This document shows positions 1 through 64,000 of a stretch of DNA of 64,000 nt, one piece after another. The DNA lies in assembly GCA_005776945.1 (NCBI GenBank), contig SXOB01000090.1, forward strand, positions 1 through 64,000, read 5' to 3'. A model generated the notes under the pieces. It did no database searches and had not been told where the DNA came from. It was given only the letters and a program-made list of their open reading frames with translations. This DNA comes from Pseudomonadota bacterium. Lineage in GTDB: Bacteria > Myxococcota_A > UBA796 > GCA-2862545. Every line of letters begins with the position of its first letter. Positions within the stretch are counted from its first letter, which is position 1. A program made the position numbers and the translations under genes.

Positions 1-113
1 GCTCCAATATTCGTCGTGCCTTTGGTTTCACGCGCCTCCTCCAACCCAAGCGCCCTGTAACTCGGGCAGAAGCGGCAGCGGTTGTTTGGTATTTCGGCTA
101 TCAAGGGGATGGG
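1..113 (+). other. SLH-like coding tail in frame with FtsH; possible chimeric contig end
   Basis: Read in the FtsH frame, positions 3-113 encode a peptide resembling the end of an S-layer homology domain (motif [18 protein letters not shown]) where FtsH should carry its Walker A region. Base composition here is visibly less GC-rich than in the next kilobase, and normal FtsH sequence begins around position 114-117 (SARDLF). Either the contig end is a chimera with another genome (SLH tails of this kind are typical of cyanobacteria) or there has been a real recombination. I favour an assembly artefact because it lies at the very end of the sequence. The similarity is recognised by eye only. Confidence 0.5.
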
Positions 114-1250
114 CGATCGGCCCGCGACCTGTTCAAGACGGCCACGGAACACGCACCCTGCATCATCTTCGTCGACGACCTCGACGCCGTCGGCAAGGCC
201 CGAAGCTCCGGTCCGGGTGCCAACGACGAGCGCGAACAGACGCTCAACCAGCTGCTCGTCGAAATGGACGGCTTCGACAACCGAATGGGGATCATCGTCA
301 TGGCGGCCACGAACCGCCCGGAGACGCTCGACAGTGCGCTCATGCGCCCCGGCCGCTTCGACCGACAGGTCCTCGTCGACCGCCCCGATGTCGCCGGCCG
401 CCAAGCGATTCTTGGCGTCCACGCCCGCAAGCTGAAGTTGGGCCCCGACGTCGACCTCGCCGAACTCGCGAAGATGACGCCCGGCTTCGCCGGCGCCGAC
501 CTCGCCAACGTGCTGAACGAGGCTGCGCTCCTCGCCGCGCGCCGAGACCGGGAGGCCGTCACCCGCGCCGATGTCGAAGAGGCCATCGAGCGCGTCGTCG
601 CCGGCCTCGAAAAGAAGTCCCGCCGCTTGAGCCCGACCGAGAAGCGGACGGTGGCCTTCCACGAGGTCGGCCACGCCATCTGCGCCGCCGCGTGCCCCGC
701 CGCGGACCCCGTGAAGAAGATCAGCATCATCCCGCGCGGCGTCGCGGCCCTCGGGTACACCGTCCTGCTTCCGACGGAGGACCGTCACCTCGTGTCGAAG
801 GCGGCCCTCCTCGACCGCCTGACGACGCTCTACGGCGGCCGCGTCGCCGAAGAAATCGTGTTCGGCGATGTGACGACGGGCGCCCAGGACGACATCCGGC
901 GCGCCACCGACCTTGCCCGCCGCATGGTGACCGAATTCGGAATGTCGCGAAAGATGGGGCCGCTGTCCTACGTCGGCGAGGCGAGCACGGGGCCCTTCGA
1001 CCTGCGCCAAGGCCCACCCGACCCCGTCGCCACCCAGATCGAGCGCGAGGTTCGCGAGATCGTCGACCTCACCTACGGCCGTGCGTTCGAAATCCTCGTG
1101 CGCAACCGGACCTTGCTCGAAGAGATGTCCGTGGCGCTCATCGAGTACGAAGTCCTCGACGGCGAGCGGATGACCTCCTTCCTCTCGCGGACCAGCCCTG
1201 CCGCCGCGCTCAGCGACCCGCCCACCTCCGAGGTCCCCCGGCACGCATGA
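3..1250 (+). CDS. ftsH: ATP-dependent zinc metalloprotease FtsH, 5'-truncated
   Basis: This is the C-terminal two thirds of a membrane-anchored AAA+ protease that unfolds and degrades membrane and regulatory proteins. Visible are the Walker B region ([11 protein letters not shown]), the second region of homology with arginine finger (ATNRPE...RPGRFDR), and the M41 zinc site HEVGH at residues 220-224 of the visible 415, followed by the conserved [11 protein letters not shown] stretch. The Walker A and transmembrane N-terminus are missing because the gene runs off the window. Its first roughly 37 codons do not look like FtsH at all (see the entry at 1-113). The stop overlaps the UbiD start as ATGA, so the two genes are probably translationally coupled. 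The identification is secure; the 5' end is not trustworthy. Confidence 0.93.
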
Positions 1251-3046
1251 GCCACGTCGACCTACGCTCCTTCCTCACCCAACTCGAACGCGAGCGCGAA
1301 ATCGTGACCGTCGAGGAAGAGGTCGACCCCGACCTCGAACTCGCCGAGATCCACCGGCGCGTCATCGCGGCCGGAGGCCCCGCGCTCCGCTTCAATCGCG
1401 TGCGCGGTCACGACATCCCGGTCGTCACCAACCTCTTCGGCACCCGCCGCCGCGTCGACATGGCCTTTGGCCCACGGCCAGAGCAGTTCGTCCGCGACGC
1501 CGTCGCCGCGACTCACACACTGGTTCCACCCACTCTGTCGCGCCTCTGGGGCGCCAGGAAGTTTCTCCGTTCCGCGCTCGACATCGGGATGACGACCCGC
1601 TCATGGGGCCCCGTCACGGAGGTCGTCGAACAGCCGGCCCGCCTCGACCGTCTACCCATGATCAAGAGCTGGCCCGAGGACGGCGGGGCCTTCGTCACCC
1701 TCCCGCTCGTCTACACGGAGCACCCCGACGACGGCCGTCACAACCTCGGCATGTACCGAGTCCAGCGTCACAGTCCGACGACGACCGGCATGCATTGGCA
1801 GATCGGAAAGGGCGGCGGCTACCACCACCACGTCGCGAAGCTGCGCGGCCAGCCGTTGCCTGTCACGCTCTTTGTGGGCGGCCCCCCCGCCCTCATCGTC
1901 AGCGCCATCGCGCCGCTGCCCGAAAACGTACCTGAGCTCCTCCTCGCCAGCCTCCTGCAGGGCTCGCGCCTCGACCGTGTCAGCCACCCGTCCTCGCCCC
2001 ATCCGCTCGTGTCCGGATGCGAGTTCGCGATGGTCGGAACGGTCTCCCCGACGGAAATGGCACCCGAAGGTCCCTTCGGCGACCACTACGGCTACTACAG
2101 CCTTCGCCACGACTACCCGGTGTTCCGCGTCGACACCGTGTTCCACCGGCGCGACGCGATCTGGCCGGCCACGGTCGTAGGCAAGCCCCGGCAGGAGGAC
2201 GCCTTCATCGGCGACTACCTCCAACGCCTCCTCAGCCCCCTCTTCCCGTTGGTCATGCCCAACGTGCGTGACCTCTGGTCGTACGGCGAGACCGGCTACC
2301 ACGCCCTCGCCGCCGCGGTCGTCGAGGAACGATTCCGCCGCGAAGCGATGAGCGCGGCCCTTCGCGTGCTTTCCGAGGGGCAACTCGCGCTCACGAAGTT
2401 CCTCTTGGTCGTCGACCAGCCGATGGACCTGACCGACGGCCGCGCCGTCCTCGAGCACATCCTTGCGCGCTTTCAGCCCGAGACCGACGTGCACGTCATC
2501 GGCAACATGAGCCTCGACTCGCTCGACTACACCGGACCCAAGCTCCACGAAGGCAGCCGTGGCCTTTGGCTGGGGCTCGGACCCCCCATCCGCACATTGC
2601 CGGGCGACGTTCCGGCTGACCCAGGGCCCGGCGTGGCCCACGCCGCCGTCTTCTGCCGTGGTTGCCTCGTTGTCGACGGCAAATCCTACGAGGCCGACCC
2701 AACGTGGGCGCGCACAATGGCCGCTGCCGGTTCGCCGTTTCCGCTCGTCGTCCTCGTCGACGATGCACAACGGACCGCGAGTTCAACGACGCGCTTTCTA
2801 TGGACGGTGTTCACCCGCTTCGAGCCCGCCGCGGACATCGTCGCGGCCAAGGAACGCATCGTGCGGAACCAGGTCGTCCGCTCGGGCACCATCGTCATCG
2901 ACGCCCGCATGAAGCCGACCTACCCGGCCGAGCTGCATACCGACCCCGAGACCGCCCGCCGCGTGACGGACGGCTGGGGCCGCTGGTTCCCCAACGGCGA
3001 CGTACCGATGGGCGACTCCGAAGGCGCCCACCTGGACGCCCCTTGA
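1247..3046 (+). CDS. UbiD family prenyl-FMN decarboxylase
   Basis: Predicted 599-residue UbiD-type (de)carboxylase. Such enzymes use prenylated FMN made by UbiX to decarboxylate aromatic or unsaturated acids in ubiquinone, menaquinone or aromatic metabolism. The core is recognisable by the EGPFGDHYGYYS stretch, the nearby VVGKPRQEDAFIGDYLQRL segment and the RFRREAMSAAL helix. The length of about 600 residues fits the larger UbiD subfamily that includes menaquinone-pathway (futalosine) decarboxylases, but the substrate cannot be read from sequence alone. The ATG start at 1247 overlaps the ftsH stop by four bases. A longer in-frame reading from position 86 is only a shadow over ftsH. No ubiX gene lies nearby. 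Confidence 0.88.
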   Translation: MSHVDLRSFLTQLEREREIVTVEEEVDPDLELAEIHRRVIAAGGPALRFNRVRGHDIPVVTNLFGTRRRVDMAFGPRPEQFVRDAVAATHTLVPPTLSRLWGARKFLRSALDIGMTTRSWGPVTEVVEQPARLDRLPMIKSWPEDGGAFVTLPLVYTEHPDDGRHNLGMYRVQRHSPTTTGMHWQIGKGGGYHHHVAKLRGQPLPVTLFVGGPPALIVSAIAPLPENVPELLLASLLQGSRLDRVSHPSSPHPLVSGCEFAMVGTVSPTEMAPEGPFGDHYGYYSLRHDYPVFRVDTVFHRRDAIWPATVVGKPRQEDAFIGDYLQRLLSPLFPLVMPNVRDLWSYGETGYHALAAAVVEERFRREAMSAALRVLSEGQLALTKFLLVVDQPMDLTDGRAVLEHILARFQPETDVHVIGNMSLDSLDYTGPKLHEGSRGLWLGLGPPIRTLPGDVPADPGPGVAHAAVFCRGCLVVDGKSYEADPTWARTMAAAGSPFPLVVLVDDAQRTASSTTRFLWTVFTRFEPAADIVAAKERIVRNQVVRSGTIVIDARMKPTYPAELHTDPETARRVTDGWGRWFPNGDVPMGDSEGAHLDAP

Positions 3047-3072
3047 CGGCCGGCCAACCGCGACCATCTTAG
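3043..3072 (+). promoter_or_regulatory. Possible sigma70-type promoter for the zinc peptidase
   Basis: A TTGACG hexamer (3043-3048) stands 17-18 bases upstream of a T-rich ATCTTAG element (3066-3072), 15 bases before the GTG start at 3087. The -10 match is poor, so this is tentative. Confidence 0.3.
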
Positions 3073-3086
3073 CCATCGGAGGCACC

Positions 3087-3806
3087 GTGTTTTTCTTCGA
3101 CCCGCTCTACTTGGTCTTCGCCGCGCCGGGCATGCTGCTCGCGATGTGGGCCCAGTACAAGGTGAAGTCCACCTTCGCCGCCTACGGTGAAGTCGCGCTG
3201 AGCAACGGAATGTCGGGCGCCGAAATCGCGAACCGCATCCTCGGCGTACACCAGATCCGAGACGTCCGCGTCGAGCCGGTCGATGGCTTCCTTTCCGACC
3301 ACTACGACCCGACCTCCAAGACGCTGAGGCTGAGCCCCGACGTGTACCATGGCCGCTCCGTGTCGGCGGCGGGCGTCGCTGCCCACGAGGTCGGCCACGC
3401 GATTCAGCACGCCCAGGGCTACGCCTGGCTCCAACTCCGGTCGAACCTGGTCCCGGTGCTTGGCATCACGTCCAACCTCGCAATGCCGGCCATCATGATC
3501 GGGTTCTTGCTAGCGTCGTTCGGCCAGGCGGCGCTCGGCCAACTCGCCTTGCTCGCAGGCATCGCGATGTTCGCCATCCTCGTCGTGTTCCAGGTCGTGA
3601 CCTTGCCCGTCGAATTCGACGCCAGCGCCCGCGCGCTGGCCGCAATCGAGTCCGGCCGCCTCGTCAACGCCCGCGAGCTCGACGGCGCCCGTAAGGTGCT
3701 CAACGCGGCCGCGCTGACCTACGTCGCCGCCGCCATCAGCAGCGCGCTCACGCTCATGTACTACCTGTACCGCTCCGGCCTGCTGGGGGGTCGCCGGGAC
3801 GGGTAG
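3087..3806 (+). CDS. Membrane zinc metallopeptidase, YugP/Zn_peptidase_2 family
   Basis: A 239-residue membrane protein of the PF04298 neutral zinc metallopeptidase family (Bacillus YugP type). The zinc motif HEVGH is at residues 100-104, preceded by the family-typical SPDVYHGRSVSAAGVAAHE context. An N-terminal hydrophobic segment and at least three C-terminal ones (around residues 125-175 and 210-230) place it in the inner membrane. The GTG start is supported by GGAGG at 3078-3082. Its 3' end overlaps the convergent FHA gene by 53 bases. The cellular substrate of this family is poorly known. Confidence 0.9.
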   Translation: MFFFDPLYLVFAAPGMLLAMWAQYKVKSTFAAYGEVALSNGMSGAEIANRILGVHQIRDVRVEPVDGFLSDHYDPTSKTLRLSPDVYHGRSVSAAGVAAHEVGHAIQHAQGYAWLQLRSNLVPVLGITSNLAMPAIMIGFLLASFGQAALGQLALLAGIAMFAILVVFQVVTLPVEFDASARALAAIESGRLVNARELDGARKVLNAAALTYVAAAISSALTLMYYLYRSGLLGGRRDG

Positions 3807-4707
3807 AGCGCTCGATGGTGTAGGCGACCGCGAGCCGCATCTGGCAGTTGGCGCGGCGCCGATCGACAAGGATGCCGGCATCTCGCACGCCAAGCGACGC
3901 GAGCTGCCGGCGCGCCCGGTACATCGAGACGTTGACGGAGTTTTGGTTCCAGCCCGTCAGTTCCTTGCTGAGTTCGCGCCAGGTCCGCCAGCCGCGCTCG
4001 TCCGCGCTCAGCGCATGATCGGCCTCGTGAGCCCGCGCGAGCGCCAAAAGCAGGTGGTGATGGGAGTAGACGCCCAAGTCCAGACGGCTGGGCCCCTCGA
4101 GCACGATGGCGACGGTGTCCTCGTCTCGCGAGACTCGGAAGGCCATCGTCACGTCGCGTAGCGAAAGCGGCTGTTCGACGACATCGGCCGTGAGCCTCGT
4201 GAGGCGGACGATGTGGATCTCCCATTCTCCGGCCGTCGTTCGAAGGATGTCCCCGTGCGTGACCGGGACCTCCGTTCCGTCGATGCGGAATCGATCCAAC
4301 CACCACCGCCCGTCGAGACGGCAGAACAGCACGATCTCGGGATCGCCCTCCGGCGGTAGCGCCATGATGTCCGCGATCTCGCCGGTTTCGAGGTTCCGCG
4401 CGAAGGACACCGGCGGAGAGGCGTCCGACAGTGTCCATTTGCGGCCGCGCTGGCCGAACTCGATGACGTCGCCCCCGTCGAGATCGACCTCGCGGCCCGG
4501 TTCGATTTTCGCGCCGTTGACGAACGTGCCGTTGCGACTTCCGAGGTCGCGAACGACCCAGCGGTTGGCATGCCAGCGTACGCGGGCATGTTCGCCAGAA
4601 ACCCAGGGGTCGTCCGAAATCGTCAGATCACAGCGCCGACTCCGGCCGACCACATGGTCGGCCAACAGGGCCACGCGCTCCGCGTCTTTGCCGATCAAGA
4701 GACCCAT
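3754..4707 (-). CDS. FHA domain protein with C-terminal winged-helix-like region
   Basis: A 317-residue cytoplasmic protein. Residues about 15-90 form a forkhead-associated domain, a phosphothreonine reader, with the conserved GR..C, S.EHARV and GSRNGTFVNG signature. The middle (about 100-190) is unassigned. The C-terminal 100 residues contain alternating helices and the stretch WRELSKELTGWNQNSVNVSMYRARRQL, shaped like a winged-helix transcription-regulator domain; this is inference. ATG 4707 was chosen; TTG 4716 and GTG 4713 are alternatives. It is divergent from the propeller/di-haem gene and convergent with the zinc peptidase. Together the parts suggest a phospho-signal-responsive regulator that could be controlled by a Ser/Thr kinase encoded elsewhere. 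Confidence 0.85.
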   Translation of the reverse strand: MGLLIGKDAERVALLADHVVGRSRRCDLTISDDPWVSGEHARVRWHANRWVVRDLGSRNGTFVNGAKIEPGREVDLDGGDVIEFGQRGRKWTLSDASPPVSFARNLETGEIADIMALPPEGDPEIVLFCRLDGRWWLDRFRIDGTEVPVTHGDILRTTAGEWEIHIVRLTRLTADVVEQPLSLRDVTMAFRVSRDEDTVAIVLEGPSRLDLGVYSHHHLLLALARAHEADHALSADERGWRTWRELSKELTGWNQNSVNVSMYRARRQLASLGVRDAGILVDRRRANCQMRLAVAYTIERSTRPGDPPAGRSGTGST

Positions 4708-4788
4708 CGTCACCAACCCTAGACCAAGCTTCAGGACCGTTCAAGGGTCCTCAGACACGAAGAAAGGTCTTGAAAGAACGGCCGCCGG

Positions 4789-4816
4789 TTGACATCCGCC
4801 AAAGTCGGGACACAAT
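4789..4816 (+). promoter_or_regulatory. Sigma70-type promoter of the propeller/di-haem gene
   Basis: A perfect TTGACA (4789-4794) is followed after 16 bases by CACAAT (4811-4816). The gene starts at 4843 behind GGTGGAGAG, giving a short leader. This is one of the clearest promoters in the window. Confidence 0.6.
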
Positions 4817-4842
4817 CTACCTGGGCGCGGTGGAGAGACATC

Positions 4843-6819
4843 ATGCGGGCAACGATCGCGGCGAGCTTGCTCGTCGCCTGTGGGGGAGGCCTGCACGACG
4901 AGCGGGTGGCCACGGGCAGCCGAACCACCGCAACGTCGCGAAACGGCGACGTCGTGTACAACGTGAACGTCGACGAAGGCACCGTCACGGCGATTCCCGG
5001 CGGGGGCGGCGCGACCACGACCCTCGACGTCGGCGGTGAACCCACGCGCATCGCGCGGGTCGACCACCTCCTCGTGGTGACCGACCGCTTGAATCGCCAG
5101 TTGGTCGTCCTCGATCCCCAGGCCGCGCCCGGAAATGCGGAGGTCGCACGCATGAACGTCGGCGCCGAGCCCGTCGGCGTCGTCGCCAGCGAAGACGGAA
5201 AGACCGTCTGGGTCGCCGTGTCCATGCAAGACCAGGTCGTTGAGATCGATGCGGCAACATGGACAGAAACGCGCCGCTTCGACGTCCTTCACCAGCCTCA
5301 GTGGCTCGCCCTGCACCCGAGTGAGCGTTCCCTCTTTGTCGCGTCTCCCTACGAGCGGGGCATTCAGCGGATCGACCTCCGATCCGGCGCCGTCGAAGAC
5401 ATCGCCCTGCCCGTGACCACCCGGCTGCCGCCCGATCCCAACGCTTCACCGATCCCCTTCGACCTCGTCGTTCGGGTCACCGGCGACCCATCGATCACGC
5501 CCGATGGCAGCGAGCTTGGCATCCCCACGTTGTACGTGGACAACACGACGTCGGTCGCCGACCCCAGCAACGGTGACGAGATCATCCCAGGATCCGGCTA
5601 CGGCTCGTCGGGAACGCTGGTCGTGTCGCGGACGAATCCGGCGGTCGTTCAGATCCCGCTCGACGGATCCGGTCGCCCCAAGGGGGACGGCGAGCCGGTC
5701 TTTGCCGGGGCCATTTCCAACGAAGGCGACATCGTCAGGTCCTACCCGACGTCGTTGACCGCCTCGCCGGAGGGCGACCTTTGGTACGTCACGATGGAGG
5801 CGTCCGACGCGGTCGTCGTCCTGCCCATCGGCGAAGATCAGGGGCGCGAAGAGGACAAACACGGGGACACCGGCTCGGATGAGCGGTCATTCGACACTGA
5901 GGCGACCCTCGCCTTCACCGAAGACTCCGAGCATGAGGGCCAGCCGGACCGGACCACCCGCTTGCACGCCGGCGGCTTCGTCACCCGGCCCACGGCGGCA
6001 TTCAAGGTCGAAGGTGGTCCCAAGTCAGTCTCGTTTACCGAAACCCACGTGGCGTACGTTCACGGCTGGCTCGACCGCAAGCTCCGGTCCATCGAAACCC
6101 AAGACCACAAGAACGACGTCGAGGAGCAGTTCGTCTCCGACAACGGAACGGTTCGGGTCGTCGCGGATTCGGTCCTGCCCCTTTCCGTCCAAAACGGCCG
6201 ACGCTTGTTCACGTCTGCGGTGGACGAAGACATGGCCGGTAGCGGATCGGGCATCTCCTGCAGCACCTGCCACTTCGACGGCCGCAACGACGGCCTCACC
6301 TGGCCGCTCGAATCTGGGCCCCGCCAGACGCCGTCGCTCGCTGGCGAAGTTGGCCTCACGGCCCCCGTCACATGGTCGGAGGGCGTCCAATCCGTCGCTC
6401 ACGAGGCTCAGATCACCTCGAAAGGCCGCATGGGCGGCGAGGGCTTGGTCACGCCAGACGCCAACGACATCGGCGCCTACGTCGACGCCACGCGGCACAT
6501 TGACAACCCCGACCGCGGTAGCACCGACGCGCTCATCCTCGAGGGCAAAGACTTGTTCGAACGGGCAGACGTCGCCTGCGCGAGTTGCCACGGCGGCGAG
6601 ATCGCTACGGACAACCTCTCGCACGCCCTGTTCTCCAGCGAAGCCATGCAGACGCCCACACTCATCGGCGTGCGCGCTACGGCGCCGTACCTGCACGATG
6701 GCTCGGCCAAGACCTTGCGGGACGTGCTCGAACTGTCGCGCAGCGGCGTGATGGGGGACACCTCGATGCTGACCGACGCCCAAATGGACGCGCTCGAAGC
6801 TTACGTTCGCAGCCTCTAG
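4843..6819 (+). CDS. Beta-propeller plus di-haem cytochrome c peroxidase/MauG-like lipoprotein
   Basis: A 658-residue predicted lipoprotein (lipobox LLVAC, Cys13). Residues about 30-450 consist of YVTN/NHL-like propeller strands (motifs such as VGGEPTRIA and VGAEPVGVVA). The C-terminal third has two c-type haem sites, CSTCH at 473-477 and CASCH at 579-583, in the arrangement of the di-haem cytochrome c peroxidase/MauG superfamily, including LRDVLELSRSGV near the end. It is probably an envelope enzyme or electron carrier that oxidises a partner held by the propeller. ATG 4843 gives a signal peptide; an in-frame start at 4789 does not and would overlap the promoter. A stretch near residues 345-370 is rich in acidic residues. 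Confidence 0.85.
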   Translation: MRATIAASLLVACGGGLHDERVATGSRTTATSRNGDVVYNVNVDEGTVTAIPGGGGATTTLDVGGEPTRIARVDHLLVVTDRLNRQLVVLDPQAAPGNAEVARMNVGAEPVGVVASEDGKTVWVAVSMQDQVVEIDAATWTETRRFDVLHQPQWLALHPSERSLFVASPYERGIQRIDLRSGAVEDIALPVTTRLPPDPNASPIPFDLVVRVTGDPSITPDGSELGIPTLYVDNTTSVADPSNGDEIIPGSGYGSSGTLVVSRTNPAVVQIPLDGSGRPKGDGEPVFAGAISNEGDIVRSYPTSLTASPEGDLWYVTMEASDAVVVLPIGEDQGREEDKHGDTGSDERSFDTEATLAFTEDSEHEGQPDRTTRLHAGGFVTRPTAAFKVEGGPKSVSFTETHVAYVHGWLDRKLRSIETQDHKNDVEEQFVSDNGTVRVVADSVLPLSVQNGRRLFTSAVDEDMAGSGSGISCSTCHFDGRNDGLTWPLESGPRQTPSLAGEVGLTAPVTWSEGVQSVAHEAQITSKGRMGGEGLVTPDANDIGAYVDATRHIDNPDRGSTDALILEGKDLFERADVACASCHGGEIATDNLSHALFSSEAMQTPTLIGVRATAPYLHDGSAKTLRDVLELSRSGVMGDTSMLTDAQMDALEAYVRSL

Positions 6820-6888
6820 CCGCCCGCTGGGGCGCTGCCTTGGTGCGCCGACCTTGGGCCGGCGCATCGAAGCCGGCTAACGGCAACC

Positions 6889-8751
6889 ATGCTCGTCCTC
6901 TGGCTCGCGTGCCGCGTCGCAGCACCCCCCACCCATGCTCTCCCCGCCCCCGTGTGCCGCGCTGGCACATCGTGGGCTCCCGGGACGCGTGTCTTCCGCG
7001 AACGAACGGCGGCGTGGGGGCTCACCGACATTCACCCCGCCGGCGTCCGAATCTCCGCCGTGGATTTCGACGGCGACGGGTGGACGGACCTCGCCGTACG
7101 TGCCGGAACCGCGGCCGACGACCCCGCCGGGACGCGCCAGGTTTGGCTGATGCGGAACACCGGCCGGGGGGCCTTCGAGGACGTCACGCACACGTCTGGC
7201 GTGCTCACGCGAAGAGACGGCAACGCGGATCTTGGTCGCCCCGGTCCGGTTTGGGCCTTCGCCGACGTCGACAACGACGGCGACCTCGACATTTACACGG
7301 GCCTGCCCGACGCGGGTTCCACCGAGACCGAAACGAGCGACCTCGTCCTGAACCAGGGGGACGGCACGTTTGCGCTCGGCAAGGCCGGCGGCGATCTCGG
7401 CAGCGACCCCGACGACCAGCCGTACGGGGCGACCTTCGCCGACGTCGACCGGGACGGCTTCGTGGACATCTTCACCGGACAGTACCCCGTCGGTTCTTCG
7501 TACCGCAGCGCACAGCTGCTGCACAACACCGGCAAAGGCACCTTCAAGGACCATACCGAGAAAGCGGGCCTCGAGACCATGGCGTGGACGGACACCGCCG
7601 CAATCAACGCGGGGCTCGCCCATCCCGTCGCCTGGGCCGTCGCCGCCTGCGATCTCGACCTCGCGAATGGCCCCGAATTGCTCGTGTCGTCCTACGGGCG
7701 CGCGCCCAACCACCTGTGGCACAACGACGGCGCCGGCAGCCTCGCCAACATCTCGGTCGCGAGCGGCTACGCGTTTGACGAACGCACGGACTGGACGGAC
7801 AACGAGTCCGCCAGGTGCCACTGCACCCTCAATCCCGACGACGAAGACTGCTCCGGTGTTCCCGCGCCGACCACCCTGTCGTGTGCCACCCAAGATGACG
7901 TCTTCCGGTGGGACCACGACACCGACAGGGAGGCCTTCCGCCTCGGCGGAAACAGTGGCGCGACGATGTGCCGCGACGTCGACAACGACGGCCGGCCCGA
8001 CCTGTTGACGAGCGAGATCGTCCATTGGGACGTTGGAGGCTCAGCAGACCCCAGCGAGCTGCTCTTCGGAATGGCTGGCGACGCGCCCCGTTTCGAGCGC
8101 CCTGGCAATGAGGTCACCGGCCTCGTCCGCACCCACGAAGACCCTGTGGGCTGGGATGACGGCGACATCACCGGAGCCCTGTTCGACTTCGACCTCGACG
8201 GCTGGACGGACGTCCTCATCGGCGGCACCGACTACCCTGGCAACCGGGCGCTCCTGTACCGCCAAATCGCGCCGCGGCAGTTCGCCGCCGTCGACATTCA
8301 AGATGGCGTGGACCACGTGCGCAGCCACGGCTCCGCCGTCGCCGACTTCGACCGCGACGGCGACCTCGACCTCGTGCTCGGGCACTCGACGGCGCGTTGC
8401 TACGAGGACTGCTACGAAACCGGCGACATTCGCCTCTTCGAGAACCTGCTCGGAGACACGGCGAACGCGCTGAAGGTGCGCCTCGAAGGAACAGGTGGTT
8501 CGAATCGGTCCGCCATCGGCGCAAGGGTCGTCGTCACCACTGAAAGCACGACCCAAATGCAGTCCGTCTCGGGGGCCCATGGGCAATGGGGCGCCCAGGA
8601 CGACTTGGTCCTCACCTTTGGGCTCGGCGCCGAGTGCAGCGCCGACGTCAGCGTCTTCTGGCCAGACGCGACGGCATCCACCGAGGTCCACACCCTTGGC
8701 GCCGGTTGGCGCTACCACCTCAAACAAGGGGAAACGCCGGTGACCTGGTGA
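6889..8751 (+). CDS. FG-GAP/VCBS repeat lipoprotein with ASPIC/UnbV C-terminus
   Basis: A 620-residue exported protein built from FG-GAP/VCBS calcium-type repeats (DFDGDGWTDLAV, DVDNDGDLDIYT, DVDRDGFVDIFT, DFDLDGWTDVLI, DFDRDGDLDLVL), which normally form a seven-bladed propeller on the cell surface. The last 100 residues match the ASPIC/UnbV domain that usually caps such propellers (S.IGARV...VFWPD). The signal is extremely short: MLVLWLAC, with the lipobox Cys at residue 8. An in-frame TAG lies 72 bases upstream with no start codon between, so the start is fixed. A 14-residue Cys-rich insert lies near residue 310. The stop overlaps the next gene as GTGA. Confidence 0.87.
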   Translation: MLVLWLACRVAAPPTHALPAPVCRAGTSWAPGTRVFRERTAAWGLTDIHPAGVRISAVDFDGDGWTDLAVRAGTAADDPAGTRQVWLMRNTGRGAFEDVTHTSGVLTRRDGNADLGRPGPVWAFADVDNDGDLDIYTGLPDAGSTETETSDLVLNQGDGTFALGKAGGDLGSDPDDQPYGATFADVDRDGFVDIFTGQYPVGSSYRSAQLLHNTGKGTFKDHTEKAGLETMAWTDTAAINAGLAHPVAWAVAACDLDLANGPELLVSSYGRAPNHLWHNDGAGSLANISVASGYAFDERTDWTDNESARCHCTLNPDDEDCSGVPAPTTLSCATQDDVFRWDHDTDREAFRLGGNSGATMCRDVDNDGRPDLLTSEIVHWDVGGSADPSELLFGMAGDAPRFERPGNEVTGLVRTHEDPVGWDDGDITGALFDFDLDGWTDVLIGGTDYPGNRALLYRQIAPRQFAAVDIQDGVDHVRSHGSAVADFDRDGDLDLVLGHSTARCYEDCYETGDIRLFENLLGDTANALKVRLEGTGGSNRSAIGARVVVTTESTTQMQSVSGAHGQWGAQDDLVLTFGLGAECSADVSVFWPDATASTEVHTLGAGWRYHLKQGETPVTW

Positions 8752-10049
8752 CGAAACACGTCGTCATCGTCGGCAACGGTATCGCGGGCTCGGAAGCCGC
8801 CCGCGAGGCGCGCCGGGTCGATCCCAACGCCCGAATCACGGTCCTGTCCGAAGAGTCGGACCGCCCCTTTTCGCGGCCGGGCCTCATGTACGCGGCGTGC
8901 GGACAAATGGCACCGGCCGACCTGTTTCCCTTTGGGGACGCCCCGGCGACGCGGGCGGCCCTGACGGGCGTCGATGTCGCCAACCGGCGCGTCTTGCGCT
9001 TGGACGGCGACCCCATCGCCTACGATGCGCTCGTCCTCGCGTGCGGCTCGCGGCCGCGGCGTCCGGCCTGGTCGGGCATCGACCTGGCGGGCATCGGCCA
9101 CTTCGTCAGCTGGCAGGACCTCGTCTGGTTCGAAGCAGAGGTCCACGGCCACGGCATCGCGGATGCACCCATCCCAGGCGCCAGCGATTCCCCCTACCGC
9201 GCCCGCCCAGCCCGGCAGGGCCATCGGCCCTCTCATCCCGTCGTCATCGGCGGCGGGCTCGTCGGCATCGAGGCCGTAGAAGTCCTCGTCGCCGCGGGCC
9301 TCAAGCCCACCTTCCTGCTCCGCGACGACGCCTTCTGGCCCATTGCACTTTCGACACGCGAATCGGAGGTCGTCGTAGAGCGACTCCGCCACGACGGCGT
9401 CGACGTGCACACCCGTGTCCACGTCGAGGGCTTCGCTGGGGACGGCCGCGTCGAGCAGGTCCGCACCGACGGCGGAGACATCGCGTGCGATTTCGCGGTC
9501 GTCGCGGTCGGCGTCGAACCCCACACGCGCTGGCTCGCCGACTCGGGCTTGAACTTCGCCCACGGGGGCATCGTCGTCGACGCCACCATGTCTGCCGCGC
9601 CGGGCGTCTGGGCCGCCGGCGACGCCGCCGCTTTGCCCAGCCCATCCGGCCACCGGCCGTGGCCCCTTTGGTACGCCGCCCGCGACACCGGACGCGTCGC
9701 GGGCGTCTGCGCTGCCGGCGGCCTTGCACGCTGGGAGCGCGGTGTTCCGACGAATGCCGCTCGCCTCGCCGACATGGACTACCTGACGGCAGGCGAAATG
9801 GACGGCGACGCCACGTGGTTCGATGAAGAGCGCGGCCCCGTACACTCCACCCTCCGCATCGCGTTGCGCAACGGTCGCATCGTCGGCTTCACGTCGCTCG
9901 GACGGCGTTGGCATGTGGCAGCGATGGCACACATGATCCAGGAGGGCTGGACGCTGGGTAGGGTGCTCGACGCGCTGCCGACGGCGGCCTTCGACACGGA
10001 ATTCGTCACCCCCTACCGGCCCACCTCCAACGCTGGAATGCGCCCGTGA
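8748..10049 (+). CDS. FAD/NAD(P)-dependent oxidoreductase (nitrite/rubredoxin reductase-like)
   Basis: A 433-residue cytoplasmic flavoprotein of the pyridine nucleotide-disulphide oxidoreductase fold. The N-terminal FAD Rossmann motif is VGNGIAGSEAAREA, followed by SEESDRPFSRPGL. A second nucleotide-binding motif, VIGGGLVGIEAVEVL, sits mid-protein, and the FAD C-terminal motif is VWAAGDAAALP. No redox-active Cys pair is seen, as in the ferredoxin/rubredoxin/nitrite reductase-type subfamily. The GTG start overlaps the previous stop by four bases, and its own stop overlaps the polyferredoxin gene as GTGA. It most likely passes electrons between NAD(P)H and the membrane iron-sulphur protein; the direction is unknown. 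Confidence 0.87.
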   Translation: MTKHVVIVGNGIAGSEAAREARRVDPNARITVLSEESDRPFSRPGLMYAACGQMAPADLFPFGDAPATRAALTGVDVANRRVLRLDGDPIAYDALVLACGSRPRRPAWSGIDLAGIGHFVSWQDLVWFEAEVHGHGIADAPIPGASDSPYRARPARQGHRPSHPVVIGGGLVGIEAVEVLVAAGLKPTFLLRDDAFWPIALSTRESEVVVERLRHDGVDVHTRVHVEGFAGDGRVEQVRTDGGDIACDFAVVAVGVEPHTRWLADSGLNFAHGGIVVDATMSAAPGVWAAGDAAALPSPSGHRPWPLWYAARDTGRVAGVCAAGGLARWERGVPTNAARLADMDYLTAGEMDGDATWFDEERGPVHSTLRIALRNGRIVGFTSLGRRWHVAAMAHMIQEGWTLGRVLDALPTAAFDTEFVTPYRPTSNAGMRP

Positions 10050-11116
10050 ACCAACAGGGAACGATCGGTCTGCGCGACGATCGCGCCGGATGGCGACAGC
10101 GCGGCGCATCGGCGTGGGCACTCTCCGCACTGCTGATCGGCAGCTACTGCGTCCTGTACTGGACGAACTGGCTGGACCCGGTCGCGACCGCGTTGGGCCT
10201 GCGCCACAAGTGGTTCCTCTACGGAGCGCTCTACACGTTGGCCATGGGCTTTGGCGCCATCGGTGCACTTCGCCGCCACGGCAACAGCCGCTACCAGCGA
10301 ATCCGCATCGCCGTGAACGTCGGTGTCCAGGCCATCTTCGGCTTCACGATTCCGTTCGTCCTGCCGCTCGTCGACCAACCCGAAGCCTACCTCAGCTACT
10401 TCTGGCCCCTGAAACTCGACGCCCTGTTCCCCCACAGCCTCGCCGAGATGCCGATGGGGCTCGCCGTCTGGTCGATCGGCGGGAGCTTCATCCTGGCGCC
10501 CTTCGCCGCCCTCATCTGGGGCAAACGTTGGTACTGCTCCTGGATCTGCGGCTGCGGCGGCTTGGCGAACACGTTTGGCGACCCTTGGCGGCACCTCTCG
10601 AGTCGATCGCCGACGGCTTGGCGCTTCGAGCAGGTCGCAGTCCATGCCACCCTGCTGATCGCGCTCCTCGTGACGGCGCTCGTTTGGGTTGGCCAACTCC
10701 AAGGCGGGGCCGCCGGCGCGACCGGAGAATCGGCCCGAAGCTGGTACGGCTTCGCCGTCGGAAGCCTGCTCAGCGGCGTCATCGGGACCGGCCTCTACCC
10801 GCTCCTTGGACCCCGCACTTGGTGCCGGTACTTCTGCCCCATGGCCGCGGTCCTTGGCCTCGCCCAGCGCGCTGGCCGCTTTCGGGTCGCCGTACAGCCA
10901 GGCCTTTGCATCGCGTGCGGCAACTGCTCGACGGCCTGCGAAATGGGCATCGACGTGCGCGCGTACGCGATGGCCGACGCGACGTTCACGCGTGCATCGT
11001 GTGTGGGCTGCGGCATGTGTGCCCACGTCTGCCCCCGGGGAGTCCTGCGGATCGAATCCACGACGCGATTGCACCCCGAGTACGCCCGCGCCGGCCACGT
11101 CGTCGTCGACCTCTGA
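10046..11116 (+). CDS. Membrane-bound polyferredoxin (NapH/RdxA-like 4Fe-4S protein)
   Basis: A 356-residue inner-membrane protein with about five hydrophobic segments. Cys motifs follow the NapH/NosR/CcoG pattern: WYCSWICGCGG and WCRYFCPMA at membrane borders, then two ferredoxin-type clusters, CIACGNCSTACEMG and CVGCGMCAHVCPRG, near the C-terminus. It should move electrons across or along the membrane. The four-base overlap with the flavoprotein gene indicates a two-protein electron-transfer module. What accepts or donates the electrons outside is not shown here; the neighbouring di-haem protein is one candidate. Confidence 0.88.
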   Translation: MNQQGTIGLRDDRAGWRQRGASAWALSALLIGSYCVLYWTNWLDPVATALGLRHKWFLYGALYTLAMGFGAIGALRRHGNSRYQRIRIAVNVGVQAIFGFTIPFVLPLVDQPEAYLSYFWPLKLDALFPHSLAEMPMGLAVWSIGGSFILAPFAALIWGKRWYCSWICGCGGLANTFGDPWRHLSSRSPTAWRFEQVAVHATLLIALLVTALVWVGQLQGGAAGATGESARSWYGFAVGSLLSGVIGTGLYPLLGPRTWCRYFCPMAAVLGLAQRAGRFRVAVQPGLCIACGNCSTACEMGIDVRAYAMADATFTRASCVGCGMCAHVCPRGVLRIESTTRLHPEYARAGHVVVDL

Positions 11117-11120
11117 GCCC

Positions 11121-12452
11121 CTACGGGATGTCCCCGGCGAGCACGGCTTCGTAGCGTTCGGCAACCTCGGCCTCTTCGTCGAGCCCAGCCGCGCGAACGA
11201 GATCAAGCGCCTCTCGCAAGGCGGCGACGGCGTCCGCTTGTCGGCCGGTTCTCGCCAAGCCAAGCCCGTAGGTGTCGAGCATCGTGCCACGCAGGCCGGG
11301 GTCGGCGTCCAGCGGGAGTAGCGACAGGGCGCGCTTCACCAACGCCACGGCGCGTGGGTCCTGGCTCCGGTCGGGCCCCATCAGCAATCGCCACGCAAGC
11401 AGATTGTGGGCGACGGCATCGTCTGGACTCAGGGCCACCCAACGCTCCGCGACCCGCAACAAGCCCGGTGCGTCGTCGCCGTGGGACGCGATGAGGGCGG
11501 ATGCCAACACGCTCACCTCGAGCGGGTCCTCCACCTTCTCCGCCAGCTCGTGAACAAGCACCTCGGCGTCTGCCCGCTGGCCCGCGGCGACGAGCCGATC
11601 GACGGCTGCCATGCCCGACATGGCGCCAAGCCAGCCGCCTTGCTCTCGTGCGCGCTCGGCCTGCCAGGCACCAAGGTCGCGGTCGAGCGTCGTCAGGGCC
11701 ACACCGCCGTCGCGCGCCGCCATCAGGGCCGCAATCATCGGAACAGCTGCCGCCGCCCACACACCCGTGAGGCTCTGCGGTCTCTTGGACGGCCCGCGCC
11801 AAACGGTAGCCAAGGCGAGGCCAGCGCCAAAACCGAACAGATGGGCCCCGTTGTCGACAACGGGCCACGCCGCCTGGGTGAGCGCGCCGAGGGCGAATGT
11901 CACGAGGACGGACATCGTCAGCGTCTCGCCCAAGTTCCGCCGCAACCGTTGTTGCAGCCCTCGCTCACCATACCAGGTGTTGCCGAGGACGAGTCCGGCC
12001 AAGCCAAGGATGGCGCCGGAGGCGCCGACACCCGTGACCGCCTGCCCATAGAAAAAGGTCATCGTGCCCAACCCACCGACCAGGCCGCAGGCCACGTAGG
12101 CCATCCACATGCGCCGAGGGCCGTGAATTCGCTCGACGAGGCCGCCGAGTTGCACGAGCGCCACCCCGTTGAGGCCGAGGTGGAGAAGACCCCCATGGAG
12201 CCAAGGCCCCGTCGCCACCCGCCACACTTCGCCTTCGTCCACGACGCGATCGGGCCGCAGCGCGCCAAGCCTCGTCAGAATCGCGACCGAATCGCCGTCG
12301 CCGAGCCCCAGCTGCGCCGCATGGACTGCGACGAGGACGGCGAGGATGAACCCCGTCCAGCGCTGCGTCCGCGGCGGTACCGCCCGCACACGCAGGAAGC
12401 GAATCGGCAGGCGACGACGACGCCGGCCTCGAACATCACCCGTGTTCCGCAC
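11121..12452 (-). CDS. Rhomboid intramembrane serine protease with C-terminal helical domain
   Basis: A 443-residue protein. The first 230 residues are a six-helix rhomboid core (S54): the L1 loop with WRVATGPWLHGGLLHLGLN, the nucleophile motif GVGASGAILGL, and the catalytic His in NGAHLFGFGAGL. The remaining 200 or so residues are soluble and helix-rich with TPR-like spacing (AERWVALSPDDAVAHNLLAW, GLGLARTGRQADAVAALREAL). GTG 12452 was chosen because it leaves a normal gap to the upstream gene; ATG 12524 would add 24 residues and overlap it by 47 bases. It cleaves transmembrane substrates, which are unknown. Confidence 0.87.
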   Translation of the reverse strand: MRNTGDVRGRRRRRLPIRFLRVRAVPPRTQRWTGFILAVLVAVHAAQLGLGDGDSVAILTRLGALRPDRVVDEGEVWRVATGPWLHGGLLHLGLNGVALVQLGGLVERIHGPRRMWMAYVACGLVGGLGTMTFFYGQAVTGVGASGAILGLAGLVLGNTWYGERGLQQRLRRNLGETLTMSVLVTFALGALTQAAWPVVDNGAHLFGFGAGLALATVWRGPSKRPQSLTGVWAAAAVPMIAALMAARDGGVALTTLDRDLGAWQAERAREQGGWLGAMSGMAAVDRLVAAGQRADAEVLVHELAEKVEDPLEVSVLASALIASHGDDAPGLLRVAERWVALSPDDAVAHNLLAWRLLMGPDRSQDPRAVALVKRALSLLPLDADPGLRGTMLDTYGLGLARTGRQADAVAALREALDLVRAAGLDEEAEVAERYEAVLAGDIP

Positions 12453-12477
12453 GCCGCCGGAGATCGGGCGACCGCCG

Positions 12478-13404
12478 TCAGAACTGTCGGGGATCCAGCA
12501 CCAGGAAGCTCGTCGTGATGACAAAGCCGGCCACCGGGCCTCCCGAGGCGCCGGGAAGCGGTGTGAAGAAGCCGCTCGCGTCCTCCTCGATCACCCCGCA
12601 TTCCTGGGCGTGCGTAAACGCGTAGCCCACTTCGTAGACCAGGCTCCCCGCCGACAGGTAGGACCCCATCACGTAGGGTTCCCATTCGGTCGCCCAATCG
12701 TCTCCACCCATCGTCACGGCCGTGCGAATGTCAGCTTCGAGTGCCGCCAACTCACCGACACCAATGCCCCAGATCCGCTCCTCGATCCAGTCGCGCAGGT
12801 CGGCGCTGCCACCCCAGGCGGCCGCATTTACGGTCCCACACAGCCCCGCATCCCCCGTCCCGGCGGCCAGCTCCAAGCGCCAAGCCTGGTAGACTTCGCC
12901 GCCCTCACCCGCCGCGTCCCAGGTCGCTGCCGAAACGTCGTCCAGCACCGCATCGTAGAAGATGATGCAAATGGCCGCCACCGACGCATCGTAGAACGTG
13001 AAAACGACGTGGGCCGGAATGTCGCCGTCGCCGCTGTCGGCTTCTACGAACGGGCTGTTGAGGTCGTACACGTCCTCCCCATAGACCAAGCCGAACAGGT
13101 CCACAGAAATATACGATGGCTGGATCACGCCCGCGACAGGCCCCGATTCCATGACGTCGACGTCCGGGTAGTCGCAGTCCCCAGGCGTCGTGCCACCGCC
13201 ACCGCCACCGCCCCCACCACCACCACCGCCGCCACCCGGGGTCGTGTCGTCCGTCGTGTCCGTCCCGCCGCCGCCACCGCCGCCGCCCCCACCACCATCC
13301 GTAGACGTGTCTGGCAGGTCGGTGCCACCGTCGAGATTCAGGGGCGTCAGACCGCCCACACACCCGGCGGCGAGGAGCCACACGGCGGGTCGAAATGCGC
13401 GCAT
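12478..13404 (-). CDS. Lipoprotein with two poly-glycine linkers, unknown function
   Basis: A 308-residue predicted lipoprotein (lipobox LLAAGC, Cys15), with ATG 13404 behind GGGGAGG on the minus strand. After the anchor come two Gly runs of 11 and 15 residues separated by a Thr/Asp segment. These form a flexible stalk carrying a globular domain of about 230 residues that I do not recognise. The domain has many Asp and aromatic residues and a few Cys (CDYPD, CIIF, LCGT, ECGV). A longer reading from 13539 lacks a signal peptide and was rejected. Confidence 0.75.
   Translation of the reverse strand: MRAFRPAVWLLAAGCVGGLTPLNLDGGTDLPDTSTDGGGGGGGGGGGTDTTDDTTPGGGGGGGGGGGGGGGTTPGDCDYPDVDVMESGPVAGVIQPSYISVDLFGLVYGEDVYDLNSPFVEADSGDGDIPAHVVFTFYDASVAAICIIFYDAVLDDVSAATWDAAGEGGEVYQAWRLELAAGTGDAGLCGTVNAAAWGGSADLRDWIEERIWGIGVGELAALEADIRTAVTMGGDDWATEWEPYVMGSYLSAGSLVYEVGYAFTHAQECGVIEEDASGFFTPLPGASGGPVAGFVITTSFLVLDPRQF
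13192..13298 (-). repeat. Two GGN/GGC-type poly-glycine codon tracts
   Basis: On the minus strand, two runs of consecutive glycine codons encode 15 and 11 Gly. Such near-mononucleotide triplet tracts can expand or contract, so the stalk length of the lipoprotein may vary between strains. Confidence 0.8.
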
Positions 13405-13457
13405 GGGCGCCTCCCCGCCGGCGCTATCACCGCCCTTCAGGTTGCGCAGCGATCGCG

Positions 13458-13486
13458 TTGACATGACGCTGACACGCCGACATTCT
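13458..13486 (+). promoter_or_regulatory. Sigma70-type promoter of the calcium-repeat protein
   Basis: TTGACA (13458-13463), a 17-base spacer, then CATTCT (13481-13486), lying 46 bases before the ATG at 13533. Confidence 0.55.
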
Positions 13487-13532
13487 CCTGTCTTTTCACC
13501 GATCGGGGCCAAAACTCGGGTAGCATGCGAGC

Positions 13533-15242
13533 ATGACAAACCTCCTCATTGCGTTGTCCCTCACGTCGGCCCGCGCCGCAGAGAACGTCGGCGTGTGGAT
13601 CATCGAGACGCCTGTGAGCGCCACCTTTCTGACGCCCCTACTGGAAGACCAGTGGATGAACAGCGTCAACATTGCCATCGACCCGGCCGACGGTCTGCTG
13701 AGCAGCCCCGTCTGGAACCAGGGCTACGGCAACGCCTCCCAGTTCACAGAAGTCGACTTCACGTACGCCGGCGCCGTCGAGAACGGGCCCGGTCATGACC
13801 TCGCGATCTTCGAAGCGTTCTACATCGGCGATCGCCCAGACTACACGATCACGACCGATCACGACGCTCATGTGGCGGGCGCCACCGTACCCGCGACCGA
13901 CTTCGTCGACGTCGGCGCGACCTACCTGCTCTACGTCAACTACACGGGCCCGTTCGAAGGTGCCGTCTATGGCGCCCTCATCGACCTGTCCGACGCAGGC
14001 GTCCCCGACGGCGTCAGCGTCGACGTCATCCGCATGCGCACCGACGACGACCAGGGCGATCCGCTCAGCCTCGCCCGATTCATCTGCACCGACGACGACA
14101 TCGACAGCGTATGCAACGAGGACGACCTGTGTCCTGGCCATGACGACCGCCTCGATACCGACGGGGACCACCTGATCGACGGTTGCGACGCCTGCCCCAA
14201 GGACCCCGAGCCGTCGGACGACGACCACGACGGCGTGTGCGACGGCGACGATGCCTGCCCCGGCCATCCCGACTCCGACGACGTGGATATCGACGGCCTC
14301 CCCGACGAGTGCGATGCGTGCCCCGACGACCCGGCACCGTCTGACGCCGACGGCGACGGCTCGTGTGACGCCGACGATCTCTGCCCGGGTGAGGACGACC
14401 ACGACGACCCCGACGGCGACGGCGTCCCAAGCGGCTGCGACACCTGCCCCACCGACGCGCCGCCCGACGACGACGACCTCGATGGCGTCTGTGACGCCGA
14501 CGACGCCTGCCCGGGCGAAAACGACACGCTGGACGGCGACGGCGACGGCGCCCCCGACGCCTGCGACCCGTGTCCCGTCGATGCGGCGCCGAACGACGAC
14601 GTCGACGGCGACGGATCCTGCAACGCAAACGACCTTTGCCCCGGCGAGGATGACGGCGCCGACCTGGACCTCGACACCGTCCCGGACGCCTGCGACCCGT
14701 GCCCGGCCGACGCGCTCGACGACTCCGACGGCGACGGCAGTTGCGACAGCGACGACGTCTGCCCCGGTTTTGACGACCTTGCCGACGGCGACGCCGACGG
14801 CCTGGCCGACGGCTGCGACGCCTGTCCCATGCCCGGCGACACCGACGCCGACGCCGATGGCGCCTGCCCGCCCACCGATTGCAACGACGCCAACGACTCC
14901 GTCTTCCCTGGCGCCGACGAAGGCTGCAATGGCCTCGATGACGACTGCGACGGCTTTCCCGGCATCGAAGAAGCCGACGCCGACGGCGACGGCCTCGCCA
15001 CATGCGAAGGAGACTGCGACGACGGCGACGCCGACGCGTTCCCAGGCGCCACAGACACGTGCGGCGACGCCATCGACCAGGACTGCGACGGCCGTGACAC
15101 GCCCTGCACCGACCCTCTCCAGTTCGAACCCATCGAGGAGGAGGGAGGCTGCAACTGCGACAACTCAGGCGCCCCACGACCTTGGGCGCTTTCGAGCCTC
15201 GTGCTCCTGGCCGGCCTCCGTCGCCGCCATCGCCGAAGCTGA
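13533..15242 (+). CDS. Thrombospondin type 3/MopE-repeat surface protein with MYXO-CTERM-like tail
   Basis: A 569-residue secreted protein. A short signal peptide (MTNLLIALSLTSARA) is followed by a globular N-domain (about 20-185). Then come some ten thrombospondin type 3 calcium-binding units (pattern D.DGDG.CDADDLCPGEDD) across about 190-435, and two MopE-like metal-binding units (GCNGLDDDCDG, TCGDAIDQDCDG). The C-terminus has GGCNCDN, a hydrophobic stretch of about 12 residues and an Arg/His cluster, as in MYXO-CTERM tails. In Myxococcota these tails are cut by myxosortase to anchor the protein on the cell surface. The protein is very acidic and presumably needs Ca2+ to fold. The function of the N-domain is unknown. 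Confidence 0.88.
   Translation: MTNLLIALSLTSARAAENVGVWIIETPVSATFLTPLLEDQWMNSVNIAIDPADGLLSSPVWNQGYGNASQFTEVDFTYAGAVENGPGHDLAIFEAFYIGDRPDYTITTDHDAHVAGATVPATDFVDVGATYLLYVNYTGPFEGAVYGALIDLSDAGVPDGVSVDVIRMRTDDDQGDPLSLARFICTDDDIDSVCNEDDLCPGHDDRLDTDGDHLIDGCDACPKDPEPSDDDHDGVCDGDDACPGHPDSDDVDIDGLPDECDACPDDPAPSDADGDGSCDADDLCPGEDDHDDPDGDGVPSGCDTCPTDAPPDDDDLDGVCDADDACPGENDTLDGDGDGAPDACDPCPVDAAPNDDVDGDGSCNANDLCPGEDDGADLDLDTVPDACDPCPADALDDSDGDGSCDSDDVCPGFDDLADGDADGLADGCDACPMPGDTDADADGACPPTDCNDANDSVFPGADEGCNGLDDDCDGFPGIEEADADGDGLATCEGDCDDGDADAFPGATDTCGDAIDQDCDGRDTPCTDPLQFEPIEEEGGCNCDNSGAPRPWALSSLVLLAGLRRRHRRS
14098..14850 (+). repeat. Coding repeats for thrombospondin type 3 units
   Basis: Degenerate tandem units of roughly 70-80 bases built from GAC/GGC/TGC codons encode Asp- and Cys-rich calcium repeats within the gene at 13533. 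They are a likely site of recombination and of spurious open frames on the other strand. Confidence 0.75.
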
Positions 15243-15280
15243 GCCAGCCCGCTAACAGGAGTAAACTCCGCCGAGGCGCC

Positions 15281-15919
15281 ATGACCATCGCTGTGATCGC
15301 CCTCATCGCGTGCACGTCGGACAGCCCGACGGACCCGCAAGGCACGGCACCCACCATGCCCAGTGGGTCCGGACCGGGCACCACCCCCCCGGGTTCTTGG
15401 CCACCGACGGACACGACGAGCTCGCCGGCGCCCGTGGACCCGGACGAGCTCTACGGCACGGTCCCGCCAAGCCCTGTCGACGCACCCGACTTCTCGGTCC
15501 AGAACCGCGACGAGACGCTGCGGTCGCGCGAAGACCTGCTCGGCCACCCCACGGTGATGTGGTTTTACCCGAAGGCCGGCACCACGGGTTGAACCATCGA
15601 GGGTTGCGGGTACCGCGACCTCCAGGAAGACTTCGACGCGCTTGGCGTGGCCATCGTTGGCGTCAGCTTTGACGAGCCCGAGGACACCGAGGAATGGGCC
15701 ATAGACCAGGAGTTCCTGTTCGAACTGTGGTCCGACGTCGACCGCATCCTCGCCGTCCACTACGGTGCGTCCGACGACTACGATGACAACGCACCCAGCC
15801 GCATCACCAAGCTGATCGGGGCCGACGGCTCGCTCCTCTTGGAGTACGTGGAGGACGTCTCGGTCGGCACGCACCCAGACGAGGTCCTCGAAGACTGCCA
15901 GATGTTGTTCCTTCCCTGA
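15281..15919 (+). CDS. Selenocysteine-containing peroxiredoxin (BCP/PrxQ-type) lipoprotein; TGA at 15590 = Sec104
   Basis: A 212-residue predicted selenoprotein interrupted only by an in-frame TGA at 15590-15592. Before the TGA the frame ends VMWFYPKAGTTG; after it the same frame continues TIEGCGYRDL. This is the BCP/PrxQ active site, in which the peroxidatic Cys follows TPG and the resolving Cys comes five residues later. So TGA replaces the peroxidatic Cys (Sec104) and Cys109 is the resolving residue. The conserved active-site Arg is Arg174 (SRITKLIGADG). The N-terminus is a lipoprotein signal (MTIAVIALIAC, Cys11) plus a Pro/Ser/Thr-rich linker to about residue 70, so the enzyme should act outside the inner membrane, reducing hydroperoxides. 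A possible SECIS hairpin follows at 15599. The gene is eight bases upstream of a second selenoprotein gene. A nonsense mutation is the alternative, but the position and the neighbour argue against it. Confidence 0.88.
15599..15622 (+). other. Candidate bacterial SECIS hairpin for Sec104
   Basis: Starting six bases after the TGA, 15599-15609 can pair with 15613-15622. This gives ten pairs including one G-U and one bulged G (15603), with apical loop GTA at 15610-15612. The loop is 18-20 bases from the UGA, within the known bSECIS range. High GC makes chance hairpins common, so this is supporting evidence only. Confidence 0.55.
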
Positions 15920-15927
15920 GGTCTGCC

Positions 15928-16152
15928 GTGGTCACCATCGCGTACTGCGTCGTTTGAAACTACCTCCCAAGGGCCGCCCGGGCGGCGGCCGCGATCGAGT
16001 TGCGAACCGGTGTCACGCCGACCCTGATCAAGGGTCGGAATGGCATTTTCGAAGTGCGCGTGGGCGACAGGCTCGTGGCCAAAAAGGGACCCGAGGGCTT
16101 CCCGGACGAAGAGGAAACGGCCTACGCGGTCGCCTTGGCGCTGGCGACCTGA
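15928..16152 (+). CDS. SelW-like (Rdx family) selenoprotein; TGA at 15955 = Sec10
   Basis: A 74-residue protein visible only if the TGA at 15955-15957 is read as selenocysteine. It starts at GTG 15928 with GAGG at 15918-15921 overlapping the previous stop. The N-terminus reads VVTIAYCVV-Sec-NYLPRA, the beta-strand then C-x-x-U loop of SelW/SelT/SelH thioredoxin-like proteins (Cys7, Sec10). It continues with a helix rich in Ala, then the family's GIFEVRVGDRLVAKK strands and GFPDEEE before the last helix. Length and every motif fit bacterial SelW-like proteins, which often have NYLPRA after the redox centre. There is no signal peptide, so it is cytoplasmic and probably a thiol redox protein. 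It ends two bases before the SDR gene. It contains no ordinary open frame of useful length, so it would escape normal annotation. Confidence 0.88.
15972..15990 (+). other. Candidate bacterial SECIS hairpin for Sec10 of the SelW-like gene
   Basis: GGCCGCC (15972-15978) pairs perfectly with GGCGGCC (15984-15990) around the G-rich loop CGGGC. The loop lies 22-26 bases downstream of the UGA. Position and loop fit bSECIS rules, but the GC richness limits its weight. Confidence 0.5.
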
Positions 16153-16153
16153 C

Positions 16154-16888
16154 ATGAAAGTCGTCCTCCTCGGTGGAACCACGGGAATGGGTCGGGCCCT
16201 TGCGCGCACGCTCGTGGAGAATGGCCACGACGTGTTTCTCCTCGGATTGCCCCCGCAAGAGCTCACTCGCTCTGCAGAAGACTTGTCCGCGCGCAGCCAA
16301 CGCCCCGTTGGCACGGCCGAACTGGACCTCGAGCAGCCGTCGACGTTCGAACCCGCGCTCGACTCGGCAGACGCAGCGCTGGGTTCGTTCGATACTGTCG
16401 TCGTCACCGCTGGCATGTTCAAGGCTCAAGACGCGCTGGAGGCCGACCTCGAATTCACGCGGCGCATGCTCATCGTGAACTACGCCCACCTCGTCATCTT
16501 CTGTGAACACGTCCGCAGGCGACTCCTCGCCCGCGGAGGCGGCACGCTGTGTTGCTTCAGCTCCGTCGCCGGCGACCGCGGCCGCAAGCCGATCGCGCTG
16601 TACGGCTCGTCCAAGGCCGGCCTCAGCCACTACCTGGAGAGCCTCGATCACAGGCACCGCGCGGAAGGCCTGCGCGTCATCACGGTCAAGCCCGGCTTCG
16701 TCCATACGGGCATGACCGCTGGGCTCAAACCGCCGCCGTTCGCAGGCCAACCCGAAGGCGTCGCCAAGGACGTCCTTCGAGCCCTGACGGCCGGTACGCC
16801 CGTGCTCTACACGCCCTGGCCCTGGCGCTTCGTCATGATGATCATCCGCATGTTGCCTCGCTTCGTGATGCGACGCGTGCAATTTTGA
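16154..16888 (+). CDS. SDR-family oxidoreductase (DprE2-like)
   Basis: A 244-residue short-chain dehydrogenase. The dinucleotide motif is GGTTGMGRALA, with VVVTAG where NNAG is usual, Ser in FSSVAGDRG and the catalytic YGSSKAG. The C-terminal PWPWRFVMMIIRMLP resembles membrane-associated SDRs such as DprE2. ATG 16154 follows the SelW-like stop by one base, so it is the third gene of the selenoprotein operon. A start at 16040 would run through the SelW-like gene in another frame and adds no SDR sequence. Its substrate and any tie to selenium or thiol metabolism are unknown. Confidence 0.87.
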   Translation: MKVVLLGGTTGMGRALARTLVENGHDVFLLGLPPQELTRSAEDLSARSQRPVGTAELDLEQPSTFEPALDSADAALGSFDTVVVTAGMFKAQDALEADLEFTRRMLIVNYAHLVIFCEHVRRRLLARGGGTLCCFSSVAGDRGRKPIALYGSSKAGLSHYLESLDHRHRAEGLRVITVKPGFVHTGMTAGLKPPPFAGQPEGVAKDVLRALTAGTPVLYTPWPWRFVMMIIRMLPRFVMRRVQF

Positions 16889-16949
16889 CCGCGCTGCCGG
16901 GATGGACCCCGGCGGTCGGGGGTTAGCCGGGCGTCGTCCGAGGATGCCC

Positions 16950-17861
16950 ATGTTCGTCGCGATCGCCCTGCTCGCCTCCCTTGCCCACGCCGCCAAGGTC
17001 GAGCCGGCCTCCGTCACCGCCAGCAGCTACTACGCCGAAGGCGACGCTACCTACCCAGCCTCCGGCATCAAAGACGGCAAGGTCGCATCCGCCTGGTTCG
17101 AAGGCGCCGCCGGGTCGGGCCAAGGCGAATCCGTCACGCTCGATTTCGGCGCCGAGAAGTCGCTGACCCGCATCGTCGTTTACCCAGGCCAATGGGAGAA
17201 CTACGACAGCTGGGGCAAAGCGAATCGCCCGAAGGAAGTCGAGTTGAAGTACTCCGACGGGTCCACCGAGCTGTGGACCTTAGAAGATGCGATGTCCCCG
17301 CAGGTCAAGACCTTCGCGGCCCCAAAGAAGACGTCTTCGGTCACGGTGAAGATCAAGCAGATCTACAACGGCTCAGTTTTCCACGACACCGGCATCTCCG
17401 AGATTCAGGTCTTTGACGACAGCCCTGACAAAGGCGCCACCATCACTGGCGTCACCGCGTCGACGACCTTCTCTGGCGACGACGGCACCTCGTACGCGCC
17501 CACCACCGCGGCTGACGGTCTCAAAGACACGTTCTGGTGCGAAGGCAACAAGACCAGCGACGGTACCGGCGAGTGGATCGAACTCCGCTTCGCCAACAAA
17601 TTGCCTGTCAGCAAGCTGCAGATCCTCAACGGAATGGGCAGTTCTGCAGACCTGCACAAACGCGGCAACGCGGCCACCGGCGCCACACTGAAATTCAGCG
17701 ACGGCAGCAGCCAAGACGTGACGCTCAAGGCCCTGTTCCTGCCGCAGACCGTGCCATTCCCGGTCCGGACGACCGATTCCGTTCGCATCACGTTCACGGG
17801 CGTCCGCGCGGGAACCGACTTCAACGACCTCTGCGTGTCCGAGGTCGCCCTCCTCCCCTGA
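16950..17861 (+). CDS. Secreted protein with two NADase-type glycan-binding/discoidin-like domains
   Basis: A 303-residue exported protein with signal peptide MFVAIALLASLAHA. Two similar beta-rich modules follow (about 17-160 and 165-303). Each opens with an A.S.....Y.P...DG....W.EG pattern and continues G.GE.I.L.F, then L.I..G, as in the F5/8-like NADase-type glycan-binding domain. ATG 16950 was chosen because GAGG ends six bases before it; ATG 16944 is possible. No catalytic domain is present, so it probably binds carbohydrate on the cell surface or matrix. It is monocistronic between the SDR and CotH genes. Confidence 0.78.
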   Translation: MFVAIALLASLAHAAKVEPASVTASSYYAEGDATYPASGIKDGKVASAWFEGAAGSGQGESVTLDFGAEKSLTRIVVYPGQWENYDSWGKANRPKEVELKYSDGSTELWTLEDAMSPQVKTFAAPKKTSSVTVKIKQIYNGSVFHDTGISEIQVFDDSPDKGATITGVTASTTFSGDDGTSYAPTTAADGLKDTFWCEGNKTSDGTGEWIELRFANKLPVSKLQILNGMGSSADLHKRGNAATGATLKFSDGSSQDVTLKALFLPQTVPFPVRTTDSVRITFTGVRAGTDFNDLCVSEVALLP

Positions 17862-17937
17862 CCGACGACCGCGCACCCAAGGCCACCCCCTTCACGGCAC
17901 CCAAACGGTGTAGACTGGGCGCGGAGGCGCTGAAACG

Positions 17938-19218
17938 ATGCTGATCCACGCTTGGCTCGCGTGCACCCAACCCGACGCGACGGGCGGTGGACCCACGCCC
18001 GACGGCTGGACCACGGAAACGGGCCCTCTGCCAAACCCCACCACCGACACGACCACTGGCACACCTCCGACCGGCACGACCGATGACGGCGATGGTGATG
18101 ACGATGACGATGACGACGGCGAGTTCCTGTTCTCCGAGACCGTCCACGTCTTCGCGCTCGAGATCCCCGACGCGTCCTGGAACGAATTGGAAGGCGACCT
18201 GTGGGGGGGTGGGGACTACGTCGGCGCCTACTTGACCACGCCCGAGCTGGACGTGATCGAGGTCGGAATCAAGCTCACGGGTCAGTCGTCCTTTCAGGGG
18301 ATCAACGACAAACCGTCGTTCAAGATCAAAGTCGATTTCTTCGACGAGCTGCAACGCTACGACGGCTTGAAGAAGTTCAACCTCCATAATCTGACATGGG
18401 ACGGCAGTTTCACTGCCGAGTACCTGTCCTACCGGATTTGGCGCGAATTCGGCCTCCCAGCGCCGCGGGTGAGCCACGGCGAGCTCACCGTGAACGGCGA
18501 GCTGTACGGCTTGTACAGCCTCGTCGAAAACGTCGACGGCCAGATGCTCGACGAGCACTTTGACGACGACAACGGCAACCTCTACGAAGGGGCCGGCTGT
18601 GACCTGGACTGGTGCGATTGCCTCGAGGTCGACATCGACGACGAGGGCACGCACGCGGCGCTTGGCGAGTTGTGCGACGCAGCCACAGAAGAGGGCGACG
18701 CCTGGAACACCGCCATCCACGACGCGATGAATTGGGACCACTTCGTCGGCCACATCGCGATGGAAGCCTGGATCTCCCACTGGGACGGCTACTCGTGGAA
18801 CAACAACAACTTCCGGCTGTACCACGAGCCGACGCTCGACCAATTCAGCTTCATCCCTTGGTCGACTGACCTGTCCTTTGGCTGGGCCGGGCCGCGCACC
18901 CCCGGAGACCCGCCGAGCTGCCACACCTACGCAACCGACATCTCCACCTACACGCTCGGCATCCTCAACCAGTCCTGCTACGACGATCTGGAGTGCCAGG
19001 CGGACTACGCCGACAAGATGCTGGCCATCAGCGACCTCGTCGAGACCCTGCCGTACGAGACCTGGATCGACGAAGCCGTGGCCAGGTTGGACCCCTACGT
19101 CCAAGCCGACACCAAGCGCTCCTACACGATTCAGGACTTCTACGACCAAAACGAGTGCTTCAAGGACTTCCTGCGCGAGCGGCCGCAGGAAATTCGAGAC
19201 GCCGTCCCCGGCCTCTGA
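17938..19218 (+). CDS. CotH-family (kinase-like) lipoprotein
   Basis: A 426-residue predicted lipoprotein with the ultra-short signal MLIHAWLAC (Cys9); an in-frame TAG upstream with no intervening start fixes the ATG behind GGAGG. A Thr/Pro/Gly linker and an Asp run precede a CotH domain (about 65-420). It is recognised by HVFALEIPDASWNEL, the KLTGQSSFQG and KPSFKIKVDF strands, GLKKFNLHN, and HWDGYSWNNNNFRLYHEP with FIPWSTDLSFGW. CotH proteins are atypical kinases first known from spore coats; in myxobacteria they are exported and of unknown target. The Asp run suggests metal binding. Confidence 0.85.
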   Translation: MLIHAWLACTQPDATGGGPTPDGWTTETGPLPNPTTDTTTGTPPTGTTDDGDGDDDDDDDGEFLFSETVHVFALEIPDASWNELEGDLWGGGDYVGAYLTTPELDVIEVGIKLTGQSSFQGINDKPSFKIKVDFFDELQRYDGLKKFNLHNLTWDGSFTAEYLSYRIWREFGLPAPRVSHGELTVNGELYGLYSLVENVDGQMLDEHFDDDNGNLYEGAGCDLDWCDCLEVDIDDEGTHAALGELCDAATEEGDAWNTAIHDAMNWDHFVGHIAMEAWISHWDGYSWNNNNFRLYHEPTLDQFSFIPWSTDLSFGWAGPRTPGDPPSCHTYATDISTYTLGILNQSCYDDLECQADYADKMLAISDLVETLPYETWIDEAVARLDPYVQADTKRSYTIQDFYDQNECFKDFLRERPQEIRDAVPGL

Positions 19219-19230
19219 CCCGACCGGACG

Positions 19231-19782
19231 CTATGGCGCCGTGCCGTCGCTGATCACGTTGGCTTCGAGCAGCAGCCCGACGTCTTCGTCGAGCAGGTGT
19301 TCGTAGATCGTCTGATCCCAGGTCCCGCGTGGGTCCTCGTGGATGGGCAGCGAGAACACACGTCCAGGCACGGCCTCCATCAGGTCCGAGAACGCGACGT
19401 TCTGGCTGTAGAAGACGCGGAACGGAAAGTTCGCTTTCCGGTTCACCTTGGCCACCTGGGCAGCAAGGTCGAAGTTCATGGGCTTGAAGGCCCAGGGCAG
19501 GTGCACGCCCGCCTGTTCGACCGCGGCGCCAAGCTGCAAGAGAATGTGCTTGTTTCCTGGCGTGTACCGCAGGTCTCCGCAGTGCAAACGTTCACGGACG
19601 CGCGCATTGTCCGGGTCGTCCAGCAGATCCAGCAACGGCCCGACGAGCGACAGGTCCGTCGCGCGGCGCCTGGCGTCGAACACGTTGCCGAGAATCGCGA
19701 AGTATCGCTCGACGCGTCCGAGCCGGGGAACGTCCACCACGAGGTCCAGGCGCTCGTCGTAGTCGAGGCCCAACCGCACCAA
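19231..19782 (-). CDS. Hypothetical protein, start uncertain, possibly 5'-truncated
   Basis: A 183-residue soluble protein I do not recognise. It has a mixed alpha/beta look, with stretches such as LDLVVDVPRLGRVERYFAIL and GVHLPWAFKPMNFD. The only possible start codons are TTG 19782 and GTG 19779. Coding-like sequence continues upstream in frame (SHAPYLYTDRATAIDK) to a TAG at about 19855 without any start codon or signal peptide. The gene may therefore be a remnant of a longer one or use an unusual start. It is convergent with the CotH gene and divergent from the next. Confidence 0.6.
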   Translation of the reverse strand: MVRLGLDYDERLDLVVDVPRLGRVERYFAILGNVFDARRRATDLSLVGPLLDLLDDPDNARVRERLHCGDLRYTPGNKHILLQLGAAVEQAGVHLPWAFKPMNFDLAAQVAKVNRKANFPFRVFYSQNVAFSDLMEAVPGRVFSLPIHEDPRGTWDQTIYEHLLDEDVGLLLEANVISDGTAP

Positions 19783-19879
19783 CTTGTCGATGGCCGTCGC
19801 GCGGTCCGTGTAAAGGTAGGGTGCGTGCGAAGCGCCTCCGGCCGTCGCACGGGCCTAACCGGCGGGGAGCGCGGGGTCC

Positions 19880-19898
19880 GGCCCGCGTTAGGCGGGCC
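19880..19898. promoter_or_regulatory. GC-rich inverted repeat in divergent intergenic region
   Basis: GGCCCGC (19880-19886) and GCGGGCC (19892-19898) flank the loop GTTAG, ending four bases before the ATG at 19903. It could sequester the start or be an operator; no T run follows, so it is not a typical terminator. Confidence 0.4.
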
Positions 19899-19902
19899 CC
19901 CC

Positions 19903-20304
19903 ATGCCGCCAGGCCTCGGAGACACCGAACGCGCCGTCGCGAGCACCATCGCGACGTGGCTTTACCCACCGGCGGGCGCGCTTGGCGTCTCCGGTGCGGC
20001 CGACCGCGTCTCGGTCTACGTCGACGACTACGCGGCCCGCCTCCCGACCGCCAGCCGCCTCCAGTTCCGCGCTTTGCTGCACGCTATGGACCGCGGCTTC
20101 GGCCCCTGGGCCGGCCGGCCGACCGCTCGCCTGACCGAGGCGCGGCCGAAGGACGTCGCCGCCTACCTCACAGCCTGGGCCAAGGCGCCGACCTACACCC
20201 AGCGCATGCTTTTCGAAGGACTCCGCACCGTGCTCATGATGGCCTATGCTTCTGACCCCGAGGTCCGGGCAAGGTGTGGCATTCCATGGCTCGGTGACAC
20301 CTGA
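19903..20304 (+). CDS. Small partner protein of the GMC dehydrogenase (gluconate dehydrogenase subunit 3-like)
   Basis: A 133-residue helical protein starting at ATG 19903. It has the size and layout of the small subunits that pair with GMC dehydrogenases, including the pattern F..LL..MD.GFGPW and a C-terminal FEGLRTVLMMAYASDP. It is followed 50 bases later by the GMC gene, which supports the pairing. It has no evident signal peptide. The assignment rests mainly on context and size. Confidence 0.65.
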   Translation: MPPGLGDTERAVASTIATWLYPPAGALGVSGAADRVSVYVDDYAARLPTASRLQFRALLHAMDRGFGPWAGRPTARLTEARPKDVAAYLTAWAKAPTYTQRMLFEGLRTVLMMAYASDPEVRARCGIPWLGDT

Positions 20305-20354
20305 CGCTCCCACCCCTCCGCAATCCCGATCTCCTTGGTCGTCCTCCAGCGCCC

Positions 20355-21881
20355 GTGGGCGAAGGTCCACGCCTGCGCGAGCCCAAAGACCACGTCGCGG
20401 ACCTGCGCCTGCATTGCGACGTCGTCGTGGTCGGGTCGGGGCCTGCTGGCGCCATCGCGGCGTGGCGCCTGGCCAGCGCCGGTGTCGACGTCGTCCTCCT
20501 CGAAGCCGGTCCGTGGGTTCGCACCTTCCAACCCGACGTGGGGCGCACCCTCGCGTCGTCGTTCTGGGACGGCGGCGTCCGCGTGACCCGCGGAAACGTC
20601 CTCCTGCCGACGCTGCAAGCCCGATGCCTCGGCGGCGGCTCTGTCTACAACTCCGCGATCTGCATGCGGCCGACGACCGGGGCTCTTGCGAGGTGGCGCG
20701 ACGCCCACGGGATCGACTTCACCAGCGGCGAACTGGATGCCGACTTCGACGCCGTTGAGCGCCTCATGGGCGTCAAACCCGTCGCTCCGGACGTCATGGG
20801 TCGCCGAAACGAGTTGTTTCTCGAGGCTGCAAAGCGGCTCGGCTGGGCAGCGGAAGTCATCCAACGCAACGAGGAGGGTTGCCAAGGCAGCGCCAACTGC
20901 ATCCTTGGTTGCCGCGTCGGCGCCAAGCTCTCCATGGACCGACGGAGCATCCCCGAGGCGATGGCACTTGGCGCCCGCGTCGTCACTGGCGCGGTCGTCG
21001 ACCGCCTCCTCCTCTCGCGCGGCCGCGCCCGCGGCGTCGAGGGTCACCTCATCAACGAGGCCGGTGAGTCTGCCCACGCGCTCCGCGTCACCGCAAAGGC
21101 GACCGTGCTCGCCGCTGGCACCATCGCAACGCCTGCGCTCATGCGGCGATCGGGGCTCCGCAAGCCTGGCATCGGCGACAACCTTCGCTTCCACCCATCG
21201 ACCTACCTGCTCGGCCGCTTCGACAGCGAGATCCTGCCCTGGCAGGGGGCGACCCAGGGCGCCCACACGACCGAGTTCCTTGACCGGGGCATCAAGCTCG
21301 AGTCCCTCTGGGCCGACCCCGCCGTGTTCTCGATTCGATTCCCCGTCGAAGGCTTGGCCTTCCAAGAGTGGATGGCCCGGTGGCCTCAGATCGCTGTCTG
21401 GGACGGCTGGGTGTCGGGTGACGACAGCGTCGGGGCCGTCCGCGAAGTGGGTCCGCGACTCGACCTGACCTGGAACTTCGGCGCCCGCGACGTCAAGTTG
21501 CTTCAGGAGACCAACGCGCTCCTCGCCGAGATGTTCCGCGCGGCCGGCGCCCGCGAAGTGCTGCCCGGCATGCGGGGTTTGCCCGCCGTGTTGTCGGCGG
21601 ACGACGCGCCCGAGCGCATCCGCGCTGCCAGGGTGACCGCGACCGACCTGCCAACGGCGTCGAATCACGTCTTCGGGGCCACGCCGATGGGCGCGGATCC
21701 CGCGACGGCAGCGACGGACAAACACGGCGCCGTCTACGGCACCGAGGACCTCTACGTCGTCGACACCGGCCTGTTCCCAGAGAGCCCCGGCGTCAACCCG
21801 ATGCTGACGGCAATGGCCCTTGCCCACGCCATCGGCGGGACGGTCGCCGACCGCGTGGCGTCAGCCGCCCGCGCGCCGTAG
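20355..21881 (+). CDS. GMC family oxidoreductase
   Basis: A 508-residue flavoprotein of the glucose-methanol-choline family. The FAD motif VVVVGSGPAGAIAAWRLA is at about residues 23-40, with LLEAGP after it. The substrate-domain glycine motif is RCLGGGSVYNSAICMRP, and VLAAGTIATPALM follows. The C-terminal signature has SNHVFGATPMG (catalytic His) and ESPGVNPMLTAMALA (second catalytic Asn). GTG 20355 is the only usual start in frame after a stop at about 20297, and no good ribosome site is visible. It probably oxidises an alcohol or sterol-like substrate and passes electrons on with its small partner. The 3' end overlaps the GAF gene by 21 bases, convergently. Confidence 0.9.
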   Translation: MGEGPRLREPKDHVADLRLHCDVVVVGSGPAGAIAAWRLASAGVDVVLLEAGPWVRTFQPDVGRTLASSFWDGGVRVTRGNVLLPTLQARCLGGGSVYNSAICMRPTTGALARWRDAHGIDFTSGELDADFDAVERLMGVKPVAPDVMGRRNELFLEAAKRLGWAAEVIQRNEEGCQGSANCILGCRVGAKLSMDRRSIPEAMALGARVVTGAVVDRLLLSRGRARGVEGHLINEAGESAHALRVTAKATVLAAGTIATPALMRRSGLRKPGIGDNLRFHPSTYLLGRFDSEILPWQGATQGAHTTEFLDRGIKLESLWADPAVFSIRFPVEGLAFQEWMARWPQIAVWDGWVSGDDSVGAVREVGPRLDLTWNFGARDVKLLQETNALLAEMFRAAGAREVLPGMRGLPAVLSADDAPERIRAARVTATDLPTASNHVFGATPMGADPATAATDKHGAVYGTEDLYVVDTGLFPESPGVNPMLTAMALAHAIGGTVADRVASAARAP

Positions 21882-22808
21882 GGCCGCCGCCACGACCGGT
21901 GCAAGCTCCGACGCCAGGCTCTGCCAGCGCAGTTGTTCGCCCAACACCGACGCGATGCTCGCAAGCGTTTCGACGTCCACTTGGTCGAAGGCCGATTGAC
22001 CGTTGCCGCGATTGATCAGCTGGAGCACGCCCCGCACGCGCCCACCGCCCCGAATCGGAACGGCCGCCATGCCGCGGATCTCCGGTTGGCCATCGGTGCC
22101 TTCGCCGGCGTGCCAGGGCAACTGCCGGACGTCATTCGAGGCCAGCGGACGTCCACTTTGGAACGTGAAGCCGGCGACGCCGACCGCGGTTCCCGTGACG
22201 CGGCCCACCCACTGGCTGCCATGGGGGCCGCTACCCGCCACGAAGAGCAATCGGCTGTCGGCCTCCAGCAGGATGGCGCCCGATTCGCACGGCACCGCCT
22301 CCTGCGCGATGAGCAGCGTGAGTTGGCAAACGAGGGGCGCCGTTCCGCGCAGGGCGACGACGCCGTCCTGCTCTTCGACCTCCGGCTCGTCCGGGTCGTC
22401 CTTCGGCAACGCAAGCGGCGGCGTGGCAAGCACGGGAACAGGGGCCGGGCGACGCGCCGGCGGCGCGACTTCGGCGGGCGCTGGGGGCGACACGGCGCGA
22501 AGCGGGGGCAGCGGCGGCGTCTCAGAGACCCGACGTTCGGGGGTGAGCTCGCGTCCCGGAATTGCAGGCGTGGCCGACGTCGTCTCGTCGTCGAGGAACT
22601 CACTGACCGAGAACAGTTCGCTTTCTTCGGTCGAAACCACGTCGGCATAGGGGACCGTATTCGGGTCCGCCCCATCCTCGCCGAGCAGGTCGAAGCCCTC
22701 GTCACCGTCGTGGGCGGCTGGGTCCTTGGGGGTCCGGCTCGGAAAATTGACGCGGCGCACAGGGGGCGGCGTTCGCAATGGCGGCTCGTCGAACGGCGTG
22801 CGACCCAT
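21861..22808 (-). CDS. GAF domain protein with long disordered N-terminus
   Basis: A 315-residue cytoplasmic protein. Residues 1-150 are Pro/Glu/Asp-rich and probably disordered. A GAF small-molecule-binding domain occupies about 155-295, seen from SGAILLEADSRLLFVAGSG, GVAGFTFQSGRPL and the GVLQLINRGNGQ.AFDQVD signature that precedes the last helix. There is no output domain, so it may act through partners, as similar stand-alone GAF proteins do in myxobacterial signalling. ATG 22808 is divergent from the RND gene. Confidence 0.82.
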   Translation of the reverse strand: MGRTPFDEPPLRTPPPVRRVNFPSRTPKDPAAHDGDEGFDLLGEDGADPNTVPYADVVSTEESELFSVSEFLDDETTSATPAIPGRELTPERRVSETPPLPPLRAVSPPAPAEVAPPARRPAPVPVLATPPLALPKDDPDEPEVEEQDGVVALRGTAPLVCQLTLLIAQEAVPCESGAILLEADSRLLFVAGSGPHGSQWVGRVTGTAVGVAGFTFQSGRPLASNDVRQLPWHAGEGTDGQPEIRGMAAVPIRGGGRVRGVLQLINRGNGQSAFDQVDVETLASIASVLGEQLRWQSLASELAPVVAAALRRAGG

Positions 22809-22870
22809 GCGCCCCCCGGCAGATCCGCTGCCGTCCCGCCCTAGGATAACCCGACCACTTCGGGGGCCGC

Positions 22871-25531
22871 ATGACGGATCGCTGGGTCGCTTGGGTTCAA
22901 CGACCCGTCACCGCGACCATCCTCCTCGCCCTGACCGTCCTCGCCGTCCTCGGGATGGCGCCACTCGCCGCCCGCGTCGAGCGCGACGACGACCTGCTCG
23001 CCTTTCTGCCCGCAGACAGTCCCGAGATCATCGGCTTCCGGGAGGTGTCCGACCGCTTCGGTGGGCTCGACATCACGTTCGTGGGATTCGAGACGGCCGA
23101 CGCCCTCGACCCCGCCTTTCTTCGCAAGCTCGGCGCTCTCGCCACCGACCTCGACGAGCTCGAGGGGCTGGACGCGACCCTCTCGCTCGCAAATGTCGAT
23201 GATTTCCGCCAAGACCCGTCTGGCGGAATCGTCTCCGACCGCCTCATTCAGCCCGACGACGGAATGACGCGCGAAGCCCGCTGGGAGCGCATCCGCAGCC
23301 GGCCCCAGGTCGCGGGCAACCTGGTGTCCGCCGACGGCAAGAGCGCCCTGCTGCTCGCATTCCACGCCGTGGGCTCGGACCCACGCACCGTCGCCGGCGG
23401 CATTGCGGCGGCCACCGCCAAGCACTTCGAAGGCGGCTCCTGGCACCTCGGAGGGAGCCCGGCCATCGCGCGGCACATCTACGAGACGACCGAACGCGAC
23501 CTGGCGATCCTCAGCCCGATCGCGGTCGCCGTCATCCTGGCCATTGGCATCGCGTCGTTCCGATCGCTCTGGGCCACCGCATTGGCGCTTGGCACGACAA
23601 GCATCGGCGTCCTCGCGACATTCGCGGCGCTCGGCGCCACGGGGACCCCGTTCACGCTCGTCCTTTCCGCCATGCCGGTCATCTTGTTCGCGCTCGGCAC
23701 GGCTTACAGCGTCCACCTCCTGTCGCGCGCCACGTCCGCGCGCCGCGACGGCCTGAGCACATCTGACGCTGTGGCCCGCGCGCTGCGCGAATCCGGCGCC
23801 ACCGTGCTCGCGTCGGGCCTCACCACCGTCGCCGGCCTCGCGAGTCTCGCGACGATGGACATCGCGCCCATGCGCGTCTTCGGCCTCACCACGGCGCTTG
23901 GCATCGGCGTGACGCTGGTCTTGGCCCTGACCCTCGTCCCGGCCCTTCTGAGTCGATTTGGCCTCGACGGGGCACCGCCCCCAGGCGGCCGCGGAGGACC
24001 CACCGAGCGCCTCGCCAAGGCGACGATCGGGTCGCCGCGCCTCGTCGTCGCCACGCTGGCCGTCGTGCTCGCCGTCGGCGCCTACGGCACGACCCTCGTC
24101 GACGCGCGCGTCGACGTGCGCGCATTCCTCGCCCCGGGCAGCGAACCGGCTCGCGCCGTGCAATTCCTCGAGACGGCCTTTGGCGGGAGCCAGGTGCTAC
24201 AGGTGGAAGTGACCGGCGATGCGGGAGAACCCGCCGTACTCCGCGAGATTCGACGGCTGCAGGACGCGCTGTCTGCCGTTCCCTACGCCACGCGCACCGA
24301 CTCCATCGTCGACGTCGTTCCCCTCCTCAATCAGGCCTTCGCGGACGTTCGGCGGGTTCCGGAGTCGCGCGAACAACTCGGCCTGCTGTACGGGTTCGTG
24401 GCAGGCCGCCGGGCGGTCGACGCTCTCGTCACCAAGGACCGCACGTCCTCCCTCATGCACGTCCGACTGGCGACGAACGACCCCGACGGCCTTGACGCCG
24501 CCGTGGCCCACGCCGAAACCGTCGCCCGACCCCTTGCAGGTGCGTACCGCGTCACCCGCGACCCCGAACGCTCACGGGCCTTGGCCGTCGACGCCATCGC
24601 CCACCGGCTCGGCAACGCAACCGCCGTCCGCCAGGTATTCGACGAGCCCCCCACCGCGAGCGTCGCCGTACTCTCGGCCGCGCTGGCGGCCTACCTTTCC
24701 GGCCCCGAGTGTTTCGTTCCGTTGCCAGCCGACGTCGCTGCCGCCCTGGCCGACCTTGTCGTCGCCGAGGTGCCGCAGACCGTTTGGGGGCCCGCCATCG
24801 AGCCTTACGGCGCACCCGATGAAGTCGCGATGGCCATCGACTCGACCCTTCCCGGCCTCCGCCTTCGCTACGACGCGGAGGTCGCGGCCGATGCGCTGTT
24901 GGCGGCCACCGGTGGAGATGCCACCCAACGCGACATCGTCGCGGGGCTCTGGCTCGAGGCCGCTGACCCCGTTCTCACTCCCGATCCACGGGGGACCACG
25001 GTCCTCGACGTACGCGTGACCGGAACGCCGGTGCTGTACCGAGGCCTCGCCCGCAGCGTCACAGCCAACATGATCAGCAGCTTGGCCTCCAGCCTGCTGC
25101 TCGTCTTCATCCTCGAGGTCCTCTTCTTCCGAAGCGTACTGCGGGCGTTCATTGCAACGACGCCAACGGCGGTCGCTCTGGTGGTGATTTACGGCGGCAT
25201 GGGCCTCGCCGGAACCCACCTCGACGTTGGCACCTCCATGCTCGGCTCGATCGTCATCGGCGCCGGCGTCGACTTCGGCATCCACCTCGCGCGGGCCATC
25301 GACGACCGCGGCGGCGACGTCTTCGCAGGCGTGGCCGACGCCGCACCCGGCATCTGGGTCAATGCCTCGATGGTCGCCGCGGGCTTTGCCGTCCTGACCT
25401 TAGGCGACGCCCCACCCCTGTTCAACATCGGCTGGCTCACCACCGGCGCCATGTTCACGGCAGCCCTGGCGACCCTTGCCATCGTCCCCTTCGGGTGGCA
25501 TCGGTTGGCAGCCAGCACCACCAGGGCCTGA
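22871..25531 (+). CDS. RND superfamily (MMPL-type) transporter
   Basis: An 886-residue inner-membrane transporter. The layout is one N-terminal helix, a periplasmic domain (about 35-215), a five- to six-helix bundle (215-370), helix 7 at 390, a second periplasmic domain (410-730) and a last bundle. The sterol-sensing-like motifs LFALGTAYSVHLLSRA and GAGVDFGIHLARAI are characteristic of MMPL/HpnN-type lipid exporters. The start follows TAGGATAAC and GGGGG. It heads a likely operon with a LolA-like protein and an outer-membrane barrel, which suggests movement of a lipid or lipoprotein from inner to outer membrane; the cargo is not known. Confidence 0.9.
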   Translation: MTDRWVAWVQRPVTATILLALTVLAVLGMAPLAARVERDDDLLAFLPADSPEIIGFREVSDRFGGLDITFVGFETADALDPAFLRKLGALATDLDELEGLDATLSLANVDDFRQDPSGGIVSDRLIQPDDGMTREARWERIRSRPQVAGNLVSADGKSALLLAFHAVGSDPRTVAGGIAAATAKHFEGGSWHLGGSPAIARHIYETTERDLAILSPIAVAVILAIGIASFRSLWATALALGTTSIGVLATFAALGATGTPFTLVLSAMPVILFALGTAYSVHLLSRATSARRDGLSTSDAVARALRESGATVLASGLTTVAGLASLATMDIAPMRVFGLTTALGIGVTLVLALTLVPALLSRFGLDGAPPPGGRGGPTERLAKATIGSPRLVVATLAVVLAVGAYGTTLVDARVDVRAFLAPGSEPARAVQFLETAFGGSQVLQVEVTGDAGEPAVLREIRRLQDALSAVPYATRTDSIVDVVPLLNQAFADVRRVPESREQLGLLYGFVAGRRAVDALVTKDRTSSLMHVRLATNDPDGLDAAVAHAETVARPLAGAYRVTRDPERSRALAVDAIAHRLGNATAVRQVFDEPPTASVAVLSAALAAYLSGPECFVPLPADVAAALADLVVAEVPQTVWGPAIEPYGAPDEVAMAIDSTLPGLRLRYDAEVAADALLAATGGDATQRDIVAGLWLEAADPVLTPDPRGTTVLDVRVTGTPVLYRGLARSVTANMISSLASSLLLVFILEVLFFRSVLRAFIATTPTAVALVVIYGGMGLAGTHLDVGTSMLGSIVIGAGVDFGIHLARAIDDRGGDVFAGVADAAPGIWVNASMVAAGFAVLTLGDAPPLFNIGWLTTGAMFTAALATLAIVPFGWHRLAASTTRA

Positions 25532-25638
25532 ACGCTCCCTTGCACGCCGGGGCCGCAACAGGACGGGGTTTTGCAGCAGCCTGCCATGGAAGAGATGACG
25601 CTTCCACGGGTCCGTGTGACGACACGCCAGGAGGTCCG

Positions 25639-26358
25639 ATGTCGAGCGCCTTGTGGATGGCCACCTTTGCCTTGGCCGACGACGCACCAACCGTACTCAC
25701 AGAGACGGACGCGGCCATGAATCGGGCGAAGGACCTGACGATTCAATGGACCGTCGCCGACATGGCGCCCGGAGGGAAAGCCCCACGGGCCCTTGGCTTC
25801 CAGGTGCGCGTCAAGGGCCCGAAGTCCTTGACGTCCTTCGATGCGCCCGCTGACCTCAAGGGCACTCGCGTACTCGTACTCGCGCGGGACCAGATGTGGG
25901 TTTGGCTGCCCTCCTACGGCAAGGTTCGGCGCATCGCCTCCCACGTCACCGAACAGGGCTTCATGGGCACTTCGTACAGCCACGCGGACATGAATGCCTC
26001 GCGGTTCGGCGACGCCTACACCGCTGCGTCCATGACGGAGACGGGCGAGGCCTGGGTCGTGCAACTCGACGCCAAGCCCGACGCCCACGCGCCTTACCCG
26101 CAGATCGAAATGACGGTGGCCAAGTCCAACCACCTGCCGACCCGCATCGCGTACCAAACCGCCGAAGGCAAGACCATCAAGGTGGAGACGCGGTCAGACT
26201 ACGCTTGCCAAGCGGCCGTCTGCCTCCCCGGCGTCATGCGTATGGAGGACCTGACCCGGCCGGGCGCCTGGACCGAATTGCACCGGGCGACCTGGGCCGC
26301 CGACACCGGACTCGCCGACGATGTTTTCACCGTCCGCACGCTGCAGATGGGCCTTTGA
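25639..26358 (+). CDS. LolA-like outer-membrane lipoprotein-sorting protein
   Basis: A 239-residue periplasmic protein of the PF17131/LolA-fold family, an open beta-barrel that carries lipids or lipoproteins across the periplasm. Signal peptide MSSALWMATFALA. Typical strands include VLVLARDQMWVWLPSYGKVRRIA, then GTSYSHADMNASRF, and PTRIAYQTAEGKTIKVE. ATG 25639 has AGGAGGT three bases upstream. The 107-base gap after the RND gene contains a small inverted repeat (TGGAAG/CTTCCA) but no terminator. Its stop overlaps the next start as TGATG. Confidence 0.87.
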   Translation: MSSALWMATFALADDAPTVLTETDAAMNRAKDLTIQWTVADMAPGGKAPRALGFQVRVKGPKSLTSFDAPADLKGTRVLVLARDQMWVWLPSYGKVRRIASHVTEQGFMGTSYSHADMNASRFGDAYTAASMTETGEAWVVQLDAKPDAHAPYPQIEMTVAKSNHLPTRIAYQTAEGKTIKVETRSDYACQAAVCLPGVMRMEDLTRPGAWTELHRATWAADTGLADDVFTVRTLQMGL

Positions 26359-28031
26359 TGACTGTTCTCTGGCTCGCGGCCCCGTCCTTTGCCCAGGAGG
26401 TCGACTTCGGCGGCAAGGTCGCGTCCGACCTCCGGTTTGCGCTGTCTGAACCCGAGGAAGTCGACCCGTGGGTGCCCCAATTGGCGACTCACACCGGCAT
26501 TCCTTGGAATCGCACCTCTCTTGGGACCCGCACCGACGCCTCGGCCGGCAAGTGGCGAGGTGTTGCAGACGTCGAACTCATGCTGCTTGGCCAGACGCCT
26601 ACCGCCGTCAGCCTGCCCGACCTGTCCGACGCGTCGGCCACATCGCCCGTCCGCATCGAAGTGGACGCGCTCTACGTCGAGGCCCGCGACCTGCTCTGGC
26701 GCGGCCACGACCTGCGCATCGGACAACAGGTCGTCCAGTTCGGCGTCGGCGATCAGTTCAACCCCACGAACACGATCAACCCCAACGACGTCGAGGATCC
26801 CCTGCGTTTTGGCGATCAAGCCGGCAACGCGATGATCCGGACCGACATGACGCGCGGCATGACGACGTTCACGGCCGTCCTCGTGCCCGTCTTCCTGCCA
26901 GCCCGCGTGCCCGCAAGCGCACCCCTCGGTCTGTCCGAGGTGGACCGTTTGCCGTTCAACGAGGAGGAGCTCCGTTGGCGAATCGCCGCCGAAAAGGCCT
27001 TCGCCGAAGATCTTGGCTTCCCGACCGTCGTCTCGACGGCCACCGCTGAACCGCCTCCCGCTGAACTCGAGAACATGGCCGTCGCCTTGCGGCTCGGCAC
27101 CGTCATCGGCTCCCAGGACCTCGGCGTTTCCTGGTACCGAGGCCACGCCGACACGCCGGTCGCCGCTCACACCCACACGACCCAGCTCACCGGCCCCTTC
27201 TGCGACCCGGAAGACGCCGACCGTTGCGTCGACGGCCTGCTCTCCAGCGACGTCACCCTCACCTTCCCCGAGATCACGGTCTACGGCGTCAATGGCGCCG
27301 GTGAATTGCCGCTTCCTGGAAAGGCCCCGCCGCTCGGTTGGCGCATCGAAGCGGCGGTCGTGGTGCCAGAACGGGTGCACAGCACGATCACGAACGACGA
27401 CATCGCGCTGCTCGGCGTCGACAGCCCCGCTGGGGAGTACGCCTACCCGGGCGGGGACACCCCGACCGTACTCGCCGACACGCCGTACCCCAAGTGGGTC
27501 GTAGGGCTCGACGCGACGCTCGGGCGCCACGTCTACGTCAACGCCCAGTGGGTTCACGGCACATTCGACGAGCTTGGCGCCGGTGACAACTTGCTGCAAA
27601 CCGGCTTCGCCGTCCGCAATTCGTCGGTGGCCAAAGATGCCGCCCTGGGGGTCTGTGCGCTGACGAGCGACGGCTCCAAATGTATCGACGAGACGTTGCG
27701 CGTTCGGCAGTCCGACCTCGCCGTCGTCGGCGTCGATGTCCGTTTCCGGTCGCAGCGCGGGCTGCTGCGCCTCTTCACGATCACAGACTTGACCGGCCTT
27801 CGGAGCTCGACCGTGAATCCCGCCACCGACCAGCGGACAGAGACCCGCCTCGGCGCTTTCTCGGATGAGGCCCTGTCCTTCGTGCTCTACCCAGAGCTGT
27901 CCTATGACTTGGGCGACGGACTTTCGTTGGCCGGAGGCGCCCTGGTGCAGCTCGGCGCGCCAGAGACCAAATTCGGCGATCCGGCTGCGGGCGGCAGCTT
28001 CGCGTTCATGCGCGCGGCTTACGCCTTCTGA
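26358..28031 (+). CDS. Outer-membrane beta-barrel protein, DUF1302-like
   Basis: A 557-residue predicted outer-membrane barrel with signal peptide MTVLWLAAPSFA. Amphipathic strands alternate through the sequence and it ends in FMRAAYAF, a C-terminal aromatic as in barrel proteins. The stretch HDLRIGQQVVQFGVGDQFNPTNTINPND is typical of DUF1302-like proteins that accompany RND/MMPL transporters and LolA-like carriers. It is translationally coupled to the carrier gene (TGATG). It probably forms the outer-membrane end of the route. A longer reading from 25896 runs in a shadow frame of the previous gene and was rejected. Confidence 0.8.
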   Translation: MTVLWLAAPSFAQEVDFGGKVASDLRFALSEPEEVDPWVPQLATHTGIPWNRTSLGTRTDASAGKWRGVADVELMLLGQTPTAVSLPDLSDASATSPVRIEVDALYVEARDLLWRGHDLRIGQQVVQFGVGDQFNPTNTINPNDVEDPLRFGDQAGNAMIRTDMTRGMTTFTAVLVPVFLPARVPASAPLGLSEVDRLPFNEEELRWRIAAEKAFAEDLGFPTVVSTATAEPPPAELENMAVALRLGTVIGSQDLGVSWYRGHADTPVAAHTHTTQLTGPFCDPEDADRCVDGLLSSDVTLTFPEITVYGVNGAGELPLPGKAPPLGWRIEAAVVVPERVHSTITNDDIALLGVDSPAGEYAYPGGDTPTVLADTPYPKWVVGLDATLGRHVYVNAQWVHGTFDELGAGDNLLQTGFAVRNSSVAKDAALGVCALTSDGSKCIDETLRVRQSDLAVVGVDVRFRSQRGLLRLFTITDLTGLRSSTVNPATDQRTETRLGAFSDEALSFVLYPELSYDLGDGLSLAGGALVQLGAPETKFGDPAAGGSFAFMRAAYAF

Positions 28032-28034
28032 TCC

Positions 28035-29645
28035 TCACTCCCGGGTGATGTCGACGACCTGCCGAGACAGGACGTCGCGGGTTGTGGTGACCGCGCCATC
28101 GGGCCAACGCACCTCGATCACGTCGACTTGGTCGATGTCGCCGAGCCCCAGGTGCGCTTCCGGAGGGCCGGCACTCGCATACGAGGTCCCGCCCGCCAAA
28201 ATGTCACGCGTCCACCTACGGTCGCCCACACTCACCGTCACGACGGCCCCGACGGCATGGCGATTGAGACCGGGCGCATGCAGCCGGATGCGTAGCCAAC
28301 CCGACGCGTCGCACGCCGACAGGTACAAGACATCGGGCCCATCCAAGTCGCGCTTGATCACGTCGGGGAAGCCGTCGCCGTTGAGCTCGGCCGCCACAAG
28401 CCCGCGATTGGTCCCCAAGTCCGCAATTCCCCACGACGGAGCGAGATCGATGAAGCTGCCGTCGGCCTGTTGGACGTAGGCGGCGTCGGGCTGCTCCGTC
28501 GTGTTGCGCGGGTCGGGGTCGAGAATGGACGTGAACCCGTAGTTGACGAGTGCATCGAGGTCGCCATCGTTGTCCAGGTCGACCATCTCGGCTCCCCAGG
28601 CCGTCGTCTGGTCCCGGTCCGCGTCGACCGTCAGATGTCGGGCTTCGGAGCCGTCAGCCCAAACGCCAGCTTTGCTGATCAGCAGCCGCAGATCACGCCA
28701 ATCTGGAACGAGGAAGTCGGGAATGCCGTCCTCGTTGATGTCTCCGGCGCCAAGGCCCGTTCCAGCCACGACCACATCGAGGCCCATGCCCACCGACTGG
28801 GCGAACACGCCGCCACGATTGACCAGGACGACGTTGCCACCGAGCGCGCCGTAGTCGTTGACAAGGAACAGGTCGGCCCAACCGTCCCGATCGAGGTCGT
28901 GAAAGCCGCCGGCGTAGGTGTACGCGTCATGCGCCGCCTGGGGCAACATGGCGCTGTCATCGCGAAAGGTGCCGTCCCCAAGGTTCGCGTAGAGCGCCTT
29001 GGGCTGGCCCGGTTCGAGGTTCGTGCTCGCGTAGTACGGTGCCGCACCGGTGCACCCGATGAAGAGGTCGAGGTCCCCATCCCGATCGTAGTCGGCCCAT
29101 GATGTGGTCTGTGCCGGACACGTCGTGGCGATGCCCGCCTCGGCCGCGACGTCGACGAACACCCCGACGCCATCATTTCGCAACAGGGCCGTCGGCCGGT
29201 CGAATCGGGCGAGGAGGATGTCGAAATCGGCGTCTCCGTCGTAGTCGACCACGGTCGCGGCGCTGCCGAAGGTGAGGTCGAGGCCAAGGAACACTTCCGT
29301 GTTGGGAAAGGCGCTGCCATCGACGTTCTGGTAGGCGCCCATGAAGCCCTCAGCTGGCGCGCCGACATCGTGGTCGCCGTCGCCATCGAAGTCCCCCACA
29401 AGGGCCGCCCCGCCCCAGATCCAAGCCTCGGGGCCGGGAGGAATCGTCGTATGGGACCGAATTTCGAAGGGCCGAATGCTGCGCTGCGCAGGGTCGGCAC
29501 ACACGATGACACCCGAGGTCGCGACGCGCGTCGGCGGCTCGCTCGTCGGGGGCGTGCCGGTGGACGCGACCGAAATCGGTGCCTCCCCGAACGACACCAC
29601 ACGTTCGCCGCAGGCGAGCGGCACCATCGCCAGAAGGCGCATCAT
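28035..29645 (-). CDS. FG-GAP/VCBS repeat lipoprotein with ASPIC/UnbV C-terminus
   Basis: A 536-residue lipoprotein (MMRLLAMVPLAC, Cys12) made of FG-GAP repeats (DFDGDGDHDVGA, DYDGDADFDILL, DYDRDGDLDLFI, DLDRDGWADLFL, DLDNDGDLDALV) and an ASPIC/UnbV end (HAVGAVVTVSVGDRRW, VIEVRWPDGAVTT). It is a paralogue of the gene at 60556, with closely similar order and C-terminus, but has lost the adjacent cassette genes. ATG 29645 or 29642; a longer frame to 29927 crosses hflX and has no signal peptide. Confidence 0.86.
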   Translation of the reverse strand: MMRLLAMVPLACGERVVSFGEAPISVASTGTPPTSEPPTRVATSGVIVCADPAQRSIRPFEIRSHTTIPPGPEAWIWGGAALVGDFDGDGDHDVGAPAEGFMGAYQNVDGSAFPNTEVFLGLDLTFGSAATVVDYDGDADFDILLARFDRPTALLRNDGVGVFVDVAAEAGIATTCPAQTTSWADYDRDGDLDLFIGCTGAAPYYASTNLEPGQPKALYANLGDGTFRDDSAMLPQAAHDAYTYAGGFHDLDRDGWADLFLVNDYGALGGNVVLVNRGGVFAQSVGMGLDVVVAGTGLGAGDINEDGIPDFLVPDWRDLRLLISKAGVWADGSEARHLTVDADRDQTTAWGAEMVDLDNDGDLDALVNYGFTSILDPDPRNTTEQPDAAYVQQADGSFIDLAPSWGIADLGTNRGLVAAELNGDGFPDVIKRDLDGPDVLYLSACDASGWLRIRLHAPGLNRHAVGAVVTVSVGDRRWTRDILAGGTSYASAGPPEAHLGLGDIDQVDVIEVRWPDGAVTTTRDVLSRQVVDITRE

Positions 29646-29685
29646 CCTGGCATCAGGATAGCGCCCCCGCCCACCGGCGGCGAAC

Positions 29686-31056
29686 ATGGAAGAACCTATC
29701 CCCAAGGCCGTCCTCGTCGGCGTCATGACGCCGCAGGTCGATGAAGCCTCCTTCCGCGCCGGCCTCACCGAGCTCGCCCGCCTTTGCAAGACGTTGGGTC
29801 TCCAGGTCGTCGGCGAGGTCACCCAACGGCGCGGCCACCTCGACATGAACGTGCTCGGAGCGGGCAAGCTCCGCGAGCTGTCTCGATGGACGGGTGGGCG
29901 CGGCGTCGTCCCCAAAGGTCCGCCCAAACAGCGTCGGGAAGCCGAAAAGGCGGCCGCAGCCGCCGAGGCCGAAGCGGCGCCCGAGGTACCCGAGGCGGAG
30001 GAAGGCGAGGCGCCGCCAGAAGAGCCAGTTCGCGCGACTCACGTCATCGTCGATCACGAACTCACGCCTTCGCAGGTCAGAAACCTCGCCGGGGCCACGG
30101 GCGCCCAAGTCCTGGACCGGGCGGCCGTCATCGTTGAGATCTTCCACCGGCATGCCTCGAGCAAAGAGGCCCGCCTGCAGGTCGAGATCGCGCGCCTCGC
30201 CTACTTGTCGCCGCGCATCCGCGAATCCGGTGGCGACCGCGTCCGTGGCGGAGTGGGCGCGAAAGGGGCGGGCGAAACCGCGTTGGAGCTCGATCGCCGA
30301 CGCGTCCGCGATCGCATCGCCGTCCTTCGTCGCGAACTGTCGGAGATTGAGGACGGTCGTTCCGCTCGCCGGGCGCGTCGTCGGGACGCCCAAACGGTCG
30401 CCCTCGTGGGGTACACGAACGCCGGCAAGTCGAGCCTGATGCGCGCGCTGACCGGCTCTGACGTGATGATCGCCGACAAGCTCTTCGCCACGCTCGACAC
30501 CACGGTGCGCACGTTGTGGCCGCCCGCAACGCCCCCCGTCCTCGTCACCGACACGGTCGGCTTCATCCAGAAGCTGCCCCACGACCTCGTCGCGTCCTTC
30601 CGCAGCACACTCGACGCCGCGCTGGAAGCCAGCCTGCTGCTTTACGTCGTCGACGCGGCCGACCCCGCCCACGTCCAACAACTCCGTGTGACGCGGGAAG
30701 TGCTCGGCGAGATCGGGGCCGGCGACGTCCCGTCGATCGTCGTCTTCAACAAGACCGACCGCCTCGAGGCGGCGGAGATCGCCACACTCCTCGAATCGGA
30801 ACCCGGCTCCGTGGCGACCGCCGCCGTCGACCCCGACGCCGTGGCCCGCCTGCGCGACCTGCTCGTCGCCCATTTTGCATCGCAACAGCCCGAAGTGGCC
30901 TTCGTCGTACCGTGGCACCGCCAGGCGCTGATTGGCCAAATTCGGGCCGCCGCGACGGTCATCGAGGAGGCCTTCACCGACGACGGCATCTCCTACACGG
31001 TGCGCGCACCTCAAGCGGTCCTCGATCGACTCTTGACGACGCTCACCGAGACGTGA
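29686..31056 (+). CDS. hflX: GTPase HflX with acidic Ala/Glu/Pro insert
   Basis: A 456-residue ribosome-associated GTPase that splits stalled or idle ribosomes under stress. The HflX N-domain (DE.SFRAGLTELARLCKTLGLQVVGE) and glycine-rich linker (GGDRVRGGVGAKGAGET) precede the G-domain: G1 GYTNAGKS at 242, G3 DTVGF, G4 NKTD. The helix FRSTLDAALEASLLLYVVDA is diagnostic. Unusual is an inserted segment of about 50 residues near 70-125, rich in Ala, Glu and Pro, inside the N-terminal domain. It is divergent from the ASPIC lipoprotein, and a T run (31060-31065) follows the stop. Confidence 0.93.
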   Translation: MEEPIPKAVLVGVMTPQVDEASFRAGLTELARLCKTLGLQVVGEVTQRRGHLDMNVLGAGKLRELSRWTGGRGVVPKGPPKQRREAEKAAAAAEAEAAPEVPEAEEGEAPPEEPVRATHVIVDHELTPSQVRNLAGATGAQVLDRAAVIVEIFHRHASSKEARLQVEIARLAYLSPRIRESGGDRVRGGVGAKGAGETALELDRRRVRDRIAVLRRELSEIEDGRSARRARRRDAQTVALVGYTNAGKSSLMRALTGSDVMIADKLFATLDTTVRTLWPPATPPVLVTDTVGFIQKLPHDLVASFRSTLDAALEASLLLYVVDAADPAHVQQLRVTREVLGEIGAGDVPSIVVFNKTDRLEAAEIATLLESEPGSVATAAVDPDAVARLRDLLVAHFASQQPEVAFVVPWHRQALIGQIRAAATVIEEAFTDDGISYTVRAPQAVLDRLLTTLTET

Positions 31057-31123
31057 AGTTTTTTTGAGCTTTTGGGTCAAGATCGTCGCGCCTGCGCTGC
31101 AGGGGGTGTCCACGGAGACCCCT

Positions 31124-31654
31124 ATGCGCCTCGTCCTCGTCCTCGCCCTCGCCTTCGTCGTCGCCTGCCACAAAAAGGCGCCCGAGCCCTCCACGAGCCT
31201 CTTCGACGCCCTTTCCGACCCTACCTTGTCGGCCGCGGATCAGGCCGCGCGCGACGCCGCCAGGCAAGAGGACGTCAGCCGCCTCGTCGAGAACTTCAAG
31301 CGGGTCTACTTCGCAACCGACAGCGCCATCCTCGACTCGTCGAGCCGCACGGCACTGACGGAAAACGCCGCCATCCTCTCCAAGTGGCCGGAAATCAAGG
31401 TTGAGGTCCAGGGCCACGCCGACGAGCGCGGCACGACCGAGTACAACCTCGCGTTGGGCCAGCGCCGTGCCGGGGCCGTCACCTCGTGGCTCGCCGGCAA
31501 TGGTGTCGGAGGATCGCGCCTTGCGGCCGTCAGCTATGGCGAAGAGATGCCCCTGACCCCCGGATCGGGCGAGACGTCGTGGTCGCAAAACCGCCGCGCG
31601 GAATTCCGCATCACGTGGGGCGCCTCGGGTACCCTAGCAGGCACCGCGTACTGA
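31124..31654 (+). CDS. pal: Peptidoglycan-associated lipoprotein, OmpA/Pal family
   Basis: A 176-residue lipoprotein (lipobox FVVAC, Cys15) with an OmpA-like peptidoglycan-binding domain at about 60-170. Key features are RVYFATDSAIL, then VQGHADERGTTEYNLALGQRRAGAV (trimmed here only by family logic) and WSQNRRAEFRI, with the Asp and Arg that grip diaminopimelate. It tethers the outer membrane to the wall. No tol genes are adjacent, which is unusual for a canonical Pal. ATG 31124 was chosen because it creates the lipobox; a start at 31064 gives no signal. Confidence 0.9.
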   Translation: MRLVLVLALAFVVACHKKAPEPSTSLFDALSDPTLSAADQAARDAARQEDVSRLVENFKRVYFATDSAILDSSSRTALTENAAILSKWPEIKVEVQGHADERGTTEYNLALGQRRAGAVTSWLAGNGVGGSRLAAVSYGEEMPLTPGSGETSWSQNRRAEFRITWGASGTLAGTAY

Positions 31655-31700
31655 GCCCCGCAGGCCCGCCCCTGGCGTTAGGGGCGCGCCCGGAGGCACC

Positions 31701-32450
31701 ATGATCGCGTTTGCAACCCGGGCGCTCTTGGCGTGTGGCCCGGGCAACACGGAGACCAGCGACTCGACGGCCCCCGACGATCCGCCAGACGCAGTGAAGC
31801 CGATCGTCACGCCCGTTGGCGAGGCCGATTGGGACATCGTCCAGTTCGCGATGTTTCACGCCGAAGTCGGCTACGACCTCGACGACTACGACCTCTTCGA
31901 CGAGTACAATGAGGCTGACGCCTCAGTCGCCTGCGCGTTCCCAACCCCGAACCATCGGTACAGCCACGACCTGCGGGCCGTCACACCTGGCGACCCTCAC
32001 GGCGGCCCCTACGACACCGAACTGGTCGATGGCGTTTTGGCCTGCGGCTACGCCAATACGAACCGACACAGCCCGCTCGACATGACCAACGGCATGGGCG
32101 TGTTCTTTGGGCTCATGGTCGTGCCGAAAGAGGGTGTCGCCCGTGTGGGTAGCTCCCCCGACGGCGCCGGCATCACGATTCTGTCCAACGATGAGCGCCT
32201 GCCGATCAACATGTTCGGCAAGCTCTCCCAGTCCGACACCATCTACGCCGACACGAACAGCGGCGTACCGACGATGAACGCGATGTCGCTGCTGCAAGAC
32301 GGGGTCACCCACGGCCCCATCGTCGCTTGGACCAACCTCGACTTCTTCCCGCCAGGCACCGTGGCCGAGGGCGAATTCGTATGGACGGCCGACGTGCTGG
32401 ACAAGACCGGCTCCGGCTACAGTATCGAACAAACCGTCATTTTCGAGTAG
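31701..32450 (+). CDS. Hypothetical lipoprotein
   Basis: A 249-residue predicted lipoprotein (MIAFATRALLAC, Cys12) with a Ser/Thr/Asp-rich linker and a beta-rich domain I do not recognise. The segment VQFAMFHAEVGYDLDDYDLFDEY and a later VFFGLMVVPKEGVARV suggest an immunoglobulin- or lectin-like sandwich. It is preceded by GTTAGG and GGAGG and is followed ten bases later by the nucleotidase gene. It may be co-transcribed with that gene, but no functional link is evident. Confidence 0.7.
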   Translation: MIAFATRALLACGPGNTETSDSTAPDDPPDAVKPIVTPVGEADWDIVQFAMFHAEVGYDLDDYDLFDEYNEADASVACAFPTPNHRYSHDLRAVTPGDPHGGPYDTELVDGVLACGYANTNRHSPLDMTNGMGVFFGLMVVPKEGVARVGSSPDGAGITILSNDERLPINMFGKLSQSDTIYADTNSGVPTMNAMSLLQDGVTHGPIVAWTNLDFFPPGTVAEGEFVWTADVLDKTGSGYSIEQTVIFE

Positions 32451-32460
32451 CGAGGCGTCG

Positions 32461-33438
32461 ATGTCCTGGGACCGTGAAGTTGCGACCGCCGTGGACGCGG
32501 TCCGTCTGGCCAGCCGTGTCTGTACCGCCGTCCAGAAGCGACTTGTTGCCGGTTCGGCCCTCGCGAAGGGCGACAAGAGCCCCGTGACGGTCGCGGACTT
32601 CGGGGCCCAGGCCATCGTGTCCGACCTGCTGGCCCGCGCCCTGCCCCACATCCCTCTCATTGGCGAAGAAGACGCGGCAGCCCTGCGCGACCCCGCCAAC
32701 GCCGCGCTTTCCGCCCAGGTCGTCGACGCCGTCCGCAGCGTGTTGCCGGACATGGACGCCGCCAGCATCCTCGACGCCATCGATCGCGGCATGGCGAGCG
32801 GTGGCCCCAAGGGCGCCTTCTGGACCCTCGATCCGATCGACGGCACAAAGGGCTTCCTCCGTCAGGAGCAGTACGCTGTCGCCCTGGCCCTGATCGTCGA
32901 CGGCGTCGTCCAAATCGGCGTCCTTGGCTGCCCGAACCTGCCCTCGCGAGCCGGTGGAGACGGCGCCATCTTCGTGGCCACCCGTGGCGGTGGTGCCTTC
33001 GAGCTGCCAATGGACGGCCCCGGTCGCCTCACGTGCCGGACGAACGCCGGCAGCGACCCCGCCAGCCACCGCTTCTGCGAGTCGGTGGAATCCGGTCACA
33101 CGAGCCAATCGGAATCGGCGATTGTCGCAGAACGGCTCGGCATCACCGCTGAACCCATCCGCATGGACAGCCAAGCAAAGTACGCGACCGTCGCGCGCGG
33201 CGACGCGTCCATCTACCTGCGCCTGCCCACGCGGAAGGACTACGTCGAGCGAATCTGGGACCACGCCGCCGGCGCCATCGTGATCACGGAGGCGGGCGGA
33301 CGCGTCACCGACACGCGCGGCGCCGACCTGGACTTCTCGTGTGGCCGCGGCCTTGAGCGCAACTCGGGCGTTGTCGCCACGAATGGGCCCCTTCACGACC
33401 GGGTCGTCGACGCCGTCCGCCAAGTCCTAGGCGCCTAG
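32461..33438 (+). CDS. 3'(2'),5'-bisphosphate nucleotidase (Hal2/SAL1-type)
   Basis: A 325-residue member of the inositol monophosphatase superfamily. The metal sites are GEEDAAAL (first acidic site) and LDPIDGTKGFLR, the signature of Hal2/SAL1-type enzymes; WDHAAGAIVITEAGG closes the active site. Such enzymes hydrolyse 3'-phosphoadenosine 5'-phosphate left by sulphate assimilation and sulphotransfer. Length and the KGF signature match the SAL1 branch more than short CysQ. ATG 32461 lies ten bases after the previous stop. No sulphate-assimilation genes are nearby. Confidence 0.88.
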   Translation: MSWDREVATAVDAVRLASRVCTAVQKRLVAGSALAKGDKSPVTVADFGAQAIVSDLLARALPHIPLIGEEDAAALRDPANAALSAQVVDAVRSVLPDMDAASILDAIDRGMASGGPKGAFWTLDPIDGTKGFLRQEQYAVALALIVDGVVQIGVLGCPNLPSRAGGDGAIFVATRGGGAFELPMDGPGRLTCRTNAGSDPASHRFCESVESGHTSQSESAIVAERLGITAEPIRMDSQAKYATVARGDASIYLRLPTRKDYVERIWDHAAGAIVITEAGGRVTDTRGADLDFSCGRGLERNSGVVATNGPLHDRVVDAVRQVLGA

Positions 33439-33456
33439 CGGGCCGCTAGCAGGCCG

Positions 33457-34923
33457 CTAGTTGGGCCCCGTCACCCAGCTCCGAATCGCCGCGATGCGGC
33501 GCCGGACCGCCATCAGCAGCCCGAACACCACGCTGTAGTGGCCGAGTTGCAACCGCGCGACCCGCTCCGCGACGTCGTCGAGGTCCGCGTTGCCCGGAAA
33601 CCAGAACAAGTCGGGATCGGAATTCCGGTCCACGACGATCGTCCGGCGGCGGACAAACGTCGCGTACGCGTGACGGCTTGCCGCTACGCCTGTCCCGGTG
33701 TCCCCGGTGCCAGTCCAGGGAATCTGAGGGACGACGCCGGGAAACCCATGGTTGTTGACGAGCGCGATGCCAACGTGGAGGCGCCGCGCAAGGGCCTCTC
33801 CAGCCGGGATGTCCTTCGTCCACACCGACCCGTTGAGCCCGAAGCGCGATGCATTGGCCATTTCGACGGCCGCGTCAGCGTCCCGAACCCGAATGACGGC
33901 GACCACGGGACCGAAGGTCTCCTCGTCCACGACGGCCATGCCGGGCCGGCAGCGGTCCAAGACGATGGCCGGAATGCGTCTGTCCGTCGGCACGTTGCCG
34001 CCGACAAGCACCGCCCCATCGGCGATGGCTTCCGTCACATGGCGCCTCACGACGGCCGCAACGGCATCGTTTTGCATCGGCGGCACTTCGCCGACGCCGT
34101 CGGTGACCAGCCGCAGCCTGCCTGCGGCGGCTGCAAGCCCCTTGACGAGGTCGTCAGCCACGGCGTCCACCACGATGACGCGCTCGATGGACGCGCAGTC
34201 CTGACCGGCATTGTGGAAGGCAGCGAATGCGATCCCCGCCAGAGTGCGCGGCAAGTCGCAGTCGGCAAGGACGATCGCGGCGTCCTTGCCGCCAAGTTCG
34301 ACGCTGCAGGGAATGAGGCGCTCGGCACACCGCATCGCCACCCGCCGGCCCGTCGCCACGGACCCGGTGAATACGACGGCGTCCACGAGATCAATCAGGG
34401 CGTCGCCCACCTCGGCCCCGCCCTCGACGCGAACGATGACGCCTTCGCCCAACACACCCGCGGCAACCCGCCAGAACCAGGCAGCAGCATGGGGCGCATA
34501 CGGGCTCGGTTTGAGCACGACGCTGTTGCCCGCGAGCAGGGCCGGGATCACGGGCTTGACGATCTGCAGGACGGGGTAGTTCCACGGCGTGATCGCCGCG
34601 ACAACGCCGCGCGGCACGGCCTCGATGACGGCCTTCTTGCCGGGGAAGTCCAACATCGAAAGCGGCACCCGCTCGGGCGCCAAGGCGGCCTTCGCCACCT
34701 GGATCGCGCCGGCGACGTACCCGGGCAACGTCGCAAGTTCGGTCAGAAGGCTGTCGGCGTCCGACCGGCCCACGTCGGCCCGGAGCGCGTCCAGACCAGC
34801 CCGGCGATCCTCGACCAAGGCCGCGGCCAACGCACGACAGCGCTGCGCACGCTCCTCGAATGTCGACGCAGCCCAGGGCGCGGCAGCCCTTCGCGCGCTG
34901 TGGACCGCGTCCTGCGGGCTCAC
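33457..34923 (-). CDS. NAD(P)-dependent aldehyde dehydrogenase
   Basis: A 488-residue aldehyde dehydrogenase. It shows the cofactor segment ITPWNYPVLQIVKPVIPALLAGN, FTGSVATGRRV, the general-base Glu in VELGGKDAAIVL, the catalytic Cys in FHNAGQDCASIERV, and EETFGPVVAVIRV. A C-terminal extension of about 50 residues (FWFPGNADLDDVAERVARLQ) is seen in plant-like and long-chain aldehyde dehydrogenases. GTG 34923 overlaps the upstream lipoprotein stop as GTGA, so they form an operon. Homology is absent beyond that point although the frame stays open to 35244. The substrate is unknown. Confidence 0.9.
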   Translation of the reverse strand: MSPQDAVHSARRAAAPWAASTFEERAQRCRALAAALVEDRRAGLDALRADVGRSDADSLLTELATLPGYVAGAIQVAKAALAPERVPLSMLDFPGKKAVIEAVPRGVVAAITPWNYPVLQIVKPVIPALLAGNSVVLKPSPYAPHAAAWFWRVAAGVLGEGVIVRVEGGAEVGDALIDLVDAVVFTGSVATGRRVAMRCAERLIPCSVELGGKDAAIVLADCDLPRTLAGIAFAAFHNAGQDCASIERVIVVDAVADDLVKGLAAAAGRLRLVTDGVGEVPPMQNDAVAAVVRRHVTEAIADGAVLVGGNVPTDRRIPAIVLDRCRPGMAVVDEETFGPVVAVIRVRDADAAVEMANASRFGLNGSVWTKDIPAGEALARRLHVGIALVNNHGFPGVVPQIPWTGTGDTGTGVAASRHAYATFVRRRTIVVDRNSDPDLFWFPGNADLDDVAERVARLQLGHYSVVFGLLMAVRRRIAAIRSWVTGPN

Positions 34924-35840
34924 CGGACGTCGACGAGCGTCAGGAACAGCGGCGTCGGGCTCAGGCACTGCGTCGCGTCGGTGCAGTTGATTGCGATGAA
35001 CCACAGGCCCTTGTCGAAACCACCAAAGGCCGCGCCAGACGCGTCGACCAGGGCGGACAGGTCCGTCCAGGCCGTCACGCCGTAGACGTCGACCGTGTAG
35101 AGCTCCTCGGCGACTTCGTAGAGCCGCATGAAAGACGCCTCGGCGTCCGCGACTTCCAGGTCCCCCAGTTTGCCAACGACGAGTTCCGCGGGAAGGAGGG
35201 GGTCGAAGGCTTTGCCATTCGCGTCGTTTTCCAGGCCCGACCAATCGAAGGTGATCGGTTGGTCCTCACCCTTCGGCGCGTCGACCATCGACGGGCTGTG
35301 CAGGTCCGCCGTAAAATTGGCCGAGCTGCAGTCGTCCGTGAAGGCGACCTCCGTCGCCGTGGACGCGTCCGAGAACGTCACGACCTTGGACATGAGGATG
35401 TCGGCGCGGGGCGTGATGTCGCGAACGGTCGCGAGCCAGATGCCGCCGTCGTCCAAGTGCTCCGCCACCGGGTCGTGAGGGTTGTCCAACACCGACATCG
35501 TGCTGCTCAGCACGCCGCACGCGCCCGGATTCGCCAGGAGGGTCTGGTAGGGAGAGTCGGACTGCGTGAGCGTCCCGTCCGTGATCTTCTCCGTCAGTGT
35601 GTCGAGGTCGAGGCTGAACTTCGCGAAGAGCAGTTCTTGGGGGGCCGCCGGCATCGGATTGCCACGCAGCGTGGTCGTCAGGGCGTCGTAGCAGAACGTG
35701 ATGTCCGCACCCACGGCCAGATCGAGCTGCCCGAAGTCGACAGACCCCGTGAAGCTGTAGTTGTGCTCGTCGGTCAGCACCAAGTTCGGCGAAGGCGCCG
35801 CGCACCCCGCTCCCAACCCCACGACGATCCAGCTGACCAT
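34920..35840 (-). CDS. Hypothetical lipoprotein
   Basis: A 306-residue predicted lipoprotein (MVSWIVVGLGAGC, Cys13) behind GGGGGGAGG on the minus strand. The body is beta-rich and acidic, with conserved-looking Cys residues (TFCYDAL, GACGVL, DDCSSANF, INCTDATQC) likely to form disulphides, and no recognisable domain. A TTAGCC element lies 19 bases upstream of the start. It is coupled to the aldehyde dehydrogenase by a GTGA overlap. The role is unknown. Confidence 0.75.
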   Translation of the reverse strand: MVSWIVVGLGAGCAAPSPNLVLTDEHNYSFTGSVDFGQLDLAVGADITFCYDALTTTLRGNPMPAAPQELLFAKFSLDLDTLTEKITDGTLTQSDSPYQTLLANPGACGVLSSTMSVLDNPHDPVAEHLDDGGIWLATVRDITPRADILMSKVVTFSDASTATEVAFTDDCSSANFTADLHSPSMVDAPKGEDQPITFDWSGLENDANGKAFDPLLPAELVVGKLGDLEVADAEASFMRLYEVAEELYTVDVYGVTAWTDLSALVDASGAAFGGFDKGLWFIAINCTDATQCLSPTPLFLTLVDVR

Positions 35841-35963
35841 ACCGCCTCCCCCCTCTCCTTAGCCGGGCGGCCGCTTCCTTACGACGCCCAAGACTCGCAA
35901 GGGCCTGAGCGAGACGAACGAAGCTCGACCGGTCTGCAGCGCCGCCTTGGCAATCTCCAATTA

Positions 35964-35995
35964 CTAGCTTTGCTAGGCACTTTATCCCGCGGATA
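35964..35995. promoter_or_regulatory. Two short inverted repeats upstream of a promoter
   Basis: CTAGC-TTT-GCTAG (35964-35976) and TATCC-CGC-GGATA (35983-35995) lie in an AT-rich patch immediately upstream of the promoter at 36003. Their symmetry suits operator or activator sites for the cassette; the rest of the 211-base gap shows nothing else. Confidence 0.4.
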
Positions 35996-36002
35996 TGACC
36001 CT

Positions 36003-36031
36003 TTGACAGCGGCCCAGGTCACGGCTACGAT
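36003..36031 (+). promoter_or_regulatory. Strong sigma70-type promoter of the first cassette
   Basis: TTGACA (36003-36008), a 17-base spacer and TACGAT (36026-36031), 20 bases before the ATG at 36052, with GGGAGGG as ribosome site. This is the best consensus match in the window. Confidence 0.7.
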
Positions 36032-36051
36032 GGCGACATCGGGAGGGACCC

Positions 36052-37836
36052 ATGCTCGCGTCTTGGCTCGGGCTGGCGCTCGGACCGGCCTGCGGTGGCG
36101 ACGACACGGCGTCGTCCACCCAACCACCGGACCCACCCGCCGGCCAAACCGTCGCCCTCCTGGGCGACGCCGAGTACCTCCTCCGCGTGTCCATGGCCCT
36201 CCGCGGCATCCGGCCGTCGGCCGCCGAGCTCGATGCTTACTTGGCCGACCCCAACACGCTGCCAGCCACGGTCGACGCCTGGATGACCACGCCGGAGTTC
36301 GAGGCCACGGTCCAGGACCTGTTCGCTGAATTGCTTCTCCTGCGGACCGATACGACCTTCCAGTTGCCGGTCAAAGGAATCCTCGCCGACAAAGGGTACA
36401 CCCAGGGCGACGTCTATACGTCGACCACCCAGGCGCCCCTGGAGTTGATTTCCAGCATCGTCATGGCCGACGAACCCTACGCCAACGTCTTTACGGCCGA
36501 TTACACCCTCACCGATGCCGTTGTCGCGGATATCTATGGCCTCGACTACGATTTCGACCTTGGCGGTTGGCAAGAATCGCACTGGACCGATGGACGTCCA
36601 CAGTCCGGTCTGCTCAGCGATTCCGAAGTGTGGCGTCGATGGGTTTCCAATGCGGCGAATTATCACCGCGGACGAGCCAACTTCATCAGCCGGACCTTTT
36701 TGTGCGAGGACATCGGCGCGCGCGACATCGCGCAACCAGCGCTCGATCTGAACGATCCCGCCCTCGTGGCCGCGGCCGTCGCCGATCCCGCCATGGGCTG
36801 CCCGGCCTGCCACGACACCTTGGACCCTTTGGCGGCCGTTTTCTGGGGCTACAAAGAACAACTCAAGCGCAACGCGGTCGAAACCGCCTACGCTGCCGAG
36901 TGCACGTGGGACTACAGCAACGGCGAACCTCCCCGCGGCGTTTACAAACCTGAACATTTCTGCTATCCGCTTCGATTTTACGACATTACCGAACAGGGGC
37001 GCTGGGAGGACGAAGGGCTCAAGCCTCCAGCATGGTATGGCAAGCCAGTCGAAGACATGACCGACCTTGGCATCCACCTGGTCGCGGATTCGCGCTTCGA
37101 CCTCTGCACCGCCCGAACCGTTTTCGCCTACCTCAATCAGGTCGAGCGACTAGACGTCCCGCTCGACATCGCGCTCGACCTCCAAGCGGAGTTCAGGGCG
37201 TCCGGGCAATCGCTCAAGACGCTTTTCCGCAGCGTGGTCCTTTCCGACCACTTCCGCAGCGTGACCCGGCTGGATCCCGAATCCACGGATTTCGTCGCGG
37301 GCCTGTTGCCGATCCGGCCCGAGCAAGTCGATCGGAGCATCGTGGACCTCACGGGCTTCACCTGGGTCGCCAACGGCGACGACGCCAAATGCCACGAGGG
37401 CGTCAACCTATGCTGGAATACGGTCAACCTGTCCCAAAGCGACCTGTACGGCTTCCGATCCTTGATGGGAGGCGTTGACGGCTTCACCGTCACGCACCCC
37501 ACGCGCGGCACCACGCCAACGAAGGTCCTGGCGCTGGCCAAGCTTGCAGCCGAGGCCTCGGGCTGGGTCGTCGACCAGGACTTCGCCCTCGACCCCGCCG
37601 AGCGCAAGCTGCTGACCCTCGTCGAGGCCACCACGGCCGACGAAGCCTCCATCCGCGCCCAATTGTCCGCCATGCACTGGCGGTTGTACGTTGAAGACGT
37701 GCCGCCCGACAGCCCCGCCGTCGACGCGTCCTATGCGCTCTTCACCGCGGTTCTCGCCCGGACCGGCGACCCCACGGAATCCTGGAAGACCACACTCACA
37801 GGCATGCTGCAGGATCCGCGCATGCTCCTGTACTGA
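36052..37836 (+). CDS. DUF1592/DUF1588-like single-haem lipoprotein (cassette gene A)
   Basis: A 594-residue lipoprotein (MLASWLGLALGPAC, Cys14). Mostly helical, it has one c-type haem site CPACH at residues 250-254 within C.ACHDTLDPLAAVFWGYK, the hallmark of the Planctomycetes/Myxococcota DUF1588-type cytochrome proteins. Other shared patterns are PQSGLLS...VWRRW, HRGRANFISRTFLCED, and a C-terminus in QDPRMLLY. Paralogues are at 44701 and 62253. It is followed after seven bases by a DUF1501 gene. The family is usually paired with DUF1501 and is thought to act outside the membrane; its biochemical job is not established. Confidence 0.85.
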   Translation: MLASWLGLALGPACGGDDTASSTQPPDPPAGQTVALLGDAEYLLRVSMALRGIRPSAAELDAYLADPNTLPATVDAWMTTPEFEATVQDLFAELLLLRTDTTFQLPVKGILADKGYTQGDVYTSTTQAPLELISSIVMADEPYANVFTADYTLTDAVVADIYGLDYDFDLGGWQESHWTDGRPQSGLLSDSEVWRRWVSNAANYHRGRANFISRTFLCEDIGARDIAQPALDLNDPALVAAAVADPAMGCPACHDTLDPLAAVFWGYKEQLKRNAVETAYAAECTWDYSNGEPPRGVYKPEHFCYPLRFYDITEQGRWEDEGLKPPAWYGKPVEDMTDLGIHLVADSRFDLCTARTVFAYLNQVERLDVPLDIALDLQAEFRASGQSLKTLFRSVVLSDHFRSVTRLDPESTDFVAGLLPIRPEQVDRSIVDLTGFTWVANGDDAKCHEGVNLCWNTVNLSQSDLYGFRSLMGGVDGFTVTHPTRGTTPTKVLALAKLAAEASGWVVDQDFALDPAERKLLTLVEATTADEASIRAQLSAMHWRLYVEDVPPDSPAVDASYALFTAVLARTGDPTESWKTTLTGMLQDPRMLLY

Positions 37837-37843
37837 GGTGACC

Positions 37844-39178
37844 ATGAACCGCCGCCAGCTCCTTGCCGGAAGCGCCGTTGGCCTTGCAGGCCTGACCGGT
37901 CTGCCACGGGCCACTGCGCAGACCACCAGCGGCAAGCGCCTCATCGTCGTCCTCATCGAGGGCGGGTGGGATCCCACCTACTGCCTCGACCCGAAATGGG
38001 GCAACGACACGATCGACGGCCCGGAAGACGACATCAACGGTCTTGCCGGAACGACCGAAGACGTGGTGACGCTCGGCGGCATCACGTTCGCCCACAACGA
38101 GTCCAAACGCCGCGCCGTTCGAGAGTTCTTCGAAGGCGTCCCGGAACAGGACGGAGCTGCCATCGCCGGCCAGGGGCCCCGCCACACGCGCTGCCACGTC
38201 GTCAACGGCATCGACGCGGGCAGCATCGCCCATGACCCTTGTCGCGCCCGCATGCTCACGGGCACCTTCGACATGACGCGGCCCGACTTGGCGGTCATCG
38301 TCGGCGCGGCCCACGGAAGCAACCTTCCACTTGGCAGCCTCGACCTGTCGGGTTGGAGTTTTTCAGGGTCCCTGGCCGCCACGACCGGTCGCGTCGGTTT
38401 CCAGAATCAGCTGAAGGCGACGGTCGACCCCACCGCACAGTTTTACGCGCCCCTCGACGCCGGCTTCACCTACCCCATCCACGAGGTGGCGGAGGAGGAC
38501 GACGACGCCATCGTCGCTTTCCTGCAGACGCGCGCCGAGGCGTTGCGCGCCCTCCGCGGCGAGGCCCCAGCCGGACCCAACCACGCCCGCATCGACGACA
38601 TCCTCGCAAGCATCGACCGCGCTGGCCGCTTCCGCGCTCAGGGTGCCGACCTGCTGAAGGACCTTCGGATCGGCGCGAAGAGCGACTTCGCCGATCAGGT
38701 CATCATTGCGGCGGACATGTTGGAGGGCGGCGTTTGCTGGTCCGCCTTCCTCGACACGCGCGTCGAGTGGGACACCCACGAAATCAACATGGTCCAACAC
38801 GACAACTACGACGAAGCGTTCACGCACCTCACCACCCTGTACGACGAGCTCGTACGCCGCGGCCTGTTCGAGGACACGATCGTTGCCGTAATCTCGGAAA
38901 TGGGGCGCACGCCGAAGCTGAATTTGTCGGGCGGCAAAGACCATTGGGCCCACACGAGTGCGCTGTTCTTCGGAGGCGGAATCCGCGGCAACACGACCAC
39001 GGGCGCAACCAACGAATCGATGACCTCGATGCCCGTCAACCTCGAAACCGGCGAGTTGGACGAAAACGGCGAGATCATCCACTACTACAATCTCGTCGCC
39101 GGCATCCTCGACCTGTGCGAAGTGGATCCGCAGGCCTGGCTACCCGACATCGCACCCTACCGAGGGTTGCGTGCGTGA
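37844..39178 (+). CDS. DUF1501 family protein with Tat-like signal (cassette gene B)
   Basis: A 444-residue protein of the DUF1501 family, which has an alkaline-phosphatase/sulphatase-like fold. The N-terminus MNRRQLLAGSAVGLAGL is a twin-arginine type signal. Landmarks are VVLIEGGWDPTY, SIAHDPCRARMLTG, WDTHE and the near C-terminal ISEMGRTPKL...GGKDHWAH signature with metal-type Asp/His. ATG 37844 follows the cassette A stop. Tat export implies folding, perhaps with metal, before transport. The stop region overlaps the next gene by eight bases. Confidence 0.87.
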   Translation: MNRRQLLAGSAVGLAGLTGLPRATAQTTSGKRLIVVLIEGGWDPTYCLDPKWGNDTIDGPEDDINGLAGTTEDVVTLGGITFAHNESKRRAVREFFEGVPEQDGAAIAGQGPRHTRCHVVNGIDAGSIAHDPCRARMLTGTFDMTRPDLAVIVGAAHGSNLPLGSLDLSGWSFSGSLAATTGRVGFQNQLKATVDPTAQFYAPLDAGFTYPIHEVAEEDDDAIVAFLQTRAEALRALRGEAPAGPNHARIDDILASIDRAGRFRAQGADLLKDLRIGAKSDFADQVIIAADMLEGGVCWSAFLDTRVEWDTHEINMVQHDNYDEAFTHLTTLYDELVRRGLFEDTIVAVISEMGRTPKLNLSGGKDHWAHTSALFFGGGIRGNTTTGATNESMTSMPVNLETGELDENGEIIHYYNLVAGILDLCEVDPQAWLPDIAPYRGLRA

Positions 39179-41291
39179 ATCGCTCGTCCTGCTTCTCGCC
39201 GTCTCGTGCGGCGACGCGGAACCCCCGGAAGACACCGCACCAGCTCAGACGTGCAGCACCGAGCTGACGTGGGAGAACTGGGGCTACGGGTTCTTTCAGA
39301 CGTGGTGTTTACCGTGCCATACCGAGAACCTCATCTCCGATCCGCCCACCACGACCTTCGACACCCCGGACCCTCGCTACGGCGCCCCAACGGGCGTCGA
39401 CTTCGACACGTACGCGGACGTGGTCCAGTGGCGTGAGCGCATCCTCACACGCGTGACGGACGACAACGCACCCATGCCTCCGGGCGGCGGCGGTCTCGAC
39501 CCGGACACGCGGGACCTCATCGTCGCATGGCTCAGCTGTGGGATGCCCATCGGGGAGTCGCCTCCGACCGAAGCCGATCCGTGTGAGCCTCGCCTCCCAC
39601 TGCCGGGTCCAGCGACGCTTTCCGCGCAGACGTTGTGCGGCGTGTACAACGCCGTCGATGGCGACCTCACGGTCGACACGGCCGTCGGGCTGGAGTGTCT
39701 CTGCGACGTCTCTGGCGACCTGGTCCTCGACGCTTCGGCTCCGCTGGACGCGCCAAGGCTTCACACCGTAGGCGGCGACCTCATCACGTCGCCCACGGCC
39801 ACGGCAGCTACGATGAATTTCCCCGCGCTGGAAACGGTCGGCGGGGCGGTTGATCTGTCGCTCTCGCCGTCCACGGTCCAAGTCGAACTCCCCGAGCTGA
39901 CCAGCGTCGGCGGCGACTTCACGGCGTCCGGCGGCGGCCTCGCCAATCTCTGGCTTCGCGAACTTGGAAGCGTGGGAGGCAGCCTCACATTGTCGGATCT
40001 GGACACGGTCGCCAGCGTCGACCTTGCCCGCATTGCGTCCGTGGGGGGGAGCCTTCGCATCGAGCGGAATCCTGCTCTCGCCGAGCTGCTCGGTGGCACA
40101 GCCCTCGTGTCCGTGGCCCAGGACGTCGTCCTGGCCGATCTGCCATCCCGGACCGGCGAACTCGCGATGTTTGACGCCCTGACCCACGTCCCGGGCAACA
40201 TCGAAATCACTCGTCTCGACGGCATCGAGAGCCTTCAGGGCTTCTACAAGCTGGAGACTGTCGGCGGTCACCTCTGGATTCAGGACAACGCGAGTCTTCT
40301 CAAGGTGTCCGATTTCTATTTCTTGGCCTCCGTCGGTGGCGCCCTCGCCGTCGAAGGCAATGCGCTGCTCGAGACCGTCAACGACTTTCCTCTTCTCTCG
40401 GAGGTCGGCCTGCTGGGCACGGGCGACGAGGCCGAGCTGCGCGTTTCCGACAATCCCCGCATCTTTGGCTTCCCGGGCCTTGGCAGCGTCATGTCCATCG
40501 GCACCCTCCGCATCGAACGCAACGGTTTGGGCATTTCGCCCGAATCCGGACTCGGGGGCATCCCTCCTTTTGCGGGCCTGACCACCGTCCTCGGCGACGT
40601 CATCATCACGGACAACACGTACCTCCTTGGGATCGACGCGTTGACGGCCATCGATTCCATCGGCGGGGACGTCATCGTCTCCGACAACGAGGCTCTCTTT
40701 GCTCTGCTCCTTTTCGCGGACGCCGGCGTGGGCGCCTCCATCGACGGCGATCTTACGATCACGAATCTGGGCGGGCTGAACGTGCTCACCATCGGCCCGC
40801 GCCTCGGCACCGTCGGTGGCGACCTCACGGTATCAGGAAATCATGCGCTCAAGGCCTGGACGGGACCCATCAACCTTGCGAGCGTAGGCGGAACGCTGGC
40901 CATCAAGGAAAACGCCGACCTCTCCGCGTTGGCGGGCTTCGACGACCTGGAGTCTGTTGGCTCCCTGTTGCTGGAGTCGAACCCCGAGCTCTTCACCTAC
41001 GAGGGCATGGGCTCGCTCGAAACCGTCGCAGGCGACCTCCATGTCGACAACTGCGACGCCATGACCCACATCGACGCGCTCTCGAGCGTTGACCTCGTCT
41101 TCGGCCACCTCTGGCTGGAGGAAAACGCCTCACTCTCGGACCTCGACGGCCTTCAGGGCCTCACAGCGGTCGGCGGTGACCTCCGCATCGTCAACAACCC
41201 CGACCTCGACACCGACGACGCCCAGCTCCTGGCCGACGCCCTCGGCGCCAACATCGGCGGCGAGGTCGTCATCACCGGAAACGGTCCCTGA
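39171..41291 (+). CDS. L-domain-like repeat lipoprotein with a c-type haem site (cassette gene C)
   Basis: A 706-residue lipoprotein (MRESLVLLLAVSC, Cys13) with haem motif CLPCH at 46-50. A cytochrome-like N-domain extends to about 125, ending in PMPPGGGGLDPDTRDLIVAWLSCG. From about 145 to the end are some 20 repeats of the kind L..VGGDL.I..N..L, the beta-helix spacing of Receptor L-domain and leucine-rich-repeat proteins. So a surface solenoid is joined to a haem head. Its counterpart is the gene at 41298 on the other strand. GTG 39171 overlaps the DUF1501 gene; the repeat region may bind a surface partner. Confidence 0.82.
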   Translation: MRESLVLLLAVSCGDAEPPEDTAPAQTCSTELTWENWGYGFFQTWCLPCHTENLISDPPTTTFDTPDPRYGAPTGVDFDTYADVVQWRERILTRVTDDNAPMPPGGGGLDPDTRDLIVAWLSCGMPIGESPPTEADPCEPRLPLPGPATLSAQTLCGVYNAVDGDLTVDTAVGLECLCDVSGDLVLDASAPLDAPRLHTVGGDLITSPTATAATMNFPALETVGGAVDLSLSPSTVQVELPELTSVGGDFTASGGGLANLWLRELGSVGGSLTLSDLDTVASVDLARIASVGGSLRIERNPALAELLGGTALVSVAQDVVLADLPSRTGELAMFDALTHVPGNIEITRLDGIESLQGFYKLETVGGHLWIQDNASLLKVSDFYFLASVGGALAVEGNALLETVNDFPLLSEVGLLGTGDEAELRVSDNPRIFGFPGLGSVMSIGTLRIERNGLGISPESGLGGIPPFAGLTTVLGDVIITDNTYLLGIDALTAIDSIGGDVIVSDNEALFALLLFADAGVGASIDGDLTITNLGGLNVLTIGPRLGTVGGDLTVSGNHALKAWTGPINLASVGGTLAIKENADLSALAGFDDLESVGSLLLESNPELFTYEGMGSLETVAGDLHVDNCDAMTHIDALSSVDLVFGHLWLEENASLSDLDGLQGLTAVGGDLRIVNNPDLDTDDAQLLADALGANIGGEVVITGNGP

Positions 41292-41304
41292 CAGCGGTCA
41301 GGGA
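41285..41304. terminator. Hairpin containing both convergent stop codons
   Basis: TCCCTGAC (41285-41292) and GTCAGGGA (41297-41304) form a perfect 8-base stem with loop AGCG between the two tail-to-tail cassettes. Both stop codons lie inside the stem. No T run follows in either direction, so termination is plausible but unproved. Confidence 0.5.
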
Positions 41305-43232
41305 ACCCCGTTGTCGGCCACGTAGGTCGTCCCACCTACGGATACGGCGCCAGCAAACGCCTCGGCCTCGGCCTGGGGAAGCGCGTCGTTGCCGGTAATC
41401 ACGAGATCGCCGCCAACGACGTCCATCTTGCTCAATGACGAGACCGTCTTGAAGGACGCGTTGTCCCGAAGGTGGAAGTACCCACCCACGAATTCGAGCT
41501 TGCCGAGTCCCGGAATCGTCGTGAGCTGGGCGTTGCCGTAAAGGCGGCAATTCCCTTCGACCGCCGTGAGGGCACCGAATCCTCCGATGTCCTCAAGACC
41601 CAGATTCCCGTTGACGCTCCAACTGCCCCCCACGCGAAAGAGGTTGGTGAATCGAGCGACCGTCACCAGGTCCGCATTGTCCTGGATGAGGACGTTGCCC
41701 TCGACCTCGGCCAAGAATGGAAAGGCGTCCATCACGGCCAACTGGCCGTTGTCTGCAACAACAAGGTCGCCGCCAAGCGTCTCCAAGGCCCCGAATTCGG
41801 CCAAGACCGCAATTCCGCTGTTGCCTTCGAAGATGAGGTCGCCGCCGATGGTCGTCAGCGCCGCGAACCCCTGCATGTCTTCCTGGCCTCGATTGTCCTC
41901 GATGGCGAGTTGCCCCTCGATTTCAACAAGGTTCACAAAGCCCGTGACGTGTTTGAAGTCGGAGTTTCCTTCCAGACGGATGTCGCCCTGGGCGAGCGTC
42001 ATCACGTCGAATCCCCGCATGCTGGTCAGGACCGGGTTGTTTCGGACGATGATGTCGTTCGTCGCCACGGGAAGCAGGGTGAAGCCGTCGAGCAACGTGA
42101 GCGACGCGTTCTCCTCGACCGTGACCACACCGTCTACCCTGACCAGACGGAAAAAGGCGTCGCCCATTTCCGCCACGCCGTCGAGGCGAGCGATCGTCAG
42201 CGTCCCGTGCACTTCCTCCACGGTTTCGGTGCTCTCGATGTCGGAAACCGACGGCAAGTCCGAGAATTCCAAGTCGCCGCCGACGGTTCGCAGACGAATC
42301 ACGTCCAATTCGGACAGCGCCATCAGACGGGCAACGATGAGGTCGCCCGACACCGTATCGAGCTCCGCGAGGGGCACGGCGGTCAGCCCAGGCAGATCTT
42401 CAAAGGTCAGGTCGCCGCCGACCGTCGTCAGGGCGGAGAGGTCCAGTTCGCCCATCAGCGGGTTGTCGCGAACCGTCAGGGCCCCGTCCACGGACGCAAG
42501 TTCGGGAGCGGAAATCGAACTGAAGTTGTCGTTCCACAGAACGAGGACGTCGCCGCCCACGCGACTGAGCAGCGGTGCAACCAGGGAGATCGGCTGCGAC
42601 ACGCCGGTGGCGGTCGGGTCGAGCGTTTCGTTGTCCTCGTCGTAGTTGCTCGGCACGACCCAGAGGTCTCCCGTCACTTCGCAGAGGCAATCCAGCGTGA
42701 TCTCGCCGCCAAAGACGTGAAGGTCGCCCTGAATGGCGTTGCCCTCCAGGCAGAAGGCATCAGCGTCAGCCTGCGAACGAATTTCGACGGCGCCCGTCGG
42801 ATTGACGAATATCGGCGCGTCGCAGGCGGCAGGCGCCGCCGCCTCCCCTGGGGCTCCGCAAGCAATCCACTCCTCGAAGAGGACCGAATCCTCCTCGAAC
42901 ACGCCGCCCGCGGGTGGCATCGTGGCGCTTGCGCCCGTAGCGCGGGCCTCGATACGGCCAAGCCAATTCACCACGTCGTCGTAGCTGTCGAAGTCCACGC
43001 CCTCTGGCGCGCCTTGCCGGGACCCCACCGCAACGGTCGCCGAGTGACACGACAAGCACCACGTGCGAATAAACCCCTCCCCCGTATTGGCATAGTCCAA
43101 CGTGCTGTCCGGAGGACACTCACCCGTAAACACGACGTCCGTGGTGTCCGTCGGTTCAGGCGGGTCCCCATGAGGAAGCCAGCTCACCGCATCGCAACCC
43201 GACAGGGCGATCAGCAACAGGGAGGGTGTCAC
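41298..43232 (-). CDS. L-domain-like repeat lipoprotein with a c-type haem site (cassette gene C')
   Basis: A 644-residue paralogue of the gene at 39171. The lipobox is SLLLIALSGC (Cys13), the haem site CLSCH at 59-63, followed by PPAGGVFEEDSVLFEEWIACG and then VGGDL.I..N type repeats to the C-terminus. GTG 43232 overlaps the DUF1501 stop as GTGA; reading from 43271 adds residues without a better signal. It is the third gene of the minus-strand cassette and meets its paralogue tail to tail with six bases between stops. Confidence 0.82.
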   Translation of the reverse strand: MTPSLLLIALSGCDAVSWLPHGDPPEPTDTTDVVFTGECPPDSTLDYANTGEGFIRTWCLSCHSATVAVGSRQGAPEGVDFDSYDDVVNWLGRIEARATGASATMPPAGGVFEEDSVLFEEWIACGAPGEAAAPAACDAPIFVNPTGAVEIRSQADADAFCLEGNAIQGDLHVFGGEITLDCLCEVTGDLWVVPSNYDEDNETLDPTATGVSQPISLVAPLLSRVGGDVLVLWNDNFSSISAPELASVDGALTVRDNPLMGELDLSALTTVGGDLTFEDLPGLTAVPLAELDTVSGDLIVARLMALSELDVIRLRTVGGDLEFSDLPSVSDIESTETVEEVHGTLTIARLDGVAEMGDAFFRLVRVDGVVTVEENASLTLLDGFTLLPVATNDIIVRNNPVLTSMRGFDVMTLAQGDIRLEGNSDFKHVTGFVNLVEIEGQLAIEDNRGQEDMQGFAALTTIGGDLIFEGNSGIAVLAEFGALETLGGDLVVADNGQLAVMDAFPFLAEVEGNVLIQDNADLVTVARFTNLFRVGGSWSVNGNLGLEDIGGFGALTAVEGNCRLYGNAQLTTIPGLGKLEFVGGYFHLRDNASFKTVSSLSKMDVVGGDLVITGNDALPQAEAEAFAGAVSVGGTTYVADNGVP

Positions 43233-44689
43233 GCTTTGGCGCCGACGAACGGAAAGGCCAAAGGCAGCCACTTCGCCGGTTCGATGTTCATCATGGACAA
43301 GAGCCCCGAGACGAAGTTGTCGTATTTGTTCAACTCTCCGCCATCGGCGGTGTCAAGCAACATGCCGGTCGCCAGGTCCACGGGAAGGCTCTCCATCCCG
43401 TCAGAGGTGGCGCCGTAGGTAAAGCCGCCCTTGACGCCCGCGCCAATCAGCAACTGGGTCGTGTGCGCCCAATGGTCCTTGCCACCCCCCACATTCAGGC
43501 GGGGCGTGCGACCCATCTCGCTGCACACCACGACCATGGTGTCGGCCAGCAGGCCCGTGGCTTCGAGTTGGCACATCAACAGGTCGAGCACGTCGAAGAA
43601 GGACTCGTAGCGCTCGTGCTGCAGCACGTTGCCCTTGTGCGTGTCCCAGGAATCGAAATGCTGCATCGTGACGGCGCGGCACAGGCCCTTCTGGAGCAAG
43701 TCCACACCGACGCAGGCCTGCAAGGCCATGTCGGGCTCTTCGCCAAGGATCAGGTCGGCGACGATGTTGCTGCCGCTCTCGTAGAGGAGGCGGCGGCGCT
43801 CCAGCGCCTGAAGCATGTCGTCGAGGCGCTGGCCGTTGCGTAGGTGATTGCCCACCGAGGCCCGCATCTGGGAGACGCGGTCTTCGATGATGCGACGAAT
43901 GAGGACGTCCTCCTCGCTGTCGACGATGGGTTCTGGGTCGCGACGGAACAGCGGGAGCACATAGGAACCCGCGGCACTGGTCGGCTCCGGGTAGAGCGTC
44001 GTGGGGTCGAGCAATGTCTTGAGCTGGGCATTGAAGCCGATTCGTCCCGTCGACGCTGCGAGCTGGCCACTGTAGGAGAGGCCCGAGAAGTCCACAGACC
44101 CGAGCGGCAGCCCTGTCCCCTGCTCAAATCCGAAAATCGTCGCGAAGTCGGGATTGAATGAGTCGGTCGTTCCCGTGAGGAGCCGGATTCGGCACGGCTG
44201 ATGGACGATGCTGCCCGTCCACTGACCATTGACGACCGCCGTCGCGGGCCACCATCGGCTGAAGAACTGCTCCACGGAATTCCGCTTCAGATTCGTCTTG
44301 AGAATCATCCCGGGGCCAGGGGACGCCAACGTTTCGTCGTTGGCCTCTCTCCCGAATCCTACCGTACGCTCCACGTCCGTGGGGTCCAGCGGATTCGAAT
44401 CCACCTCAGGTCCGTCGTGATAGGGATTTCCCGTCTTGGGGTCGAACGAGAACGTCGTATCCCAACCCCCCTTCGCAATGCAGACGACGAGGTATTTCGG
44501 CGACTTGGCGAAGGTTGGAACCACCGGATCGCAGGCGGGCTGGTTCTTGCCCGAATCGTCCTCGCCCTCGGAGGACAGGCTGCCCGCGCACACGCCGTCG
44601 AAGGCGCGGGCCAACCGTGGCCAACCCAAGGCGCCGCCGACCGCGAGCGTGCCCGCAGAACTGAGAAGGGCTCGGCGATGGAGCTTCAT
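43229..44689 (-). CDS. DUF1501 family protein with Tat-like signal (cassette gene B')
   Basis: A 486-residue DUF1501 protein paralogous to the gene at 37844. The signal is MKLHRRALLSSAGTLAVGGALG, a twin-arginine-like RR followed by a hydrophobic core. Diagnostic parts are VVCIAKGGWDTTF, SIVHQPCRIRLLTG, DSWDTHKG and CSEMGRTPRL...GGKDHWAH. ATG 44689 is preferred because GAGG lies nine bases before it; ATG 44698 adds three residues. It follows the single-haem gene by 11 bases and is coupled to the L-domain gene. Confidence 0.87.
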   Translation of the reverse strand: MKLHRRALLSSAGTLAVGGALGWPRLARAFDGVCAGSLSSEGEDDSGKNQPACDPVVPTFAKSPKYLVVCIAKGGWDTTFSFDPKTGNPYHDGPEVDSNPLDPTDVERTVGFGREANDETLASPGPGMILKTNLKRNSVEQFFSRWWPATAVVNGQWTGSIVHQPCRIRLLTGTTDSFNPDFATIFGFEQGTGLPLGSVDFSGLSYSGQLAASTGRIGFNAQLKTLLDPTTLYPEPTSAAGSYVLPLFRRDPEPIVDSEEDVLIRRIIEDRVSQMRASVGNHLRNGQRLDDMLQALERRRLLYESGSNIVADLILGEEPDMALQACVGVDLLQKGLCRAVTMQHFDSWDTHKGNVLQHERYESFFDVLDLLMCQLEATGLLADTMVVVCSEMGRTPRLNVGGGKDHWAHTTQLLIGAGVKGGFTYGATSDGMESLPVDLATGMLLDTADGGELNKYDNFVSGLLSMMNIEPAKWLPLAFPFVGAKA

Positions 44690-44700
44690 GTTCGCCATCC

Positions 44701-46527
44701 TCAGAAGTACATCATGCGAGGGTCTTGGAGCAGGACGCTCAACGTCACTTTCCACGCCGCGGCAACGTCGCCGCCACGTGTGGCCAGCGCGAGCTCAAAC
44801 AATTCGTACGAGCGGTCGACATCCGGGTCATCTGACGCCGTCGGTACCCCAAGCACCCGCTTGTGGAGGTAGGCCAATTGGTCACGAACGATCGCTTCGT
44901 CGACGTCGGTTGGACCCGTGATGCGCATCAGCCTGCGGGACGCCGCGTTCGCAACTGCGAAGTCCGTGTCGATGGCGTAGCCGGCGGCATCCTCGACCAG
45001 TCGCTCAACGGCCAGGGCCTTGGTCGGCGTCATCGTGTGCGTCGGATGCGTGATGTTGAGGTGGTCCGTGCCCCCCATCATGCTGCGCAGGCCAAACAGG
45101 TCGTTTTCGAGCAAATCGACGTCGCCCCAGCACTCCGGTCCGTACTTCAGATCCTTGTCCGCGCACTTTGCGAACGGCGCACGCGTGCCCTCGACGACCG
45201 GCAAGTCGGTGTTGGCCTTCCAACGGTAGCCCGTCAGGTCCTCTACGAGGTCGCCCAATTGTTCGGGTCGCATGGAGCGCAACCCTCCAACGCCGTCATC
45301 CGCTTCGGCCACCGCCGGTCCAATCGCTCGGAAAGCGTCGGACAGGACGACCGCCTTGGCGACCTCACGGAAGTTGAAATTCGACGTCTCGAAGGTCGCC
45401 TGCAGCGAAACCGTGTCCGCCGACGGCACGTCCATGACGTCGACCTGGTTGAAATAAGCAAACACCTGGCGCGGAATGCAGGAGGAGAAGCGAGGGTCGC
45501 CGGAGATCAACTCGCCCACCTCCTGCATGTCCTCGGCCGGAACGCCGTAGAAGCTCGGAGGACGGAGCGCCCAGCGCTCCCAACCCGCCTCTTCGTCCAC
45601 GACGTATTGCTTGAGCGGGTAGCAAAAGTGCTCGGGCATGTTGTTGGGGCCGTACTCTGGCACCTGACCAGCACTCCAATCCCATTCGCAGCCCGAATTG
45701 ATGGCGTCGCCAACTGCGTTTCGGTGAATCAGCTGCTTGTAGCCCCAAAAATAGGCCGCCAAACCATCGAGGGATTGATGGCAGGCCACGCACGAAGGCT
45801 CCACCATGACGGCGTTGGCGACTTCGAATTCGTCAGCAATGTCGATGCCGCCGGGGACGTACACGTCGCGCGAGTCAAAGTCCTCGCACAGCAACCGGCT
45901 CGAAACGATGTTGGCGCGGCCGCGATGGAAGTTGGATCCGTCCGACTCCCAGCGACGCCACATTTGAGCAGACGAGAGAATACCCGCTTTGGGCCTGTCG
46001 TCGGACCAGGCCGAAATCTGCCAGGGCTCCCCTGCAGGGTCGAATTCAAGGCCGTACATTTTGGCGACGACTTCGTTGGTCAGCATATATTGGGCGGTGA
46101 CGATCTCCGAATAGGGAAGGTCGTGGTCCACAATATGCCGAACCAACATGATGGGTTCGTCGACGAAGGACTGATAGATGGTTTGCTGGTCGTACCCCGT
46201 CAACTCACCCAACGCGGGAAGAACCAGGAACGTATCGTAGCGGAACAGGAACATCTCCGCCGTCAAGTCGCCCACCGTGTCCAGAAAACGGGGATCGCGG
46301 ATGTAGGACTCGACGATGGTATCGATCGACGCGGGGTCGGCCACCACGGCGTCGAGCTCGGCTTCGGTCGGTCGACGGTTCACGAGGGTGATGGCGGCCC
46401 GGTTGAGGTGGCCGACGGGGTCGAGCACCACGTAGGGCCCTGACTCGATGGGGTCCTCGCTTGGCGTGGCGGGGTCCTCGCCACACCCCATCAGGAGCGC
46501 CGTCACGCCGGTCCAGATCCTCGGCAT
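44701..46527 (-). CDS. DUF1592/DUF1588-like single-haem lipoprotein (cassette gene A')
   Basis: A 608-residue paralogue of the gene at 36052. Lipobox ALLMGC (Cys15), haem site CVACH at 246-250 in the CHQSLDGLAAYFWGYK context, HRGRANIVSSRLLCED, and a C-terminus QDPRMMYF. ATG 46527 has GGGGAGGGAGG immediately upstream. A longer frame to 47076 crosses the TetR gene and is rejected. It heads the minus-strand cassette, divergent from a TetR regulator, which may control it. Confidence 0.85.
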   Translation of the reverse strand: MPRIWTGVTALLMGCGEDPATPSEDPIESGPYVVLDPVGHLNRAAITLVNRRPTEAELDAVVADPASIDTIVESYIRDPRFLDTVGDLTAEMFLFRYDTFLVLPALGELTGYDQQTIYQSFVDEPIMLVRHIVDHDLPYSEIVTAQYMLTNEVVAKMYGLEFDPAGEPWQISAWSDDRPKAGILSSAQMWRRWESDGSNFHRGRANIVSSRLLCEDFDSRDVYVPGGIDIADEFEVANAVMVEPSCVACHQSLDGLAAYFWGYKQLIHRNAVGDAINSGCEWDWSAGQVPEYGPNNMPEHFCYPLKQYVVDEEAGWERWALRPPSFYGVPAEDMQEVGELISGDPRFSSCIPRQVFAYFNQVDVMDVPSADTVSLQATFETSNFNFREVAKAVVLSDAFRAIGPAVAEADDGVGGLRSMRPEQLGDLVEDLTGYRWKANTDLPVVEGTRAPFAKCADKDLKYGPECWGDVDLLENDLFGLRSMMGGTDHLNITHPTHTMTPTKALAVERLVEDAAGYAIDTDFAVANAASRRLMRITGPTDVDEAIVRDQLAYLHKRVLGVPTASDDPDVDRSYELFELALATRGGDVAAAWKVTLSVLLQDPRMMYF

Positions 46528-46647
46528 CCTCCCTCCCCGCGATCGACGCCGCCACCGGGAGAGTAGTGCAAGCCTTCGCTGGACGCAACCATGCCCGACG
46601 TCGCGTCGTTTGGCCCAACTCCCACCACCGGCTAAGCCGAGAACACG

Positions 46648-47211
46648 ATGGACGACCGCACGCGACGCATCATCGAGGCCGCCCTGGCTTTGGCTGAGCG
46701 CGACGGCTTCGACGCTGTGCGGCTGCGCGACGTCGCGCGCCTGGCGGAAGTCGCGCTCGGAACCGTTTACCGAAGGTTTCCGACGAAGGAGGACATCCTT
46801 GTCGGCGCCCTCGATCACCTGACCGCGACGTTGGATGGCCAGCTCGACGTCGTTTGCGGGCCGAACCCCGACCCTGTGGCGCGCCTGAGCACCGCCTTCG
46901 GCTGGATGACCGAGGCGCTCTTGCAGCGGCCGGCGCTCGCTCGCGCCCTCCTTCGCGCTGTCGCAAGCGGGGTCCCCGAGAATACCGGTCGCGTGGCCCG
47001 CTTCCACGGCCGTACCACGGCGGCCATCGTCACCTGGCTCGGCACCTGGCCGGGGTCCGCGGCCGAGCGCGGCCAAGTCGCGAGCCTCTTGCAGGACATC
47101 TGGTTTGCCCGCCTCGTCGGGTGGTCAGGGGGCCTGTCGACGGCCGAGGGCGTGACCGACGCGATGAACGGCGCGATCCTGTGGATGTTGCGGCCAAGGG
47201 AGAGAGTATGA
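46648..47211 (+). CDS. TetR family transcriptional regulator
   Basis: A 187-residue repressor-type regulator. The N-terminal helix-turn-helix spans about residues 5-50 (ALALAERDGFDAVRLRDVARLAEVALGTVYRRFPTKE, shown in part), with the classic GTVYRRF recognition helix. The ligand-binding C-domain is diverged, as usual. It is divergent from the cassette A' gene 120 bases away and overlaps the esterase gene by four bases (ATGA). It may regulate either or both. Confidence 0.9.
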   Translation: MDDRTRRIIEAALALAERDGFDAVRLRDVARLAEVALGTVYRRFPTKEDILVGALDHLTATLDGQLDVVCGPNPDPVARLSTAFGWMTEALLQRPALARALLRAVASGVPENTGRVARFHGRTTAAIVTWLGTWPGSAAERGQVASLLQDIWFARLVGWSGGLSTAEGVTDAMNGAILWMLRPRERV

Positions 47212-47945
47212 CAGGCGTCCACGAGCGGATCCCGAGCCCGGAGTTGGGCCGCGACGTCCATGTCTGGCGCTACGGCCACTTCGGTCCCGCTTTGCTCGTG
47301 TTCCCCAGTGCGGCCGGTTTTGCCCACGAATGGCAACAGCAAGGGATGATCGACGTCCTTTCCCCATGGATCGAGCAGGGACGCCTCAAGGTCTGGTGCC
47401 CGGAGTCCAACGTCGCAGAGGCCTGGACCCGCAAGGACGAACCGCCAGACGTCCGTCTCGCCAAACACGCAGCCTATGAACGGTTCATCGTCCAAAACCT
47501 CGTCCCGCGCATCCGTCAGGACCTGCGCGACCCGAAGGCGCGCGTGATGACCGCGGGGTGCTCGCTTGGCGCCACATACGCCGCCAACCTCGCTCTCAAG
47601 CACCCCGACATCGCGAATTGGGCGTTGTGCATGTCGGGCCGCTATGACATCACCCATTTCGTCGAAGGCCACCGCAGCCTGGACGTGTACTTCAACTGCC
47701 CGCTCGCGTACGTGTCCCAACTCGAAGGGGCGGCGCTCGAACGCGTGCGTTCACAGACCCAGCTTCACCTCGTCTGCGGTCGTGGGAAATACGAGGAAGG
47801 GTGCATCGAGGAGACCTTGGCGCTTGGGGCCCTGTTCCAGGAACGCGGGATCCCGCATGTCCTCGACATTTGGGGCTACGACGTCGCTCACGATTGGACC
47901 TGGTGGCGGCGACAACTCGCCCACCACATCAGCGCCCGCATCTGA
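47208..47945 (+). CDS. Putative esterase, alpha/beta-hydrolase fold
   Basis: A 245-residue hydrolase of the esterase D/antigen 85-like family. The nucleophile elbow is AGCSLGATYAANLA (Ser in GCSLG), with an oxyanion region near LLVFPSAAGFAHEW, and the catalytic His probably in GYDVAHDWTWWRRQL. It has no signal peptide. ATG 47208 overlaps the TetR stop by four bases, so they are co-translated. The substrate is unknown. A frame opening at 46854 belongs to a shadow of the TetR gene. Confidence 0.85.
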   Translation: MTGVHERIPSPELGRDVHVWRYGHFGPALLVFPSAAGFAHEWQQQGMIDVLSPWIEQGRLKVWCPESNVAEAWTRKDEPPDVRLAKHAAYERFIVQNLVPRIRQDLRDPKARVMTAGCSLGATYAANLALKHPDIANWALCMSGRYDITHFVEGHRSLDVYFNCPLAYVSQLEGAALERVRSQTQLHLVCGRGKYEEGCIEETLALGALFQERGIPHVLDIWGYDVAHDWTWWRRQLAHHISARI

Positions 47946-47974
47946 CGGGTCCGCCGCTGCGTTAGGGCCGCGGC

Positions 47975-50458
47975 ATGGGGCCTTCCGCGCTGTTGGCGGT
48001 ACTGGGATGTGGGGGTCCGGATCCCACGGTCTCACCCCCTGACCTCTCCGTTACCGACACGTCCGCAGACCGCGACCTCCTGACGTGGCACCGCACCGTC
48101 CGCCCCCTCGTGGCCTACCGATGCGTTGGCTGCCACGGACCAGGTGGGAGCCAGGCCGACCGCCCCTACGACCGCTACACCGACGTCGTCGCCGACCTGC
48201 CTGCGTTTGCCGACGCATTCGCCAGCTCCACGATGCCCCCGTTTCTTGCGGCGGACACACCCGCGTGCGCGATGCCGGCCGCCCCGCGCCGCGAAGACGG
48301 GCTCACTGAATCTGAGATCGCCACCGTTGCGGACTGGATCGCCGCAGGCACGCCCGAAGGCACCACCGACCACGCCGGAATCCTGCTTCCGCCCTGGACC
48401 GAGACGCCGCCAGCGTGGACACGGACCCTCGACGAGACGCCGTCAGAAGTGGAGCCCGGCGTGTCTCGCTGCTTCGCCTACGACCCCGGAATCGCGGACA
48501 CCGTGTGGATCGACGCCGCGGCGGTCGCGCCAACCGACCCTCTCGCCGTGACGCGCATCGTCGCCTGGCTCGACGAGTTGGGCGCTCCAAAGACGCCCAA
48601 CGACGATGGCTGGTATGAGTGCGACGGCCCTCAGCGCGGCATGCCGTTGGTCAGTTGGCACGCGGGCTCCAGCATCCTGCTGGCCGACCTTGGAACCGCC
48701 TACGCGCTCACCGACAAGGCCGAAGTCGTCGTCCAGGTCCACCACCGGGTCCTCGACGACGACGTGCATTTGGACGCCCCCATCCTCCAGCTTCGCTGGC
48801 GAACGACGCCGCCGGCCGTCGAACTCGAGTCCGGGGTCACGGGGACAGACGCCGGAGACCTCGTCTCAGACGCCGGCTCAGACGGCCTGTCGACCTTCCT
48901 GATCCCGGGTGGTGCGACGGACCACGAAGAGCGCCTCACGGGTTTGAGTCCCTGGCCGGGCGACGTCGCCATCGTCCGCATCGAGCCGCGGATGGGGGCC
49001 GCTGGACGCAGCCTGGAGCTTTGCGTCACGCGGCGCAGTCCGGTCGACGGGGAGGCCCCCGAATCGTGCCTCTTCGCGGTGCCCGATTGGTCGGTGGCAT
49101 CCGCCCGGGCGTACACGTGGCCATTCGCGCCGGGGCTGGCGCCAGTCCTCCACGAAGGCGACGAGATTTCGTTGCGTTGCACCTACGATGCGTCCGACGC
49201 CAACGAGGATTTCGTCGCGATGTTGGCTCAAGAGGGGTTGGCGCCGCCTGTCGACCTTCTCGCCGGCGACCACCTCCCGGCCGAGAGCTGCAGCGTCACG
49301 TGGTCCGTCGCCACCGTGACCACAGTCGATGGCTGGCCCCATGCGCCTCCCATCATCACCGAAGCCGAACCCGAAGTGGCGCCTTCTGTCGTCATCTCCG
49401 AGGTGCTTGACCACCGGGAGGTGGGCACCGTGAAGATGGTCGAACTCACCAACACCTCGGCCGGCCCCGTCCAACTCGCGACCTTCGAGTTGTGGCGGTA
49501 CCCCAACGGAGCCGCGTTGCCCGAGGTGTGCTCTCCACAGCCGTTCGTCCTTGGCGCCGGCAAGAGCGCACGGGTCGCCGCGCTTGGCTCCAGCCACGAT
49601 TTCGAGGCGATCATGGGCGAGTTGCCAGAGCTGGAGTGCAGCGCCGTCGCCAGTGACGGCAACGATGCGATCGTCCTCGCCTGGAATGGGCAGGTGGTCG
49701 ACACCTTTGGCGTCCCCGGCGAAGACGGGGCCGGCACGACCTGGGACCACCACGACGCCGTTGCGCATCGCCGCCTCTCCGAGGCCGCCGACGCCGTCTG
49801 GAACCCGTCTCACTGGCAGATCGTGCCAGGCTCGGCGACCTCGACACCCGGCGAATGGAGCGTGGACGACGCCACTGCGGTCCCCATCGACACGATCGTC
49901 GCCATCCAGTCCGGCCTGGCACCTACGTCGTCCTGGGTGGTCCTGTCCGACGTCGTCATCACCGGCATCGCAGAGGACGGTCTCTACGTGACGTCCCTTC
50001 CGCCACAATCTCAGGCTGGGCTCTTCCTGTGGACGGGCGGCAGTTGGGGCCATGACACTTCGGCCTTTTCGCTCGGCGAGATCGTCTCGGCCGTTGGCAT
50101 TTCCGAGGAGTGGAGCGGCCAGACCGAGATCGACGTGATCCTCGCGCTTGGCGGATCGCTCACCTCCCTCGGGGGCACCACAACGGTGGAGCCCATCGAC
50201 GTGTTGCTCGACGACCTGCTCCTCGACCCCGAGCCCTGGGAGGGCGTCTGGGTGCGCACTCAGGGCGTTCGTATGGACGTCGGACCCTCCATCGTGACAG
50301 CCGACGGCGCCGGTTTGCGCCTGGGGGCCGATCTCGCTCCCTTGCCCGACCTCGAACCGGGAACCCCGCTCGACCAGATCGACGGGATCCTCGCCGAAGA
50401 CCTCGACGGTTACCTGCTCCTGCCTCCCCAACCCGGGTCCGTCGTCGTCGCCGAGTAG
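47975..50458 (+). CDS. Large lipoprotein: haem head, copper-monooxygenase-like domain and lamin-tail domain
   Basis: An 827-residue lipoprotein (MGPSALLAVLGC, Cys12). The N-terminal cytochrome-like domain has CVGCH at 50-54 and TMPPFLA, with ADWIAAGTPEG at its end. A following region (about 130-450) resembles the PHM-type copper type II ascorbate-dependent monooxygenase fold, with WHAGSSIL and VVVQVHHRVLDDD, and SCSVTW near its end. A lamin-tail domain (about 465-600) shows VVISEVLDHREVG and VELTNTSAGPVQL. The last 200 residues are beta-rich and unassigned. It may oxidise an extracellular substrate. GTTAGG stands nine bases before the ATG. Confidence 0.72.
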   Translation: MGPSALLAVLGCGGPDPTVSPPDLSVTDTSADRDLLTWHRTVRPLVAYRCVGCHGPGGSQADRPYDRYTDVVADLPAFADAFASSTMPPFLAADTPACAMPAAPRREDGLTESEIATVADWIAAGTPEGTTDHAGILLPPWTETPPAWTRTLDETPSEVEPGVSRCFAYDPGIADTVWIDAAAVAPTDPLAVTRIVAWLDELGAPKTPNDDGWYECDGPQRGMPLVSWHAGSSILLADLGTAYALTDKAEVVVQVHHRVLDDDVHLDAPILQLRWRTTPPAVELESGVTGTDAGDLVSDAGSDGLSTFLIPGGATDHEERLTGLSPWPGDVAIVRIEPRMGAAGRSLELCVTRRSPVDGEAPESCLFAVPDWSVASARAYTWPFAPGLAPVLHEGDEISLRCTYDASDANEDFVAMLAQEGLAPPVDLLAGDHLPAESCSVTWSVATVTTVDGWPHAPPIITEAEPEVAPSVVISEVLDHREVGTVKMVELTNTSAGPVQLATFELWRYPNGAALPEVCSPQPFVLGAGKSARVAALGSSHDFEAIMGELPELECSAVASDGNDAIVLAWNGQVVDTFGVPGEDGAGTTWDHHDAVAHRRLSEAADAVWNPSHWQIVPGSATSTPGEWSVDDATAVPIDTIVAIQSGLAPTSSWVVLSDVVITGIAEDGLYVTSLPPQSQAGLFLWTGGSWGHDTSAFSLGEIVSAVGISEEWSGQTEIDVILALGGSLTSLGGTTTVEPIDVLLDDLLLDPEPWEGVWVRTQGVRMDVGPSIVTADGAGLRLGADLAPLPDLEPGTPLDQIDGILAEDLDGYLLLPPQPGSVVVAE

Positions 50459-50487
50459 GGCGAACATGGATTTTTTGCATCTTGGCG

Positions 50488-50516
50488 CTGCCATTCGCGA
50501 CGCCTTGCGCTACAAT
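50488..50516 (+). promoter_or_regulatory. Possible promoter before the receiver gene
   Basis: TACAAT at 50511-50516 is a good -10; CTGCCA at 50488-50493 is a weak -35 at 17-base spacing. It lies just after a run of six T (50471-50476) that may end the upstream transcript. Confidence 0.35.
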
Positions 50517-50542
50517 CCCCGTGGATGGGGGGGGACCCATTC

Positions 50543-50576
50543 ACCCCGGGGCCGCGGCAGAGTCGCGCCCCGGGGT
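50543..50576 (+). promoter_or_regulatory. Long GC-rich inverted repeat in the leader of the receiver gene
   Basis: ACCCCGGGGC (50543-50552) and GCCCCGGGGT (50567-50576) are perfect complements around 14 bases, and the flanking G run (50526-50534) and C run (about 50583-50589) could extend it. It sits between the promoter-like element and GGAGG at 50613, so it may fold in the mRNA leader. Confidence 0.5.
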
Positions 50577-50621
50577 CACCCCTCCCCCCGCCATGCGATA
50601 GCACCGGCACCCGGAGGTCAG

Positions 50622-51035
50622 GTGGACGCCCAACGCCCGCGCAGTGCGCGCCGGCGCATCCTATTGGTCGAAGACGACCCCGACATCGCTCAGCTCCTTC
50701 GGGTTGCGCTGGCCAGGGTGTTGCCCGATGTCGAAACACACCACGTCGACAACGGCCGCGACGCGTTCGAAGCGGCCACGACGGGCGACCCGTTCGACCT
50801 CGCCATCTGCGACATCATGTTGCCAGGCCTGGATGGTGCGCGCCTGCTCCGCCTTTGGGCCGCCAACCCCGCCAGCACGCACCTGCCCGTGGTCATCCTG
50901 TCCGGCGTCGACCCGGACCGCCTCCACGATATCAAGGCGCTTCCCAACGTCATCGGGCACCACCAGAAGCCCGTTGAACTCCTGCCGTTTGCCCGTCACG
51001 TCAAGAAGGTGCTGGCGGACATCGGCGGCGGATAG
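50622..51035 (+). CDS. Stand-alone response regulator receiver protein
   Basis: A 137-residue CheY-like receiver. The acidic pair is Asp18/Asp19 (LLVEDDPDIA), the phospho-acceptor Asp64 (LAICDIMLPG), the Ser/Thr switch in VVILSG, and Lys116 (HHQKPVE). There is no output domain, so it probably acts by protein contact or in a phosphorelay. GTG 50622 has GGAGG four bases upstream; a start at 50466 would translate the structured leader. No kinase is adjacent. Confidence 0.87.
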   Translation: MDAQRPRSARRRILLVEDDPDIAQLLRVALARVLPDVETHHVDNGRDAFEAATTGDPFDLAICDIMLPGLDGARLLRLWAANPASTHLPVVILSGVDPDRLHDIKALPNVIGHHQKPVELLPFARHVKKVLADIGGG

Positions 51036-51053
51036 AGAACTCTGGGAGGACCG

Positions 51054-51743
51054 ATGATGGTTGCGCTGTGGATGGGTTGCCGTGGCTTCCTGGCCACCAC
51101 GGGCACCGAGGACGGTCCGAACCCGGATCCAACGACCGACGTCGCGGGTGTTCCAGTCTGGCACCGCGATTTCGCGCCTTTGGACGGCATTCGACGCTGG
51201 AACTACGCCGCTGTGGACGGTGCCGTCCCTTACCTCCTCATCGGGTCCAACAGGGCCACCGACACCATTCCAGCCGACGGCGTCTACACGCTGGACTTCG
51301 ACACCGACTGCATCGACGACACCGTGATTTGCGTCGGCAGCGAGCGGATACGCTCCTACGACATCTCCAACACCGAAGAGGGCGGCCTGCTGGTCCATCA
51401 CTGGCAGGCCGGGTCGTTCAGCGAGACCTACGACCCGCCATTGCAATTGGCTGCCCCGAACATGGCCGTAGGCGACGAGATCCTGGAGATCGTCAACGGC
51501 GACACGTGGACCACCAGCTTGGTGGCCACGATGGACTGCGGCGAAGTGAGCTCCCTCGGCGGCGGCATCACCTGTGTACATTTGCGGGCGGAGAACTCCA
51601 GCGGCGGCGGCCTCGCGATGGCGGGCGAATGGTACTTTGCCGAGGGCGTCGGCCTCGCGCGCCACGATCTCGACTATGAAACCGGCACCGTGTGGGAACT
51701 CGACACGAGCATCTGCCTCGCAGGTTGTGACGGCGTGTGGTAG
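51054..51743 (+). CDS. Hypothetical lipoprotein
   Basis: A 229-residue predicted lipoprotein with a very short signal, MMVALWMGC (Cys9). The in-frame TAG of the receiver gene seven codons upstream fixes the start, and GGGAGGA precedes it. The body is beta-rich with Cys pairs (DTDCIDDTVIC, MDCGEV...ITC, ICLAGCDG). I do not recognise the family. It could be co-transcribed with the receiver. Confidence 0.72.
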   Translation: MMVALWMGCRGFLATTGTEDGPNPDPTTDVAGVPVWHRDFAPLDGIRRWNYAAVDGAVPYLLIGSNRATDTIPADGVYTLDFDTDCIDDTVICVGSERIRSYDISNTEEGGLLVHHWQAGSFSETYDPPLQLAAPNMAVGDEILEIVNGDTWTTSLVATMDCGEVSSLGGGITCVHLRAENSSGGGLAMAGEWYFAEGVGLARHDLDYETGTVWELDTSICLAGCDGVW

Positions 51744-51983
51744 CGCCCATACTGCAGGTCGCGCCCATGCCGTCCAAGCCAAGGATCTCACGGTGACTGT
51801 CCCCAAGGGGGCAACGGAGGAAGCCGTCGTCAAGGACCTTGGCGACGCCCACGCCTTTCCGGGCATGGCCAGCGACGACGAAGAAGCCTAGCGATTCCGC
51901 GGCGCGCGCCTCGTCCTGGATTTCTTGCGAGATCCGGACCGTTACCTTGGCATCACCCCCTTCGACGTCCGGCCTTGGGCCCC
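51744..51983. other. 240-base stretch with coding-like fragments but no convincing gene
   Basis: One frame reads KDLTVTVPKGATEEAVVKDLG and ends in TAG at 51891; another then reads LVLDFLRDPDRYLGI to a stop at 51986. Neither has a start codon of its own with a ribosome site. They could be the remains of a decayed or frameshifted gene. No RNA gene or repeat is visible. Confidence 0.35.
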
Positions 51984-53348
51984 ATGATTCCCTTACTCTT
52001 TGTGGTGGCGGCGTGTCGGGAGACCCACGACATGCCGGCTGCAGACACGGCCATCGACCTGCCAATGGGGGAGACCGTCCCCGTTTGGGAGGGGCCGCTG
52101 CCCTGTGACGCCTACCCCGAAGGCCGCGCGCCCAATCCGCGCGAAAGCGTCACCTTCGCAGGTGTCCCCGCCTTGGAACTCCACGACGACATGCCCGGCA
52201 TCATCGGGGCCCGGTATGCGGGGCGTTATGGCGACATCAACGCCGTCATCCCCGACATGGACGGCGACGGCATCGACGAGGTCGCGTCCCACGACATCGG
52301 CATGGACGACTTGCCCTTCCTGCTCATGGTCCACACCGGCGCCCAGCTCGCCGGGCAGGCGTCCTCCCTCGACGGGTCCATCACCTGGGAGGCGCCTTTC
52401 GGGACCGCTGCCTCGGGCGCCGCTGATGTCTTCATGGACGGCAAGATCGACCTCCTGATCGACAACGGCGGATTCTACGACATCGTCCTCGGGCGCGGCC
52501 TCGTCGAGGGCCCGAACGTCGAGCCGGACATCGCAATGGCGGGTGGAGATTTGGACCACGACCGCTTCGGCATCGGCAACGTGTTCGGCGAAGGGTCGTT
52601 GGTCTTCGTCGAATACAACCAATTCACGGACCTCAATCCCGCCGACATCCCCCCGCCGGGGGAGCAATTGGCGACGATCTACGCCGAAGGTCCCCCAGGC
52701 ACCGCCGAGGTCTACGACGTCACCGGAGATGGCATCGACGATGTCGCACTGACAGCCCAGTTCTTCGCCGGTCCCTTCCCCAGGGACACCGTGTTCTACA
52801 TGCTCGACTACACCTTTGCCACCTGGACCGCGATCTCGCCATGGGGCTACCCAATCGGCACGTCATCCGGCGGCGACACTTCCGGTGACGGCTTCGACGA
52901 CCTCATCACCGGACGAGCAGGAAGTGTGCAAACCAAACCGGCCCACATCTGGATGCTCACAGACCCGGGCACCGGCGCACACACCTTCGACGAAGCCCAG
53001 ACCACCTTTGTCATCGACACCCCAGACGCCCTCACGGTCGAGATGGATGGCCGAATCCTCGGGGACATGGACGGCGACGGTTTCGACGAGCTCACGGTTC
53101 GAACCAGCGAATACTACGGCCGCCCGGAATCCCTCAACTTCTTCTTCGGGCCCGCCTGCGGTGTCCTCGACGTCGACGTCGACGCCGACCTCGCCCTCGT
53201 CGACACGTCCGACGTCTTCACCCAGATCGAGCCCGGCGACTTCGATCACGACGATCTCGCCGACCTCCTCATCGGCCGCGGCATCGAGACTACCGAATAC
53301 GCAGCGGCCGCGGGGAGAACCTACATCCTCTACGGTGCCGACCTTTGA
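51984..53348 (+). CDS. FG-GAP-like repeat lipoprotein, tandem copy 1
   Basis: A 454-residue lipoprotein (MIPLLFVVAAC, Cys11) with widely spaced FG-GAP units (DMDGDGIDEVAS, DVTGDGIDDVAL, DTSGDGFDDLIT, DMDGDGFDELTV, DFDHDDLADLLI), consistent with an integrin-like propeller. It ends GRTYILYGADL, nearly the same as its downstream neighbour. No ASPIC domain. The stop overlaps the next start as TGATG. The two genes are a tandem duplication. Confidence 0.82.
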   Translation: MIPLLFVVAACRETHDMPAADTAIDLPMGETVPVWEGPLPCDAYPEGRAPNPRESVTFAGVPALELHDDMPGIIGARYAGRYGDINAVIPDMDGDGIDEVASHDIGMDDLPFLLMVHTGAQLAGQASSLDGSITWEAPFGTAASGAADVFMDGKIDLLIDNGGFYDIVLGRGLVEGPNVEPDIAMAGGDLDHDRFGIGNVFGEGSLVFVEYNQFTDLNPADIPPPGEQLATIYAEGPPGTAEVYDVTGDGIDDVALTAQFFAGPFPRDTVFYMLDYTFATWTAISPWGYPIGTSSGGDTSGDGFDDLITGRAGSVQTKPAHIWMLTDPGTGAHTFDEAQTTFVIDTPDALTVEMDGRILGDMDGDGFDELTVRTSEYYGRPESLNFFFGPACGVLDVDVDADLALVDTSDVFTQIEPGDFDHDDLADLLIGRGIETTEYAAAAGRTYILYGADL

Positions 53349-54766
53349 TGAACATCCCCCGACATCCAGGGCGCAGAACCTTGCTGCTGGGACCCCCGCT
53401 GCCCGTCTTCTGGTCGGGTGTCTCGTGTTTTCGCCCGCCGGAACGCACGAACGAAACAGGGGGCGATGGGCCGTCCATTGCTGAATGCGACGCACACGGT
53501 GACGGCGCCGCGCCAGATCCTCCCCTCACGCACGGCTATTTGCCCGCCATTTATTTGGATGCACATTGGCCCGGGATTCAGGGAGATCGCGTCGGCGGGC
53601 GCTACGGGACCAGCCTGACCGTGGTTCCCGACATCGACGGAGACGGCCTGGACGAGGTGGCCGCGGCCGAATGGGGGTCCGGATTCACCGAACACCAGCT
53701 GCATTTCCATACCGGCGCGCAACTCGTGGAGCGCGCTGCCAGCTCGGCCTCCCTGGCCAGCTTCGAAAGCTCGGACCCACCCCTCGCGGCCATGGACATC
53801 GACTTCGATGGCAGCCCGGAACTGCTCACGAGCGGCCGGGCCTTTCATTTCTTGGCAGGCCCCACGCCGACGGGGCCCCCGGTCGACGGATTGTCGGGGT
53901 GGTCCGATGACACCCAATTCGGTCTTGGCAACATCTGGGGAGGAGGCACCGTGACCCTCGTCACGCCCGACCTGGCGCTCGCCCTGTACGACCTGACGGC
54001 CTTCGCGGACCAGGGATGGAACGTTCAACCGCCCAAGACCCTCGGGCACGGCATCGATCTGGGGGTCACCGCCGTGACCGCCTACGACTTCACCAGCGAT
54101 GGCGTGGACGACGTAGCGCGCTGGGGAATCCTGACGACTCAACTGGAACCCAACGGGCCCTTCGAAGGCCTCAGGATGTTTGAGAGTCCCCTACCGAGAG
54201 AGGACTTCCACCTCGATGATTTCCGCCGCGCGGCGTGGACGACGTCCATCGAGGGCGCCACCGCGCTTGGCCTCTCCTCCGCCGGCGACACCACGGGCGA
54301 CGGAACAAACGACCTGCTCGTCCACTCGTTCCGTCCACCTCCCGGCGACGCACGCTACAACAGCGTCACGCGGCTCCTGACCGACCCCGCGACGGGCGAG
54401 CACAGCCTCGCCGATGCCCAGGGGATTTTCCGGGCCATCCACCACGAACCGGGGGAGGCGCACTACAGGACAAGGATCGTCGGCGATCTCTCCAACGACG
54501 GCTTCGCGGACATGGTCTTGCACGACGAAGCCGGCCTGGCCGGGAGCGTCGCCACCTACATCTATTTCGGTCCGGCTTGCGGCATCCTCGACCTCGCCGA
54601 ATCCGCGGACCTCGTCCTTCCCCAAACCGAGGGGATCTGCGACTTCGACTCTGGCCACTTCGACGCCGACGATTCCCGCGACCTCGTCCTCTCGTACTGC
54701 CTCAAAGACTGGGCGCTGGCGCCCAACGCAGGGCGCAACTACGTCATGTTCGGGGCGGATCTGTAG
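53348..54766 (+). CDS. FG-GAP-like repeat lipoprotein, tandem copy 2
   Basis: A 472-residue paralogue of the previous gene, aligned in its repeat plan (DIDGDGLDEVAA, DFTSDGVDDVAR, DTTGDGTNDLLV, DLSNDGFADMVL) and ending GRNYVMFGADL. Its signal differs: MNIPRHPGRRTLLLG leads to a lipobox at Cys27 (FWSGVSC), unusually long for this window and with an RR pair. The 3' end overlaps the convergent membrane protein gene by 23 bases. Confidence 0.8.
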   Translation: MNIPRHPGRRTLLLGPPLPVFWSGVSCFRPPERTNETGGDGPSIAECDAHGDGAAPDPPLTHGYLPAIYLDAHWPGIQGDRVGGRYGTSLTVVPDIDGDGLDEVAAAEWGSGFTEHQLHFHTGAQLVERAASSASLASFESSDPPLAAMDIDFDGSPELLTSGRAFHFLAGPTPTGPPVDGLSGWSDDTQFGLGNIWGGGTVTLVTPDLALALYDLTAFADQGWNVQPPKTLGHGIDLGVTAVTAYDFTSDGVDDVARWGILTTQLEPNGPFEGLRMFESPLPREDFHLDDFRRAAWTTSIEGATALGLSSAGDTTGDGTNDLLVHSFRPPPGDARYNSVTRLLTDPATGEHSLADAQGIFRAIHHEPGEAHYRTRIVGDLSNDGFADMVLHDEAGLAGSVATYIYFGPACGILDLAESADLVLPQTEGICDFDSGHFDADDSRDLVLSYCLKDWALAPNAGRNYVMFGADL

Positions 54767-55376
54767 GCCCCACCCACCCGGCCGCCAACATCGCCGCCGT
54801 CCATGGCTTCGACCAAAGGCGGCGCACGGCGCCGTCGCGGTTGACGACCTCACGCGAAGCGGCCCGAATTTCCGCTCCAATGGCGATGACGTCCGCGCGC
54901 AGAAACGCACCGCGACGCGACGCCTCGTCCCGCCGCTTACCTGGGACGGACAAGTCCGCCGACGCCTGATCCAGTGCGGCCGCCAGCCCACCCACGTCCG
55001 TGACCTCGACCGGGCGACCCAACTCGGCCAACAGCGCCACCCCACGCCCGGCCGCCACCTCGAGTCGTTGCTGCGCGACCACCTGCGCCCTCAAACGGGC
55101 CGACGCGTCCCGCCGCTCGGACCCCAGCGCATCCAGCACCCCCCATCCCCCCATCAAGACCAGCCCGACGGCGCCAACGCCGATCAAGCGACCGAGCACG
55201 AGCGCTTCGAACCGTCGCACCCACCTGCGCACGCCCGTCGGGTTCAGGTGTCGCCGCTGGGCCTCGTCCAAGGCCTCGTTACAGCGAGCCTCCTCCGCGG
55301 CCGCCTCGGACGCGCCAAGGTCCCCGGCCAAGCTGGAACGCCACATATCGACGTGACCGCTCTCCGCAGACGTCAT
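54744..55376 (-). CDS. Hypothetical single-pass membrane protein
   Basis: A 210-residue protein with one clear transmembrane helix at about 60-80 (LIGVGAVGLVLMGGWGVL), preceded by an Arg-rich stretch (RRWVRRFEALV), so the N-terminus is likely cytoplasmic. The C-terminal part is a long Ala/Arg/Glu helix probably forming a coiled coil (ASARLRAQVVAQQRLEVAAGRG). Its family is not recognised. Long plus-strand frames across the region look like shadows. Confidence 0.65.
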   Translation of the reverse strand: MTSAESGHVDMWRSSLAGDLGASEAAAEEARCNEALDEAQRRHLNPTGVRRWVRRFEALVLGRLIGVGAVGLVLMGGWGVLDALGSERRDASARLRAQVVAQQRLEVAAGRGVALLAELGRPVEVTDVGGLAAALDQASADLSVPGKRRDEASRRGAFLRADVIAIGAEIRAASREVVNRDGAVRRLWSKPWTAAMLAAGWVGPTDPPRT

Positions 55377-55455
55377 GGATGCCCCCTCTGGGCAAGGTAG
55401 ACGGCCGATCCGCTAAGGGAAAGGCCACGTTAGTTGGCTGCGAGAGGGCGTTGCC

Positions 55456-56070
55456 ATGTGGCGTTTTTTGGCCTGCGGACCGGACCTGTTGACCGGGACG
55501 GACACGAATACGGGTCCCGGACCGACGGCGGGGGAGACTTGGTCGATCACGGCTACCATCGAAGATGTGCCCATCTCCGTCACCAGCCCGTTCGGCGGTG
55601 AAAAGGCCACCGTCTCCCAGCTCACGTCGGCGTGGGAGGACAAGTACGTGGAGGCCCAGAGCTTCGGTATCGGCATCGAGCCCGTGCTCCCCCGCTTCGA
55701 GATCCAAGTCATCGTCCACCTCGACGACCTGCCCGACGACACCGTTCGATTCCACATCCTCGACGTCGGCACCAGCCCCTACGGCACCCTGATCCAGAAC
55801 GGCAACGACGACGACAACGAGATCCCCGGCGCCAACGTCAAATACTGGGATGCCACGGGCGAGGAATGGACCTGCAGCAAGTCGTCCGGCGACCAGTCCG
55901 GCGCGTGGTTCGAGGTCACGAGCCATGAGGACTACGACGGCGAACCCCTCGCCGACGGCACCCAACCCCGCGCCATCACGCGGGGCGTCTTCAACTGCAC
56001 GCTGTACGCGGGCTCGGCTGCCATGGACCTCGAAGACGGCACCTTCTCGACGTTGACGACCACGTGGTGA
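55456..56070 (+). CDS. Hypothetical lipoprotein with a seven-residue signal
   Basis: A 204-residue protein with lipobox in MWRFLAC (Cys7), one of the shortest signals in the window. An in-frame TAA 42 bases upstream with no start between fixes the ATG. After a Thr/Gly linker the body is a beta-rich domain (SITATIEDVPISVTS, FEIQVIVHLDDLPDDTV) with Cys in WTCSKSS and FNCTLY. The function is unknown. The stop overlaps the next gene as GTGA. Confidence 0.72.
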   Translation: MWRFLACGPDLLTGTDTNTGPGPTAGETWSITATIEDVPISVTSPFGGEKATVSQLTSAWEDKYVEAQSFGIGIEPVLPRFEIQVIVHLDDLPDDTVRFHILDVGTSPYGTLIQNGNDDDNEIPGANVKYWDATGEEWTCSKSSGDQSGAWFEVTSHEDYDGEPLADGTQPRAITRGVFNCTLYAGSAAMDLEDGTFSTLTTTW

Positions 56071-57815
56071 TCTCGGTCCTGGCCGCGACGGCCGCTCACG
56101 CTGACCCGTTCTTCCTCGAGGTGACGGACCTGCTCGGCGACCAGCCCTGCAATCCCGAGGGTTGCTACAGCCACTACGCCCAAATGGCCGACCTCGACAG
56201 CGACGGGGACCTGGATTTCCTCTACGCGAGTGGCGGCGAGTACTTCGTCCCCGGCAAGGCCGAGCCCTTGTTGATCTACCTCACGGAGCCAGGTCCCACA
56301 TTCGCGGAAGTCAGCGACACGGCGCTGTCGGGCCACATGGGACGCCACCGCCAGGTCGCCATCGGGGACATCGACAGCGACGGCGACCTCGACCTCATCG
56401 CGCCCGACTCCTACGGCGACGACCCCGACAACGTCTTCATCAACGACGGGACCGCGACGTTCATCGATGAAGGCCCCACCCGGCTGGCGGCATCGAGTCG
56501 CGCTGGGGCGGCTCGCCTGGGCGACATGGACGGCGACGGCGACCTGGACCTCGTCCTCTCGGACTGGGGCGACCTCCCGCCGGGTTCGGGCGGTACCGCA
56601 GAGATCTGGACGAACGACGGCACCGGGCACTTCACCGAACTGGTGGCCGCCGTGCCCCAGGACACATCGTTCATCGGCACCGGCCCGGTCGACATCGACC
56701 TGGCCGATGTGGATGGCGACTGGGACCTCGACATCCTCCTCGCCAGCCAGAACGGCGACAGCCTCCTGTTCCTCAACGACGGTACCGGCCTTTTCACCAA
56801 CGTGGACGCCAACCTGCCGCCGCAACCGGGACCGTACACCGCCGGTCCCGACGTATGCGACGTCGATGGAGACGGCGACCTCGACCTGTGGCTCGACAAC
56901 GGCGCGCCCCAACTCCAAGAGCAGCTGCTGACGAACAACGGTTTCGGCGTGTTCACGGACGTCACCGCCATCCAGGTCGATGGCGCACCCGGCGCCGACG
57001 ACAACGAGGTGCAGTGCGTCGACTTGGACGACGACGGCGATTTTGACGCGATCGTCGCTGCCGTTGCCACCGAAGAACGGTTGATGTGGAATGTGGGCGT
57101 TGGCAACATGGTGCAGGCCGCGCAAGCCTTTGCGGTCGGCACCGACACCACGCTTGGACTCGATCTCGGCGACCTCGACGGCGACGGTCGCCTCGATGTC
57201 GTGACCGCCCAGGGCGAAAGCGGCGACTACCGCAACCGCCTCTACTTGGGCACGATCACGCAGGTCCAAGACACGCTTCCGCCCGTCATCCGGGCCACGG
57301 AGTCGATGGCCGACGGCCTCGTGGGCGCGCGATCCGTCCGCTTCGCCGTCTCCGATCGCGTGACCTCGGACACCGGCCCGCGCCTTACCCGTGCATGGCT
57401 GACGTGGACGGACGGCGTGATCACGGAGGAAGTCGACGCCCACTTCATCGGCGGCGACTTGTTCCGGGCCACCTTCATCCCGACTCCCGAAGCCACGATT
57501 ACCTGGTTTGTCTGTGCCACGGACCCTTCGGATCTGACGGCGTGTGGGCCCGACGCAGTCGCCGTGGTGGGGGCCGATCCCCCCCCGCCACCGCCGCCAA
57601 CGACGACGCCACCCCCGACCACGGGCCCGACGACCCCACCAACCACGACGCCGCCAACGACGACGACGACGCCAACCGGCACGCCCCCCCCCGTCGACAC
57701 CGGGGAGGCGCCACCCGTCGACGATGACCCCGACGGCTGCGGGTGCCAGGCCTCCCCAGGCCCCTCCCTTGCCGCCCTCATGGCCCTCGTCGCGCTGCGC
57801 CGTCGTCGGAAGTGA
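56067..57815 (+). CDS. VCBS/FG-GAP surface protein with Thr/Pro stalk and MYXO-CTERM-like tail
   Basis: A 582-residue exported protein. A short signal (ISVLAATAAHA) is followed by seven or more VCBS/FG-GAP units (DLDSDGDLDFLY, DIDSDGDLDLIA, DMDGDGDLDLVL, DVDGDWDLDILL, DVDGDGDLDLWL, DLDGDGRLDVVT) and a beta-sandwich (about 400-500). Then come a Pro/Thr stalk, GCGCQAS, a hydrophobic stretch of about 11 residues and RRRRK. The tail fits the MYXO-CTERM pattern, so anchoring by a myxosortase is expected. GTG 56067 overlaps the previous stop by four bases. Confidence 0.86.
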   Translation: MISVLAATAAHADPFFLEVTDLLGDQPCNPEGCYSHYAQMADLDSDGDLDFLYASGGEYFVPGKAEPLLIYLTEPGPTFAEVSDTALSGHMGRHRQVAIGDIDSDGDLDLIAPDSYGDDPDNVFINDGTATFIDEGPTRLAASSRAGAARLGDMDGDGDLDLVLSDWGDLPPGSGGTAEIWTNDGTGHFTELVAAVPQDTSFIGTGPVDIDLADVDGDWDLDILLASQNGDSLLFLNDGTGLFTNVDANLPPQPGPYTAGPDVCDVDGDGDLDLWLDNGAPQLQEQLLTNNGFGVFTDVTAIQVDGAPGADDNEVQCVDLDDDGDFDAIVAAVATEERLMWNVGVGNMVQAAQAFAVGTDTTLGLDLGDLDGDGRLDVVTAQGESGDYRNRLYLGTITQVQDTLPPVIRATESMADGLVGARSVRFAVSDRVTSDTGPRLTRAWLTWTDGVITEEVDAHFIGGDLFRATFIPTPEATITWFVCATDPSDLTACGPDAVAVVGADPPPPPPPTTTPPPTTGPTTPPTTTPPTTTTTPTGTPPPVDTGEAPPVDDDPDGCGCQASPGPSLAALMALVALRRRRK

Positions 57816-58762
57816 ACGACAGCTGGGTCGTCCAAACACCGCTCAGGCTGGATCGGTCGGTCGCGGAACGCGTCGGCAGCCGCCAACGCGCCCGCGATGT
57901 CCTTCAAAGCGGCAAAGTCTGGGTCGACGGTGCCCCCGTCGGTCTGGAGGCCGCCGGCATCATCGTTCCTGTCGGGGCCGTCGTCGATCTCCGGTGGAAC
58001 ACGCCAGGCACCGGACGGACTCGGACCAAAGGGCGCGTGGACCTACAAGAACATGGCGTCGAGGTGATCTACGAAGATCCCGACCTCGTCGTCTTCAACA
58101 AGCCCACGGGCCTGCTGACCGACACCGCCAGCGAAGCCCAGCGCAAGGCCGAGCGCAGCCTTGTGGCCCTTGCCCGCCCCTACCTCACCTCCGCGGACAC
58201 CGCGGCTGCCCATCGACTGGACCGCGACACGACCGGCGCAGTGGTCATCGCCCGTACGCCCGCCGCCTTCGAAGGCCTGCGCGCTCAGTTTCACGCCCGC
58301 TCGCCCGTTCGGATCTACCGCGCGCTCATCCACGGTGACGTCGGTCCCGGCGGCCGATTCGACGACCCCATGTTGTGGGACCGCAAGCTGCTCATCCAGC
58401 GCGCACCCCGCCAGGGCGAACGCGGCGAGGTCGCGTCGGCCCGCTGGACCCGCATCGGCAGCAGCCGGGGTGTCAGCCTCGTCGAGGTTCAGCTCGAGAC
58501 CGGCAAGCGCAACCAAATCCGGCTTCACTGGGCGCTCGTCGGGCGGCCCCTCGTGGGGGAGCGGCTCTACCTGCCCCCCGGATGGCGGGCGCGACCACCC
58601 CAGGCACCTCGCCAGATGCTCCACGCAGCTCACCTGGGCTTTCTCCACCCTCGGACGCAGGCGCCGCTCGCCTTCGACGTGCCCCCTCCCCCCGATTTCC
58701 GCGCGGTCCTCGGCACCGTCGGCCTGCCGTGGCCGCCTTGCCGTCCCTCCGCGCCCGGGTGA
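57812..58762 (+). CDS. RluA family pseudouridine synthase
   Basis: A 316-residue enzyme that isomerises uridine in rRNA or tRNA. An S4-like RNA-binding N-domain (RQRARDVLQSGKVWVDGAPV) precedes the catalytic domain with AAHRLDRDTTGAVV; the catalytic Asp is residue 137. Later motifs are EVQLETGKRNQIRLHWALVG and PRQMLHAAHLGF. GTG 57812 overlaps the previous stop (GTGA); reading from 57743 only adds a shadow of that gene. The exact target base cannot be assigned. Confidence 0.9.
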   Translation: MNDSWVVQTPLRLDRSVAERVGSRQRARDVLQSGKVWVDGAPVGLEAAGIIVPVGAVVDLRWNTPGTGRTRTKGRVDLQEHGVEVIYEDPDLVVFNKPTGLLTDTASEAQRKAERSLVALARPYLTSADTAAAHRLDRDTTGAVVIARTPAAFEGLRAQFHARSPVRIYRALIHGDVGPGGRFDDPMLWDRKLLIQRAPRQGERGEVASARWTRIGSSRGVSLVEVQLETGKRNQIRLHWALVGRPLVGERLYLPPGWRARPPQAPRQMLHAAHLGFLHPRTQAPLAFDVPPPPDFRAVLGTVGLPWPPCRPSAPG

Positions 58763-58771
58763 CGCGCGACC

Positions 58772-59677
58772 ATGGGTGCACACGCCCACGATCACGCCCA
58801 CGGCGGGCACCATCACCACCACCCGGCGCCAGGGGCCGGCGGCGCACTGACCTGGGTGCTCGTCGCGAACCTCGGGTTCTTCTTTGTCGAGGCCTCGATC
58901 GGCCTGTGGACGGGTTCGCTGGCGCTGCTATCGGACGCCGGCCACGCACTTGGCGACGTCGGAGCGTTGTCGATCGCCGTGATCGCCGACCGCCTCGCGA
59001 GGCGACCGCCGTCCGCCCGCTGGAGCTTCGGCCTCGTCCGTATGCGGGTCCTCGGCGCCTTCGTCAACGGCATGGCGCTCGCCGCCATCGCGGGCTCGAT
59101 CCTCACCGAGGCCGTGCACCGCATGGCCCAACCGGCGGCTCCGCCGCCATGGAATGCCGTCGCCATCGTTGGCGCCATCGGCCTCGCGCTGAACCTCGGG
59201 AGCGCGGCCATGCTCGCCCGTGGGGACCGCGGCGACGTCAACCTTCGCGCCGCCCTGGCCCACGTCCTCGTCGACGCGCTCGGCTCCGTCGCAGCGGTGG
59301 TCGCGGCCATCCTGATCTGGGCCGGACACGGCTGGGCGGACGTGGCCGTGGGCGCCGTGATGGCCGCCCTCGTCCTACGGACGGCCTGGGTGCTCATGCG
59401 CGACACTGCGACCATCCTGCTCGAGTCCGCCCCAGCTGGCATCGACCCCGTCCACGTCGGACAGGCGCTCGCCGCCGTTCCCGGTGTAGAGGACGTCCAC
59501 GACCTTCATGTGTGGTCCCTCGACGGCCGGCATGCGCTGGTCTCCGCCCACCTCCGAACCGAGCCGGATGCCGCGCCCGACGCGGTCCAGCGCGAAGCCC
59601 ATCGACTCCTCGAAGAGGTATTCCACGTGCATCACCGCACGCTGCAAGTGGAAATCACGTGCCGGGGCGGCTGCTGA
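58772..59677 (+). CDS. Cation diffusion facilitator (CzcD/ZitB-like) transporter
   Basis: A 301-residue inner-membrane metal/H+ antiporter exporting Zn2+ or similar ions. The His-rich N-terminus (HAHDHAHGGHHHHH) precedes six helices with the transport sites SDAGHALGD (helix 2) and HVLVDALGS (helix 5). A cytoplasmic C-terminal domain with DVHDLHVWSLDGRH follows and ends CRGGC. It lies nine bases after the pseudouridine synthase. The gene is convergent with the next by 23 overlapping bases. Confidence 0.92.
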   Translation: MGAHAHDHAHGGHHHHHPAPGAGGALTWVLVANLGFFFVEASIGLWTGSLALLSDAGHALGDVGALSIAVIADRLARRPPSARWSFGLVRMRVLGAFVNGMALAAIAGSILTEAVHRMAQPAAPPPWNAVAIVGAIGLALNLGSAAMLARGDRGDVNLRAALAHVLVDALGSVAAVVAAILIWAGHGWADVAVGAVMAALVLRTAWVLMRDTATILLESAPAGIDPVHVGQALAAVPGVEDVHDLHVWSLDGRHALVSAHLRTEPDAAPDAVQREAHRLLEEVFHVHHRTLQVEITCRGGC

Positions 59678-60509
59678 ACGCTCCGAGGTCGATGCGCAGC
59701 AGCGCGAGGTGGGCGGGGTCGGCGGCGTCGCCGATGCCGCTGTCCTCGATGCGTTCGTAGGCCAGACCGAACTTTGCCCAACCCGTTGGTCCCGCCGTCC
59801 GAAATCCAGCCTCCAGCCTCGGCAGCGGGACGACGCGCACGTCCCCCCAAGTGGACCCCGCCGTCCACAGCTCGCCGGAACCGGTGCCGACCGCCATGAG
59901 TCCGAGGCCCGTTCCCGCAACGAAGGACCACGAACCCCGAACGGGAACCTCGATCGTCCCCGAACCGGCGACCTGACCACGCGGCTGCCAGGCGTCGTCC
60001 CGGTTCTGGCCGATGACCGTGCCCTGGACGACGCCCATCGCGCTCCAACGCGTGGCGCCGCCGCCCTCACGTCGGACGCCAAGTTCGGGCCCCGAGCGGA
60101 TGAGGATGCGACCCGCGACGTCATCCGTCCCGTGACTGCATTGGTGCCGCCAGGAGAGCCAGCCGACGGACGACTCCGACCACCGATAGGCCGCTCCGAG
60201 GTGCGCGTCGTAGAACAGCCGGACGAGGCGGAAGGAGATGTCGTTGTCGTCGTCGGCCACCGTCTCCACAGCGAGGCCCCCCGTCCACGCGCCGCGGCCG
60301 AATCGCGCCAACCCGACGTCGTGCCGCAAAGCTCCGTGCCACACGTGGGGAGCCCCGGTGTCCACCGGGTAAACGCCCAAGGAGACCTCCGACGACGTGG
60401 CCGGCAGCCCCCTCGGTGTACCCTCCTCAGTAGCGAGCATCTGAATGACGGGCTCCGCGCTCAACGGTACGTCTTGGCCTGCCCATGCCGCGCTCAGCAT
60501 CCACCACAT
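59655..60509 (-). CDS. Hypothetical exported beta-barrel-like protein
   Basis: A 284-residue protein with the short signal MWWMLSAAWA and a beta-rich body of alternating strands (SFRLVRLFYDAHLGAAYRW, GTIEVPVRGSWSFVAGTGL). It looks like a small outer-membrane barrel, although it does not end in an aromatic residue. ATG 60509 was chosen because it gives the signal; the frame continues to 60878 without one and across the divergent gene. The family is not recognised. Confidence 0.65.
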   Translation of the reverse strand: MWWMLSAAWAGQDVPLSAEPVIQMLATEEGTPRGLPATSSEVSLGVYPVDTGAPHVWHGALRHDVGLARFGRGAWTGGLAVETVADDDNDISFRLVRLFYDAHLGAAYRWSESSVGWLSWRHQCSHGTDDVAGRILIRSGPELGVRREGGGATRWSAMGVVQGTVIGQNRDDAWQPRGQVAGSGTIEVPVRGSWSFVAGTGLGLMAVGTGSGELWTAGSTWGDVRVVPLPRLEAGFRTAGPTGWAKFGLAYERIEDSGIGDAADPAHLALLRIDLGAFSSRPGT

Positions 60510-60555
60510 TCGGCCCCCACACGGACAAAGCCGGGCTAGCTCTGCAGCAGGGGAG

Positions 60556-62256
60556 ATGATGCGCCCATCGCTGGCAATGCTGACCGCGGCGGCCATCGCG
60601 TGTAGCCCCCGGGAAACGTCGCCCGGCACCGCGATGACGGGCCCGACGGACGTAACCACGGACGAAACGCCGCCTCCCCCCCCTCCACCGACCACCCCCG
60701 CCACCGTCACGATTCCCGGCGAAGTGGTGTGCACCGACCCCTCGGCCCGAGACGGGGGAACTTGGTTTACGCGGCTGGATTGGCCTGGGACCTTGCCGGG
60801 CGACCTCTGGATCTGGGGTTCCGGCGTCTGGACCTTCGACATGGACGGCGATGGAGACGACGACGTCGTCGGCGCCACCGAGACCGGCCTCCTCGCTTGG
60901 ACGAACGAAGGCGGGACGCTGGTGCTGGACGAGGCCCGCTTTGCCGCCTTCGAGCTCAGCTACGCCATCGGTGGTTCGTCGGCCGACTACGACGGCGATG
61001 GCGACATCGACCTCCTCGTCGGCCGATTCGAACGGCCCATGATGTTGCTCGCCAACGACGGCGTCGGCCAATTCACCGACGTCACGGCGACGGCCATCCC
61101 CAACGCCGACCGCGTCTACGACCCCGCCACCGGAGCCACGCTGAATCCAAGCGGGTCGACCCGCACCACGACCTCGTCGTGGGGCGACATGGACGGCGAC
61201 GGCGACCTTGACCTCTACGTTGGCAACTATGGATTCGTCGACGAAAGCGGGACCGTCGAAACGGCGGATTTCCTGCCCGCTGACCCCAATTTCCTCCTCG
61301 TGAATCGGGGCGACGGCACCTTCGAGGATCAATCCGACCGACTTCCCGTCGCCATGCACGACGGCTACGACTACGCGGGCGGCTTTTTCGATCTCGACGA
61401 CGACGCCGACCTCGACCTCATGTCGGTCAACGACTTCGGCGTGGCCTACCCCAACGTCGTACTTTCCAACGACGGAGGGGCCTTCACCCGCAATACCGAC
61501 GCACTGGGGCTGGATGGCCTGATCGTGACCGGCATGGGCCTTGCGATCACCGACTTCAACGGCGACGGACTGCCGGACTTTGCAATGTCCGAATGGAACA
61601 AATTCAAGCTGCTGGCGAGCCAGGGCGCTCTTTGGGTGGACACCGCGGACAGCGTCGGCCTTTCGCCCAATGGAGGCGTGGGTCAGAAGGTGGCTTGGGG
61701 ACTCCAATTCACGGATGTCGACAACGACGGCGACGACGACCTACCGGTCGCCTTCGGTTTCATCGCCAACGACAATCCCCTGTGGACGAATCCGCTCGTC
61801 GAGCACGACGCGCTGTACATCGCCACCACCGGCCACCTCGACGACGTGGCGGCGACGCACGACTTCGACGATGGCGGCGTGGTTCGCGGATTCGGCCTGG
61901 CCGACTTCAACGCCGACGGCTTCGTCGACGTCTTCAAGCGGGACCTCCTCGGACCCAGCTACGCCTACCTTTCGAACTGCGACACATCGGCGTGGCTCGA
62001 CGTCGACCTCCGGCAACCGGGCACGCCCAACGTGTACGCCATCGGAGCACGAATCCAAGTCGTCGCCGACACCGAGGTTCAGACCCACTGGGTGACGGCC
62101 GGGGGTCTCAATTTCGCCTCGAACAGCCCGACACGGCAACACTTCGGCCTCGGCGACGCCGCGGTGGTCGACATCGTCGTACGTTGGCCTGACGGAGCCC
62201 AATCGACCGTGCCCGACGTCCCCACCCGTCGGGTGGTTCGGATCGACCGCCCGTGA
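60556..62256 (+). CDS. FG-GAP/VCBS repeat lipoprotein with ASPIC/UnbV C-terminus
   Basis: A 566-residue lipoprotein (MMRPSLAMLTAAAIAC, Cys16) with a Thr/Pro linker, FG-GAP units (DMDGDGDDDVVG, DYDGDGDIDLLV, DMDGDGDLDLYV, DLDDDADLDLMS, DFNGDGLPDFAM, DVDNDGDDDLPV) and an ASPIC/UnbV end (VYAIGARIQVVADTEV, VVRWPDGAQST). It is the close paralogue of the gene at 28035. GGGGAG abuts the first ATG, so ATG 60559 is also possible. It is translationally coupled (GTGA) to a single-haem cassette gene, tying the FG-GAP and haem families together. Confidence 0.86.
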   Translation: MMRPSLAMLTAAAIACSPRETSPGTAMTGPTDVTTDETPPPPPPPTTPATVTIPGEVVCTDPSARDGGTWFTRLDWPGTLPGDLWIWGSGVWTFDMDGDGDDDVVGATETGLLAWTNEGGTLVLDEARFAAFELSYAIGGSSADYDGDGDIDLLVGRFERPMMLLANDGVGQFTDVTATAIPNADRVYDPATGATLNPSGSTRTTTSSWGDMDGDGDLDLYVGNYGFVDESGTVETADFLPADPNFLLVNRGDGTFEDQSDRLPVAMHDGYDYAGGFFDLDDDADLDLMSVNDFGVAYPNVVLSNDGGAFTRNTDALGLDGLIVTGMGLAITDFNGDGLPDFAMSEWNKFKLLASQGALWVDTADSVGLSPNGGVGQKVAWGLQFTDVDNDGDDDLPVAFGFIANDNPLWTNPLVEHDALYIATTGHLDDVAATHDFDDGGVVRGFGLADFNADGFVDVFKRDLLGPSYAYLSNCDTSAWLDVDLRQPGTPNVYAIGARIQVVADTEVQTHWVTAGGLNFASNSPTRQHFGLGDAAVVDIVVRWPDGAQSTVPDVPTRRVVRIDRP

Positions 62257-63959
62257 TCGCCTGGTGGTTGGCATGCAACGAGGGCGTCTTGGAGCGCCTG
62301 CCCCCCGTCGATCAGGCCAACCGCGTCGCGGTGTCGCTGTTGGGGCGCCGTCCGACGGTGGCCGAGATCACGACGATCACCGAAGACCCCGGCGCGTTGG
62401 AGGCGCTCGTCGACACGTGGTTGCAGGACCCGGCCTTCCTCGACACCGTCAAAGACCAACACGCGGAGATCTACGCCCTACGAAGCGATGTCCTCGAGCC
62501 GCTGCCCGCCGTCGGCCCCCTGTTCGGCAACGACCTGATGGACATGTCCGCCGCCTTGTCCGAGTCCCCTCTCGAATTGGTGGCCTGGGTCGTCGCCGAA
62601 AATCGTCCCTATACGGAGCTCGTGACGACGCCAACGGTGATGACCAATGCGGTTCACGCCGAGGTCTACGGCCTGCCCTTCGACCCGGAGGGTCCAACCT
62701 GGCAAACGTCCACCTGGGTCGATGGACGACCCTCGGCGGGCCTGCTGTCCGACGCCGAACTGTGGCGCCGCTACGAATCCGCCGGCAGCAACTTCCATCG
62801 TCTACGCGCCGCCATCGTGGCGGATCGCCTCCTGTGTCACGACCTCGCGGCGACGGAAGTGGAGTTGCCAACAAGCGACCTCGTCGACGAGGAGGCCGTG
62901 GCGGAAGCGGTGACCACGGATCCCGCATGTGTGGCCTGCCATCAGGTGCTGGACCCCTTGGCGGCCGTATTTTGGGGCTACAAAAACCAGATCAAACGAT
63001 TCGGCGTCGTCAAGGCTTTCCAGGAGTCCTGCCGGGATTTCACGAACGGAGAGCCAGCCTATCAGAGCTATACGCCGGCCCAATATTGCTACCCGCTCGA
63101 ACAATACACACCCGCCGATGAAGGTGCCTGGGCGACGTGGGGCCTGCCACCACCCGCCTACTTCGGCGCACCCGTGGCCGATCTGGCCGCCGTCGGCCGC
63201 GCCATCGCAGACGACCCTCGCTTTGCGCGCTGCACGGCACGACAAATTGCGGCCTGGTACCACCAGGTGCCACGCGAGGACGTCGCCGACGATCTCGTCG
63301 ACACCTATACGGACGCGTTCGTTGCCAGCGGCCACGATTTTCGTGCACTCACGAAAGCCATCGTCCTCGATGACGCTTTCCTCGGCCTCCGCGGACCCGG
63401 CGCAGTCGGCGTTCTGGATGTTCGTCCTGAACAACTCGCAACGCTCTACGAGGACCTCGTCGGATTCACCTGGGTCGGAATCGGCGACCTCGCCGAATGC
63501 GAGTTCCCGATCGTGGATGGCGAGGGAACGCGCTGCTTCGGACCCGTCGATTTGCTACGGTCGGCTCGCTACGGCTTCCGTGCGATGGCCGGAGGAATCG
63601 ACGCCGTCACACGACTGACGCCCGTACATGGTCCCACGCCGCTCAAGGAGCTGACGCTGAAGCGCCTCGCGGAGGAGGCTGCGGCGACGACCGTGTACGT
63701 CGATTTGGCGGCTCCCCCCTCGGAACGCCACTTGCTCCACCTCGTCGGCCCCACGACGGTCGACGAGGCGACGGTTCGCGTCCAGTTGGCGGCCCTCCAC
63801 GAGCGCATCCTGGCCGAGCCCGTGGACCCGTGGGGGCCGGAGGTCACTGCGGACTGGGGCCTCTGGAAGGGGCTGTTCGACGCCACCGGCTCGGTGCAGG
63901 AAGCCTGGCAGACCGTGCTCACGGTCCTGTTCCGCGACGCCAGGATGACGTTTCTATGA
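62253..63959 (+). CDS. DUF1592/DUF1588-like single-haem lipoprotein (third cassette A)
   Basis: A 568-residue paralogue of the genes at 36052 and 44701. Signal MIAWWLAC (Cys8), haem site CVACH at 226-230 with VLDPLAAVFWGYK, HRLRAAIVADRLLCHD where the others have HRGRAN, and C-terminus RDARMTFL. GTG 62253 overlaps the ASPIC gene stop by four bases, and its own stop overlaps the next gene as ATGA. It is the shortest of the three paralogues. Confidence 0.85.
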   Translation: MIAWWLACNEGVLERLPPVDQANRVAVSLLGRRPTVAEITTITEDPGALEALVDTWLQDPAFLDTVKDQHAEIYALRSDVLEPLPAVGPLFGNDLMDMSAALSESPLELVAWVVAENRPYTELVTTPTVMTNAVHAEVYGLPFDPEGPTWQTSTWVDGRPSAGLLSDAELWRRYESAGSNFHRLRAAIVADRLLCHDLAATEVELPTSDLVDEEAVAEAVTTDPACVACHQVLDPLAAVFWGYKNQIKRFGVVKAFQESCRDFTNGEPAYQSYTPAQYCYPLEQYTPADEGAWATWGLPPPAYFGAPVADLAAVGRAIADDPRFARCTARQIAAWYHQVPREDVADDLVDTYTDAFVASGHDFRALTKAIVLDDAFLGLRGPGAVGVLDVRPEQLATLYEDLVGFTWVGIGDLAECEFPIVDGEGTRCFGPVDLLRSARYGFRAMAGGIDAVTRLTPVHGPTPLKELTLKRLAEEAAATTVYVDLAAPPSERHLLHLVGPTTVDEATVRVQLAALHERILAEPVDPWGPEVTADWGLWKGLFDATGSVQEAWQTVLTVLFRDARMTFL

Positions 63960-64000
63960 GCCTGACCCGCCGCGTCCTTCTAGGCGGCCTCGCGGCGGCC
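63956..64000 (+). CDS. DUF1501 family protein, 5' end only (third cassette B)
   Basis: Only 15 codons are visible, MSLTRRVLLGGLAAA, a twin-arginine-like signal overlapping the single-haem gene by four bases. By analogy with the two complete cassettes this should be a DUF1501 gene; the assignment rests on position and the RR signal alone. Confidence 0.65.
   Translation, partial: MSLTRRVLLGGLAAA

Follow-up and report, generated by a model that had tools for sequence, protein, structure and literature searches.

A small gene at positions 15928–16152 (plus strand) of the window, the 64,000-nucleotide stretch of DNA analyzed here, almost certainly encodes a small cytosolic SelW-like thiol-selenol oxidoreductase of the Rdx family, with selenocysteine (Sec) inserted at the in-frame UGA 15955. 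The computed evidence comprises family membership, a conserved Sec site, a SECIS-like hairpin, the Sec machinery of the host, and gene order in two genomes. An initial annotation had proposed a hidden gene of 74 codons at this place, and its coordinates proved exact on rereading: frame +1 runs from GTG 15928 to the stop codon TGA at 16150–16152, with TGA 15955–15957 in frame as residue 10. Translation through this codon confirmed the reported YCVV-Sec-NYLPRA and gave a product of 74 residues including Sec (VVTIAYCVVUNYLPRAARAAAAIELRTGVTPTLIKGRNGIFEVRVGDRLVAKKGPEGFPDEEETAYAVALALAT), in which the segment VVTIAYCVVUNYLPRA is followed by GIFEVRVGDRLVAKK. Standard calling finds no ORF of at least 60 aa in this frame, and the gene is hence missed, as had been anticipated.

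Upstream of the GTG, a GAGG at 15918–15921 (plus strand) reads as the probable ribosome-binding site; it lies 6 nt 5′ of the start and shares bases with the stop codon of the preceding gene. The GTG start is supported by the presence of an ATG at the aligned position in several homologues (e.g., ATG GTC ACC ATC in L025). The next gene begins at 16154, 1 nt past the stop. The description of a gene packed between its neighbors thus stands with respect to the ribosome site and spacing, but the upstream neighbor is not an ordinary gene, as it carries an in-frame TGA of its own at 15590. In a six-frame search of the 64 kb window, [IVLMF]x[YF]CxxUxY had a single match, compared with 45 for CxxU alone. 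The observation is real and, given the Rdx match described below, more than chance.

Searching family profiles with the Sec-containing product returned a clear match to Pfam Rdx (PF10262; 43.3 bits, cut-off 22.6; E = 4.4e-11) spanning residues 2–64, and a match to TIGR02174 (CXXU_selWTH; 37.0 bits, cut-off 34.2). These hits, both above curated cut-offs, bear out the SelW/SelT/SelH-type identity assigned at the outset and support the SelW-like interpretation. The Campylobacter model NF041051 also aligned (2.9e-15), below that model's cut-off. No other Rdx-family gene above cut-off was found in the host genome. The redox motif C7-V-V-U10 is located near the N-terminus and is invariant in homologues, and the GxFE(V/I) segment appears as GIFEV at residues 39–43. 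Across 24 aligned SelW-like proteins, the Sec site, Cys7, Y12, P14, G39, K53, F58, and P59 are invariant. Solved relatives retrieved by the family profile include the bacterial structures 3dex, 2fa8, 2oka, 2ojl, 2obk, and 2p0g, human C17orf37, and mouse SelW (2npb).

The Sec site is retained widely. A SelW-like homologue was detected in 38 of 57 relatives (39 of 58 when the host genome is included), and every best match was read through one in-frame TGA, which aligned exactly in all 30 genes inspected residue by residue. A further 80 homologues were collected from named genomes, whose records partly overlap the genomes already in the set of relatives; 68 of these have TGA at the site and 12 have Cys. 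The contig scan that retrieved them used a six-row alignment as the query (a single protein found nothing, and a 24-row alignment was too diverse). These homologues span deltaproteobacteria/myxobacteria, Planctomycetota, Acidobacteriota, Gemmatimonadota, Gammaproteobacteria, and others, with the 12 Cys types from Rhizobiales/Ciceribacter, Streptomyces, Dadabacteria, and an Anaerolineae member. Homologues therefore carry CxxU and, less often, CxxC, the kind of Sec/Cys exchange typical of true selenoproteins. One metagenome assembly titled Klebsiella pneumoniae (CAMAXZ010000006.1, L093) contains a SelW gene of the deltaproteobacterial type, and its title is probably wrong.

A putative bacterial SECIS hairpin is located at 15972–15990 (plus strand), starting 17 nt downstream of the T of TGA 15955, with a stem of up to 7 bp and a 5-nt loop, CGGGC, containing a conserved G. 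Folded alone, this hairpin was no more stable than its dinucleotide shuffles (z about 0), so comparative tests were used instead. All five core pairs are present in 27 of the 30 SelW genes of the order, while synonymous recoding gave 5.7 ± 2.1 with a maximum of 14 in 2000 trials; shuffling codons within amino acid and column among these 30 genes reached 27 in 9 of 2000 trials. In a set of 34 sequences extending across phyla, 88% of cells are paired, double changes occur at five of seven pairs, and 24 cells are changed on both sides, compared with 6.5 ± 2.0 expected. Covariation was 0.349, against 0.131 ± 0.019 for shuffles (none of 500 reached 0.349) and at most 0.127 for slid controls in which the partner was moved by 1–3 columns. 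The shuffles do not correct for relatedness, whereas the slid controls retain it; the two agree. Rfam at its gathering thresholds returned no match in the window. On this comparative evidence, the element 3′ of the SelW UGA is assigned as a SECIS stem-loop with a small, G-containing apical loop.

The Sec-decoding trait, whose absence would have spoken against the gene, is complete in the host genome. SelA scored 473 bits (6.7e-142), SelB 249.5 bits over its N-terminal 339 positions (cut-off 242.25), and SelD, with one TGA read through, 366.8 bits (1.0e-109); a tRNA-Sec whose anticodon is TCA is also present, at 63.6 bits against 47. Because one TGA interrupts its gene (L021, G000:C14:25824–26747), the host SelD is probably itself a selenoprotein.

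Two other readings of TGA 15955 were weighed. The codon might mark a Cys-type SelW gene broken by a nonsense mutation or by a sequencing error, as could be suspected from a draft assembly of 92 contigs and from the existence of Cys homologues. Conservation of the same TGA across independent genomes refutes this: it recurs in 38 other genomes, down to about 40–65% identity, and in 68 of the 80 named ones. Moreover, the frame downstream is conserved with changes in excess at the third position, and a covarying hairpin follows the codon, leaving a pseudogene or error with a negligible probability. The open frame, and nothing further, would accommodate decoding of TGA as another amino acid, through a code change (to Trp or Gly) or leaky near-cognate suppression. 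That proposal was rejected as extremely improbable, given that TGA terminates both the SelW-like gene (16150) and the upstream peroxiredoxin gene (15917), that homologues lacking Sec at the site have Cys there (12 of 80) and not Trp or Gly, and that the host possesses the full Sec apparatus.

Under the preferred reading, Sec insertion into a SelW-like protein, SelB bound to Sec-tRNA-Sec would engage the hairpin that begins 17 nt after the TGA during translation, and Sec would be inserted at UGA 15955 in place of termination. From the computed features we infer translation, fold, redox cycle, electron donor, and cotranscription. The product is predicted to adopt a thioredoxin fold in its Rdx variant, and the Cys7-x-x-Sec10 pair most likely cycles via a selenenylsulfide while reducing oxidized substrates; the electron donor would presumably be glutathione or a thioredoxin-type thiol. 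The gene is probably cotranscribed with the Sec peroxiredoxin upstream and an SDR-family oxidoreductase downstream.

The upstream neighbor (15281–15919, plus strand) is a second selenoprotein gene, overlooked in the initial annotation, that encodes a PrxQ/Bcp-like peroxiredoxin of 212 residues with a lipoprotein-like N-terminus and ends in a TGA stop at 15917. Standard calling splits it into 15182–15592 and 15647–15919. Read through TGA 15590–15592, it matched AhpC-TSA (PF00578, 3.1e-22), with TTGU at residues 101–104. In its TTGUTIEGC motif (TxxU), Sec at residue 104 stands where the peroxidatic Cys would be, and residue 109, five positions later, is a candidate resolving Cys. Homologues are widespread in the order, mostly with TGA; they were collected by tblastn alignment, and strict active-site patterns missed them. 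A SECIS-like hairpin of 19 nt, GGTTGCGGGTACCGCGACC (15602–15620, plus strand), begins 12 nt downstream of the T of the TGA and is shared without change by 25 of 28 distinct Sec peroxiredoxin genes. It encodes GCGYRD, for which many synonymous codings are possible, yet it is nearly invariant. Two homologues with Cys (TGC) at the site, L057 and L058 from genomes G024 and G033, encode the same GCGYRD with changes at three synonymous sites. These Cys genes, which keep the residues without the SECIS letters, provide a natural control for the predicted SECIS. Elsewhere in the host genome lies a second peroxiredoxin homologue (G000:C54:42823–43278, plus strand; 51% identity), which is more distant and has one in-frame TGA. 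Also on the plus strand of the window, 13533–15242 encodes a long Asp/Cys-rich repeat protein with DGDGxxDxCDxCP repeats like those of thrombospondin type 3; its C-terminal segment ends in LAGLRRRHRRS and resembles a surface-protein sorting signal.

The peroxiredoxin, SelW-like, and SDR genes are consecutive and in one orientation, separated by gaps of 8 nt and 1 nt. The SDR gene (16154–16888, plus strand; 244 aa) is probably on the same transcript as the SelW-like gene. A genome of the same genus (G001) retains the arrangement Prx(U)-SelW(U)-SDR, at 67% identity for the peroxiredoxin and 70% for the SDR, and there the SelW start codon overlaps the peroxiredoxin stop (TGATG). As an addition to the preferred reading rather than an alternative to it, the SelW-like protein might directly reduce the adjacent Sec peroxiredoxin. 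This adjacency in two genomes of one genus and ten Prx/SelW pairs in marine reads (PMC2398784) speak for such a partnership, which is nonetheless only weakly suggested because the pair with this peroxiredoxin type was absent from the other 28 relative loci and the 80 named loci, within the stretches examined. Furthermore, most peroxiredoxin homologues start with what appears to be a lipoprotein signal and a low-complexity linker, and SelW has no such signal. The peroxiredoxin would thus probably be lipid-anchored in the envelope and SelW cytosolic, placing the two in different compartments. We consider direct partnership unlikely. The broader proposal of a single selenium-based peroxide-defense operon, in which Prx(Sec)-SelW(Sec)-SDR would link a lipoprotein peroxidase of the envelope to a cytosolic SelW in one pathway, is decidedly unlikely.

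Bacterial SelW-like selenoproteins were described in 2005–2006 (PMC1088965, PMC1794560), and the Global Ocean Sampling study of 2008 reported 427 of them together with the ten neighboring Prx/SelW pairs (PMC2398784), a clustering repeated in a 2026 review (PMC13188914). Missed selW genes have been described in Epsilonproteobacteria (PMC4607533). Both the family and the fact that annotation tends to omit it are already well documented (PMC1088965, PMC1794560, PMC2398784, PMC4607533). The function of Rdx proteins is unsettled (PMC10650576). The present gene shares with the known bacterial members (PF10262; TIGR02174) its size, the CxxU site, the conserved GxFEV and FP segments, a SECIS just 3′ of the UGA, a minority of Cys homologues, and omission from standard ORF calls; it shows no difference of substance from those described (PMC1088965, PMC1794560, PMC2398784) and comes from another lineage. 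Like Campylobacter jejuni SelW (CJnc60), it encodes a protein of about 80 aa with a UGA read by tRNA-Sec. Read-through to the full-length C. jejuni protein was demonstrated by Ribo-seq and proteomics in 2025 (PMC11955535), whereas the evidence here is from sequence, and the protein falls below the cut-off of the Campylobacter-specific NF041051. Both this locus and the Global Ocean Sampling pairs, as described in the published study, have adjacent Sec genes for a peroxiredoxin (TxxU) and a SelW-like protein (CxxU); here an SDR follows, and the peroxiredoxin looks lipid-anchored. Mouse selenoprotein W (PDB 2npb) shares the Rdx family, CxxU, and a similar length, but sequence similarity is weak (E = 5e-4), and eukaryotic SECIS elements reside in the 3′ UTR (PMC1088965).

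The SelW-like gene adds a good example to a family that has been known from bacteria for two decades; it is no new kind of thing. It is a clear case of loss by standard ORF calling, with a natural control beside it: in the neighboring peroxiredoxin family, Cys genes encode the same residues with the putative SECIS letters dropped. Existing knowledge of selenoproteins is left unchanged by the locus, which gives one deltaproteobacterial order a well-supported pair of SelW and Prx selenoproteins.
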